NCBI RefSeq assembly: GCF_001638985.1
Contig: NW_017265134.1
Location: forward strand, 1,240,001 to 1,304,000
Direction of reading: 5' to 3'
Length of the DNA: 64,000 nt
Origin: Phycomyces blakesleeanus NRRL 1555(-)
Taxonomy: Eukaryota > Mucoromycota > Mucoromycetes > Mucorales > Phycomycetaceae
Positions 1-64,000 of this stretch are shown in pieces. Position 1 is the first letter of the stretch. Every line of letters starts with the position of its first letter. Both the position numbers and the translations under genes were made by a program. The notes beneath the pieces are model-generated. The model saw only the letters and a program-made list of their open reading frames with translations, did not search any database and was not told the origin of the DNA.

Positions 1-1008
1 GTCTCAAGGTAATCCGTAAATTTAAAAGTAATTGCTTTTTTAAAATTAATACTTATAAGGTTATTATTTCTAGGTTCTTCAAGGAAATATGCTAGAGATA
101 CCTCACCAAGAAATATTAGCTGCCGGGAACATGACAACCAAGCCTATAGATACTATTAATGCACCTATTCATATTATGGGAAATTTGCCATTCAATGTTG
201 CATCCCCTTTGTTGGTCCAATGGTTGCATATGCTTGCCAACCGAGAGGGTGTCTTTAATTGCTATGATAGAGATGTTTGGATGACACTAATGTTTCAAAA
301 AGAAGTTGGAGAGGTAATTAAGTCTTCACAACTCACATAAAAAACTGCTCTTTAATAGAATACTCTGTATCAATATGTACATAGCGTCTCAGTGCAGCAA
401 CATCTACATCCAACAGAGGAAGATTAGCTGTCATGGCTCAAAGCCTGTGCCACGTAAAAACAGTCTATCAAGTACCTTCTACTGTATTTGTACCAAAACC
501 AAAGGTTAACATTTATTGTATACAAAAACAAAGAACTTGTACTTATCAAAATTGCTCGGGCTTCTCAGGTAGATGCAAGTGTAGTCCAGTTGATTCCTAG
601 AAAAAGCTTTTCCGAGAATGATATGGCAGGTATGTAAAAATAAAGACTATAATAAATGTAATAGTAGTGGAGGAAATCAGAGGTAGATCGTTTATTATTT
701 TCATATAGGTGTATATCCTGTCCTTGAGAATATTCTTCGTTATTTCTTCACAAAGCGTCGGAAAACAGTAGGCCACATTTTGAGGTAAATATAGCTAAGA
801 AAAATTCCAAAAAAAGTAATTAACATTTATCTATTGTTTATCTATTTCTAGGCGCCTGAGCAAAGAGCAGCCAGCCACTAGTGCTTTAATGGCTGAATTG
901 GAAACTATATTAGACTTTAAAGCACGACCCGAAGATGTCCCCAATGAACAGTTTTGTGAAGCTGCCAAGCTTTTCCATCAGCACAACATTGTCACTCTTC
1001 CATTATAG
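1..1008 (+). CDS. Mitochondrial rRNA dimethyladenosine transferase (TFB1M/KsgA family), 3' part
   Basis: This is the C-terminal half of a KsgA/Dim1-family rRNA adenine N6,N6-dimethyltransferase. The gene starts before the window. Proposed exons are 1-8, 74-313, 385-504, 569-629, 709-784 and 852-1008, joined by short GT-AG introns. The second exon carries NLPFNVASPLL, the substrate-adenine motif IV of the family (N-[IL]-P-[FY]). Later exons give FQKEVGERLSA, RLAVMAQSLC, VFVPKPKVDASVV and FTKRRKTVGHILR, in the order seen in animal TFB1M. Family knowledge: TFB1M dimethylates two adjacent adenines in a hairpin of small-subunit mitochondrial rRNA. The mitochondrial assignment, rather than nuclear Dim1, rests on closer resemblance to TFB1M and is an inference, because the presequence and SAM-binding motif I are outside the window. 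Confidence 0.8.
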
Positions 1009-1235
1009 ACTTGCATAGTATTACAATAAAAAAGTGTTACTACACAATGTTACTATCTACTAATATTAATTGTATATTTAATTATCATTTATAAGTTGTT
1101 TGTGAAGTGTGGTAAGCGGAAGAAGAAGAATAAAGGGGCAAAGGAAATCCGCCAGCATTCGCAGGACCAGTCACAGGGTCGAGTACACCTCTTGTAAAAA
1201 AGCGGAGAGCCAAAGATAGTCTTGGAAGAATCACC

Positions 1236-2960
1236 ATGAGCTATCCATATTCACTACCAACCACGGGTGCAGTGTCATTCGTCGACTATTTCGAAGATGT
1301 TGGCTCTTACTCATCACAAATATCTGATGCTACGGCACAGCGAGGACGTCTCAGAACAGTCCTGAAAGGTCTCAAGAAAGAGGCTCTTGACACACGCGAT
1401 TACCGTAACATTGTCAATGCAAGTGTTTTAAATTCCCTATCGCCATTACACTCTACACACTAAACTGAGATGCATTCCTGTTAAACTTTTGATCATTTAG
1501 ACAATCGATGATTATCTGCCATATCTGATTAGCATCATAAATTGTCTTGAATCAGGAGAGCTTAAATTGCACAAGAATAATAATATTGGTAATTCTTTAT
1601 TATTATTAATAATAGGAATCCCAAGCTAATATCACATTCGTTTCAAGAGACTTCATGGCGATCTACACTGAGTGATCACATTATCCACACCGGTAGTAAT
1701 GCACCCCGGATTGTGTGTCCAGACATTTATTATGAGCTTATTTTTGTACTTTTGACCTATGCCTATGCCTGTTCGCTCCAGGGAAATGACACTCTCAAGG
1801 CAGTACAAGAACAAGGATCTGATGCAGCGGCTATTTACAACAAGGTAAGTACAAAATACAAGCAATCCTTTTTGAATTCTCGAGATAAAACCATAACTTA
1901 TAATAAAAGCTACCTTGTTTTTTTTCTGCTAATTCGTTGTTGTTGTTTTTTAAAAAAAAGGTAGCCGATGCACTGAACACAGCTGCGGGGATCTTCCAGT
2001 ACTTGGCTAACGAAATTTTGCCTAAATGGCGTCAACCACCAGATAACAGACCGGTAGAAACAATCAAAGAACTCCTTGTGGCCCTTTCCAAGTAAGCATG
2101 TTCTTTATCGAGACAAAGAGATATTCAAATATCGGGTAAAGGATGGCATTGGCAGATGCACAGAGTATTGCTATCAGTAAAGCATTAGTCAACACGGGTC
2201 TCTCAAAAGCACTTGCTGCAAAACTGTATATGGGAGTAGCAGAACAATATGAGATGGCATATGGATTAATATCCTCCATTAAAGGCACCCAAGAAGTGTC
2301 ATCTGAGCTCAGGCGATACTTGGCTGATGGTTCTCAGTTCTACAAGGTAATTTCATATGAGTGAAAATCAGTATATTTACTTTTAGAATTCAGGCCATGG
2401 CAAAAAAGTATCTTGCATTAGATGCAAACGATAGACAGTAGGTGGTTTCCTTTTTGGGATAGTTGCTTGCTTAAAAAAACAACAAAAACAACAACAACAA
2501 CAAGCTAGGAGTGTATGAATAAAACCAAACAAATCCCTAGGAACCTGGGAGAAGCTGTTGGATTTGTGAGAGACTGTAAGGCTGACCTTCGAGCCATTCA
2601 ACATTCTGGACTTTCGAAGACAAGAAGATCTGCTGTTTCTTTGCGTGCTTGTAATGAAGAGGAAGCAGTAACCGAACTTTTACAAAAGCTGACGATGATT
2701 AATGACACGGTTTGTCATAAGAAATATAGATCGATAGAGAGTGTATGTGTATGCATGCAAACAGGGGACTTAACATGAGTCTATAGGTTACATATCAAAC
2801 AGTCCCAACAAGACAAGCACTTCAACAAAAGATTCCAAGTGGAAGAGGAGTATTGGAGATCAAGCGCTTTAGTCCTCCCTCACCTCTTTTTGGGCCTGTT
2901 AGTGAGGAGGTTACTGGTAGCGAGAGAGCAAGATATGCCCGGGATGGGAATTACTGGTAA
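1236..2960 (+). CDS. PalC/Rim23-type BRO1-domain protein of the ambient-pH signalling pathway
   Basis: Eight exons (1236-1412, 1501-1588, 1648-1844, 1961-2091, 2142-2346, 2394-2437, 2541-2709, 2787-2960) splice to 394 codons in one frame. The N-terminus MSYPYSLPTTGAVSF matches the characteristic start of fungal PalC. The body is a BRO1-type helical domain, with ALADAQSIAISKAL, KLYMGVAEQYEMAYGL and NLGEAVGFVRDCK. The tail ends YARDGNYW. Family knowledge: PalC/Rim23 bridges the plasma-membrane pH sensor to ESCRT-III (Vps32/Snf7) and PalA, leading to proteolytic activation of the PacC/Rim101 factor. The first donor (GTCAAT at 1413) is weak and was chosen because it keeps the frame, so the exon 1 end is tentative. 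The start is the first ATG and fits the family. Confidence 0.8.
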
Positions 2961-3175
2961 AAAAAAGAAAAGAAAAGAAAAGAAAAAGATAAAAGAGGGG
3001 GAAGATAAATAAAACAAACTTGGTTGTCTAAACTCCTCGCCCTGAGTCCGGAGTTTTAGCTTTTGTTTTAGCATGTTCAAAGGGACAAAAAGGAGTTTTC
3101 CAAAAGAGAGTTTGAATAGCATTTTTATGCATGATAACAATACGCATTTGTATAAAAAAAATACGATTTTATAAA

Positions 3176-3192
3176 TTCATGAACATATAAAG
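3176..3192 (+). promoter_or_regulatory. Heat-shock-element-like half pair plus TATA-like box before HSP104
   Basis: TTCATGAA (3176-3183) is two inverted heat-shock-element units, followed directly by TATAAAG (3186-3192), about 75 nt before the HSP104 start. A full element needs at least three units, which I do not see, so this is only suggestive. Confidence 0.3.
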
Positions 3193-3265
3193 CTACACAT
3201 AGTCGTGAAAGATACTCCTTTAAAAAAAGTTACTTCTTTACTGATTCCATTTACACTAAATCATT

Positions 3266-6064
3266 ATGGCTCTCGACATTCCATTCACGGACAAAACTCA
3301 ACAGACTATTGTCAAGGCACAAAAGTTAGCCCGAGAATTTGGGAACGTTCAAATAATGCCTGTTCACATCGCATGCGCTTTATTCGACGAAAAGGATGGC
3401 GTATCGCTCTTCAAGTCGATTGTCAAAAAGGCTGGTGGTGATCCCGTTGTACTTGAGCAAGCTTACAAGTTACTAGTGAACAAGTTGACAACCCAAGATC
3501 CTCTACCCGCCGAGATTACTCTGTCATCTAGTGTAGCCACGATATTGCGCAATGCTGAGGCGCTAATGAAAAAGCAAAAGGACTCATTTGTTTCGGTCGA
3601 TCATCTCATTCTCGCCCTTGCAGATGATTCAACAATCTTCCAGCCCATGAAGAGTGTAGGCTTAACAAAGAAATCGCTCGAGAACGCTGTATCACAAGTG
3701 CGTGGTACAAGACGCGTTGACGCAAAGAATGCGGAAGAGGTTTACGAAGCCTTGTCAAAGTATGCAATTGACTTAACAGAAATGGCCCAAAGCGGCAAGT
3801 TGGACCCCGTTATTGGTCGTGACGACGAGATCCGCCGAGTAATCCGAGTACTTGCCAGACGTACAAAGAACAATCCGGTACTTATAGGTGAACCAGGTGT
3901 TGGAAAGACAGCGATTGTAGAAGGTCTTGCTCGTCGTATAGTTGAGTGTGATGTACCGCAAACTCTCCAGTGTAAGCTATTCTGCCTTGACATGGGTGCA
4001 CTAGTTGCAGGAGCCAAGTTCAGAGGCGAATTCGAAGAACGACTAAAGGCCGTACTTAAAGAGGTCAAGGATTCCAAGGAGGGCGTAATTTTGTTTATTG
4101 ATGAAATCCATACTGTTCTTGGAGCTGGAAAAGGGGAAGGGTCAATGGATGCTGCCAATCTATTGAAACCAATGCTGGCACGCGGCGAGCTAAGATGCAT
4201 TGGGGCCACCACTTTGACTGAATATCGCCAAATTGAGAAGGATCCTGCATTTGAACGCCGATTCCAGAGAGTAGATGTAGGGGAACCCTCTGTATCTGCC
4301 ACCATATCCATCCTTCGTGGGCTTAAGGAGCGATATGAAGCTTATCACGGTGTTAAAATTACTGACGGCGCACTTGTGGCAGCTGCTCAGCTTTCCGATC
4401 GCTACATTACCACACGCTTTCTGCCCGACAAAGCCATTGATTTAATCGATGAAGCAGCAGCCAATACCCGTGTACAGCTCGACTCTAAGCCAGAAGAAAT
4501 CGACATTCTTGAACGTAGACACCTTCAACTTGAAATTGAGGCAATGGCACTTGGGAAAGAAAACAACAATAAAGACTCTCTAGAGCGTCTAGCAAGAGTA
4601 CGCGAAGAAATTTCAAAGATCCAAGAAGAGCTTAAGCCATTGAAGCTTCGATATGAACTCTCAAAGGGGCGTTTAGACGAAATCAGAGATCTTAAACAAA
4701 AGCTTGATGAAATGAAGCGCAAGGCAATCGAAGCCAGAAACAGACATAATCTAGACACTGCTGCTGATATTGAATACTATGCAATTCCTGATGTCGAGCA
4801 GCGTATTGCACAATTAGTGGCAGAAAAACAAGACACAACTGCAGCACAAGCCTCATCAGACCAGAATAACACAGAGCAACTAGTGAGCGAAGTCGTTCGT
4901 CCAGAACAGATTACGGAGGTTGTATCACGATGGACAGGCATACCTGTTCAGAATCTGGCGCGGAGTGAACGTGAAAAGTTGCTGCATATGGAAACAGAAC
5001 TTGAGCTTAAAGTGGTCGGCCAAGAAGAAAGCGTTCGATGTGTTTGTGATGCTATCCGTCTATCGAAAGCTGGACTTCAGAACCCTAACAAACCTCTGGC
5101 AAGCCTTCTATTTCTTGGCCCTACAGGTGTAGGCAAGACTCTCCTGTGTAAGACCTTGGCCGAATTTCTGTTTGACGATGAACGTGCCTTAATTCGTATA
5201 GATATGAGTGAGCTGATGGAGCAACATAGCGTAGCCAAACTCATTGGTGCTCCTCCTGGTTACGTTGGACATGAAGACGGAGGATTGTTTGAGGCAGTTC
5301 GGCGTAAGCCTTATGCAGTAGTCCTGCTAGACGAGTTGGAGAAAGCTCACAAGGATGTTGCGAATGTATTACTTCAAGTACTTGATGAAGGCTTCATTCA
5401 CGATTCCAAGGGCCGCAAGATTGATTTCCGTAATACTATAATCGTCATGACATCAAACTTGGGTGCACACCTTCTAGCTGAACAAACTACCACAAAACCG
5501 GAAGAAAATTTAGCAATCTTAAAGGAAAGCATCCTTCACATTGTCCGTCAACACTTTAGCCCGGAGTTTACCAACCGTATCGATGAGATTGTTATCTTCA
5601 ACCGTCTTTCTCAGGACAATATCGTAGACATTGTTGGTGTACGATTGGAAGAGGTTCAAGAAAGACTTTCTGATCGCAGGATCAAGCTTGAAGTATCCAA
5701 TGAAGCAAAGATATGGCTTGGGAAGTATGGATATGAGCCTGTCTTTGGTGCAAGACCTCTTAATAGGGTTATCCAGCAAAAGGTTCTCAATCCCTTAGCA
5801 AGACTGATTATTGATGGAGGTGTAAGGGATGGAGAGGTGGCTAGGGTAGATATGTCGCCCAAAAACATTATCAGAGTTCATCGTAACCATGAAAGTGAAG
5901 CAGAATTTGCATTGGATAAAGATATGATTCAAGAAGACAGTGATTATGATGACGATGAGGATAATATTAAGCTCAATGATTTACATGAAGGTGAAAAGAG
6001 AGAAAATTACGGCTCTCCAACTAGTGAACCACCATTCAAAAAGTCAAAACCAGATTCCATTTAA
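3266..6064 (+). CDS. HSP104: Heat shock protein Hsp104 (ClpB-family disaggregase)
   Basis: Intronless, 932 residues, close to the length of yeast Hsp104. Domain order: Clp_N double repeat (about 1-150); first AAA+ module with Walker A GEPGVGKT (208-215) and Walker [10 protein letters not shown]; a charged coiled-coil middle domain (about 410-530); second AAA+ module with Walker A GPTGVGKT (618-625), Walker [12 protein letters not shown] and pore-loop sequence [10 protein letters not shown]; then an acidic tail and a basic PFKKSKP end. Family knowledge: the ATP-driven hexamer extracts polypeptides from aggregates with Hsp70/Hsp40 in cytosol and nucleus, and gives thermotolerance. No mitochondrial presequence is present, so this is the cytosolic paralogue rather than Hsp78. 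Lack of introns fits a heat-induced gene. All catalytic motifs look intact. A 189-codon antisense open frame inside it is a shadow. Confidence 0.97.
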
Positions 6065-6948
6065 TTCGTTTTTGTAAAATCGCTCGATTCCTTCTATTTT
6101 ATATATGGATCTATAAAGTCTTGCCTTTACCTTTATTCATGTTTTTTTTTGAAATATCTTCAAAGCTAGTTATTTCATTTTATTTTAGATATAAATATAC
6201 AGAAATTTCTTTTGGTTCCCAATACATCAAATGTCATGTTTATCGTAACAACTTTACAAATGGCTATACATATTTGAACCAGCCTTGATCTAGCAGTAAT
6301 ATCCGTTCAATTGATACAGAACGTTGTATACTAGCATACAATTTGCGTTAATTTATATTTACAATTTCAGTCAATAAACATAAGAACATTAGGCGTTATT
6401 GAAGTATATATTTGATAGATCTGATAAATAAGTAGCACAAAATTTATCAAAGACAAATTATTTAGCCATTGAGTTTATCTCCCCTCTTTCAAAAGGAAAA
6501 AAATGATAGAAACTTGGAGTACTTTGCTTATGATTTGTCTTGTACTAAAGGTAACATATATCAAGTATTCCATACTTCTCTGATGATAGATACTTGAAAA
6601 AACAGCCCTTTTAAGATCACCGGCCAAATCAAGATTCACCCGTCGGCAATATAAAGATTCGTTTTGGTGGAGGACAAACATCATTACTGCCTTTAGTAGG
6701 TAGAGAGCCGATATGTTTTGATCTACAATGTCACAAGTAATTTTATTTTTCTGGGATATTCTAATTAAAAAAAAAAGTAAAATAAACAAATGTGATGGAA
6801 TGCACTTATGACAAGAGTAGAGAATATTTTGTATTACATAGCTAGCTATGTGATATTGAAGTTTGCATTGAACTCGTTTATATAACTAACTCAACTATAT
6901 ATATATATATATAAATTTACATAAACATATAATTATTATTATATTTCA
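6065..6948. other. Convergent intergenic region, no gene seen
   Basis: This is the AT-rich 3' flank shared by HSP104 (plus) and the AP180 gene (minus), with an (AT)n run near 6896-6914. A 104-codon minus-strand open frame (6475-6789) is low-complexity hydrophobic sequence and looks accidental. Confidence 0.6.
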
Positions 6949-9137
6949 TTAGAATGAAAATGAATTAAATGTATTATTTTGATGCGTCTGATTTGGTAAA
7001 CTTTCGGATGGTAGCTGTGTTTGTGCTGGTGCAAAAGGATTGTTGGGAGAAACCAAAGCAGTAGGAGAGACGGTGAATACTTGTTGGCTGGTAATGTTAT
7101 TACCAGGTTGATGATTTTGTGGTGTCAGTGGAGGTGATGCGGGGGCGAAAGGGTTTTTGTTCGTAGATGTGCCTGTCATGAGAGGCTGCAGGGGTTGTGA
7201 TCCGAAACCAGTTGTTTGAACCGTCATAGGCTTCGTGTTTTGCCATGGCTCACTTTGCATACGTGGGTGTCCAATGGTACTAGCTCGGAAGGGGTTTGAA
7301 CCGTTTCTTCCAGTAGATTGACTAGTCATCATTGAAGAAGGGGTAATCGTAGTTGCAGATCTCGATAGGTTTGTTGTTGGTTGGTATGATCCAGTCTGAG
7401 TGAATTGAGGTATGGTTGCAAGAGTGGATGTCCATGTTCCATTTGCGGTGTTAGTGTTCACCATAGAAGCCCTGAACGGATTGTTTGAATTTCCGGTAAT
7501 ATTGGGTGTAATCGGAAGAGTGTTTTGCTGGCCAGTCATTAAAGGTTGTTGCATGGAAGGCATGTTTGGCATGGAAGGCATGTTTCTCATGCCATTCACA
7601 CCATTTTGCTGCGCAGGCACATAAACAACGGTCTGTTCATTTGACAAAGGTGTGAAGAAGTCTGGTGGGTTGCTGACAGGTTGTGAGGTTGAAAATGATT
7701 GTGGGACAGTAGGCTGTGTAGTAGATGGCTGAGTTGGTTGAGTTGGTTGAGCTGGTTGAGAGACTAAAACAGTGGTAAAGAAGATCAACAAAACATTCCT
7801 CGACTGTACCTCAACCTAAAATAAAATCCTCCTTTTACCCGTATTTGTTCGATTAACCTGGGAAGCTCTACGAGAAGGCGTTTTGGATTGCTTCTCGAGA
7901 TCCAAAAGATATTCTTCTAATGCCTCTGCAAGCGAAAGTGGCGCCTATTTTTTTTTTGCATGTTAACTACCATACCCTATTCCTTGTGCTGAATAATGTA
8001 CTACTTACATGCTTTCCCACAGGGATTGTCATGTCCAACTCACGCTGCATTTTTCGGGCCTCATTTAAGTAATTGATAATGAGTTCAGTCTGTTGCGCAA
8101 ACTTTTTGTAGATGTCAAGTGATATTCGCGCGTTTGACCTATTCATAGCAAAGTAGTGCTCTTGATAGTCATTGTGTTAGCAAGTAGTTTTGACCACTAC
8201 GCAATATCTAGCTTACCTAAAATATTGACCACTCCTTCGTTGACTGCCTTGAATAGCACTAAAAGATCGCTTAAGATAAGTTTATAGGCTTGGAAGCTAA
8301 GAGAATTATCTCCTTCGTCAAAATGGAACTATAAAATAGCAAATTCCCAAAGAAAATATTTTAGAATACAATATTCTGGTAAACGCAGTATCAAGATTAT
8401 TTTATACATACTTTGCATTTAACGATAGCTCCGATTTGTTTCTGCAAAACCTTTGTCTCTTTTAGTAGCCCATTGGCGATCGGCAAGTGTCTCAGGCGGC
8501 CATCATTGTGTCCTGAGGTCGACCTTACAAAATCTATTTTGAGGTCTCTGTAACATCCAACCTTTTCGTCAAGATAGAGCTTGTAAACACGAATGTTCTG
8601 TATTGAAGCACTATCTGAGACACAATGGTATGCAAGCATTAAACTATGTTGAATTCCGAATAATGGTATACAAAGGCGTCTTACTCGTCGATTTTTCTCG
8701 AAGCTGGCCGATATCAAGAACTTGTGTGTTGTTGCTGATACATTTGATAACTTTATCTTCATTTCCTTCACGCATCAATGTGTGAATAATGATAAGAACC
8801 TTCATTGTTATCTACGATATAAAGATTTGTTTTAAAGTTAGGTTCAGTATAGAGAAGAAGAGAAATAAGTTAGAGTGATAATTTACAATCCATGAGTTTT
8901 CCTGAAGTCTTTTTTCTAATGCATGGATAATATCGGGAATGCAGGCAGGATTCTGGAAGGTCAGCCCGATTAAGGCTAATGAGCACAACAAGGTCGATCA
9001 AAGATAATATGAATGAGGTGTGAATCTGGGAGAATAAGGGTGATTCAAAGGTCAATTTGTTTTAGCTTACTCTTAATATGCTTCTCCTTTGGAGGTTTGT
9101 ATTCTAAACGAGTTGCTTTTCGTACGGCAGTCTGCAT
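6949..9137 (-). CDS. AP180/CALM-type ANTH-domain clathrin adaptor
   Basis: Eight exons (9137-9071, 8975-8887, 8811-8685, 8614-8412, 8328-8217, 8160-8009, 7944-7839, 7763-6949) splice in frame to 556 residues. The N-terminus MQTAVRKATRLEYKPPKEKH fits the PI(4,5)P2-binding start of ANTH domains. It is followed by LTFQNPACIPDIIHALEKRL, VLIIIHTLMREGNEDKV and YKLYLDEKVGCYRDLKIDF. The C-terminal half is disordered, rich in Gln, Pro and Thr, and contains repeated NPF tripeptides (NNPFRAS, SNPFRAS, NKNPFAP, NNPFAPA), which bind EH-domain proteins. Family knowledge: AP180 proteins recruit clathrin to the plasma membrane and sort R-SNAREs during endocytosis. The gene is divergent from the complex I gene. 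Yeast has two paralogues (YAP1801/2), and which one this matches cannot be decided. Confidence 0.88.
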
Positions 9138-9391
9138 AGTGAAATGAGCAAGACAAACAAGAGACTAATACCTTTCTTGAACCAATTGTCTTGCATTTTA
9201 AAGCGCCGAGGTTTCGAGTGTGCAACCGTTCTTCTTCACCTAACTATTTTTAATTGCCGCATTTGATGTGACGTAGACCATGTTTTCACTCTGTGCACCG
9301 GGTCCGACATAAACAAAAAGAGAAGGATAAGGAATCACTGACTGTCCTAGTGATTTCAAAGTTCGACTCCCCACTCTTTTTTTCTAATATT
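9138..9391. promoter_or_regulatory. Bidirectional promoter between the AP180 and complex I genes
   Basis: Only 254 nt separate the two divergent start codons, so both promoters and 5' leaders must lie here. No clear TATA or CCAAT box was recognised. Confidence 0.5.
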
Positions 9392-10441
9392 ATGGCATTG
9401 CGACTTTTGAATACCACATTGTTGCGAGCATCCCGCAGCAACAGTGCTTTTGCTGCTGTTGGTATGTCGTGTTTTGTTGTTTCTAAAAAAATGTTCATTT
9501 GATAAACCAACACAATAATTATAATTAGCCAAGCCCACGTTTCGCGCTGCCTCTGTGCGTGCACTCTCTAGCAGCGTTATGAGAGGACAAGGTGCGTACA
9601 GGCAATATTGATAGAACCTTGGCCATGACAAACTTACCCACTCGCCGGGGGTTGTGTCATACCTTGATATATTATAGCCAGTGAAAAAGTGAATGCCGAT
9701 CCCAACTACAAATCTGGCAACGATGCCTTACACGAGTACGGCCAGTACATCACATCTGCCCTGCCCAAATACGTTCAGCAGTTCAGCGTCTATAAGGATG
9801 AATTGACGATCTACGTTGCACCTAATGCGCTTGAGCAAGTGATGATCTTCTTGCGCGATCACACCAACAGTCAGTTTAAATCTCTTCAGGACATCACAGC
9901 TGTCGATTGGCCTGCTCGTCAGAACAGATTTGAGGTTGTCTACAACCTTCTCAGCATTCAATACAATGCTCGTATTCGTGTAAAGACCTACGCCAACGAA
10001 ACTTCCCCCGTTCCTTCCGTCGTTCCTCAGTTCAGCAGTGCCAACTGGCTCGAGCGTGAAGTTTACGACATGTTTGGTGTTTTCTTCACCGGTCACCCCG
10101 ATCTTAGACGTATTCTCACTGATTACGGTTTTGAGGGACACCCTCTCCGTAAGGACTTCCCTCTTACTGGTTATATTGAGGTTCGTTATGATGAGGAGAA
10201 GAAGCGCGTTGTTTCAGAGCCAGTTGAGTTGGCCCAGGCTTTCAGAAACTTTGAGGGAGCACTTTCACCATGGGAGGCAGTTGGTAAGCTTTTTTTGTTT
10301 TTGTTTTGTTCTTTATTGGAGTAAACTTTATATGTTGTTATATGTTTTTTTTTTGGAAAAACTAATCTTTTGAAAATACTAGGTCCTGGACGTGACGATA
10401 CCCCCTTGAAGCAATTGAAGCCTGAGGGTGATAAGCAATAG
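9392..10441 (+). CDS. NADH:ubiquinone oxidoreductase 30 kDa subunit (NDUFS3/NuoC), mitochondrial
   Basis: Four exons (9392-9461, 9529-9591, 9678-10283, 10383-10441) give 265 residues, the usual size. The first 50 or so residues are rich in Arg, Ala and Ser ([20 protein letters not shown]), a typical mitochondrial presequence. The mature part contains [20 protein letters not shown] and the family signature [20 protein letters not shown], then [18 protein letters not shown]. Family knowledge: this matrix-arm subunit of complex I sits beside the N2 cluster subunits in the electron path to ubiquinone. An in-frame non-ATG extension upstream lies in the promoter. The ATG at 9392 is chosen because it begins the presequence. 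Its presence means this fungus keeps rotenone-sensitive complex I, unlike Saccharomyces. Confidence 0.95.
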
Positions 10442-10852
10442 AAAACAAAGGTTAAAAGATTTGGATGAGAGAAAAATAAATATGGATTTTTTTTATTTGT
10501 CTCGTGAAAACCGTGTGTGCCTTTATTTTTTTATTTTTTATTTTTGAAGAACCAAAAACCGACAATTGAAAATCGAAAATCATGCAAGCCAAAAACAAAA
10601 AACAAAACCGAATGAATTATGGAAATGAACGAAATATTAAATAAAAAGAAATCACAAGTCACTGTGAATATCGACTGTTTCCCCCTTTTTTTTTGGTTCT
10701 CTTCCCTCCCTCTGCCTCTCTCTCTCTCTCTCTTTAGTTTTTTATTTTATTTTTGCTATTACATTATCTAATCTCATTCCAATGGCAATCGTCCGCCCGG
10801 AATTAATGGAGCAAGGCAAGCTTATAATGAGCAGATTGTGAGCAGATTGTGA
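10442..10852. other. Intergenic region with a pyrimidine tract and a short direct repeat
   Basis: Contains the 3' flank of the complex I gene, a (CT)n-rich pyrimidine tract ending near 10736, and an ATG at 10782 followed by a short frame that stops after 18 codons. Immediately after comes a duplicated 11-bp unit (AGCAGATTGTG) near 10830-10852. The tract may be the core promoter of the next gene or an intron 3' end. Confidence 0.4.
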
Positions 10853-11512
10853 GCAGAAGAGAGAGCCGTTGACCCTGCTGTACAATCTTCTCATTACAAA
10901 CCAGATCCCATTCAAGATTCATTGTTCACCTTGTCCTTATACCCTGCCGGCAGTCGTATAGAGTCTGGTGAACCGAAACTTATTAAAAATAGTGAATACA
11001 CAATTTACGAGTTGCCAGGTGAAATATTATTGTTTTATTTTTCTAACCAAGAAATATATATATATATTTTATGGTTTTAATGTATATATTTATATTAATC
11101 TTATTTCGAATTAATAGTGCTCAGCTCAACCATATTATTAACAATCGGTGCTCTAACTACTGTTCTTCTGGCTGGACTGTGGTTATATTTATCATGTCGC
11201 TCCAAGTACAGGAACCATGAGGACGGTGATGATGAAGAGCGGCAGACGCTTCTACCTTCCAATCTGTGTTTACGAAGGACAGCGACCTATTATCAATGGA
11301 ACCGGTCACCACCTACCCCGTCAAAGTGCTTTGCATCTCCTATGCTGCAGCATTCTAAAACCAGGAGCCTGCAGAAAAGCCAGAATCAACTTATTAAGAG
11401 CCGTCTCACAGAAACTTGGGAACATCGTCGGTCTGCTTTACTGAAAAAGTACGCTGCTGTTACAGGATCCGATGATGCAGAGGGTGACAAGAAGGCGATG
11501 TTTCAGGCATAA
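10853..11512 (+). CDS. Small single-pass membrane protein, 5' end unresolved
   Basis: Two exons read in one frame: 10853-11018 and 11118-11512, joined by a GT-AG intron. The first encodes a polar segment (AVDPAVQSSHYKPDPIQDS). The second opens with a hydrophobic helix (ILLTIGALTTVLLAGLWLYL), then a charged tail starting RSKYRNHEDGDDEERQTLLP, about 100 residues long and ending MFQA. The layout suggests a type I or III membrane protein with a cytoplasmic tail. No family was recognised. The frame is closed upstream by a TGA at 10850-10852 and has no in-frame ATG before the membrane segment. An upstream exon, an unseen splice or a disruptive duplication is therefore needed, and the given start is only the edge of the open frame. 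Confidence 0.5.
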
Positions 11513-12071
11513 TGAAAATAATGGATATAAATCCCATTTTCAATATAAAATATAAATATCACACATATGAGTCTCAGTGCATTGAATAAAATAAAATAAA
11601 ATAAATAAAAACCCCCACTTAAGGTCCCACTCATTTATGTTTTCCTTTTCATGTTTTTAAAATATAAAAAAGCTGTTTTTAGCATGAGCCTAAATGTGGT
11701 AGTCATTTAACTTGTAATATACATCTGTGTATAAATGTATAAATAAATGAATATATATATATATATATATACTTGTGCGTGTGTATATATGTGTGTATTT
11801 ATAAAATAAAATAAAATAAAATAAAAAGTAAGGAACAAGGTTGCAGGAGGAAATTTAGGAAGAAGGGAGGCTGGTAATAATCAACTACAAGAAGGCAAAA
11901 AAGAAAAATAAGTAGGAAATAGTATACAAAAGAATATGATGAAAGTGTCAAGAATACAAATGGAAGGGCTATAAAGGAATAAAGAAATAAACGAAGAAAG
12001 AAAAGAACAACAAAAAATAAGTTCTGTCGTGCCATTTAGGTAATGATTAAAATAATAAAGGAGTGCATTGT
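11513..12071. other. Convergent intergenic region, no gene seen
   Basis: The 3' flanks of the membrane-protein gene and the bHLH gene, with AAAAT repeats and an (AT)n run near 11750-11770. Nothing coding was recognised. Confidence 0.5.
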
Positions 12072-13907
12072 TTATGCAGACACCGTTGCCTTGAGCCTCT
12101 CTTCGCTTTCGACTTCAAGTGCTGGGTCGGGTCTAATGGGTGCTATGGAGTATCCTAAACGTTCATTGTCAAATCCCGGAGAATGAAAGGCTGTCCTGGA
12201 CTCATTTGGTAAGAAGTGGCGATGAAACTGGGACCTTTTATCACGGGCATCAATAAGGGGAGGTATTTTGGGTCCCTGTTGGTTCCTTGTGCGCTCGCGC
12301 ATCTTTTGTTGCTGGGCCAGCAATTTCTGGTGAAGTTGGAGTTGTTCTTGAAGGGCAACAAGCTGTTGCTGTTGTGCCTTGTGCGCAAGCAAGGCAGCTG
12401 CTGTTGTCGTACTGATCAAAGAAGGTTTCGTAGTATTAGGTGTCCGAACCTCTGTGCTTCTTTCTAGTGTTGGTTTGTGACCATGGTAACCACGAGCACG
12501 AAGATGACTCGCATTGTTATCTCGCACAGGACTTCCAGTTTTCTTTTTTGTATCAGGCTCGACAATCGTAACTGGCTGTTTTCGAGGTGGGTTGGTTGAA
12601 CCAAGGGACGGGATTTTCATTGGTTGAGAACGAGAAGCAGACTTGGTTGTCTTGACACCCTCAACTTCAACGCGTACCTCGAGCCCGTTTACTTTTTCAT
12701 GAAGACCCTTATTTCTTTTTTCAAGGTATCTAATATACTCTACGGCCTTGAACAGTACAGCGCTCTTGGAATTGTTAATATTTTTCAGAGTGGGCACAAT
12801 GTCTGTGAGATCTTTGAAGCCAGTTCTGATTGTACTCCTTCGCTTCTGTTCAGATGCTATGTGATTGGTGCGCTTCTCTTCTTCAGTTAATAGCTCCTTC
12901 TGTGGCTTATTGCGCTTAGGACTGCGACCTTCGGATCCTGACACAGATGCATGACGAACGCTCTCCTCGTCGTCGTCAAGGTCAACACTATCCGATGCCT
13001 GTCGCTTAGTGCTGGTGCGTTCTTGTGGGTATCTGTGTGCTGCAGAGGTGGGTATGTTCTGCTGTAAATAGGCGGTTGAATCCGATCGAAGCCTGTCCTG
13101 AAGGGATTTAAATGCTGATGTTGGCTGGGAGAGCGTACTGCTTACAGGCGAAACTGGGGAAAATGCTAACCTATCACTGCCGTCATTTAGGTAGTTAGGT
13201 TGTATCGTGTGATCTAAGCACATTGACAAGTCATCTGTTGGTGGTGTACCAGTTAGGGATGGCAAGAGACTGAAGCGCTGATGTATTCGGTGCTTTTGCT
13301 GGTCAAGAGACTGAAGAATTGAGCTTCTGCGCCTTTCCTCTTCGCGTTCCATAAACACATGGTTATCTGTGTCTGTTTGGGTCAATGCAGGAAAGGGTAA
13401 GGAGAGTGGGTGAAGAAAATCTTCTTGGGAATCGAATAGACTGGCTAGATTTGGGAGAGTGTCTGCTGTAGAAGATTTAATGTCTTGCTCCATGAAAAAA
13501 GTGTCTAAGAAGGCTGAAAATGTCTTTTGGTCGGCTTCATCGAGGACATCGTTGTCTGGTGGTGGAAAAGGGAATGAGAATGGGTCTTCAGAGAACTGGG
13601 TAGTATCAAGTAAAGGAGGTTCATCGAACAGGACAGGAATGGCAAAATCCGGATCAAGTCCGAAGCTAAATTTGAAGTCTATGGGGTTGTTTGTGTGTGT
13701 GTTTTTTTAATGGATATATATATATATGTTTGAAAAGGATTAGGATAGACTTAATAGATGTATAATACTTCTTGGCATACCTTCAAAGGGAACAGGCTCT
13801 TGAAGGGGTTGAGGAGCGCCGTCTAGGATAGATGGAACAGGGCAGAACCAAGGGTCAGCACGACCAGAGGCAGTCACGTCGGATGTGCTTTGGCTTAGGA
13901 AGTCCAT
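12072..13907 (-). CDS. bHLH transcription factor (Ino4/MLX-like basic region)
   Basis: Two exons (13907-13781, 13678-12072) give 577 residues. The bHLH lies near the middle, beginning KRTNHIASEQKRRSTIRTGF and continuing KDLTDIVPTLKNINNSKSAV and LFKAVEYIRYLEKRNKGLHE, with helix 2 running into a short leucine-zipper-like coil. The basic region keeps His, Glu and Arg at the E-box-reading positions (H..E...R), so it should bind CANNTG sites, probably CACGTG. It resembles the SEQKRR class seen in Ino4 and MLX. Flanks are disordered: an acidic, Phe/Pro-rich N-terminus (possible activation domain), a basic patch before the bHLH (SPKRNKPQKE), and a Gln-rich stretch near the C-terminus. The target pathway is unknown. 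Because Ino4-type factors act in lipid synthesis, a lipid role is conceivable but only inferred. Confidence 0.85.
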
Positions 13908-14409
13908 CGAACCATTGACGAATAAAGAAGAGATGGAAATGTAAAATATTAAAAAAGAAAGAAATAGTGCCGACGGGGAAGCGGTTAATCTTAATTATTT
14001 TCACGGGTACCGTTTCTATTTGTTTTACTCCAGATTTACATAGTGTTCAGTTACACTTGTTGAGCCCATCTTCACTGCTATTCGTTCCCCCCGCCTTTCC
14101 TAACCCTTCTGCTAAACCTTGTTTCATATACATCACACAATACAATCACATGATTATCCCCTTTTACCATATTGTCTAACAGAGCTCTCTTATTAACACA
14201 AAGGCCAGGTGATTATTGCCATTGTTGAAAGAAAAAGTAGTACCAAAAAAAAATGGCTAAATGAACTTTGTCTAAAATAAATACTACGAATAACAACAAT
14301 AAATAAGTATGTAAATAAGTAAATAATAATAATAAATAGAAAATAATAGTAAACTAGAAAGATATGGCCGTGTCTGTGTGTTTGAACTCCCTCCACACTC
14401 TTGAGATAA
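13908..14409. other. Promoter of the bHLH gene and 3' flank of the alcohol oxidase gene
   Basis: About 500 nt, pyrimidine-rich near 14060-14110 and A-rich near 14280-14350. No gene was seen. Confidence 0.5.
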
Positions 14410-16973
14410 TTATTTACTCGACTTGATTATAGAGTCTGCTACATGAAGAGCAATAGCCTGACATGTCACCATCGGATTAACCCCACTTGAGGTTGGGAAA
14501 AGGGAGGCGTCACAGACGTACAAGTTATCAACACCCCACACTTCCCCGGTTGGTCGGGTCACGGATGTCTTTGGAGATACTCCCATTCGACTATTTTTTT
14601 TAAATAAAATAAAAAAAAGTCAGTAAATAGAGTCCTCAACTGCAGAACAATTAACTTACCAAGTTCCCATCTGATGAGCAGACACAACACCGCCGCCGTT
14701 GTCAGGAAACCCATTTGCCCGGATGTCTTTAATCCATTCCTTGAAACGAGGATTATTAACTTCAACCGTCTCTTCTGGTCCAAACACAAATGGCTTCAAT
14801 CCAAGTAGTCCAGTGTGTATCTCTCGTGCCCCAGCCGCACACAAAACCATCACAGCTCCTTCAATGCCTTGGACAATCGACAGTCGGTCGTGGTTGGACA
14901 ACTTGAACGTAATATCAATCTTCCCTGTCTCATCATAGCCTACACGTCCTTTTGAATTCTTGTCTCGTATCATGACAAGAATAGAACTTGTCTGTCGCTG
15001 TCGAAGCATAACCTCTTTGTGCTCCCTCGTACTCAACCATGGAATCCCCACAGCGAATGTTCCAGGGTCAGAGTGAAAACCCTCAAGCTTGGGCCCATAA
15101 TGATCACCGTTTACGTTTTCAAATACATTGGTCATCTAATCAAAGATCTGATCTTAGTGTATTGTTTCAGAAAAATCAATCTTTCTGTTTCATTTATCTT
15201 ACCGCCGTCATAATAGATCCATCATTTGAGTTTATCTGGCGATCATCAAATACGCCATTAACACCAACAGCACAATGAACACGGAGATGCCTTCCAATAT
15301 TCTTGTTCTTTAGCCCACTTCTGATAAGAATTCCCGGAGAGTTTAGTGTGCCACTGGAAACGATAACCCGAGATGCACTGATATGGATCATCTTTTTGGA
15401 CTCATTCAACTGGCACTCAACACCCACAACCTTTCCATCAGTAATTATGACCCTATTCACTTTGGTATTATCTACAAAGCGCGCCCCATGCTTTTCTGCG
15501 GTTCTTAGCCAAGAGTTTGCTGTACTGTTCTTGACACCGTCTTTACATCCAGCATAGCACCAGCCACACTCATGTGGCCTTCCTCCTGTATTTTGAGGAA
15601 TATCCCGGACATCGTAACCAAGTTTCCTACAAGCGGCCAAAATGAGATCCAAATAATAGTAAAATAGAGTGAACAACTTACTTGCAGCCGTCAATAAGAA
15701 CCTGATTTCCTCCACAATGTTTAATTCCAGATGTTTCGGCACCAAGAGCTTGATAAACTTTCTCCAGGTCATCAGAGAACTTGTTATAAGGGGCGTCATT
15801 TTCGATCAATATTTTTTTTCTTACACGTGAAGAGGTCCTATTAAATTACTCACCTTTGTTGAAGTAAAATGAGTGAGACCTTTATTTGCCCACTCCTCTC
15901 GTACAAAGTGCTGGGTCTAAGATAATGTACAGAATTTCATCAGAATAGATCATTTGAACAACACTTGTTTTGTTGTTGTTTTTATTATTATTATAATAAA
16001 TAAATAAATAAATAATAAATAATCTTACCTTTAAACTAGCTCCAAAGTTAATGGCTGTCCCACCACCAAAAGTACTTCCAGCAAAAAATGCGACGGTTCC
16101 ATTTCGAGAAAGGAAAGGTGCTTTTTGCTCATACATACTCGCAAGAGAAGTTTGAATATCCAAACTGAATTCACTTTCATGGTAATATTTTCCCTTCTCG
16201 ATCACAAGGACGGACATTCCAGCTTGAGCTAGTTCAGCAGCACACACACCTGAATACAATATATTTATATATTGCTTGCATTAGAATAAAATCTCCTTTA
16301 TATCAACCCAAATATTACCTCCTCCTGCACCACTTCCAATAATTATAGCATCAAACTTTAAGTCTGGGTGAACCAACTCTTCCTGAGTCATCATCTTGTA
16401 TCTATCCCTTTCAATAGTCGGGCGGTATTTTGGACTACTTCTAACCGGGTCTATTCCTGTACACTTGATGGCCAGTTGATGAGGACTTCCGGTCATGTTA
16501 TACGTCGCACCGATTGCAACTGTCGAGAACAGGATATAAATTGATCGAATTTTGGATATCTTGGAAAATCTCCAGGCTAGGCAGGCTGCTGATTGCTTTT
16601 CTCTATCCAAGTCACTGAACCGACTATAATACCCTGTCAGGGCGTATGTTCCAATTGCAGATGAAAAGGCATCGATAACCATGAATATATCCTTGCACTC
16701 CCTCGGCGGAAATTTGTCAGACATAAAATTTATACACGCCTCGTACACTCCAGGTGTAGAAATAGATAGGGTCGATATCACGTCGATGTCTTCTGAGGAA
16801 CTTTTTGCACTCGGAATGTTTGCTAACTTGTTTTTCAAGGTTTCTTTTTCTTCCTCTGTTAGTGGAGCCAAGAATGTACCAAGGATCGCCTTCAGGGTTT
16901 CTTCTCTGGATGAATTAAGCTTGGTTCCAAAATAGCCAGTGTGACCGAGAGGATGAACAGCGGATTTACTCAT
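14410..16973 (-). CDS. Long-chain fatty alcohol oxidase (GMC-type, FAO family)
   Basis: Seven exons (16973-16319, 16249-16029, 15916-15854, 15779-15682, 15626-15203, 15135-14660, 14590-14410) give 705 residues, typical for the family. An N-terminal region of about 200 residues precedes the flavin-binding site FDAIIIGSGAGGGVCAAELA. Further features are STFGGGTAINFGASLK, ECGWCYAGCKDG, and the conserved block SAHQMGTCRMG that holds the GMC active-site His and is rebuilt across the last intron. The end matches the usual VCDASLFPTSSGVNPM. Family knowledge: FAD-dependent oxidation of long-chain alcohols to aldehydes with release of H2O2, in peroxisomes or microsomes during omega-oxidation of alkanes and lipids. 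The last residues (IKSSK) are not a canonical peroxisomal SKL signal. A possible membrane helix is SIYILFSTVAIGATYN. Confidence 0.92.
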
Positions 16974-19900
16974 TTCTTGTCAAGATTAATTTTTTTTTAA
17001 AAAAAAGCGAAAGCTGAAAAAGACACAGACTTGGAGTACACGTATATATTTTAGATTTAATCAAGGGTTTTTGAAGTCTGCATACAATTTAAACTTGTGT
17101 ATATACACGAGATGAACTTGGCAACGAGAAAATACATAATTCAATAATGTCACCCTGTAACCCATAAATATTCGTCTTATTTAAAACACTCTGAGAGTTA
17201 AAATACAGTACAGTCAAACATACATAAGTATTGTGCCAAATTAGAGGTTAAAGGCAATTTATCATATGTTCATCTCCTAGGGAGGTGTAACTAGATTGTC
17301 GTTTTTTTAGTCGTATAACAATAGTAAATTCGGAAGACAGATTACACTTTATTCAATGTATTGCTACACTATGGTACAAAAGAAAAGGACGAATTTGGCA
17401 GGAGATTCTTGAAAAATATATCTCTAAGCATACCCCGGAGCACATTAAGAAAATACACCCCTAAACATAATTTTTTTGTTCCGTAATGCTAGTCAAAACA
17501 ACAACACCAACAATAATAACAGTAGTAGTAGAGTATGCAAAGTACGAACCTCCTAACAAGCTAACTGTTAACTATAAATTTTGCGTTATCCTGTATGTAA
17601 TCTACATCTATAATATGGTATTATTCTTTCGATATACTTTAATGGAAAACTTGGTTCATTGATATATGTTACTATTGTTCGTTTGACAATTAAATTGACT
17701 ATATTTCTTTTAACTTTAGTACCTTTATTTACTTATAAATTACATTTAAATCTATCGACTTTTAACCTATTATTATTAAAGCAAGATACTTTGACAGAGA
17801 AAAAGCGTATATTAAGACAGTAGTAATAATACGAGTGTATAAAGTATATTGACACAATACAAGAAAATAAATTTTGAGTGCATAGAGAGTACTGTTTCAA
17901 TTTGTATTAGTATATTGATCATGTTATAATATATGTGTCTTAAATTTATGTAATACATTATTATAAAGAAATTATCCGCTATGGTTTGATACAGGAAATA
18001 TGATATAAATGTAGATAACTAGAAGAAGAAGAAGAAGAAGAAAACGAACCTCTTCAAAAACAAATTAATATTTTTGCATCCTAAAACGATTTCTTAATAT
18101 ATACATATATATTTTGGCATAAACTGATTCAAATACGGATCTTTTATCTATTACTAAAATAAAAATCAAACTTAAGCAAAGGCTTTTGCCTAAGATAAGT
18201 CCAAGATAGCATTGGTGTATACATCATTGTAGTGTTTGTATTCTTTAAATTTAATTAATTGTTTTGGTTTACAAACATTTTCTCAGACCTCTTCTTTTGG
18301 ACAAAACAACCAAAAACACATTTTAACTGATCGTCGTAAATCTATGTACGTATCTTTATTTCCCAGGCTTCGACCACCGATACAATGTCCTTGGTACAAC
18401 TGCAGCACAAATGCTTTCAAGTTCATATTTCCGAGTGTCGCCAATATCCCTATTGAAAACCGGGATGTCTACTGATGGAATTAATGATCTACTATTTGAT
18501 GCAATCTTTACAGACTCCTCCCTCTTCCCTCCTTTTTTGTTTTAGCTGTAATATAATAGCCGTATGTTATCTATCGCAAAAGTATTTTCCTATTTGATAT
18601 TCAAAAATAATTCCTGGGCCAGGTCATACATTTATTATATCTCTTGTAATCCATTGTGCCGCACAAACTCTTTGGTAGTATCCCTTTATCAAATTATTAG
18701 TATTGTTAATCTCTCATGGACTTCTTTAGGAAAATTAGTATATATTTATCATATCTGACATTATATTACATTACATCCCTTAAAAGTGTTTGCATTACTT
18801 GTACACAAAAAATATGTGTAAATAATCAAAATATACTACATGCTTCCATCGATATATGATCTCATTAGATAAGACATTGGAAATAGCAGCACGTATTAAT
18901 AGGCTTCATTATTTTAAAAAAGCTCTTTTTTAAATAAAATAATAGTAGTTATATCTCTTTCTCTTTATCTCGTAACAGTATGGTTCTCAGAATTTGTTTA
19001 ATACTTCTTCATTCCCTCATGTTCAAAATACAGTATCTTTGAGCCGCTTAAAAGCTATTAAATAAGACTGACTTTATCCTGAAACACTTGAACGCGAAAA
19101 TTGTGTTTCTTTGTTTTATTAATTTTGTATTTTTTTGTTTGTTTACAGTGAAAACAAAAAAGCTTTATCAATTTTTGTTATTCAAAAACCCACACTAAAA
19201 TCACATTACGAAAAACAACTAATGATGAATAAGTGCTATTCAAATGGCTAATTAACTACAATCGAGACAAAACACTTACCTCATGACAACCTGATTATCT
19301 AGAAACTACTACACAGACAAAAAGACGAAACATATTCCTTTTTTTGTGATATTCTAAAAGAAAAAAAAACGGAATTCTAAGAATGCGCATCATCTACTTC
19401 AAACTTGCCATGATTAAAATTCTCATCTTTCACTTTCGATTAAAAGTACATTATTTTCTTATTGCGAGGAATTTATATTTTAGCATTCGAATACCAATTG
19501 AATAGTAGTGCGATCAATCTTGGTATTTTAAAAGAACTGGATTAGTATTCAATGACACTTTATGTCAGGAATTGATTCATTTGAATTTCTTTTTTTTTAA
19601 AAAAAAAGGTAGTTATAGATGAATTGCAAAATAAATTGATCAAAGATAAATAAGGTCAAATTACCTGAGGCAGAAACATATTCGCTTATTTTATACAGGT
19701 TCAGCTTTCAATACGTTTATATTTGAATGTCACAAAGAATCTTTGAAACAGTTTTCAATATGCTTACCAGAGTAAAGGTTCGTTGTACGACCAAGACAGG
19801 CATTAAGTATTGTTAAAATGTTAATGGCTTCTTTTTTTTTTACTCTTTGGAGAAATATTCACTTTTATTAGACATATCTATTTATGGTAGGATTAGTATG

Positions 19901-20492
19901 TCAAAGAAATATTGCTATTTTAATTAAAAAAAAATACAGCTATAAACAAAATGCTTAGAGTATTTTACTCCCCCATTAGGATCTTATGAATAACCAAGCA
20001 TATATTACTCTATATAACAGAAGTTTAAGCTTGCTAAACATCATATTTGATACTATTTAAATGTATTCGCTAAAGCGTATAGTTCTGTTAATTTATACTG
20101 TTTCTAGAACACTAAATTGACAGCGTACCTCAGTTGGATATCTATGATACACAAAATTTGACAGCTCATCCCCATTATACAGGTTAAGATTTTAAGCTAT
20201 GAAGTTTATCAAACGCTGGTTTCCGTTTCTGGCATTCAAGCCATATATATATATATGAACAATTTTGAAATATTGCTTTATATAAGAATATATTTGATCC
20301 TGGTAAATATCTTTATCTAGGAACCTGATACAAAAAAAACTCAATCTTAACAAAGCAGTCTTCTTTTTTAGATATTTTAATAGCCGCCCATCATAAAATC
20401 AAACCACACAGCTTTACCCAATCTTACACTCTTCTTGTCCGACTATCTCTCTTTTCAACGTCTGAAAAAAAAACCATATTTCACACAATACT
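16974..20492. other. 3.5 kb AT-rich intergenic region, no gene recognised
   Basis: This is the upstream region of both the alcohol oxidase (minus) and the endonuclease III gene (plus). It holds T-tract/A-tract palindromes (near 16990 and 19590), a GAA-type microsatellite (about 18024-18043) and an (AT)n run near 20244. Short open frames at 18236-18475 and 18564-18758 have no recognisable motif. A non-coding RNA or decayed element cannot be excluded. Confidence 0.5.
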
Positions 20493-22055
20493 ATGACTGT
20501 TCGCCGAAGTACCCGGGTCAAGAACTTATCAGCATTGCCTGATATTATAAGTAGCTCTACAAAAACAATATCCCTTTCTTCGGAGGAAGTACAAGATAAT
20601 AAGATCGAAGCAGACAGTAACAAGAAAGCACCGAAAAAGTACAATGTCAAAAATAAACCTTTTTCGGATACGTACATGGCTATTCGAACAAAGAGAGTCA
20701 AAAAAGAAGACTCTCTGGACGATATAACAATACTTAAGAAACGAGTAAAGACTGAATCCACTATATCAACAACTGCGAATTCATCAAAAAAGAAAGTCAG
20801 CGTGAAACAAGAAGTTTTAAATGGTGTTGCTCCGACCAATTGGAGGATTGTATTCGACCGCATAAAGGCTTATAGAAAGATAACTGAGGCACCGGTTGAT
20901 ACCATGGGTTGCGAACGCCTAGGAGACAGAACCGCAAGCCCAGAGGTAAGACGACTCTTCTTATTATCTTCTTATATATATATTCAAGTATTAATTGTCC
21001 TGGATCTTGATTATAGACATATAGATTTCAAACTTTGGTTGCTTTGATGTTATCCGCACAAACCAAAGACACTGTGACAAGTGTTGTAGTAAGAAACCTT
21101 CAAAAGGACTTACCAGGTGGCCTTACACTGGAAAGTATACTCAATGTGAATGAACAAGAACTAGATGATCGTATTAGGGCTGTTGGATTTCACACCAAGA
21201 AGGCTGCGTAAGTTTGAGTCAGTCGATGTGTTTATTTACACATACCTAACTATTTTGATTAATTTGTATAAAAGGTATATTAAAAAGACTGCCGAAATCT
21301 TACGAGATAAGTTTAATGGTGATGTTCCCTCTACGATTGAAGATCTTACAAGTCTTCCTGGTGTTGGTAAGATATTTTTCTTATTTTCCTCTTATAAATT
21401 ATTTGTGACTAATTCATATTTTTAGGACCCAAAATGGTATATTTAAAATACCGTATTTTTTATAAGTAAAGTGAGCTTAAGATAATTACCACATTTACTG
21501 TTTTGTTATAGGGATTTTTAACATTACAAGTAGCTTGGAAATTGTATGTTTCTTCTCTTCATTTCATTTTTACCAATTAAACTAAAGAATATATACTTTT
21601 ATACATTAGAAATCTAGGAATTGGTGTCGATGTACATGTGCACAGAATATCCAATCGTCTTGGATGGTGTAATACTATGGACAAGCTTCCGGAAGATACA
21701 AGAAAGGTGAGAAAGAAAAGGTTAAACCTAATTTTTCCCTTCCTTTTTAATTCTTTTTGTTTGTTTGTTTGTTATTTTGGCTGATCAGAACCTCGAATCA
21801 TGGCTACCAAGAGAACATTGGAGAGAAATCAATCCAATTCTTGTTGGATATGGTCAGACAGTGTGTATCCCTAGAGGACCGAAATGTGGAGAATGTCCTG
21901 TTAGTGAACTATGTCCTTCTTCTATTGTTAAAGTCCAAAAAAAGGGTATAAAGGTCAAAGCTCAAGTCAAAGTCAAAGATGAGCCTGACGAGACTACTTC
22001 GAGGTTTTTTAAAGAAGAAGTTACAGCAGTAAAGACCGAGGTTTTTGACTGGTAA
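20493..22055 (+). CDS. Endonuclease III homologue (NTG1/NTHL1), bifunctional DNA glycosylase/AP lyase
   Basis: Seven exons (20493-20945, 21017-21207, 21275-21366, 21426-21436, 21512-21543, 21610-21706, 21789-22055) give 380 residues. The N-terminal 115 residues are basic and Ser/Thr/Lys-rich, suited to nuclear or mitochondrial targeting. The catalytic part has [17 protein letters not shown], the helix-hairpin-helix [17 protein letters not shown] with the Schiff-base Lys, [15 protein letters not shown] with the catalytic Asp, and the [4Fe-4S] loop [17 protein letters not shown] with exact C-X6-C-X2-C-X5-C spacing. Family knowledge: it removes oxidised pyrimidines such as thymine glycol and nicks the abasic site in base excision repair. 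An acidic and basic tail follows the cluster. All catalytic residues are present. The micro-exon at 21426-21436 is needed to rebuild the active site. Confidence 0.95.
21426..21436 (+). other. 11-nt micro-exon carrying the catalytic lysine of the endonuclease III gene
   Basis: The segment is bounded by AG upstream and GT downstream, and restores LPGVG-PK-MGFL in frame between the exons ending at 21366 and starting at 21512. The AAA codon is the active-site Lys equivalent to K120 of E. coli Nth. Confidence 0.8.
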
Positions 22056-22226
22056 AAGCGAAAGGCAAAAGTCTCCCATGTAAATTATATATTATTTAAT
22101 ATATACTAGCCAGTCAGAGTCGCTCGAATTTTCTTTTTTGGAATTTTTAGTCTGTCCACCTCAGTTGTATTCATTTCCTTAAAAAAGAACTCTTATAGTA
22201 CCAATCATATAATTACCCCTCACATA

Positions 22227-22256
22227 CACTCGAGTGTAATAGGTCATTGGACGGTC
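22227..22256. repeat. Left terminal inverted repeat of the Tc1/mariner element
   Basis: Starts CACTCGAGTGTAATAGGTCA and is the inverse of 23573-23602, with 29 of 30 positions matching. Confidence 0.9.
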
Positions 22257-22381
22257 TTCTAATTTTCAAAATTATTTTTCAAGCATATTATGGACGATAT
22301 TTTCTTTTCAACAATGTTGATAATAAAATGTGCTCAGAATAAAGCAAAACTTAGAGAAAACATAGTTTATTATATATATAT

Positions 22382-23471
22382 TTAAGAGAAAAGGTATGAG
22401 CTCTGGTAATGAGTTGTGTCACCACCTCTCTCGATTACTTCTTTAAGCCTATCTGGCATGCTGGCTACCAAAGTTTCCAGAACTTGAAGTGGTATCTCCA
22501 ACCATGTCTTGTGGATTACCGCTTCAAGTTCTTCCACATTGGTTACTTGTGCTCTATTCTTGCGAAGTTTCCTCGCAAGATGAGCCCAAATATGCTCGAT
22601 AGGATTAAGATCTGGGCTCTGGGCAGGCCAAAAATCAAAGCTATCTATTAGACACCTCTCTTTTTTATACCATGTGGCATAAGCGCCCGTGTGGCATGGT
22701 GCACCATTCTCTTGGAACAAAAACTGTTTGTTATTATCCCTGGACAGTTCCTCGTACCAGGGAAGAAAGTACTGAGCCAAACAGTCGATGTACTTGTCTT
22801 GATCGATGTTTCCTTTCAATGTTACCAAGGGGCCAAGACCCCCACCCCCAGAAACAACCCCAAATCATGACGGAACCCTTACCAAACTTGTATGTTTGGA
22901 CAATATGGTTCTTGTCAAACCTCTCGCCAGTCTTTCTGATGACTCTGACTCTTCCATCATTGCCAACTACCATGAATCTGGACTCGTCTGACCAGACAAC
23001 TGACTTCCACTGCTCAACAGTCCAATTCACTTTGTCAAGGCACCATTTCAGCCTGTTTTCCTTCTGTTTCTCGGTCAACCCTGGCTTGCGAGCTGCTGAG
23101 TGAGAACTAAAGCCAAGAAGTTCCATGTTCTTACGGAATGTAGTCATGCAGATGGAGATTCCCACATCGACTAATCTCTGATGCTGAGCCGCAATTGACA
23201 CGAATGGCTCACTACGAAATGAGCGCACCATCACAGATTGTGTTCTCTTTGTAACCTTTGGTTCCCTTCCTAGACGTGTCAAGGGCTTGGAAACACCTTT
23301 ATCTCTGAAGGCTTTCACTACATTTCCAACAGTGCTCTTCGGAATGTCAAGGGCTTTAGAGATTTCTCCATATGTAGTGTCCTTCTCCCATTGACCTATA
23401 ATTCGGCCCCTAATGAACGCATCTAACTCTTGTCTTTTGGGTTTTGTGATGCTAGAAGTTGGTGGAGTCAT
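22382..23471 (-). pseudogene. Tc1/mariner transposase, frameshifted
   Basis: The likely start MTPPTSSITKPKRQELDAF (23471) leads into a helix-turn-helix region (GEISKALDIPKSTVGNVV) and the first catalytic block VVWSDESRFMVVGNDGRV. Near 22839-22849 the frame shifts by one base within two runs of five C (G on the coding strand), after KFGKGSVMIWGCF. The second frame continues LVTLKGNIDQDKYIDCL and ends with FWPAQSPDLNPIEHIW, the third catalytic block with its Glu. The second block reads FLFQENGAPCHT, where relatives usually have QEDNAPCH or similar, so the second catalytic Asp appears to be Asn. The copy should be inactive on two counts unless the frameshift is a sequencing error in the homopolymer. 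Confidence 0.88.
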
Positions 23472-23572
23472 TTTGTGCTTTTGTTTTATTTGTTTAAGAG
23501 TTTTTAGTGGTTTTACAAAGAAAAGAGTATTTTGATAATGCATAAAAAAAATCAAAAAATCAAAAAATCTGT

Positions 23573-23602
23573 GACCGTCTAATGACCTATTACACTCGAG
23601 TG
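23573..23602. repeat. Right terminal inverted repeat of the Tc1/mariner element
   Basis: Inverse of 22227-22256, ending with the same CACTCGAGTG palindrome just before the TA target duplication. Confidence 0.9.
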
Positions 23603-23604
23603 TA

Positions 23605-24602
23605 TAGCAGACAGAAATATTTGCATAAAAATTAGTAGATGTTGACCATAGGAAAATCAAGCGAGCAGTTTCTTTAATAAAATAATATGTCTATAACTCT
23701 CTGCCTGTTTTCTCTGTCCTTGCTATTGTCCAGATCGGCTTCTAACGTTATATATTTTTCCTCGACATAATAGTATGGCATATCTTCTCACCATATAATA
23801 AATGCAGTATATATAATCTAATAATCTACATTTTACCTGTATATTGCTTTATGGTACCTGAATTCCCTGTTTGATAATAATGATACTTTGAGGTATATAA
23901 ACATGGGGTAAATTAAAACCATTATTTCTAAGATATCCTTCTTTTTCTTTATTTCCATAGATCACAGAGAATGTTTAGTAGAAATGATACCATGACTTTG
24001 AATAGCCCACAAATCCAACTCTTCGATCTACCAACTTTTTTTTGTAAAACAGCTTTCCCAGTATTCATGGAATATGATATTTGGTTATGCTATAAAATCT
24101 GAAAATCGGTAAGTTTAATAGTTGACATATGTATCCTGACCAACAGCGTTCCTAAAATTATACATAGACTAAGCATATTATCCCAAAAGCAACCTTGTCA
24201 TCACAGCCTCGTTTCCAAATTTGTTGGCCGATTTTGTATGTTTTGAGACTGAATCATTCACCTTTATTGTGTATTACACAAGCATGATCATCATTCTCAC
24301 ACTATAAACCTTAGTTCATCTGACCAGGTCATCTCGACCCATCATTGAACGAACGTTCACTAAATGTGATCTCTCGTCAAATGAAGTGTTTTCTCTCTCT
24401 CTCTCTCTCTCTCTCTAGCATGCTTAGTATGAGCTAATCTTTTTACGCTTAGCATGAAACAAGCTCACTTTGTTTCGGGTAATGTGTAGAAGCCATGTTA
24501 ATAAGGTACATATACCAGTTTTTGTGAAGTCATCCGGGCCGAATAAATATTTCTTTGCTGACTAGCTAACACAGCCTGTTATTGGGCATAACAATAACAC
24601 AC

Positions 24603-24647
<45 letters not shown>

Positions 24648-26297
24648 GCCTATTAAGACGTAAAATTACTGTAGTTGATATTCTTCAAACCAACCTCTAC
24701 TGGGTCTCTCTGTTCCTCAAAGTTAAAAATATACTATCTATAGTTAACATATGGCCGTATGGTAATTCAGAACGAATTTCATTAGAAGATCGCGAACTGT
24801 CAAAATGCTTTGTTCTAGATGATAACCATACAGAAGAAGAAGAAAATCCTTGGTGAATGAACAGAAAGGTATATATTATTTATTTACCCTCAAACTATAT
24901 TATATAGCAAAATAGACTATCGAGTTGAAAGGGACCATACAGTATAGTATTGAATTACATCAAAGTTCGGGACCAAAGGAAATGAACAAAGATGTAAATC
25001 CAACGAAGTTGCAGAGCATGGGGCAAAAAAATTAGGAAATCAGACTCCGTATGACTTTGTATACTTTTATGATATCGTTATCCACTGCAGCATGAAAACT
25101 ACCTTACATAAACTTAATCTGCTATTTTATAATCAGTTATATTAATTAGGTTCTGCTCGTTAATATTCTATATAATAAAGGGTTATATGTGCTATATAAC
25201 TATGTATATCAATCGAGGTTCTTTTGACCCACAAATTATATCCCAAATAGTGGAGATCAATTAATAGAATGTTAGTTATATACATACATATTTATATAAT
25301 TATTTACACTAAAACTCATTATATTTGTATGAAAAAAAATGATCCATAGGAAAGAGGTGGTCAGCTATAAAGTTCATTTGTCTGATGCCTCCCTCATTGT
25401 ATTACTGTGCCGTTTCTCGATACACTGTAAAATATTTTGGCTTTTATTTAATCCAATGATTGTGTTTTTCTTTATATTTATATATATTGCCAGTGTACTG
25501 GGACGCTTATTTATTCACAGTACCAGTAAGGAGCTTCAAATAGACCAGCATTTTTTTTTAACGAGCCTTTGTTTGAAACATATTGGCAATATGTTTTATA
25601 TCTTTAAAGATCTTTGGATTGTCTGTGTAATTGGCAGTGTTTTAAAGTAATTAATCAATAGAAACAAGAAAAAACAAGCATTACAAATATCTATTTATCA
25701 TACTTTAGTATTAAATGCTAAAACGTTATTTAAAGATACGGAAAGAAATGTATCCGAGATATCCGGACGGTCGGTCTACGATTTACAAGCTGTCTGTCTT
25801 GTCTGTCTTTTTGTGTTTTGTTTTTCATTATTTCTGTACCTTCTGAACATACAAGCTAAACACACCTTTAGTATGTTTGGTTGTTGGCTTTGAAGCTGTT
25901 CAATTGAAGGATGGTAATTGAAATGACCCATTGTCAGTTATTGCCACTACTTCTACGAGACTTTCAACAAACACTGAAACTAATGTTCTTTACATGAATA
26001 CATAAATAATTATTCTAAAATTTATTAATAAAAATACATATATGATTGGCAGAGTGTTTAAAAGCTGCGATTGCTTGCAATAAAGTTGACCCAGTCGGCG
26101 TTGTAAACTTTGATAATCATAAATTCAACCGAGAGCATTTTGGATTTTTGTGCCAATTAGCAAGTCTGAATTTGCTACACCGTTAATGTTAAATTTTTAG
26201 CCTCTTTGATTTTTCATAGCAAAAAAAAAAAAACTTTTCTTTCTTTCTTCTTTTTCTACAAAAAGTCTAGTTTCCAAAAATAGGTATTCTATAATAT
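23605..26297. other. AT-rich intergenic region containing a decayed Tc1 copy
   Basis: No intact gene. Apart from the relic at 23960-24510, it shows a (CT)n run (about 24391-24416) and a long (AT)n run (about 24602-24642). A 103-codon hydrophobic open frame at 25339-25650 has no recognisable family and is probably accidental. Confidence 0.5.
23960..24510 (-). mobile_element. Ancient, decayed Tc1/mariner transposase relic
   Basis: Minus-strand translation, with stops and frame changes, gives pieces collinear with the intact-looking parts of the nearby Tc1 transposase: WVEMTWSDELRFIV (near 24330), NDDHACVIHNKGE, KFGNEAVM, RNAVGQDTYVNY, then LDLWAIQSHGII (near 24000), matching FDFWPAQSPDLNPI. 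Order and spacing match the other copy, so homology is likely despite low identity. No terminal repeats were recognised. Its outer limits are approximate. Confidence 0.6.
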
Positions 26298-27550
26298 TTA
26301 ATCCCTAGAGTGAGGAACATCGTTCTGGATTAGGTGCGGCACGTGGCGTTCCTCTGAAGACGCATATCCAACTTCATTAGGAACTTGTCTAAACTGGCCA
26401 TAAGAAGGAGGCCCAAACGCTTCTACAGAGTGGTTCATAGGAACTGCATTTGGATCCTGATAATACCCAGCCGGGTGTTGGTATCCAGTCATTCCGGGGT
26501 TGTTCGAAGGATAAGGAGGCGATACATCCTCATAATAGCCATCTGTAGCACCGGCTTCTCCTGATGGCAGATAAGGTGCGTACCCACCACCAGCATCGTT
26601 TTTACCTTGAAGAGGTGCGACTAGATGTCGGGGTAGTGTTCCCGAATTCGATCCTGTTGCGGCACCAGCGCCAGCGCCAGCCGCCAATATGTTACTCATC
26701 GAACCTCGCTGGGAAAGGTTGTTTGTGTGATCTTGGTAAGGATTAGCGTAGGCGTTGAGATCGTTCTCGTATGCTTCATTGTCCCGTCGCTTATTTTTGC
26801 GTCGCAAGAAGAAAAATGCTGCTGCTGCTAAGAGAGGTTAACATGGAAATAGATAGATCAGTTAATAAATTAATAATTAATTTATTTTTGCTCAAAAGAT
26901 GTGAACATAGCAATCTTTTTTTTTAATAAAAAAAAACCTTGTAGCTTACCTAATATCAATACAAATCCAACGCCACCTACAACACCGCCAATAATGGCAG
27001 ATTTGTTGACGCTATTACCATTGTCTCCATCAGACGAAGAAGAAGGATTTGTTTCTAGGGCGCCTTGGGAGCCTGATTCGGTTGGTAGGTATGCTGAATA
27101 GGAGGTGTATGTCTTGGTGAATACGACATTTCCTGAAGACGTAATTGTCACAACAGCTACACCAGATGATGTGAGTTTTGTGTGAGAACCAGCCGAACTA
27201 GATTTAGTTCCAGCGGCAGGGGCATTTGTGGTTTTCGGGGTGTCTGGAGATGTTGTAGGGTCTGAATCTTTCGTTGGTTGTGGTGCCTCTGTTGTAGGTT
27301 CCGTTGTCGTGGCTACAGGCTGTTCAGTAGTTGTGGCAGCAGGTGGGTCAGTAGTAGTTGTGGCTGCCGCTGGCGGTTCAGTGGTAGTTGTGGCTTCTGG
27401 TGGTGATGGGTCAGTAGTAGTCGTGGCTTCTACCGGCGGTTCGGCGGTAGTTGAGGCTGCTGGTTGTTCTGCACTCGTCTACCAAAAAGATGTTATATAA
27501 ATATATAAATATATTCACTATCAGCACCAATTTTTTGTATCGTTCCCCTT

Positions 27551-27588
<38 letters not shown>

Positions 27589-27839
27589 AATTTTTGGTTA
27601 TCTTTGCAGCCACTTACGGGTGGTGAGACACTAGAATCAGTTGTGGCCTCAGTATCAGCCGTATTCGAAGCAGCCGCATCAGGGCTACTAGAAGATCCTG
27701 CAGCTTCTGGCATGGTATCAGAAGGAACGTCTCTCTCTGTCAATGTAGAGGAAGTTGCTAAGTCTGTGTAAGGTACATTCTCGGTCGTCGATTGGCCGGG
27801 AATTGGTTCGTCGATAGTTGCTGAATTGGTTGTGGACAT
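26298..27839 (-). CDS. Ser/Thr-rich single-pass membrane protein (mucin/stress-sensor-like)
   Basis: Three exons (27839-27618, 27478-26950, 26827-26298) give 426 residues. The first 280 or so residues are dominated by Thr, Ser, Pro and Ala, with irregular repeats of the type EPP-x-ATTTT, suited to dense O-mannosylation. A membrane helix follows (AIIGGVVGGVGFVLILG) and continues across an intron as AAAFFFLRRKNKRR, where the basic residues fit a cytoplasmic stop-transfer. The tail of about 150 residues is rich in Tyr, Pro and Gly. The architecture resembles Mid2/Wsc-type wall-stress sensors, but no WSC cysteine domain is present and no sequence family was recognised. The N-terminus (MSTTNSATIDEPIPGQ) has no signal peptide, so either it is a type III protein or an upstream exon is missing. 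Confidence 0.75.
27553..27587. repeat. Intronic trinucleotide repeat (TAA)n
   Basis: About eleven TAA units in the first intron of the Ser/Thr-rich membrane protein gene. Confidence 0.85.
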
Positions 27840-29180
27840 ACGTATGTGTGTATATGCTATTTGCCTAGAAGAAGTAAGAGAGGGAAGAGAGAGGGGAAAG
27901 GGAAGGAAAGCTCGAAACAGACAGTGTAATATATAAAAATAACAATTGGGCTCTTAATGTTTGCTCTTTCTTTTTCTACATGTCATTGATACTTTTAGAC
28001 CACGACCATAAGAAAAAACTATAAAAAGAAAAAAAATAGACAACTTTTCATCGCCGACCGGGCCACATTTTGTAACACAGGTTACGACGGGGATCATTTC
28101 GATGCTGTCGTTGCGCGTGCACAGCGGTTGTTTACTGACCAAGCACGCTGTAGAAACCTTATGAAAGCACCTTTAACAGGAATATGATTCAAACTCAAAG
28201 GTATCAAGTAAGAGCAATTGGACCAACATCTTTATTTTATTTTTTCAACAGTGGATATTAAGTCTAGAATAACTGAGTTAAATAAGTAACAACCAACTTA
28301 AAGCCATGTTAACCATAAGGGCTCAAAGAGAAAAAAAAAAGAATTATTTTTATTATAGAAAACGAGACAATAACGGTACCCATTTTTGGTTTAGACGCCT
28401 ATGCCAATTACTTCCTTGGCCCAAAAGATCTAGTCTAATCACCAAGAGCTTTTTATATGACACACTTCTTGGTTATTACATAACCATCTAACGCTAAGCA
28501 CCAATTGCAGTGTATTAATTAGATATTCTAGAGCTACGGCCAAGGATAGGACCCTGATAGGCTAATAAAAGTTGTTTGAACATTTCTTGGCAAGTGTGAC
28601 ACTCCTTGTTCGTTGGCTTTCAACTGGGTATAGACTATTTTAGATTTTGGTCTTATTTAATGTTTGTTTGTTTTTTTTATTATATAAACATTACTCGAAC
28701 AAGCCAAAACCAAACGCGTCTGGGATCTGTTCTCATAGCGTATCTTGTAAACAAATGGAAATAGTAATCTTCTTAAAACTTCGCCTGAGAGAATAATAAT
28801 AATAATATGAATATGGTTTACTCGGGTCATTGAGACCGTTTTACCATTGTGGCTAGTAGTACAAAGCCCCTCTTTATTCGCCAGTTTCCCAGCTATCAAG
28901 AACTTGTTTCTAACAATATAAACTATAACCAAAAAGAGTTATCTGATATTATGAGGCTACTTGTATTATATGTATCCCTACACATGAAATACATAAAAGG
29001 ATCGAAATAATATAATGATATCTACATTCGAATAGCCTCGTATTTTGCACACACCATTACGGAGAATACTTTCTCATCTGTTGTATTTTTTTAACGTACA
29101 TACATTCTCAATATATGATTCAACATTTCTCTTCGTCTATGATAAGGCCTAAACCCGTGGACTGAATTCTTTTTTTTTCT
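27840..29180. other. Intergenic region, no gene recognised
   Basis: The upstream region of the Ser/Thr-rich protein and the 3' flank of the carrier gene. A less AT-rich patch at about 28040-28150 may be promoter. Small open frames here are AT-rich and unconvincing. Confidence 0.45.
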
Positions 29181-30487
29181 TTACTGAACTCCTGTCGCAA
29201 TGTCAAGCCATGCGCGAACCTTCTCGTAAACCATAAACGTCACAGCCTGCCCTGGTGCGACTCTTAGTAATCTCGGAGTCAACCCTTTGTAAAATGCTCT
29301 AAATCCTTCCTTGTAGAATATTTCACTTGTAACACTCTTGAGTTGATTCCATGCAGAGCCTTTTGCATTTGATTTCTGGATACGTGTTTTTATAGTATCG
29401 ATTGGTGCATTTGATAGGGGACCTAATTTCAAAGCAAAACAAAGTCAATAATTTAATTAATACCTTGATGCACCCAAGAATTAAAAAGAAAACAAGATTA
29501 CCCATTGCGCCAGAAACGCCACCGAGAATCAAATGTTGGTAAGAAGGAAGTTCGTCCAATCCTTGGAGTCGCTTTGCGTACTTCTTCATTTCTTGGTACG
29601 CCGTAAAATTGGCTGCCTGATTGGTAGCTATATTTTATAAAATAGAATGTGAGTTATATATATATATATATATATATGATTTATTTAGAGTATAATTACC
29701 TTGTCTTAAAGCTGTTAATCCAACTCCTTTGTATAAGGCACGGAAACCCTCTTCTCGTACAATTGTAAATGCAGCATGAGGAGCATTACGATATTTTGGG
29801 ATATCCATAGGATCAGCCATAGAATGTCTCTGAGCCTGCATTTGTATAATAGAGGTAATGATAAGAAAATAATACTTTTCTTTGGTGCAAGTATTTTCAT
29901 ACCTGTAGTCGAATCTTGATCAGATCCATTGGTCCAACTACAACAACTGCTTCAGTAGTTCCTGCAGCAAGACCGGCTATTATATACGTATATAACAAGA
30001 GCTTTTATTATTACGCGAATCCAAAAAAAAGGCGTCTTTGGTGCAACAAGGCGCCTCTGTTTTCCTTTAACTTGCCAAAAAATACGGCAGTTGTGCTGAC
30101 GTTTCCAGTAGAGTCAGCCAGCCAAGACTTGTAAAGCTCAAAGGAACTGAATCTAATAGCCATCTTGGGGACAATGCCAGAAACGACAGCACCAAGACCC
30201 TTGTAGAGACCCCAGAAAGACTCGTTCTTAACTATCTTCAGGCCTACGCCAAAGAACCCCAGGCGCTTTCCCTTTGAAGTCTCAGAAGCGAATGAGTATC
30301 ATGCCCAAAGTCGTGTCTTTTATTTTTTATAACGTACCGCTGCATTTCTGGGTGTAGTCTTGGCAAGCTGCATCCGAACCTTGATTGTATCAAGTGGATG
30401 GCAAGTGCAAGCTTCGATCAGACCAGCTGCTCCACCGGCAACCAAGTGAGTAAGAAGAGGCGTCTTTTTCTTGGGGTCTTTACTCAT
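29181..30487 (-). CDS. Mitochondrial succinate/fumarate carrier (Sfc1/Acr1-like)
   Basis: Six exons (30487-30338, 30280-30076, 29976-29903, 29835-29700, 29627-29502, 29422-29181) give 310 residues, the normal carrier length. All three mitochondrial carrier signatures are present: HPLDTIKVRMQ, GPMDLIKIRLQ and APIDTIKTRIQ. Sfc1-specific matches include LYKGLGAVVSGIVPKMAIRF, ATNQAANFTAY and RVAPGQAVTFMVYE. Family knowledge: inner-membrane exchange of cytosolic succinate for matrix fumarate, needed for gluconeogenesis from C2 compounds via the glyoxylate cycle. The intron after exon 2 appears to use a GC donor (GCAAGT), because only that choice restores VFFAGLAAG as in yeast Sfc1. A MULE transposon sits about 380 bp upstream of the start. 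Confidence 0.92.
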
Positions 30488-30860
30488 CAAGGAAAATAAG
30501 AAAGTGCGAGTGAAAGAGAAAAGGGATGAGTATACAGGATATTTACTGGATTATAAGCTCATTCGTCCCCCCCACCCCCTTCCCATCCCCCTTTCTCTTT
30601 TGGAATTGTTCGTTGCTTAAACCCCGCAAATTTTTCTTCATAAAGTACATATTTATATATTTATGGGACCTAGCCTCAAAATAGTAGATCAATGACGATT
30701 TATAAAGCTTATATACACAAAAAAAAACAAAGCAAAACATCACAATATTGGTTTCAAATATCAATAAAATTTCTGAAAGTTGTGTGCAGTTTTCTATATG
30801 TATTTCTTTGTAAAGAAGTTGTTTAGAAACAAGAGTTTCATATTATCTGTCTGACATGAT
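30488..30860. promoter_or_regulatory. Upstream region of the succinate/fumarate carrier gene
   Basis: About 370 nt between the carrier start codon and the MULE target site. It should hold what remains of the native promoter. A C-rich tract at 30566-30597 lies nearest the gene. No defined factor site was recognised. Confidence 0.4.
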
Positions 30861-30870
30861 ATTTCTTATC
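30861..30870. repeat. Target site duplication, left copy (MULE)
   Basis: ATTTCTTATC, identical to 36247-36256. A 9-10 bp duplication is the hallmark of Mutator-type insertion. Confidence 0.9.
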
Positions 30871-30926
30871 AGCTATTATTCGGGCCCGACGCTTTTCCTC
30901 TCGGGCACGACGTTTCTATAGAGTAC
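30871..30926. repeat. Left terminal inverted repeat of the MULE
   Basis: Core ATTATTCGGGCCCGACGC followed by TTTTCCTCTCGGGCACGACG. Matches the inverse of 36191-36246 with a few substitutions and one indel near the tip. It contains two related CGACG(C/T)TT cores. Confidence 0.9.
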
Positions 30927-31222
30927 TAAAAATATTCTAAACACCGATTTTAATTGTGTACCGGACTCCTGAAAAGTGACTATGGTCCGGCCTTCAATGG
31001 TAACAGAGTACCTGAAAGCAAAAAAAAGTTGTGTCCTGAAGAAATTAGTGAAAGACCCGTTATAAAACCTTCTTTTCTTTTATATACTCATCTTGTAAGA
31101 ATTAGACATCTTTTACATAATATAGTGTTTTTATCAGAAGAAACAAGAGTGCTACTTCTATCATTACAAATTAGTATTTGTAAAAACGATGTTAACAATC
31201 GCTCAATAGAAATCACTTCAAC
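30927..31222 (+). other. MULE leader with a long ATG-less open frame
   Basis: The 300 bp between the left end and the transposase ATG. One plus-strand frame stays open for about 90 codons without an ATG (for example GPAFNGNRVPESKKKLCPEE) and ends at a TGA overlapping the transposase start (31223-31226). It could be a captured host-gene fragment, an unrecognised 5' exon or chance. Promoter and 5' UTR functions are expected here. Confidence 0.35.
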
Positions 31223-34200
31223 ATGAATACTATCAATAAAGAATCAATTTTTATCGACGGAAATGAATATTATCCCGTTCAACAAGACTTTCCCACTACA
31301 CCAGTCAATGGCTATGCCAACATGACTGTGGCTATTTCTAAGATGCAGGAGTATGCACTTGCTAACAACTTCACTCTTGCAACTAAAGACCGTAAACCAA
31401 CCCGGGTTTACTTAAAGTGCGCCAGGGGTGGTCACTATAGAAACACCCATAAACTTGAAGACTGCGATCGCGTAAAAATCCGCCCTAGTTCGAAAACCGG
31501 ATGTCCTTACATGATAAAGCTATCTTACAAGAAAGGAATCAAAGGATATCTTCCCTTGAAAGCTTCTAGTGAAATGGAGAGTTATCACAATCATCCTCTT
31601 GATGACAAATGCTTGGAATCGACTCTGAAAGGCAGATTGTCGAGAGTTACTGCCGAAGACGCCAAGCAGATATCTAAACTTGTTGAGACAAAGGCCAAGA
31701 CTCGTGAGATCCAAAGGGCTATCACAGACGAAAAAGACGATGGTCATAAGCTGTACGTTAGCGATATCAACAATATCAAGGCTGCCTTTGCTCGAGTTTC
31801 TGCCCCTGTTGCCCAGAATGCGGGTACTGGACTTGTTAAGATGATGGAAGCAAAAGGTTACCAGGTGCATTATGATGTAAACGGGGACAATTCGCTGGAG
31901 AGGGTATTTTTTACCAATCAGAAGATGATGGAGAGAGCTCGTCGCTTCTCAGAAGTTATGGTGGTAGATGCTACATATTCTACCAATAACTTGTCAATGC
32001 CGCTGATTTGCGTGGAAGGTATCCACAACCTCGGAGGAGAAACCCTCAAATCGTTTCCCATTGCCTTTGCCTGGGTCTCTAACGAGCAGCAAGGCACATA
32101 TCTTTGGTTCCTCCAGCAACTCAAGGCACTTGTTTTTGAAGACAAGGCTCTTAGCACAGTTTTTGTGACAGACAAGTGTGCTGCACTTATGAACGCTCTT
32201 GATGTTGTGTTTCCGAACAACAGCAAGCTGCTTTGTTACTGGCACATGCTGAATAGTGTGGAAAAGGCTTTTTCGGGAAAAGTTGGCTCGGTACAAAAAA
32301 AGGAAGAGCTGACGGGATATATATCCAATATGATCCATAGCAAAAGTAAGAAGGAGTTTGACTGGGCGCTGAATAAGTTCAACGCTGTATCTGCTGGTTC
32401 CGAAGTAGAAAACGGCAATGTGAAAGCGCCAGTCTCGGCATATTTTCATGACAGGTGGATTACATGCCAAGAGAAGTGGGCAGGTTATCTTACTCAGAAG
32501 ATAATGCATTTTGGATGCACAACATCTCAAAGAGTGGAAAGTGCCCATCAAGCCTTAAAGAGAGGTATATCTGCAATAGCTTCTCTGGATCTCGCCTTTG
32601 AAAATATTTCAAGATATATCGAGAGGCTTGAGAGAGACTTCCGGAATGTGGAGATCAGGGAATCTACCACGGTTGACCCTCTTGTTGGACGAAACAAGCT
32701 TTTGTCTAGACTGCTCATGAAGGTCTCAAAGCGAGCTTTACTGGTAATAGACCAAGAGGTTCGACTGAAATGTGAAAGCAGTATTGTTTGTGAATGCATG
32801 AACAAGCTCCAGTATGGTCTACCTTGTCGCCATTCTTTGCCTGCTGGAAGGGATATCTATATTTCTGATATCCCTGAAAGGTGGGTTATTGATCCTCGTA
32901 ATGTAAAGCCAAGGGACAACACTTATCGGGAAAACTTCCAGCTTGAGGAAAGACCAGAGGTGTGGATGGAGGAAGTAATTAAACTCGAGTCACTGTTTCG
33001 GTCCTGTGAGGGCAGCCAGCAAGTGGCTAACCTCCTGAATAAGATCAAGAAGGTCACTTCTGAATTCGAAGGCAAAACTGGGCACCCTTCGATTAACTTT
33101 CAAGCCCCAGAAAAAATTAAATATCCTGGCAGAAGAAAGGGTGGTGCACGTCCCAAATACCTTCCCAAAGACTTTGGTCGGGCAAACTGGAGGAAGATCA
33201 GTGTTTCGTCTGGTCATGTAAGATAAAAAAAAATAACATAACAAAGTACTAATATGTATCTTGAAATACTAGGCTGGCCTTAAGGCAATGGTTAGACTGA
33301 GAGCTAAAATGAGGGAGGGAAAGCCTGCAGCTACACAAAAAACAAAAAACAAAAAACAAAACAAAAACAAACAAGAGCCTCTCGACCCAGGTAAGATGTG
33401 TTCTTATTTTACAATGTAATTGAATCTATGAGAAAGGATTCCCATCTTATACTTTCATGTTTTTTTAGTCGATGCTACCAAAAACAAAATAAAACAAATA
33501 AAGCAAGAGCCTCTTGACCCTGGTAAGATGTGTTTTTATTTTACTTTAATTGAATTTATGTGGAAGGATGTCGTCTTACACGAATATGCTTTTTAGTCGA
33601 TGCCACCAAAAATAAAACAACAAAAATAAAACAAGAGCCTCTCGACCCAGGTAATATGCTTTCTTATTTTACAGTGTAATTGAATCCATAAAGAGAACTA
33701 TCGTCTTATACTTATATACTTTTTAGTCGATGCCCCCCAAAAAAATGGGTTCAAAAGACCCGCCACCGCCTTAGAAGATTACCAGTATGATAATCGCACC
33801 TCTGTTGGCAAGAGGGTCAAATTCCAGCCCGGTTTTCCTGTCTCTCATGAGATAATCGATGATGTCAAGGGTGGGTTTAGCCCTACTGCTGACGGATGGT
33901 GTGGTTTTCGGGTCCTTGCCCACTTGATCTACAAAGATCAAAATAAGTTTTCACTTGTAAAAAGGGATATGCTAGCCGCCCTGCCGAAATACAAAACATT
34001 GTACACAAATACCTTTGGCACTGACACAAGCCAACTAGAAAAAATCATTCAACATGGCTCTCAACTCGATTATAGCAACACCAGCAACACCAACACCAAC
34101 TTCATCCCAGTATGTTCAGACGCCAGTATGTGGTTTAACACACCCGACTGTGCTCAACTAGCTGCGGACACATATACACGACCAGTCTGCGTCTACTCAG

Positions 34201-34514
34201 ACAACCCCAACACCCCCTCAACAACCTTTCTCCCATTCGCCCTTCCCAACAACAAAACCAAACAACGACAACCTCTGATTTTTAATCATGTTAACAGTAA
34301 TCACTGGACAACAGTTGACCTTTCCCGTAATATCTCTAGAAAATGGCCAACCGTTCCTGAATTATTTTTTTTAGGTTGTGCCAGAAATAAGATTGATGAT
34401 AACTTTGATACTTACTGGAATAAGTTCAAAGAATTTAACAAGCATGATCGCCGAAATGCCATGCTCTCTCTCCATTCTGATCTAGATCAACCAATTGATC
34501 TTACTCCAAAATAA
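31223..34514 (+). CDS. MULE transposase fused to a C-terminal OTU-like cysteine protease
   Basis: Five exons (31223-33217, 33273-33390, 33469-33522, 33597-33650, 33727-34514) join in one frame to 1002 residues. Residues 30-130 form a FAR1/WRKY-GCM1-like zinc domain (Cys66, Cys81, Cys94, and YHNHP at 121-125). Residues 240-450 are the MULE DDE core, with candidate acids D249 (VVDATY), D317 (VTDKCAALMNAL) and E439 (SQRVESAHQALK), plus the CYWH motif at 338-341. A SWIM finger follows (C523-x-C525, C535-x-H537). Residues 666-740 are a lysine-rich linker with three KQEPLDP repeats. The C-terminus has DGWCGFRVLAHLI (Cys799) and HVNSNHWTTVDL (His933), the Cys and His motifs of OTU-type deubiquitinases. 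A short tail follows. Family knowledge: FAR1-type MULE transposases bind terminal repeats and cut and paste. The role of the OTU module is inference, perhaps ubiquitin removal from transposase or host chromatin. Confidence 0.88.
33273..33726 (+). repeat. Tandemly duplicated exon-intron units within the MULE transposase gene
   Basis: Three copies of a 128-132 bp unit, each made of the end of an exon (AAGCAAGAGCCTCT-type, coding KQEPLDP) and its following intron. Exon ends fall at 33390, 33522 and 33650, and exon starts at 33469, 33597 and 33727. Exons 3 and 4 are both exactly 54 nt and begin TCGATGC. Each intron keeps its own donor (GTAAGA or GTAATA) and acceptor (TTTTTAG). The repeated protein is VDATKNK...IKQEPLDP. 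Confidence 0.88.
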
Positions 34515-35728
34515 TTTCTTTTCGATATTCTTTTCTATTTTATTACTCTTTTAATTATACTTTATTACTTATATTTTATTAGCTAGATCTTTTCTTATTT
34601 ATTTACTCATTTGCTTTTATATTTTATTAGCTAGACAATTTTTTTAAATCTTTATAAATCTTATCAATTTGTTTCTTTGCATCAACATAAGCTATCTATC
34701 ACTTGTGGGTTAAATGACTTTCCGCTCTGTTTTTTCCTAGAGATCATTCGTGGGAAGTACTTTACCCTTCGAGTTACACTTATAACCAGCGAATTAAAAA
34801 TCATAAATATCGGATGGTGTTACACAGATCGAGCCAAATTATCTTCGAATATGTTATATTATGCATTTGCATCTATTTATTTCATCAATTCAAGACTTGG
34901 CTCTCTATAACTTTGGATCCAAGTAGTTTATAGATATATGTATGTGTTCTAGGATTTTTAGTTGAATTGAAAGGGTCGATCATGAGAAAACTAACGTAAT
35001 ATCTCAAAAATTTGCTTTTTTTCAATAAAATAAAATATTGTATTTGCTTGTAGAATCACTTTTTTCTCATTTGTTTTCTATGAAACTTTTACTGGATTCA
35101 TATGTTATCTGAATATATGTAATTAAAAACTTTTTTTGGTCTTATATGAATATTTTTCATTTTTTGTATTTTTGATAAAATATCTCATGTACATGTTGCA
35201 AGGAAATGATAGAAAGAGTTTTTACAGAAGAAATAAAAATAAAAAATAAAAAGTAAAAACATGAATTTTGTAAAAATATATTAGCTTTACTGCTATGCAA
35301 ACTTTCTTAGGCATAAAAGGCTTCATTACCTTTATATCTATTACGAAAGTTTTTGAAAAAAATGCAAATTATATGGATTATAATCTTTTCCACTTAAATC
35401 ACATAAAATGAAAATATATGATTTATGTCTCAAGTTAAATCGTGAAAAAATGACTCATCAGCAACAGCAGGTATATGATTTGTTGACGGGAACCAAATAG
35501 ATCTTGTGTTTTTACAGAAATAGGTGTGGTCACAATTTTTATTTATTTATTTTATATTGTGCGTTTATTGCATGAGAACTACAATAAAAAAGACATTGCA
35601 TTGAATATGAACTCTTTAAAATGTAAAGTAAAATTCTAGAAACCTCTATAATTATACTTATAGAAGCTTTACTTTCAATAAGTAAAATATTGCATCAACA
35701 GTTTTCTTGAACACAATTATTCTATCGC
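34515..35728. other. Non-coding right half of the MULE
   Basis: About 1.2 kb, very AT-rich, with a TATTTTATTAGCTAGA-like duplication near 34570-34635. A 77-codon frame at 34677-34910 lacks any motif and was not called. Confidence 0.5.
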
Positions 35729-35926
35729 CACATTTAGGACACGACGTTATGCCTCTCGAGCACGACGTTTCTTACACAGTCACGTTTGGGACATGACGTT
35801 TTGCCTCTCGAACACGACGTTTCTTACACAGTCACGTTTGGGACATGACGTTTTGCCTCTCGAACACGACGTTTCTTACACAGTCACGTTTGGGACACGA
35901 CGTTTTGCCTCTCGGGCACGACGTTT
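35729..35926. repeat. 52-bp subterminal tandem repeat array of the MULE
   Basis: Units start at 35729, 35781, 35833 and 35885, an exact 52-bp spacing; the last is 42 bp. Each unit has GGACAYGACGTTTTGCCTCT followed by CG(A/G)(A/G)CACGACGTTT, which is the inner part of the terminal inverted repeat. The middle two units are identical. Transposase-binding sites are the likely function by analogy with subterminal repeats of other DNA transposons. Confidence 0.9.
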
Positions 35927-36190
35927 ACAAATTGTATATTTTGTATATACTGCATAAAAAAAATAGAAATTTTAATATGGTTACTACTTAAGTACACCTA
36001 GAAATTCCGTTATATTAAATGAAGATGTACCTTATTCATGAATTAAATTATTTATATTTTGATAGATTGATTTTACTCATATAAACTACTTTGGGTGGTT
36101 AGGGACCAGATAAAATTGCTGGATGCCGGACAACAAATCACTTTTTATGAGGCCGGTAAATGGTGAAAGGCGGAGATTCAATAAACGTAG

Positions 36191-36246
36191 TGCTCCAGAG
36201 AAACGTCGTGCCCGAGAGGAAAAGTGTCTGGCCCGAATAATTAGCG
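36191..36246. repeat. Right terminal inverted repeat of the MULE
   Basis: Contains AAACGTCGTGCCCGAGAGGA then GGCCCGAATAATTAGCG, the inverse of the left end. Confidence 0.9.
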
Positions 36247-36256
36247 ATTTCTTATC
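36247..36256. repeat. Target site duplication, right copy (MULE)
   Basis: ATTTCTTATC, identical to 30861-30870. Confidence 0.9.
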
Positions 36257-36396
36257 TTTTTTTTTGTTATAGGGTTTAAGAAGAACAAGGAAGAGGAAGA
36301 GAATGAGGAAGAGGAGGAAATGAGTTATATAATTAATATTTACAGGTTTTGAACTAAACAAAAAGTCAAATGCATAAAGATAAACAGACCCTAAGA

Positions 36397-37071
36397 TCAT
36401 TGTCTGTCAAGGGTCTCAACTGGCTGAGAAACTGGTTCAGTTACTTCTTTAGTCGGTACATCCAGCTTGGCTGTCTCTAGTGCCGGCTTTTTCTGATTGA
36501 ATGTGTTAACCATCAAATTCCGTACTTTCTCGAGAAATTCAGTCTCTTGCTCTGCGTTCAAGAACATATTGGCACGTAATGAATCCAATAGTTTATCAAG
36601 ACGTGTTTGGTGACCGAACGGGAGAGACATATCTATTTTACTTTAAAGATACATTAGTTTCTATTTATTTATTTATTTATTTATTTATTTATATTAGCAG
36701 CTTACTGTTCATAATCCTTGAATTCATCTACAAGTCTTTCAAAGTTGGCCATCACTTCTGGCGAGACCTGCTCGCTCTGTTGCACCATGCGACGACATGC
36801 AAAAGGCAATCCTAAGATAATAACACAATTTTTTTTTAATGTATGTGTTTTTTATTTTATTTGAATTTAATGTAGACTTACTAAAGGACCGTGTTTCGTT
36901 CCATCGATTACTGATATGGAGATACTGTACTTGAGAGTGATCACTGACATTCTCGGGGTCATATGGTGTTACAATCACACCGATAAATGGTTCATCTCCT
37001 GTCTTTTCGTCTCGAAACAAAGTCTACGAATAGTGTTAGAAATATCTTACACACGCACACACGCACACACG

Positions 37072-37102
<31 letters not shown>

Positions 37103-39073
37103 TACAAAGTCGTACAGCAAGAAAATATTACCTGGTAAGACGTTTGATTCTCAATATCACGGATACTTGGGTGAGGCTCAAAAGTAGGATGAGAATGGTA
37201 CCAACCAACAACAGTGTAGCCCTTTTCCGAAAACGCTTCTCTTGCCATCATTTCTGAGGCTGGATCCATCTCACACTATAACGCAAAAATAAACAGCGTG
37301 TTCTCTACCCATTAATAGAGCCTACAGACTTTACCTGAATACCTGTACTTGTACTACGGCAAGGGAAAACAGATTCTACCTTTAGTATTTTTGCCCCATT
37401 ATTGTTTACGAAATTTCCTCCAAGAAGACCAATAATTTCTGTATGTGCCAAGTGAGAATGAAAATCCATAATAAGCTAATTTAAAGGTAAAATAAGTAAG
37501 TAATTAAACAAAGGAAACAGATATATATATATATAAGTCTTACCAAAACATCACTGTCAATCTCCACTGTAAATGGAGCCGGGTCATCATCCCCGTAGTA
37601 GTCTACAGGTACCAGTCTGAAAGGATCATAACCACGCCCAAAGTCATCCCCGCCATAATACTGTTGAGGTCGCTTTATAACACGTTTGGGACGAGCTGCA
37701 TTATCTTTTTATATAGAATGGATCATATATATATATATATATATATTAGCTATTTTCCTGTGTATGTATATATACATGTTATTCCTTGAATACCTGTTTG
37801 ACGATCATGTCCATGTTCAATAACCCGACCCTCTAATTCTTTAGGATCGACCCTAAATACAAAGTATTCTCGGTTAGCTCTTTTCGTGTTGTTTTTGTAA
37901 AATCAGATATATATATATATATATATATTTCACAATACCATTCTCCAATATAATTCCGGACTTTTCTTTTACGAGGTCTATTTGAAGAAGCAGAGTTTGA
38001 GTCAAATATTGTCCCTCTTATACCTTCTCTTCAAAATACAATTACCCTTCATAGCCAACTACTAATTCAGCTGCATTAAAAAACGTTTCGTCATCTTCAA
38101 AGGTTTCGCGTGCAACACGTTTAGGTGGGCGGGGTGCATTTGTAATACAGTCTACGTTGATAGCTCCTACACTCTCAAGGTAAGAATGTACTCTGCCGAT
38201 AGCATTGACATCACCACAATTCTGGAGACCCTTTCTAGCACTTGTTTTTGTAAGGTAACGCGGCTTGCACGACTTCCAGCAATCAAGCATGTGGTTCCGG
38301 ATTCTAAGATATCGATCAGGGGTCTTTGATTGCTTATTGTTGAACCATTCAGGATTATTTGTTTTTTCTTCTTCAGATATATAATGTCTATCAAAGCGCT
38401 GATTCAAGCATATTAAAGTAAGTATATCATATGTACAAAATAGCAATTTTTCCCTTAAAAAAAATCAAATACTTTACCGAGTCAGTGTTATTGGCGTTAT
38501 CAGCTTTATCAACTTTATCAGTATTTTTAGCGTTTTCAGTGTTATCGGTAGAAATAGATTTTTTGGGTAAAGTATCCTTTGGAATAGATTTTGGAGATTC
38601 AGTACGATTTTCCTTTAAAGAAGGTTCGGGAGAAGCACTGTCTTTATCATGTATATCCTCAGGAGATTTCGATGGTTTTTGGAATTTTATATCTGCTGTA
38701 GGGTTGTCTAATGAATTTGTATCAGCAGGAATTAAAGGTTGTATTTGTTGTGTTTTGGAAATATCGTCGGTAACTGGTGTATCTATTTCTATATCCTGAG
38801 CTTTTGTTTTATCCAAAGGCGTATCTTTATCGGCCATTTGTTCGTCCTTTGGTTCCTCTATAAGAATGTCATTTTCGTCTAGATCTTTCTGAAGTTCATT
38901 TTCTGCATTGGTTTTAAACTCGTCTTCCACAGAAATATCTTCGTCCATATCCATTGATGACTCAATATTCTTAGGAGCTTGTTTATTTTCCATGTCTTTC
39001 TTCTTCATATCTTCTGATTCTTTGTTCGGCATATGAGATTTATCCAACTGAAATAGAATAAAACAAAATAAAA

Positions 39074-39116
<43 letters not shown>

Positions 39117-40115
39117 ATAGATTTATGGAAATAAGACTTTAAATTAACATGACCAGCATCCTTTACCTTGTCAGATAATAACCAATGGCGTGCATGGTTT
39201 TTGCATTGAAGAGGATTCCGTGTCTTTACGAACTCTGATATCACTCTCCAATTGCCGTATCCATATTTTGTCTTTATTTGATATTTAGAAAAAAAACAAT
39301 TAAGTGATAAAACTATATTTGTTTTACGTACCAATGCTTCATTTAAGCTGTCATCTTCTTCACTTGTCCATCTCGTCTTATGAGAAGGGAGTGAAATAGA
39401 TGAAAGAGAACCTTGGAGATGAGTAAATCAGTTATCTATGTTATTTATAGAGGGAATCGCTCTGAAGCAACTAAAAGAAGATTATCTACCTTCGCCTTTC
39501 TTGGATAATTTCTTTTGTTGAAGAGATGAACCTCCGAAATCACTGTCATCTGTCAATTGAAAATCCATATCTGACTTTTGCTTCTTTGCTATTTTTTTGC
39601 CTTTCAAATCCCCTTTCTTTTTGCGTTGGTTGCTTTGAGAAGTTGGAAGAGTGGATATTGTATCATCCCCATAATAGTATTGCTCCTCGGCAAGCATTTG
39701 CTCGATAAGAGCTCTTGATTTATCATCGACATCGTGTAACTCATACTGGTCCCACCGCCAATATAAAATAGAAGTAGAAATAAGTGAAAAACTCATTATT
39801 TTAGATTGCGTACTTTTTTTTGTGCCGTCTAGAATGCTTTTATTTTTATTTTCCTACCGAATCCAGACTCCATGATTTGGATTCACGATCTTTACTGGGT
39901 GTTGAAGATGATTTAGAGCTATTAAGAGCAAACGCGTCAATTTAGCGACTGGAGGGTTATTGGAGAATGGTTACTCAAAGTGCCAGGACGACAGATTACG
40001 GTTGAGTTTCTGCAATCATCTCTAGTGATTTCTCTTGGGTAGTGCTTTCAGGATCGGTGTCCATGTCAATGTCCACATCGACGTCAACTTCGAGGATCTC
40101 TTTATTATCTTCCAT
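36397..40115 (-). CDS. MYSM1-like histone H2A deubiquitinase (SANT-SWIRM-JAMM)
   Basis: A gene of a dozen or so exons. After an acidic N-terminus (MEDNKEILEVDVDVDIDMD) come a SANT/Myb domain (RWTSEEDDSLNEALIKTKYG, near 39380-39190), a long acidic Ser/Lys-rich linker, a SWIRM domain (RFDRHYISEEEKTNNPEW to GRVHSYLESVGAINVDC, near 38400-38160), and an MPN/JAMM domain. This last has IMDFHSHLAHTEIIGLLGG, CEMDPASEMM and GWYHSHPTFEPHPSIRDIE, whose H-S-H, seven residues, S, two, D pattern is the complete zinc site. Family knowledge: MYSM1/2A-DUB removes ubiquitin from histone H2A. The C-terminal 77 residues are helical and charged. The junction near 38029-38045 cannot be joined with a normal intron. 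An in-frame ATG at 40199 would add 28 residues. The MULE lies just beyond its 3' end. Confidence 0.87.
37051..37101. repeat. Intronic CACACG repeat followed by (AT)n
   Basis: A short CACACG-type repeat running into an AT dinucleotide tract, in an intron of the MYSM1-like gene just beside the JAMM exon. Confidence 0.75.
39071..39120. repeat. Intronic (AAAT)n microsatellite
   Basis: A tandem AAAT run within an intron of the MYSM1-like gene, between the SANT exon and the acidic linker exon. Confidence 0.85.
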
Positions 40116-40395
40116 TAGACCAAGTTGATGTACAATGTGGAAATCAAATGAAACGTTGGTAAAGGCCAAAAATATGTGACTGCTGTCGTACCAATTCACT
40201 CCATCTTGAGTATGTCAAAGGGCACGGACCGAGACAAACGTGGCTTTTACTGTTTCATTTATTTAATATTAATAAAGAAGTATATATATGTATATATATA
40301 TATATTTGGTATTTGGGGCGTTTTATTATTATTTCTGTATATTATGTAGATATTTTATAGGTTTAAAGCTCACCATACAAAAAAAATATGGTAAA

Positions 40396-40419
40396 ATTTT
40401 TCAAGACGTCTTGAAAAAT
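40396..40419. repeat. Perfect 24-bp palindrome
   Basis: Every base pairs with its inverse; the centre is TTCAAGACGTCTTGAA, flanked by TTT and AAA. No gene lies within about 280 bp. Confidence 0.8.
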
Positions 40420-40869
40420 ATCTTTCTGTAATAATATAATGACAGTTATTGTTTTAAACATTTGGTAAAGGCTAAATCAAGAATCGATTGTTTGATATTC
40501 TTCTATGATACGTACATTATAGCATCAATTTTATTAAGAAATAACATTTACAATTATGTGTTTACCAGTGAAGGTTTAGTAGCCGTATTTTACAAAGCAT
40601 TACTGACATTTTTCTTTTCTCTACTGTAATAATCAACCAAGTTTCTAGCTTTGTAGTTAATAAATTAATTAATTGGGTTTCAAGAACCAAATGTGAATTT
40701 GACAAGAAGAGCAATTCGAGTATTTTTCTCAAGTAATAAGCAGCATATGCTTATAATAGATACTCAGTATATGTATAAAATTTCATGTAACTTAAGATTA
40801 AACAAAACGAAGATGTTCTTTTTTTTTTAAAAAAAAAAAAGAAAAAGATAGGGTACACTTCTTTATCAT

Positions 40870-41041
40870 CACTATGGAAAAAAGTGGTGATCCCGCTGGG
40901 GAATCCACTGGTGATTCCACTGCGATTTTGAGAAAACAGTGAGATTTTTGTTTCAATTTGGATTTTTGATGATTTTTTTTTTAATTATTATAAGCCAAAA
41001 ATGAAGTCACAAATTCAGAATTCAGCTTTTTTCCCATAGTG
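40870..41041. mobile_element. Candidate MITE, 172 bp, with 15-16 bp inverted ends
   Basis: The left end CACTATGGAAAAAAG (40870-40884) is the inverse of the right end CTTTTTTCCCATAGTG (41026-41041) except for one missing G. The interior is non-coding, with a short repeated GGTGATNCC motif near the left end. No target duplication is obvious, so the call is tentative. Confidence 0.4.
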
Positions 41042-41330
41042 TATATGTGGAAGAATCTATAAAATCAGATAGAGGGCACCAGAGACAAGAAAATTAATAG
41101 TTGGATAAAAGTATGTATAAGTGAATTGAATATTATATGTTAAAAAACTGGAGGTATTAAAGGAGCTAATAAAAAAGCTATTTATTTGATTAACCTTGAT
41201 GTAAAATAAGCACATTCATGTGTAAATGGACGGGTCTTTATAATGCAAGGTCTGATAAAGATGTTATAAGATACACTGAGTGTATCAATAAGTAAAAAAT
41301 TGGCTCTAAATAACTACAAAATTGTGGTTA

Positions 41331-41597
41331 TTATTTAGCTTCCAAGTAGGTCATATAAATTTTACTCGGCCTTAAAGTGAAGCTCAACACACGGCATTGT
41401 TTAAGCTTTTCTTTAAGTTTTCTACGTATTTCATCCAAAGCAAATATATTTTCAAGTCCTACTATAAAAACAAAGTCTGTGCCTACTTCAATTAACTTTT
41501 GGAACACTGTTCTATGTTCGATCTTTTTCACATCCTTTGGCGTTTGATTTTCTTTTTGCGGGTGACATGAAACAAACCGGCTTGCACAAATTTATCC
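41331..41597 (-). pseudogene. Short coding-like remnant, unidentified
   Basis: An open frame of about 85 codons (ICASRFVSCHPQKENQTPKD to SKIYMTYLEAK) has balanced composition, unlike the surrounding AT-rich sequence, and is preceded by an acceptor-like TTTTTAG. The family was not recognised. It may be a last exon of an unseen gene or a transposon fragment. Confidence 0.25.
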
Positions 41598-42260
41598 TAA
41601 AAAGGCGAATAAAACCAATTTACTTGGCTTCGATACGACTGTATTGTTGGTCAGAGATAGAAGGGAGGGGGTAAATGGTGCCCTACTTCAATTTATAATT
41701 CTATTCAAACCATAAGTATATGATAATTAAGCCTACTTGATGACTATTCTTACCTTGTACACAGGTTGTAGCGTATCTCCCTAATTTTGTTATTTTCCCT
41801 AGTCATTTCTTTTTCTCTTTCTTCTTTTGTGGTACATTTAATCCAAACCACGCAATGACACTTTGATCGTATCGATACATGGCTACAGAAACTTTACTCT
41901 TTTGATGAACTGTCTGTAGTTAACATATGAGATATATAAATCTATAAAGAATTTTTTTCTTTTAGCTTTTGCTACATACAAACGTTTCAAATTGGTTTAT
42001 CAATTTGAAAAAAGAAACGTCCGCAAATGTATGAGTCAAACGTTTCAATAATATATTAGGGATAAAAGTAGAGATTTTGACAACAACTTTATTTTTCTGC
42101 AAAATGATCGCACCAATTGCATTGATATATGTATAAAGGGATCCAATCTGGTAAAGTGCATGTCATATGTACCATGTTACATATCCCATTCGCTTACACA
42201 TAAAAAAGGTCCCTGTAATTTTTTTTTGTTTTAATTGACTCGATTTATTTCTCTTTAACA

Positions 42261-43370
42261 ATGTCTAACTCTATCATTCTGGTAAGAGTCAATTGCCTAC
42301 AAAATTCCAGGGTTTTTCTAAATGAATACATATACATATCATGGCATATTCTTTTTTATTACAGCACTGGTTCCCAGAGTCTCCATTTGCATCAAGAGTC
42401 GCGTGGGCTTTGAACTACAAGAACGTTGATTACAAGACAGTTGTGGTTTCTCAAATCGAACCACGTCCTCTTCGTAGACCCCTTGACGGAGGGTACCGAA
42501 AGACACCCATTCTTCAAATTGATGATCATGTCTTTTGCGACACAAAGATTATTCTCGAAGAATTGGAGAAAAGGTATATTTTAATTTATACTTAATACAT
42601 GACTATACGTGTCCATAATCTTCCCCCCCCCCTTAACTCTATAATATAGATATCCCGAACCTTCTTTTTATCCAACCACTCGTTCTGGTCTACCAACTCA
42701 AGGTCTATGTAAGGCCCTCGAAATATGGGCAGCGAACGGCCTGATGTACTCGGTTATGCCCCAATTTTCCGCTGCAGATATTCCTGAAAGCTTGTACAAT
42801 GATCGTGCTCCCCTCTTTGGACTTAGCAGCAAGAAAGAAGCCATTGCTGATGCCCCCTATCTAGCTATTGAAATGCAGGCGCAGCTTGGAATCGCAGATG
42901 AATTACTGCGAGGCAATAGCGAAGGAAAAGAATGGTTCTTAGATACTTCCGCGCCATCTTTGGCTGATTTCCATTTTGGCATGTGCCTTTGCTTTGTGTT
43001 GAAATTTGTTGATGAAACCTTGGTTAAGAAGCGCTTTCCTTTATTGTTGGACCATCAGAAACGCTTTCTCGAGGTAGTAAAGGATAAGTTAGGAGAAGGT
43101 CGACCGGTTTTGTCTGAGCGAGAGGCATTGGAGGCATCCAAAAGCAAATCTTTGTTTGAACCTATTGCCATTTCCGAAGATTCGCCACTGAAAGCAGGTG
43201 TCCTAGTTTCCGTCACTCCATTGGATACTGGAAAGATTCCTGTGATAGGTACTCTTGTACAATTGACTGCTCAAGAGGTTGTAATTAAGCGTATGAATGA
43301 AGAGTACGGTACTGATGTGTTCAATCACTTTCCTTTGGTTGGATTTTCGGTTCTTCCAGTTAAACAGTAG
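42261..43370 (+). CDS. Glutathione S-transferase-like protein with a fungal-specific C-terminal region
   Basis: Three exons (42261-42281, 42365-42573, 42650-43370) give 316 residues. The start MSNSIILHWFPESPFASRVA and following VAWALNYKNVDYKTVVV, RKTPILQIDDHVFCDT are a GST N-terminal thioredoxin fold, with ILEEL at the helix that follows the glutathione gamma-glutamyl site. An all-helical C-terminal domain of about 130 residues follows (SLADFHFGMCLCFVLKFVDE). A further segment of about 70 residues (AGVLVSVTPLDTGKIPVIGT) is not part of a standard GST and occurs in related fungal proteins. The substrate is unknown: detoxification or a structural role are both possible. The 7-codon first exon is inferred from a good donor at 42282 and fits the family start. 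Confidence 0.82.
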
Positions 43371-46300
43371 TTTTTATTGAAATAAAATGAACCCTTTTTT
43401 TTAAAAGAAATATTAAATGATTAAACCACAAGAATATGTTTATATATAATTATAACATAGACTTGCTGTGGTCTATATTCTGTAGTATATTTCGCTACTG
43501 GGGTATATTAATAAAATGCAATATAATTAGACTCATATGCCTGTATTTTTAAAACAAATATCTTTCATAAATGATTGACATTACAAGGTATATGGCTTCT
43601 AGATACTATCGTATCCTTTAAGAACGATTAATAGCTTTTGTATTTGACATTACAGAAGTAGATAATAAATATAAGACGCAAGCCTACTAATCAATTCATC
43701 AAGGGTTTACTAATCATTATATTTTTTAATCTTCTTTTTATTCACTTTTTTTTTGTCTAATTTCTACTTTACTCTTCCGGAGTGTTTCATTAGATTATAA
43801 AAAAAAACACCCAGAGGAAGTTTGTACATAGACAAACCAATCCCTATTGCGCAAAAATGATAAGGAACACGAGTGTTTTGCACAAGTAAAGTACTATATG
43901 GCATGTCGAACCAAATTTTAGAGGATAATATCAACAGATCTGACGTTTGTTGCGTCTTTCTATTCCAACTTATTGACTCAACAACTGGATTTATATGAGT
44001 TCCGAGATGATTTTGTGATCGTCAATTGGAGGTTATGGCAGTGACCAGATCTTTTGGAGGTAAGAATATCTTGGGAGTCAATTGAAGGTTGCAGCAGCGC
44101 CCGGAGCGGTCGAAAGTTTGGATATATTTTGAGTCAATTGAAGGTTGCAACTGCGCCCGGATCGTTTGGAGGTTGGTATATCCTTTGAGTCAATTGAAAG
44201 TTGCAACTGCGCCCGGATCATTTGGAGGTTGGTATAGCTTGTGGGTCAATTGGGGTTTGTAACGATGTTCGGATCGTCTGGTGGTTGGTTATATTGATTT
44301 ATAAGATATTAATGTACGCCAAGGTGCTAGTATTATAGCTACCAAAAATCCAGACATATATATTCAACCAGGTATTTGTATGTCGAAGATTATTGAATTT
44401 ACCACTGAAATGAAGAATTGCTTACTAAGAAGGATCATTTTTTATCATAAAGGCAAATTAAATGAGAAGAATCAATTATACCTAAAAACTGGTTACATAA
44501 AGTGCTTTTTTTTATGTAACATGATGGAGCACATTAATATCCATCGTTTAAAAGCCATTTGACATTGATTGCTTTAATATTGGTCAAGCTGTATTATTTT
44601 TACATTCCAAAAAAAAAGTTTATTAATTAAGTGGGCTATTTGCACCAAAAACTCCATATTTGATGCCAACTTTTTCTCAGGGCATGCACCTCAAAAAAGA
44701 TGAAAGTTTTGTAAAGCGTTAGTCAGTTCCGTTCAGTGCTTGTTTGACCAACAACAGACAAACATTGACGGATATATCACTAGATTCAGAAATGATTATA
44801 TTACTATTTCCACCACAAACGATGATGCTATTTAAATGGTCGACATTGTAAAGGTATGCACCCCAACAAACCAATATCACTGTGCGTTGAGAGGTCTAGT
44901 AATCGCTTGGCACAGAGAGATTATCAAGATAATAATAACACCAATAATACCTGTATTTATTTATTTTGACAAGGTATATACAAGTAGAAACCATGATTTC
45001 TATTATGATGTTAAAATAATAGGTAATATCTCTATAATTTATATGATAAAAACCATGAGTTTTTTTTTAGACTATAGTGATATGAGCTAAAATTCTAATC
45101 AAATTCAGTCTGAAGATTGGTTAGGGGTTTAGATAGTCAACAAAAGACTGTAAATATTGACATTTAACCAAAGAAAACAAGAGAAAATAAAGGGAGTGGG
45201 ATTAGTAATCATTCATTTTTCAAAGATATATGTACTTCTTTAAAAAATACTGACAATGTATATTGTTTTTGTATTCTTCCTTATCAATATCCAATAAAAA
45301 GAAAGATAAATCAGAAAGCATTAAATATCACTATACCGAGCTTTTGACTTTTTATTTAAGAAAAAAGAAAGTGCGTTATGATTGTGGCATAGTAATGAAT
45401 ATTTTTCTTCTTTCAAATCTTGCAAAGATTACAGCAGTTTGAAATCAGCCTTTTCTTTTTCTTTTTAAACGGCTGGAAATACACAAGAAGAGATTCATGC
45501 GAGATTAAAGAGAATGTGATGCAGAAGTACAATCATATGAAGGGAAGCTTTAAATGACCTTGCACGAAAATAAACAAAAGTGCTTTTTTTGGGGGCCTTT
45601 TCCTGCTATCTTCTTTGAGTAAGTGAAGCAACTGGTACCACTGGTTCGAGCTTGAGCTTGAGCTCGAGTTTTTGTTGAGGATGATCATTATTAAAGTTTA
45701 TGAGATGAACCTTGTGTTTTTTATTATTTTTATTTCGAGCCTCTTTGCCTAATTTTTGTGCCGCAACTTATGGTATTTTTTTTTTACTACTAGTTAAAAT
45801 CTAACAGAGTTTGCAATATTGAAACCATTTTATTCTGCTGTGGTAGCCCAGGAACGATTGTGCTATATTTCATTGCTGTAATAACCATTATGTCCTTTTA
45901 ATTCATTCGTTTGTTTGCTTCTTTGGCAAGAACACAAATACTTTTTTTTTGCATTAATATTATTGTATTAAAATCATCAGAAATCGGCTCATGTTATAAT
46001 CCCTGAGAGCTACAGTTAATATTAATTAATGTTTCTAGATGGGACGGGCATGATTGTCTTTTCGGTTAACAGCATAGTTTTTTTTTATATTCAGTAAAAG
46101 TCTCTTCCTTGTAGCTTTTCAAAGAAGAGACAAAAATGGTCGTTTGTATTTTATATAAATAACTGCATTTTTGGTATAACACACATATATATATATATAT
46201 ATTGTTTACTGGCGTTATGATTACTGTACCACCAAATCATATTTAGCCAAGAAGATGGGCAGAAATCTTCGTCGGCTATTAATTTATTTATTCTATTTGA

Positions 46301-47116
46301 TATCGTCCCTTTGTTGGCAAAGATTTCAATTGATTTATGTCCATGTAGTTCGATCTGTTTAGTTTTAAATAACTTATATATATATATATGTATATAGCTT
46401 TATTCTAACTAAAGAATAAAAGGCAAAAACACTTACACCAGCAAGGTCCTGTGGTATTCCAGTCTTGGGGCTCACAGTTTTTTTTAGCCTCATGAAAACT
46501 CCCCTCTTAGTATAAGCATATGAAAATACAAAAGATCAAAGTTTGACAATAGATCCTATGAAGCTTGTTGTACTATAAAAGTTACACAATAGACAGGGTA
46601 TCGATTGATCCCACAAGGCATTTTTCTTTTAAAAAAATAAATAGATAAATAATAAAATATTTCTTAATGCCAAATCTCAAGGTGCATAAATTTCTATTGG
46701 TTAATCTTGCTCGCTATTTGGTAGTTAATTTTTTTTTTACTATCTCTTGTGTTAAAACATTAAAAAAAAAAAAAGAAAACTTCACAAGAAGTACCTGAAC
46801 CCCGGGTTACTACTCAGCAGTATGAATCCAGAGTCATGGAATCTGCCTTTTAAAATCAAATGCTGGTCCAACACACTTTATTCTTTCTTTTTTTTTTTTT
46901 TTAACTGTGTTCCAAACACTTCACTCACACATAGTAAGCAGAAAAATATCATTTTAAGACGTGGCAACGAAAAATGAATGGTACATATTCGGTTTCTTTT
47001 TTCCGGACATTAAATATACAAAAAAAAAAGAAAGACTTGTTTTCAATTACCTCCGAATGTGACCGCTCAACACATTTAGAGGTTTTATCACAAGGCAAAA
47101 GGTCGGCGTGAAGTTA
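43371..47116. other. 3.7 kb intergenic region with a 56-bp minisatellite
   Basis: AT-rich, no intact gene. Apart from the minisatellite (44021-44300), short open frames at 44380-44562 and 44836-45090 have no clear family. Several (AT)n and homopolymer tracts lie at 46180-46400 and 46730-46900. Confidence 0.5.
44021..44300. repeat. 56-bp minisatellite, five units
   Basis: Units begin with GTCAATTG at 44021, 44077, 44133, 44189 and 44245, an exact 56-bp period. The consensus starts GTCAATTGAAGGTTGCAACT and continues GCGCCCGGATCGTTTGGAGG. The central units are most alike and the outer units have drifted. It is clearly more GC-rich than its surroundings. The period is not a multiple of three and the frames carry stops, so it is not protein-coding. 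Confidence 0.88.
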
Positions 47117-47999
47117 ATGCAAGTCATGGAGAACATCAAGATTGAAGCACAAGAACAGCCATTACCTACTGTCCCAGCCACAGCAGAATGGACAGAGACA
47201 GAAAATATAAATAGCAGCCAAAATACACAGACTAGCAAAGAATGGGATGCTACAATGGAATTAGCTCTCCTGAATGCTATTGCACGGTGCAAGCCAGTTG
47301 GTATGTATTTTATGCAAAAGCTTAATATATATATAAAATAAGGTCATTTTTGGCTCAAAGTAAATATAGGGATGCATAAACACTTTAGGATTATGAGTGT
47401 ACGAAGATTATTTAATCAACAGAGTCAAGTGCCATGTACTATCAAGGAGATATGGGAACGGCTTAGTGACTATTATGGCATGGAAGCCTTGGATGAGTTG
47501 GTAAAGCCCTTTTGTTACTTTTGATGATATCATACTAAATGTCAATACATAGGAGGAAGAGGATGAAGAAGAGGAAGAAGAAGATGACGAAAAGAGGGGA
47601 GAAATGGTGAACGAATTTTCACTGCCTCTAGATGATTATGAACAATTGATATCTGAACACCGCCAAGATGACCAGTCAACCTACGATGAACCTTCTTCTC
47701 CTCCAGCAAAGAGAACAAGGACCAGTAAACGAGAAGAATCTCCAGCAGTGTCTGTGGCCGAATCAGCAGCCTCTACACCTGAGCCTGAAGAAGGTAGAAT
47801 CTAAAACATATTTGTTTTATGGAGTTTCATTTTGTTTACTTTTTTTATTTGTTTTATAGGGAAATCGAAAAGAAGCTCGCGTGGTGTGCGCAAGTCTGAA
47901 GTAACACCTGAGCCTATGTCCGGAAGACAGCGGTCAGGTAGAAGAACAACTACTGGTAGAGGGACCAGCAGAAGTACGACTCGTACCAAAAGAAAATAA
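47117..47999 (+). CDS. NuA4 histone acetyltransferase subunit Eaf7 (CT20/MRGBP family)
   Basis: Four exons (47117-47300, 47370-47500, 47553-47793, 47860-47999) give 231 residues. The conserved core spans exons 1-2: EWDATMELALLNAIARCKPV, then GMHKHFRIMSVRRLFNQQ, IKEIWERLSDYYGMEALDEL and an acidic EEEDEEEEEEDD run. This is the Eaf7/MRGBP signature region. The C-terminal part is disordered and basic (KRSSRGVRKSEV, RSTTRTKRK), with Ser/Pro sites. Family knowledge: with Eaf5 and Eaf3 it forms the TINTIN module of NuA4, linking H4/H2A acetylation to transcription elongation. Two in-frame ATGs (47117 and 47126) are both possible, and the first is used. Confidence 0.9.
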
Positions 48000-48120
48000 A
48001 CAAGACAGCTTGAAAGGACGCTTTGATGTTCAACATTTGGGGATCATATTTTATTTACCGCTCCGTAATGTAAAATAGCCTTCTATTGGTCATCCTTCCC
48101 TACCCCTCCTTTTTTTTTTA

Positions 48121-48135
48121 ATTGGTCTTATAAAT
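48121..48135 (+). promoter_or_regulatory. TATA-like box before the desaturase gene
   Basis: TATAAAT at 48129-48135 lies about 105 nt before the ATG, preceded by ATTGG (inverted CCAAT) at 48121-48125 and followed by a T/C-rich leader. A strong promoter fits the biased codon use of this gene. Confidence 0.4.
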
Positions 48136-48241
48136 GCAGCTTCAGCTCAACAATTTTTTTAATCTTTCCCTTTTTCTTCCCTACTCTTTGCCGTTGTCTA
48201 CATTTTTCTTGATTTGAAAAAAAAAACAACAACAACCAACA

Positions 48242-49739
48242 ATGGCACAGAAGAACAGTTCCGAGGCAGCGCAGACACCACTTGTCCTTGACGAGGCCAT
48301 CGCTAAAGGATGGGAGGTCCCAGAATTCACAATCAAGGAAATCCGTGACGCTATCCCGGCCCACTGTTTCCGTCGTGATACCTTCCGTTCATTCACCTTT
48401 GTCCTTCACGATTTCTTCTTCATTGGATTACTGGCATATGGTGCAAGCTGGATCGACACCTTGTCATCCACTCCTCTTCGTTACCTCCTCTGGTCTGCCT
48501 ACTGGGTTGCCCAGGGTGTTGTTGGTACTGGTCTTTGGGTCATTGGCCATGAGTGTGGCCATCAAGCCTTCAGTCCCTCAAAGGTAAAAAAAAGAAAAAG
48601 AAACAAGTTTTTTTTTTTTTTTTTTTTTGCTTTATAGGATCAAATATTACCATAGCTTTGTTTTTATAGTAAAATAAGATGAAATCAAGCTGTAATTTTT
48701 GATTTATACCAAATCTTATTACTACTATTTATTATTTTGTTATCATGGCAATCAATTCGAAAATTTTCAAACTAACGCAAACGTAACCATGGAAATAATT
48801 TTTTTTTAAAAAATAATATTATTATTAGGCTATTAACGATGGCGCTGGAATGGTTCTCCACAGTCTTTTGCTTGTTCCTTACTACTCATGGAAGTTCTCT
48901 CACTCCAAGCACCACAAGGCAACTGGTCATTTGACCAGAGATATGGTAAATGTCATTTTCTTTTTAAACTTTCATGTTTCGATAAGTTATCGCAAGTGTT
49001 GTTTACATGTCAAAACAATTCTATTATATAGGTCTTTGTCCCCAAGACTCGCTCTGAACGTGGTCTCCCTCCTCGCGATGAGGACCCCGAACACGATGGA
49101 CCCCACACTGCTTTTGACGAGTCTCCTATTGCCATGTTGCTCGGCATCTTCAAGATGTTGTCGTTCGGATGGATTTACTATCTTTTGGTCGATGTTACCG
49201 GTCAGCCTGGCAAGACCGGCTGGGTTTCCCACTTCAACCCCAACTGCTACATCTTTGAGAAGGACCAGTATTCGGAAGTCATGCAGTCCACTGCAGGCAT
49301 TCTTGCTGTCATCAGCGGTTTGGTGTATGCCGGCCAGGTCTATGGCTCCATGGCTGTGGTCAAGTACTACGTTATCCCTTACTTCTTTGTCAACGGCTGG
49401 CTCGTGCTTATCACCTACCTCCAGCACACCGACCCTACCCTTCCCCATTACAGCGCCAAAGCCTGGAACTTCCAGCGCGGTGCTGCCTTGACTATCGATC
49501 GCTCTTACGGCTTCATCTTGAACCACTTCCACCACCACATCTCGGACACCCACGTTGCCCACCACTTTTTCTCTACCATGCCCCACTACCACGGTGAGGA
49601 GGCCACCGAGCACATCAAGAAGGCTCTTGGAAAGCACTACCACTACGACCCTACTCCTATTCCTCAGGCATTGATCAACTCATGGTCTCAGTGCAGATTT
49701 GTTGAAGACGATGGTGATGTTCGTTTCTTCAAGAACTAA
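48242..49739 (+). CDS. Delta-12 (omega-6) fatty acid desaturase
   Basis: Three exons (48242-48583, 48829-48945, 49032-49739) give 388 residues. The three histidine boxes of membrane di-iron desaturases are HECGHQ (end of exon 1), HSKHH (exon 2) and HVAHH (C-terminal). Hydrophobic helices flank them ([28 protein letters not shown]). The start region [20 protein letters not shown] is typical of fungal FAD2-type enzymes. Family knowledge: the ER enzyme converts oleate to linoleate, the precursor of gamma-linolenate in Mucoromycota. A delta-15 activity cannot be excluded without phylogeny. Codons in the last exon are strongly C-ending compared with neighbours, a sign of high expression. Intron 1 (245 nt) contains a long T tract. 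Confidence 0.92.
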
Positions 49740-51070
49740 ACCAAAGATAAAAAAAAACAAACAGCAAACATCATCATCTCAATATCATCTCTTCATTTTT
49801 TTTAAAAAAATCCCTTAAACCCTACCTCCCTTTTTTCGGTGTCACTTTAAATAGTTGGGCATAATCTCTCTTATACGACCTAGTCAAAGCCAAAGATTTC
49901 AATAAAGAAAAAATAATATAATACGTGCAAAACAAAACAAAAACTGTTTATATTCTTTACTTGTTTTATTTTTGAACTTCTTTAAGCAAATACTGTTCAA
50001 TCATATGGGTGGGTTATATATCTTCCAAAATAATTTGCGCTAAAGCTTTTTGTGTGTGTGTGTGTGTGTTTTATAATATAGTATATAAATTAGTTGTAGG
50101 CTTTGAAATGCAGAAAAGTTCAAATGAACATAACCATGCACAGACCAAAAGGAAAATAGGCAAAAAAAAAATTATGTCTATATAACTAGTCTTGTACGAT
50201 AGATAGCTGTCATTATAAAACAATATATACAAATACAAGTTGACTGAATATTTATGATAGGTAAAGACGGTAAGATTAATTTCTAGACCAAGTCAATTCA
50301 TAATTTAGTTTTTCTACTGATCCTAAGTATTGGTTTTTTTTTGTAACCGTTACTGACTCCGGATCAATTCCAATCGCTTCTTTTTTTTATATATATATAT
50401 ACAATAAATTATAGTGTGTTTTTGGTTGGCTAATTGTTTTTATATACAATTATACATCTTCTATATTCAGGTTTAGTATTATCTTTAAACCACATATGAT
50501 ATGAACATCCTTCTCTCCTTTTAATCTTGTTTCAATTCATTCCAATTAACTTTGAAACAAATAAATAAATATATATATATACATAAAGCTTGCTTTTCAA
50601 TTGATTATATCTTTATCCGGGATAATCATCTTTAAATACTTAAAGAATAATTTATTTGAGACAAAGACTAAACATAACAAATCGTATCGCTTAAACGTTG
50701 TGTATAATAAAATATAATACAAAACAAAATAGTAGAGAAACAAAGAGAGTTCACACTTACCTTCACAGTATCTGATTGATCTAACCTGAGTCTAAAACAT
50801 CGTATGTTCACATTTCTTTTCTTTATTTCTTTTTCCCGACTGAATCACACACTGACATAAAAGTAACTTGTCTTTGTGTCAGTTTGGGTGACGTCTAAAA
50901 TTTTTATTTTTATTTTGAAAGAAAAAGAAAAAGTGTATATAGCTCTCACGCTATATACACCTCAATAGTGCATTGTGCCTCTAACAAGATATTATGTGAA
51001 ATCAGGGCTGAATTATCAATTATTTTTTTATTATTATTGGGGGGCTGGATACTTTTATATACAATTCTTA
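49740..51070. other. Intergenic region, no gene seen
   Basis: The 3' flank of the desaturase and upstream region of the tubulin cofactor gene. Includes a (GT)n run near 50049-50069 and several short (AT)n runs. No coding signal. Confidence 0.5.
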
Positions 51071-53617
51071 ATGTCTTTACAAAAAATCCCTGAAACCGTA
51101 AAGGTAGGCGATCGAATCCAAGTTAAGCTCGATCGCGCTACCATTCGTTACATTGGCACTGTTGCAAAATCATCAGGAGAATGGCTGGGAGTAGAGTGGG
51201 ATGATCCCGCCCGAGGAAAGCATGATGGTAGCCATGGGGGGATCCGCTACTTTGAGTGCAGGCAAGCACCTTTATTATTATTATTATCATTATTATTTCT
51301 TATTAGTAGTTACCAATAAGAAAGGAAAGAGATAAAGAGTATATATATATATTAAAAAAATAAATAAGAAAGGTTTTCTAAGACATGTGGACGTATCTTT
51401 ATATTTGTGTATGTGTGTGTGTGTTGACAGCTCTCCAACTGCGGGTTCCTTTATTCGTTACCACCCAGAAAAAGTAATCACAGGAACAACATTTATGGAA
51501 GCTATGAAGGATAAATACCTAGACCCTACTACTGGGAAAGGAGCTTATGTCCATGAAGAGGATGTTGGGTTCATATATCTGGGTGGCAATAAAAGCATTG
51601 AAGTTGAAACAGTTGGATTCGATAAAATTCAGCGTACCCAAAGGTACCTTAATTATTAATTTTTAATATATTAATATATTTGATATGAATTATTTGCACG
51701 ATCAATAAGCTAATTCTCGATATTTTATATCTAATTATATATCTAATTATATATATATATATATATGTATGCACACTCTTATAATGCAGTGAATTTAATA
51801 ATCTTACCGTAGTAGGTCTAGCAGAATTATGCATCTCTGCTGCTGGAGAACCTGGAGATATCAACAAATATAAACTTGGTAAATAATAATAATAATAATT
51901 GAGAAGTATAGTCGCAGTAACATACATATTCATCTTAATACTAACCGGTCTTTTTCTTTCTTTAATTTTGTATACATGTTTTAAAGCCATTGAAGATGTT
52001 GATCTTTCTCGCAATCTAATCAAAGATTGGGATACGATTGCCGATATCATATCTCAGCTATCTGAACTTCGTTTACTACGTTTAAAGTAACCAGCTTTAT
52101 ATGAATGTACAATGTACCATGACACTAACAATCTAAATAATATATATATATATATATATTTAGCAATTCTCGACTTGCTCCTTTACCTACCGATATCCAT
52201 TCTCTTTACCGTGGATCCCAATCGCCTTTTGCAAACTTAACTACCTTGGGACTTAACAACTCTGGGATCTCTTGGGAAGATATCTTACGTCTAGAGCCTC
52301 TGATTGCTAGCATAGAAGATCTCCAGGTCGGAAATAACAAGATTACTAGTCTTAGCGGAAAAGAAAATACACAAAAACCCATATTCCAAAAGTTAAAGTG
52401 GCTCAATCTGGAATTAAATGAACTTGAGGATTGGGATGAAGTTATTACTAACTTGGGTAATCTTCCAAGGTGAGTGAGCTATATTAGAAGAAGAGATACT
52501 TAGATTATGTATTGATACCGTATATATATATATATGAACTTGTTAGCTTGGAGATCTTATTCTTGAACGAAAACAAATTCTCCAATATCAAGCCTTGCTC
52601 TTCTGAACAATTTATGAAATTGGATTTCCTTCGGATTGATTCGAACCTGATGAACAACTGGGAAAGCGTAAACTCATTAAATAGCTTTCATTCTCTAACC
52701 AGGCTACGTTGCAATAGAAATCCTATATTTAACGGTAAGATTGATAATAAGCTTATAGGCTACCGATTAATGGTTCCTTTTCTAAATGAATGATATAATA
52801 AGAATAAGAATACTAATCGTTTTATATTAGATATGGATGTTGAGGATGTGTTCTTCCAAGTGGTCGGAAGAGTAGGAGGCCTTGCTATGATCAATGGAAA
52901 TACAGTAAGACTGCCCTCTGTTTATTTTACTGTAGCTTAATCAATATAAATGGGACTAACACGATGGAAATAGATGACTGGAAGGGAGAAGAGTGATATG
53001 GAACGCTTCTATTTGAAGAATTGTGTAAAGGATGGAAAGACCCATGATGAAATTGCTGCTATTCATCCTCGTTATAAAGAGCTCTGCGAAAGTATGTTCT
53101 TTAGTAGACCTTGTGGATAATTGCTAATTTACTTTTAATTGTATAAGTTCATGGTGAGCCAGATCTTGGGGGCAAAGCATTTGCTGATGGTTTTGGTAAA
53201 AAACTAAAGGACAGGCTTGTTGGTATGTGGTTTTCTCATTTAGTATTTAGTAATATTCAATGTAATATAAATTAATATCTAATTATTTATACACTTGCAA
53301 AAAATACCTTAGGTGTCAAATTCTCCAGATACTCCATTTCATCTGAAGAACTTTTGGCTATCACGGATCAAAAAGTCCTTCCGGCTCCTGTCAAATCTAT
53401 TGAAAAGCGAGTATTGTTAACCATGCTGGTCCGAAATGCTCGCCGAGTAATTCAGAAATTATTACAAATACCAGCAGAGCGACAGTCTATCTTTCTTTTA
53501 CACAATGACTACGACGGAAAAGGTGCCATGGTTATGGATATCTCGGATGACATGAGAGACTTGAAGTTTTATGGTATCTCTGAAGGCGATGAAATAATTG
53601 TCCTTGACAATGCGTAA
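51071..53617 (+). CDS. Tubulin-specific chaperone E (tubulin-folding cofactor E)
   Basis: A multi-exon gene; early exons are 51071-51261, 51431-51643, 51790-51878 and 51987-52086. The N-terminal CAP-Gly domain has WLGVEWDDPARGKHDGSHGG then IRYFEC and GSFIR. A leucine-rich repeat region follows (DVDLSRNLIKDWDTIADI, LTTLGLNNSGISWEDILRL, LKWLNLELNELEDW, LEILFLNENKFSNI). A C-terminal ubiquitin-like domain ends DLKFYGISEGDEIIVLDNA. This order is diagnostic of TBCE (yeast Pac2). Family knowledge: it binds alpha-tubulin and, with cofactors C and D, assembles or dissociates tubulin heterodimers. The first intron appears to start with GCAAGC (a GC donor). A GTGCAG donor three codons earlier is the alternative and gives a shorter, less family-like loop. 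Confidence 0.92.
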
Positions 53618-55913
53618 ACAAGAAACATACCTTAGTATACTTCTTATAAATATTACCCATAATATACATATTCAAAGCTACTTTTTTTTTAAGAAAAATG
53701 AAACAGAAATGTAACTTTTCTGGGACAATAAATATTATATAAAATTGATCTTGTATACAAACATAAAGGTGTTTTTAATATAAAACTATTAAAAGCATTA
53801 ATTACCTTGGTTACTGATATAAAAAGAAAACCGCTTTTGTGAATAACAGCACATTATGATAAAAGAGTGGTAGATTAGGTTTATCATAAAAAAAAAGATA
53901 TCACTCCAGAATGGAAATTATTTCGATTAAATACAGACCTGTCTATATCAACAACCCTCAATTAATCTTATGTAAGCTTACCAGAGATAAAATTGAACTC
54001 TTTTACTTTGATTGCAAAAAAAAAACCCCTCCAAAAGTAGTTATATAATGTAATCTTATATAAAGCTTGTGTATGATACTAAACATTATGATAATATGTG
54101 ACAATCTTTAGCTATACTCATTCTTATTTGGGTATTTATTTATCGTTGGCAAGAAACACTCGCGTAAAATTCTGTCTGTTAATCCAAGAATAACAGTTGT
54201 GGCACTGGTTTTTAGCGGGATATATCTTGATTCATGCAGCGGTGCCCAATAAGCTAGTGAAATCCTTTCTTTTTCTTTGTTTTTTCTTTTTAAAAAAAGA
54301 CAGATAGTATATAATTAATTGGCAGTCAGTGTTGAGGTCAACTTGGTTTGACAGAATACAATATACATTTATCAAAATACGACTTTAAAAAGACTTTTTG
54401 AATAACGGTAAACAGATATACAAAAGCTTTACTACTGTTTCGTACGCTGTACTCATTATAAATTAGATTGATTTATTGTAGACTTACTTTTATCATGTCA
54501 TTAAGTATCTCTACAAAATAGCTTTTTAGATATATTAAGCATAATAGACTATTTTAAAGTTAATGTGTAGTGCATTAATATAATTTTCAGACATCGATAC
54601 TGTTAAACACCTTGTACAAAGCGCACATTCCCATCCGAAACGCAATTACTTTATTACCATAATTCTAAATAATAATATAGTATACGTTGACAGCTATCAG
54701 TCTGGTGCCCACTTTCAATACTTATTCTTTATTGATATACGTTAATAATTCTTCAATCCGTCTTCTCTCTTAAGAGCTGTTACCTATGTCTTAATAGCAC
54801 TTAAAACTCTTCTTACAAGAGTTATAGCATTTTTTTTAAACCACAAGTTTGGTCAAATCATTTGTAAAAGCCGGGCAAATTAATTTTTATTACTGGGAAA
54901 TTTAACTTCATGCAATTGGCCAATCTTTTTTTTTTTTGAAAAAAAAAAGTGGGTGGAGTTTTCAAATATTCAGTAAATTGAGACTGGAAGCACAGTACTT
55001 CTATTGGGACGACACTGATGGCTTTATACATGATTATAATCTTTTTGCCTTTTAATTTTATAAAAGTTCAAAATAAAAAAATTAAGCACAAGGAATTTTG
55101 ATCATTTTTAGTAATTTTTGCAGATGTATGGGTTGTTCAGACCACATTTGGTTAATAATGACAATAATAATAATAGTATTGTAAAGAAAATGGGTATTTT
55201 CCCAATTACAAAAAAGAAAGGGTGCTGTACCAAGTGTGCAGATAGCATTATTTATTTATTTATTTCTTTTGATCTGACTTTGTATTCTCTGGGCCAGCCT
55301 TTTCTGTGAGACCACAGCTTGTATTGGAACAAACTATAAAATACGTATTAGAAATGGTCAGTGCACTTGTACAGCTTCATATATTAATATATAGTACTGG
55401 GTCTAATAAAATAAAATAAAATGAAATGAAAAAAGTCAATGAGAAATGCTGACATTTATTATAAGAAAATGACGCTCCAAGTGTAATATTGTGCTGAGAT
55501 AAAATAAAAGACGATTCCATAATGCCGATTTATGTATTCGCAGCCTGAAATTTCACTTTTGTACTTCAACTAAAGAGTATGAATGAGGTAGGCATAATAA
55601 AGCTGCTACAAGAATAAAAACCAAGATTAAGTATAAGAGAGTGTTTTTATTGGACTTTATGGATATCATCTTCTACCAATGATCCGTAAGAAACTGACCT
55701 ATATTTAAAAAAAGCCAAGTACGAGTTCAAGACGAATTTAAGATGTAATCCCTATTGCATTTACAACCACACAACCCAGATCGAGTGTGTCCAGCGGGAC
55801 TTCAAGTTGTTCTGTGGTTTCAAACAGGAATCTCAAGGCACGTTTTTGTTTTTATTATTATTATTATTACCATCATTTCTTTCGTTTACTCATAACAACA
55901 ACAACATTTTTTC
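53618..55913. other. 2.3 kb AT-rich intergenic region, no gene recognised
   Basis: Contains a T-tract/A-tract palindrome near 54927-54949, an AAAAT repeat near 55408-55425 and scattered short open frames with no recognisable motif. The last few hundred bases should include the promoter of the next gene. Confidence 0.5.
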
Positions 55914-57116
55914 ATGGTAGAACTTAATCAAAGAGAAGCTCTGGAGGTCAAAGACAGCAAGAAGACAAAATTTGTCGTTGGTGATGACACGCCATCCGTC
56001 CATCATTCTCCACCTCCAACCTCTCCGGCTACACTCAAGAAGCCCATGCGACATCATGTCAAGCGAAGATCAACTAGCCGAGTACACGTTGCAAAGCTAG
56101 CTCCTATTGCCAGAACCAATGTTGCCCACACAGATAGTGAGGCAGACTTTGAGCCGGACGAACCCCGGCCAACCATGCGAAGATCGCAATCACAACGGTC
56201 TTTACGACGCTTGCCATTCGATAAAAAAAGTTTAGCAACCCTGACTCCTTATTCAGCACCAAAATCAGTTGATGCAGAAAAGACGACTAGAAAAGGTCTC
56301 CCATTTGAAAAATATAGTACTAGCACACCACTGGAAAGGAAAGACTTGGGGGATGTCCATGAGAAGACATCACACCGCACCAACCCGATAGTCTTGTCAC
56401 ACATGACTCTTGCTGCGCCTGTGGAACAGATATTTAATGCCGTTGCGTCTACCCTTGTGGTAAAGACAGCTCAATCTCCTACAGCTCCCCAAGAAGTATC
56501 AAAGCCCTTGCCAGAGCGCCCAGAGCGTCAAGAGCGCCCAGAGCGTCAAGAGCCTCTGAGATCTCAGTTTGTAGCCCGTCGCTCCGAGACTCTGAGTCCG
56601 GTACGCACCAAGCCTCATTCGAATCATGCCCGGCCAACCATTACACGAACTCAGCAAAAGTTACTTTTGCAACGACAACAATGCATGGAAGAAGAAAAAT
56701 GCTTAATAAGTCCATGTCATCATCAAAAACTGAGCAGTGAGGTTGAGCGTGTGGGCCGTGAGTACCAATGCATTCGACGGCATCATGATCCGTTGACAGA
56801 AAGCATCCTAAGATGTCTTGAAAGACGGACCACGCTCACAGCCAAGAGATATCCTAAATCCGGAGAAGCCGTATCACGTGCGCTGTCCAGTTCTAATGTT
56901 CCATTATCTGAAACACGATCTCCAGCGTATGTTGACCATCGACAGACGACAGCTTATCGGCACCCTCATCTAAGGACAATCGCAGAGATACGAGCACAAA
57001 ACTCAATAAATAGCTCAAACTCTACTCCAAATGTTTTTGGTGTACGATGGAACACAGGGTCTGACACATTGGACTGGGTCTTACATGTTTTTACTCATGG
57101 CAATGACAGTACTTGA
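55914..57116 (+). CDS. TCO89-like protein, candidate TORC1 subunit
   Basis: Single exon, 400 residues, mostly disordered and rich in Arg, Ser, Pro and His. One conserved-looking block begins near residue 242 (TITRTQQKLLLQRQQCMEEE) and continues near residue 280 with VERVGREYQCIRRHHDPLTE and SILRCLERR. A TRTQQKL..QR motif followed by REY...RR..DP..ES is what I recall for the TCO89 domain of fungal TORC1 subunits. The N-terminal half has basic Ser-rich patches (RRSQSQRSLRRL, HVKRRSTSRVHV) that look like AGC-kinase sites. A short duplication encodes RPERQE twice near residue 205. Family knowledge: Tco89 is a non-essential TORC1 component at the vacuole, acting in nutrient signalling. Assignment rests on this one motif. 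Confidence 0.6.
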   Translation: MVELNQREALEVKDSKKTKFVVGDDTPSVHHSPPPTSPATLKKPMRHHVKRRSTSRVHVAKLAPIARTNVAHTDSEADFEPDEPRPTMRRSQSQRSLRRLPFDKKSLATLTPYSAPKSVDAEKTTRKGLPFEKYSTSTPLERKDLGDVHEKTSHRTNPIVLSHMTLAAPVEQIFNAVASTLVVKTAQSPTAPQEVSKPLPERPERQERPERQEPLRSQFVARRSETLSPVRTKPHSNHARPTITRTQQKLLLQRQQCMEEEKCLISPCHHQKLSSEVERVGREYQCIRRHHDPLTESILRCLERRTTLTAKRYPKSGEAVSRALSSSNVPLSETRSPAYVDHRQTTAYRHPHLRTIAEIRAQNSINSSNSTPNVFGVRWNTGSDTLDWVLHVFTHGNDST

Positions 57117-57784
57117 GTTTTATTTTATTTCATTTTTCATTATTATTTTTTGTCTGTAAAGTATACATATATACATATTTCTCTTCATTTTATTTTATAT
57201 TTCTTTTCTGTCATTGTTTTTTTTTCGTGTATGTTTTAATAAAGGTTCTTATTTTTCTCTTTGTCTGCCTTTCTTGATTTTTATTTGGGCAGTTGAACTT
57301 CTTAAAGAAGTGTGTATATGCTTTTTTCTTCAACGGGTTGTCTGACGGTTAAGAAAAAAAGGGGGGAAATACAGTGAACAAATGGCGTGTATTGTTGATA
57401 AATATTTACAAAACAAATCAAAACAAAACAAAACAGTGCAATACAATACAATACAATACAATAAAAATAAAATACAATACAATACAATACAATACAATAC
57501 AACAATCAAGTATGATACTTCTTGGGAGTTCTTTTTTTTTTGGGTTTAATACATAAAGAAGTTCAAAGTCATTATCTTTTTGGGGGTTTTTTTGAAACCT
57601 GTAATGTTTGTTTTCTCCAACAGCTTTTTTTTTTTTTTTTTTAGAATTACAAAAATCCAGATTCTTGCAAGAGCCTTGTAATCTTTTCATCTTCTCGCTC
57701 TCTAAGAAAAGCTTTCAATTTAAGTACCATGATTTATCTATTTATTTTTCTTTCAAAGAAAGATTCTAATTATTCTTGGGAAAC
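57117..57784. other. Convergent intergenic region with a pentanucleotide microsatellite
   Basis: 3' flanks of the TCO89-like (plus) and RasGEF (minus) genes. An AATAC-type pentanucleotide repeat runs from about 57437 to 57502, interrupted once by AAAATA. Long T runs lie near 57530 and 57625. Confidence 0.7.
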
Positions 57785-60700
57785 CTACTTTGGTTCAAGT
57801 CTTAAACTCTCCTCATATAGCTGCTCTTCATCTCGACTGTTTTTTAAATTGGCCCGGATAAAAGCCTGAATCTCATCTACAGGTTTGAGCCGGTAGGGTA
57901 CCAGCTGATACTGCCGAATCTCCTGAACAACCTCGGCAATCATGGTCTGTTTAGCAAAATTGATCATATCTTTTGAAGACTTGAGATACGTCGGATTTCC
58001 ATCTTCAATGAACGTCAGGTCTTGCAAGTATATCCCAAGGAAAGGAATACATGGCGGGTTAATTGATCGAACCAAGATTCTGTACTGGTTAAAGTTTCGA
58101 TTTGCACCCATCAACTTTCGTATCGAGGAGAGCATTTGGTGTGTACGGGTACCGACCATTTCCCAGGTACGTTTCAGGCGTCCAACTGCACTATTATCAA
58201 ATGCAGATAGAATGGCCATGCAAGTATTAAAGCTGTTAAGGTGCTTACATCGATCTGCCACTTGCACCCAATATTTTATCAAATTGCAGCGTCTCTTTAT
58301 ATCCTTTTGGCTCAGAATTGCAGCAGTAACATAGGCGGTCACGTTGTTGCAGTATTCGATCGAAGCTCGTATGTGGACTGCCACGCTTTTGTTAGGCTCC
58401 CCTTGATCGCGCGACCAAGCCTTATCAAGACATTCGACCGGTTTAATGTCATTATAGAGCTTGAAATCCATAATTGTCATCTGGCGAGCCATTTCGAGTG
58501 TATCAATGTCAATCAGTCTGAATCTTTTTAGGTTACGAGGTAAAATAGGATCTGGGGGGTTAGAGACTGTGCGAATCATCCTCTTGATATCACTATTCTT
58601 GGTAGGTGATTGCTTGCGTTTCTGGATAAGTTTCTCGAGCTGCTCAGCTGAGAACGAAAGTGTTTGATGAATGGTTGTCTTGGTAAACAGGAGTAATCGG
58701 TCGAGAATTACGGCATCATCTTCATTGTAGTACTGCTCTAACCAATTCTTCAATACATTCGTCACTCTCAACCGAACTAGCCTAAGTTTCTTTTGTTCCC
58801 AAAGCTCAAATTCTTCCCCTGATAGCCCTTCTGGAACTCTCAGATTATATCTGTCCTCTAGTCTGTCCAAAAGCTCAGAGGGTGTACAGAATGATCGATA
58901 GGTTAACAAGAAAGTGTTGATGAACTTCATGTCAAGGTAGTTGTGCATCGTCAATAAGACCACCAATCCTTTGAGAGTACCGCCTTTAATTGAGCCTTCC
59001 ATAGTAAACTGAACTTCATTCTGGAAATAATCTGGCTGGAGAAACCATGGTGTGTCTGGTGTAGATATAGTAGCGTTTCGAGTTACAATTAATGGCGCAT
59101 CATCTCCAAAGAACTTTTTGAGTTTTGCAGTTGAATGCCTTGCTTGGACTTTTGGAGTTGTTCTCCCTGTGATAGATGAAATGGATTCTTGGGAGTCCTG
59201 TGAGCTTGAAAGAGATCTATCCAGGTTGTGTTCTCTTGGAATAGGAGAAGATTTTGTACGATCAATTGGTGTTGTCAGCCACCTGCTTTTTCGAGTGGCA
59301 TCATTTGAACTCCCTTGGCTTGTGCTGCGGCTGAGATTTTTTATACTCTTCTTTTTGCCCTTAAGCTTATCGAAACTTGGGTATTCTTCATTTGTAAGAA
59401 CAAGGTTTTCAGAGCTATCTGAACTCTGCTGCTTCTGCTCGTCGTAAAATGAGGCTAGCTTTGTTACGCATTTACAAATCATTTGGATTGTCTCCTTCAT
59501 GCTGTTGACTGTGTTGTAGACATCTTGGACAGCTTTATCCAGATCTTCGTCCTCTTGTGTCATCTTCTGTAGGTATACAAACAATACTCCTAGACCATCT
59601 ACAAGAGATTGTTTGTTTTTTGCGAGAATATCTGCCTCGCTAGACTCGGGGACGTTACTAAAGTCGATATCATCAAGGACACTAAGAATCTGTCCGATCT
59701 GATTCCCAAAGTTCCTAAACTGTGCGAATAAAAGGACAGCCAAAGAATCTCTTAATTCACTAGTTGGCTTTTTCTCCAGGGTTATGCTTTTCATAATAGC
59801 ATTAATTGATTCATGTATGCCATTGCAGTACGTCTCGATATTATCAACCATGCCCTTTTGAAGAGGATACTTTGACCTTGCGCTCTCTCCGGAAACGTAC
59901 ATTCGGTTCATTCTCTCACTCAATGGGAACGATTTACCCGTTGCCGCAGGGTAGTCTATTAGAGCCGAATCTATAGAGCCGACTTGAATAGAGAGTGATT
60001 GGGCAGTTATTGCGAAATTTCGCACGGCCAACATGAGCTCGTTTGCATCTGTTAGGATGCGATTGATGTTGTTTGAGTCGAGATTTGAATATAGTCGAGA
60101 GGAGAGAACAAGTTTTGATAGAGAAGCCATCATGGTGCGGTGATGAATTCGAAGGACAGAGTTGGTGTTTATGTATATTGATGACTTGTCGATTGTGTTT
60201 GAGGAGAAAAGCATGGACCGGATTGCATCGACTATGCTGGCAGTACGTGGTGCAAGGGAAACTGGCTCGATGCTTTTTGAGGCCAGGGTAAGGTCTTGGA
60301 GAGATTGTGAGATGTTTGTTAGAAGGGTGGTCCATGTGGCTGATATCTGTCGGCGTGTAGGATAAATATGATCTGAGTGGTCTTGGTAATATGTCGAACC
60401 AGAATTGTCGGTAAGCGACAGGTGGCGGTTACTTGAGATATCCTAGAGAATACCATTAGTACTAAAGTTTTTTCTTTGGGTGGAGAGGCAAAACTAAGTG
60501 CATATTATATAGGGCCGGTATATATATACCACATACCGGCTCCTATACATCATAATTATGAATTGGTGTGTGGGTGTCTGTAAGGAAAAGGGGAGGGTAG
60601 ATCATATGGGACAAGTAATGTTTACCCTTTCTGAGCTAGTGTGCGGACTATCTGTCATTGACAGATCTTCAAGGAATGAGCGGCGAACAGAAGAATTACT

Positions 60701-61376
60701 CAATACTGACTCGCTATCTCGGTCATCGTATTCTCTCTTCCAACTGCCATCAAAAGATGAATTCATGTTGTAAGCAACATCGTCTTCTGATTCTGATCCC
60801 GATCTTTCGAGACATCCAGAAAGAGGTCTGTCACTGGTTGGTGTAGTGCAAAAAAATCGACTGTCTTCGTGTTCTGTCCAATGCGGTGTGAGGTCAAAGG
60901 GTATGAAGTGGTTTGGTGATCTGGGAGTGGGCGGAAGGCAATCTGTGTCCTACCGTAATTTTGTATAATATTTATATATATATATATTAGAAAGCATACA
61001 TATCTATATATCTATTGACTGTAATGTTTTGGAAAGCTCAAAATTGTTGCATGTCCTTTTTACCCTTTGGTCTGTTGTGGTCGGGATTTCATGTTCATTT
61101 TCCGAGACTTGTTCGCCATAAACTTGGATTACTTCAACATAATGGCTTGGGAACCATCCTCTGGAGTTGTTACACCTAGTAGGAGAGTGAATAAGCAATG
61201 TACACAAGAAATGCAAACAGGGTGATTATATACCAGCCATCCCACCAGCCAGAGTCTAGTTTGTATAGTACCTCTATACAGTCTCCCTTTTTAAAATTCA
61301 ATGAGCCGACCTCTGTAGAGTCAAAGTCATAAAGGGCAAGGGCTGTACACAGTGGTGTAAACTCTGTGGACTCCAT
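57785..61376 (-). CDS. Ras guanine nucleotide exchange factor with SH3 domain (Cdc25/Ste6-like)
   Basis: A multi-exon gene. Exon 1 (start 61376) and exon 2 form an SH3 domain: ALALYDFDSTEVGSLNFKKG, SGWWDGWCNNSRGWFPSHYV. A Ser/Asp-rich linker follows (exon near 60955-60640). The last large exon (from about 60440 to the stop at 57785) holds a helical region, a Ser-rich basic stretch (SSPIPREHNLDRSLSSSQDS), a RasGEF_N domain (GTLKGLVVLLTMHNYLDMKF) and the catalytic CDC25 domain (ARQMTIMDFKLYNDIKPVEC, LIKYWVQVADRCKHLNSFNT, IPFLGIYLQDLTFIEDGNPT). Family knowledge: such proteins load Ras with GTP and drive cAMP/PKA or MAPK signalling in growth and dimorphism. The SH3-RasGEF order matches Cdc25p. 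The exact Ras partner is unknown. Confidence 0.92.
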
Positions 61377-61743
61377 TGCAAAGACAAGAGCAAGAAAAAG
61401 AATAGCAAAAGAATAAATTAAAACAAAATACAATGAAAGAAGAAAAGAGATTGTAAACAGAAAGAAGACAAAGAGAAAAAAAAAGAAAAAGGGAAAGGAA
61501 AGTGTAAGAAAGAGTCCGCCTAAATTATCCAGCAAAATCAATGAAAATGGAAATCCAAATGTGGGTCAATGTGAGCCAATTTCTAGTCTATTTGCCTGTT
61601 TTTACCCACAGACAATGTTTGGGGGGAGAGAAAGAGTGATAAAAGTGTAACAAAAGAAGCATATAATATTACAATAAAATCATGGTCAAACGAATGCCTG
61701 TGAGCCTAAATAACAATAACAATAGATAGATATATTTCTATCA
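61377..61743. other. Upstream region of the RasGEF gene
   Basis: Purine-rich on the plus strand (A/G runs at 61375-61505). Contains the RasGEF promoter and the 3' flank of the decarboxylase gene. No gene was seen. Confidence 0.5.
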
Positions 61744-63751
61744 TTAACCAAAGACACGATCCCACTCAATCTCTTTTCCGGCCTCTTCAATGGCATCCAA
61801 GAGTCCTGCCAAGTCACGCTCTACGCTCACGGTCGGTGAGTTTATAACAATTCGGAAGAAATGAGGCAAACTATCCAAAGGCGCATGATCCACAAGGAAT
61901 TCTCCAATCTCCCTTAAGCGGAGGTGAAGCATCTTTGTGACCAGCGACACATTGGCTGTGTAGTTGCCTTGTGCCTCCCAATGAAGCACATGATTGCTGA
62001 GGTGGTTGGGAATGTACCAAAAGCACACCTGGAGGAATGGGCTCGGGTCCTTAACTAATATGAACCCACGGTCCTTTCGGTTGCGTACCATTGTAGTCAA
62101 GTCAGCTGCAGAACCCAAAGCACGATCCACTCGATTCCCGAATCCTTGACGACCATAGAATGTCCAAGCCAAAAACATCTTGACCGCATCTGGCCGACGA
62201 CCACAGCCAATTGTTCCTGCTCCGAGATCGTACGGATTACCATGGAAAAGATAGTCAGCTGCCAAAGAGTTGGCCTGTGCAAACAGCGCATGGGCCTTGT
62301 GAGGTGTCAATAGCATCGAACACTGGAGTGGTACTCCGAGTAGCTTGTGCGGATTCAAAGTGAAAGTATCAGCCTATTGGTAAAGTACAAATGAAATTGT
62401 TAATATAATTGCTATCCTCTCTTTTTGTTTTAAAAAAAATATTTTATATTTTCTCTACGATATTTCCCTAGATTCAACTTACTAATCCCGAGCCATCCAA
62501 CCAGTTGGTGGTCTTTACAGCTGAGTTAGAAAATACAACAGATCCACCCCATGATCCATCCACATGCAACCAACAGTTGAATTGTTTAGCAACCGTTGCT
62601 ATGGCCCGTATAGGATCAAATGCTCCCTTTTTGTTTGGTTTATATGTTAGCAGAATATTAACAGCCAGAGTTAGACTCACCAATACAGTTGTTCCTGCCG
62701 TAGCATTCACAAAGAATGGTGTTTCTCCACGATCCACACTTTCTCTGATCAGAATTTCTGTATAAAAGAAGCACAATATATATATTAAATATAAATATGC
62801 AAATATATATCATCACATCACATCACATCACATCACATCACATCACATCACATCACATTAGACCACTTCTTTACTTTTATTTTATTTTGCTTACCAAGCC
62901 TATCTACTCGCATACGCCCGCATGAGTCTGTTGGAACTTTGATAATACTATTGGTACCTAACCCCATTACCTGAGCAGCCTTGTCAATACTGTAATGACT
63001 GGATATGGATGTGAATATTTTTAGAGGTCCATATTCTGCCCCAGGATAGGGACGAGGAAGATATCCAGTTTTGGTGATCGAAGGAAATAATTTGTTCCTA
63101 GCTGTAAACATAGCCAACAGATTTGAAGCAGATCCACCTGGGCACAACAAGCCACCAGAATTCTACGCATGATATAAATTTATACGTATAATATATGTAT
63201 AGTGATTTATAGCAATTATTACGATATTGTTGAAAGTGTTATGCATAAAAGTTGTGTGTACCTACTTCTCCCATATTCAATAATTCGCCGACTGCTTTGG
63301 TGACTTGTATTTCCATTAGTGTGAATACGGGTGAGACATGATAAACATGAGAATTTCCGTTGAGTACAGCAATGAGCATCTCGGAAATAACTCCAATAGG
63401 ATTAGTTCCCGCATAAAGCTTGTCCATAAACCGAGGATTCCAAGAATTCACACTGTAATCAAGAGTTTTCTTGATTAACTCAAATGTACCTACGAATTCA
63501 AAAGTCAGACTTTACTATCATTCTTCTGGAAACTATTTGATCAACTGTTTGCTTTATTACCATCAACACCCTTGCCGACGTTTGGGAGATCAAAGTCAAT
63601 GACTTTATACAGATCGTTTTGTGAAGTGTACTTGACAACAGCTTGGTCTGCATTCTGACCCTCCCTGACATCTATACAAATCAAAGTTATTGTTTACAAA
63701 TCCTTATATTTAATTTAAACTAAATCAAAAATTTAAATAAATAAAATGAAA

Positions 63752-63802
<51 letters not shown>

Positions 63803-63901
63803 ATAGATAAAAGATTGCCTACGTTGAACAAAAAGAGTCTTGGCCATGTCGAGCATTGTTTCTAGCTCGGTCGCGAGGTCTTTCCTGTCAGTTCCAAACA
63901 T
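61744..63901 (-). CDS. Group II PLP-dependent decarboxylase (glutamate/cysteine-sulfinate decarboxylase-like)
   Basis: A multi-exon gene starting MFGTDRKDLATELETMLDMA at 63901. Conserved blocks are RFMDKLYAGTNPIGVISEML, CPGGSASNLLAM (phosphate-binding region), SISSHYSIDKAAQVMGLGT, FFVNATAGTTVL, GAFDPIRAIA, WLHVDGSWGGS with the Asp that contacts the pyridine nitrogen, and TLNPHKLLGVPLQCS with the Schiff-base Lys. This order and NPHK-xx-G-x-x-LQCS are closest to GAD65/67, CSAD and GADL1. Family knowledge: decarboxylation of an acidic amino acid (glutamate, aspartate or cysteine sulfinate). Which one is not evident. An intron of 54 nt (62627-62680) has no in-frame stop. Two other introns contain TCACA and AAAT microsatellites. 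The start codon is 99 nt from the window end. Confidence 0.9.
62812..62858. repeat. Intronic pentanucleotide microsatellite (ATCAC)n
   Basis: About nine tandem ATCAC units inside an intron of the decarboxylase gene. Confidence 0.85.
63733..63806. repeat. Intronic tetranucleotide microsatellite (AAAT)n
   Basis: A near-continuous AAAT run in the first intron of the decarboxylase gene, slightly interrupted at the left end. Confidence 0.85.
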
Positions 63902-64000
63902 TATTCAAAGTAAATAGCAAGAGTGATAAGAACAGGGATAAGCTTGATAAAGATGTATAAGAGACACTCAATAAAAGGAAGATATTGCACCATCAGGACG
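63902..64000. other. Upstream region of the decarboxylase gene
   Basis: The last 99 nt before the window edge; 5' leader or promoter of the decarboxylase. No other feature was seen. Confidence 0.5.

Follow-up and report, generated by a model that had tools for sequence, protein, structure and literature searches.

A Mutator-like element of Phycomyces blakesleeanus with a predicted transposase joined to a divergent OTU-like protease module

We analysed a window of Phycomyces blakesleeanus DNA, a stretch of 64,000 nucleotides on C1 of the 53.5-Mb Phycomyces assembly that was also used for the genome scans, and found in it an apparently complete Mutator-like element (MULE) at positions 30871-36245. 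Sequence analysis confirmed that the MULE transposase and an OTU-like module belong to one predicted spliced protein, in which tandemly duplicated linker exons would join the transposase to a divergent OTU-like cysteine protease.

An earlier note on this DNA had proposed that splicing of four introns yields a single unbroken frame. This was borne out: the spliced sequence comprises 3009 nt, corresponding to 1002 amino acids and a stop codon, and the residues named in that note (D249, D317, E439, C799, and H933) are all present in the product. The introns are 55, 78, 74, and 76 nt long, and GT..AG was found at all four. All five exons lie on the forward strand. Exon 1 (31223-33217; PF10551, E 7.7e-21) contains a weak FAR1-like zinc region, the MULE DDE core (D249, D317, E439), and a SWIM-pattern finger. 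Exon 2 (33273-33390), delimited by splicing and motif comparison, encodes a basic linker that ends in KQEPLDP. It is followed by two tandemly duplicated exons of 54 nt, exon 3 (33469-33522) and exon 4 (33597-33650), both encoding IKQEPLDP. Exon 5 (33727-34514) encodes the OTU-like cysteine protease module with Cys799 (DGWC), His933 (NHW), and the tail PIDLTPK. Since no Met precedes the Cys in the exon-5 open frame, the OTU-like domain would need the upstream exons. Public predicted gene models (P0002-P0005 and P0023) likewise connect the module to the end of the transposase frame, and P0002, a public protein of P. blakesleeanus NRRL 1555(-), contains the whole exon-5 protein without a change.

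Exons 3 and 4 are phase-symmetric and lie within a 128-bp tandem exon-intron repeat (33360-33743). When 30 copies were compared, three EPLD-type motifs were found in 24 of them, two in four, and one in two, and 80 of the 82 linker motifs were followed by a GT where one was expected. A phase-symmetric repeat with a varying number of motifs implies that the exon number can change while the frame is kept. The second family (L041:1531-1904) has a like linker arrangement, with KQEPLEE read by eye.

The transposase half was readily assigned. In a Pfam search with the 1002-aa protein, the MULE domain PF10551 scored 74.8 bits against a cut-off of 27.6. The two zinc domains named in the earlier note fared less well: the FAR1-like domain is weak, scoring 18.1 bits and thus falling under its cut-off of 28.1, and the SWIM finger is present as a CxC..CxH pattern (CECMNKLQYGLPCRH, from residue 523) with no Pfam SWIM match.

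The ends of the element were defined by pairing the arms of the terminal inverted repeats (TIRs) and comparing them between copies. The left TIR spans 30871-30928 (forward strand) and the right TIR 36188-36245 (reverse strand); the arms at 30875-30928 and 36188-36241 are 54 nt long and 91% complementary. The flanks carry an unstranded 10-bp target site duplication, ATTTCTTATC, at 30861-30870 and 36247-36256. With PF10551 above its cut-off, TIRs, and a duplication of 10 bp, within the range of about 9-11 bp, the element is a MULE. Both ends were available for four copies. Two of these have matching 10-bp duplications, namely the window copy and a C1 copy near 2745 kb, whose duplication (AAAAAAAAAC) is of low complexity; no target duplication was found at the C12 copy or at the C1 copy near 309 kb. 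The C12 copy is 99.96% identical to the window element over 5056 bases, and movement or duplication was therefore recent. Beyond this stretch the two are offset by 52 bp, as if the C12 copy had one extra subterminal unit. Repeat analysis of the unstranded region 35729-35926 revealed nearly four subterminal tandem repeats of 52 bp that share the motif CACGACGTTT with the TIRs; they are possibly binding sites of the transposase. A reverse-strand gene at 29180-30550 adjoins the element and appears mitochondrial-carrier-like, as judged by eye from its translation.

The earlier note had described the C-terminal module as OTU-like. The conservation of the Cys and His motifs and the homology found with profiles against PDB sequences uphold this description, although Pfam gave no OTU match for the window module alone. 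Both DGxCGxR and the His are unchanged across all nine aligned sequences (the window and eight picked open frames); the window and second families have DGWC as their box, the other seven sequences DGNC. The Cys box was recovered from 29 of the 30 copies and NHW from 26, and the Cys is lost in L069, a second-family relative outside the alignment. Profile A5 was built from these nine sequences, that is, the window and eight of the 19 scanned loci; seven of these loci carry DGNC, and two (L056 and L059) have no listed MULE upstream. Three loci without the box by pattern and L069 without the Cys were excluded, and the others were redundant or incomplete. Against PDB, A5 matched five sequences at E<1: two of OTUD5 (best E 1.9e-5), OTUD1, and two named 'RNA-dependent RNA polymerase'; no other PDB sequence was found at this threshold. 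One of the two polymerase-named matches has the same sequence as 6dx1, which is titled viral OTU protease; the other, 6dx5 (E 1.8e-4), is presumably a viral OTU as well. Profile A1, built from seven sequences, also matched OTUD5 (E 3.3e-5) in an alignment that covers both the Cys and the His regions; the two matches at the bottom of its list (E 0.63 and 0.97) have non-OTU names.

Searched alone against PDB sequences, the window sequence matched OTUD5 at E 0.11, ranking below a retron reverse transcriptase (E 0.019). The modules of relatives reached 11.6-18.4 bits, compared with cut-offs of 23.3 for PF02338 and 24.3 for PF10275. Third-family modules matched OTU or otubain (C65) models below the cut-off, the second-family module (L041) had no OTU match in Pfam, and a genome search with PF02338 gave three matches, none of them at element modules. 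We use the label 'OTU-like' because the module is homologous by profile yet lies outside PF02338 by the curated threshold. Among 25 listed public relatives, 11 have a source name that, in its shortened form, begins with 'OTU domain'. AlphaFold models of the window exon 5 with 14 public relatives (mean pLDDT 41.6) and of P0024 with nine other rows (mean pLDDT 36.9) were of low quality. When the low-quality window model was submitted to Foldseek, ranks 1-14 were OTU-type deubiquitinases at a best E of only 0.042, counting Ceg23 (ranks 7 and 10), which we take to be one. A divergent OTU-like cysteine protease is the best reading of the module from its sequence.

The order of the two domains is not an accident of one copy, but a lineage-wide arrangement. 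A module was found 237-795 bp 3' of the MULE end, on the same strand, at 51 of 52 MULE 3' ends; these 52 matches extend to the 3' end of exon 1 and comprise the window family and relatives down to about 35-40% identity. In a wider scan, 105 of 150 MULE-domain hits (counted as hits, not elements, and drawn from 166 PF10551 matches) had a module within 5 kb, compared to one in the strand-flipped control. Among the 45 hits with no module within 5 kb, 36 scored below 50 bits. The module-less hits, which include G000 C22:456423, C13:70761, and C2:3678102, are possibly other MULE clades or domesticated genes. Conversely, 15 of 124 module hits had no listed MULE upstream. At least three families carry the module: that of the window, that of L041 (about 40% identical), and a multi-intron family (L043, L042, and L044) with a classical ADGNCGYRAIA box, in which L043 matches PF10551 at 6.7e-8. 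Three protein searches (1, 20, and 5 rows), which reach relatives sharing five-residue words, returned Phycomyces sequences throughout, P0013 being from P. nitens. No relative was found when viral_contigs was scanned with profile A5.

The module is under purifying selection, as shown by sequence comparison. Between subfamilies, dN/dS was 0.17-0.19 for the module (nine loci, dS 0.66-0.72) and 0.10 for the transposase (two loci, with dS of about 2 and thus near saturation). Between near-identical copies, which differ by few changes, the module gave 0.17-0.59 and the transposase 0.13-0.36. The input was 20 of the 30 module loci, two having been dropped for stops, and loci of the same subfamily are not independent of one another. 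When identity to the window was followed along 12 loci (out of 30), it jumped abruptly in eight. In L018, L019, L021, and L023, identity rose from 60-75% to 95-96% near 33600 and stayed at 90-100% up to about 35400; in L025, L028, L033, and L040, it rose from 52-54% to 93-95% near 33000. Such sharp jumps indicate that the module and the 3' part were swapped between MULE lineages while the arrangement was retained.

The earlier note had pointed to plant MULEs of the Kaonashi type that carry a ULP1 protease. Ginger1 is a closer precedent. Searched against Pfam at E<=1, the 1002-aa protein matched no ULP1 family. ULP1 MULEs are also Mutator-like and have a protease of the ubiquitin/SUMO system, but of the ULP1 class, unlike the Phycomyces module; the available text of PMC2836005 mentions Ulp1 in Mutator elements. 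According to the same text, Ginger1 transposases have a C-terminal OTU or Ulp1 domain, for which a ubiquitin/SUMO role in transposition was proposed. Ginger1 thus shares with the Phycomyces element a DDE transposase with a C-terminal OTU/Ulp1 cysteine protease, TIRs, and introns, but its transposase is Gypsy-integrase-like, whereas the Phycomyces element has a MULE transposase with a SWIM pattern, and a 10-bp duplication (PMC2836005). MULE-Mucorales, group 5 of Dupeyron et al. 2019 (PMC6446971), likewise occurs in Mucoromycota and has a 10-bp duplication, TIRs of about 40 bp, one ORF, and SWIM; the likeness is one of host, duplication, TIR, and SWIM features, and the words OTU, protease, and peptidase are absent from the main text. 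Helentrons are mobile elements that carry an OTU-like protease with conserved catalytic residues, but use a rolling-circle Rep/helicase, and some have VTD deubiquitinases of another class (available parts of PMC4067079, PMC9741609, and PMC6431247). For other transposons a deubiquitinase benefit has been argued, and as of 2022 no transposon OTU had been assayed for activity, as stated in the accessible part of PMC9741609. Because Ginger1 already has a transposase-OTU fusion and Helentrons a transposon OTU, we regard the Phycomyces protein as a variant and not as a new kind of pairing. A search of the open-licence literature found no report of a MULE-OTU fusion. MULE domain fusions were reportedly described by Babu et al. 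2006 in work on WRKY-GCM1 and MULE zinc fingers.

The reading that we tentatively favour, at a probability of about 0.45, is that the divergent OTU deubiquitinase protects the transposase complex in cis. Judging from its family and motifs, the OTU-like domain would be a catalytically active deubiquitinase. It would, and here we are less sure, act in cis and strip ubiquitin off the transposase or off proteins retained at the ends of the transposon, and the transposase complex would thereby last long enough to cut and reinsert. An active deubiquitinase could also have chromatin or DNA-repair factors at donor or target sites as its targets instead of the transposase. A like role was proposed for the Ginger1 OTU/Ulp1 domains (PMC2836005, available text), and fusion to a DNA-binding transposase would bring deubiquitinase activity to DNA; the sequence offers nothing, however, to separate such targets from protection in cis, and we rate this alternative as somewhat unlikely. 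Loss of protease activity is less likely again. The module might then bind ubiquitin or a ubiquitin-like modifier and, for example, tether the transposase to marked chromatin, as would suit a divergent sequence without a Pfam match, a box that varies between DGWC and DGNC, and a relative (L069) without the Cys; against this, the Cys, the His, and the Asp and Arg that flank the Cys are invariant in the nine aligned sequences, and 29 of 30 copies keep the Cys box.

It is also improbable that the locus makes two products, a transposase from unspliced exon 1 and a protease from an internal promoter. Retention of intron 1 would end the transposase a few codons past the donor, and several public models begin late in exon 1, but in two families the exon-5 frame offers no Met ahead of the Cys, splicing in the public models still starts from the transposase frame, and 80 of 82 linker motifs have a GT behind them. 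In some RNA viruses, polyproteins are processed by OTU-like proteases, and the repeated linker motif between the two halves would suit a self-processing protease that cuts the linker and frees the transposase. Against this, the number of linker repeats varies, and the ubiquitin-tail-like RRKGG late in exon 1 of the window element is absent from the matching GRPK stretch in the other two families, so that cleavage at RRKGG was rejected; we consider self-processing the least probable of these readings.

Protection of the transposase complex might in addition involve SUMO. The 80-aa linker contains two psi-KxE sites, a number reached by 0.66% of shuffles, and the whole protein four (3.6%). The SUMO consensus is not strictly kept: the first motif reads NKQE, IEKE occurs in one subfamily, and EKQE/KKQE in the second family. 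The C-terminal PIDLTPK is encoded at 34494-34511, and other copies end in IIDLTHI, VDLTIT, or TIDLTNIN; such tails resemble SUMO-interacting motifs. Of 30 copies, 19 have a tail of this pattern. That the IKQEP linker lysines, the IDLT tail, and the OTU jointly block SUMO-targeted ubiquitin turnover, with the linker exon number tuning the effect, is a doubtful extension.

Deubiquitinase-like domains recur in unrelated transposons: in Ginger1, in Helentrons, and now in MULEs. The OTU-like fusion suggests that a jumping gene counters ubiquitin tagging by its host. A culturable fungus that harbours multiple, near-identical copies of the fused element would make it possible to test directly if ubiquitin limits DNA transposition, and the same system could show whether the element strips ubiquitin in cis.
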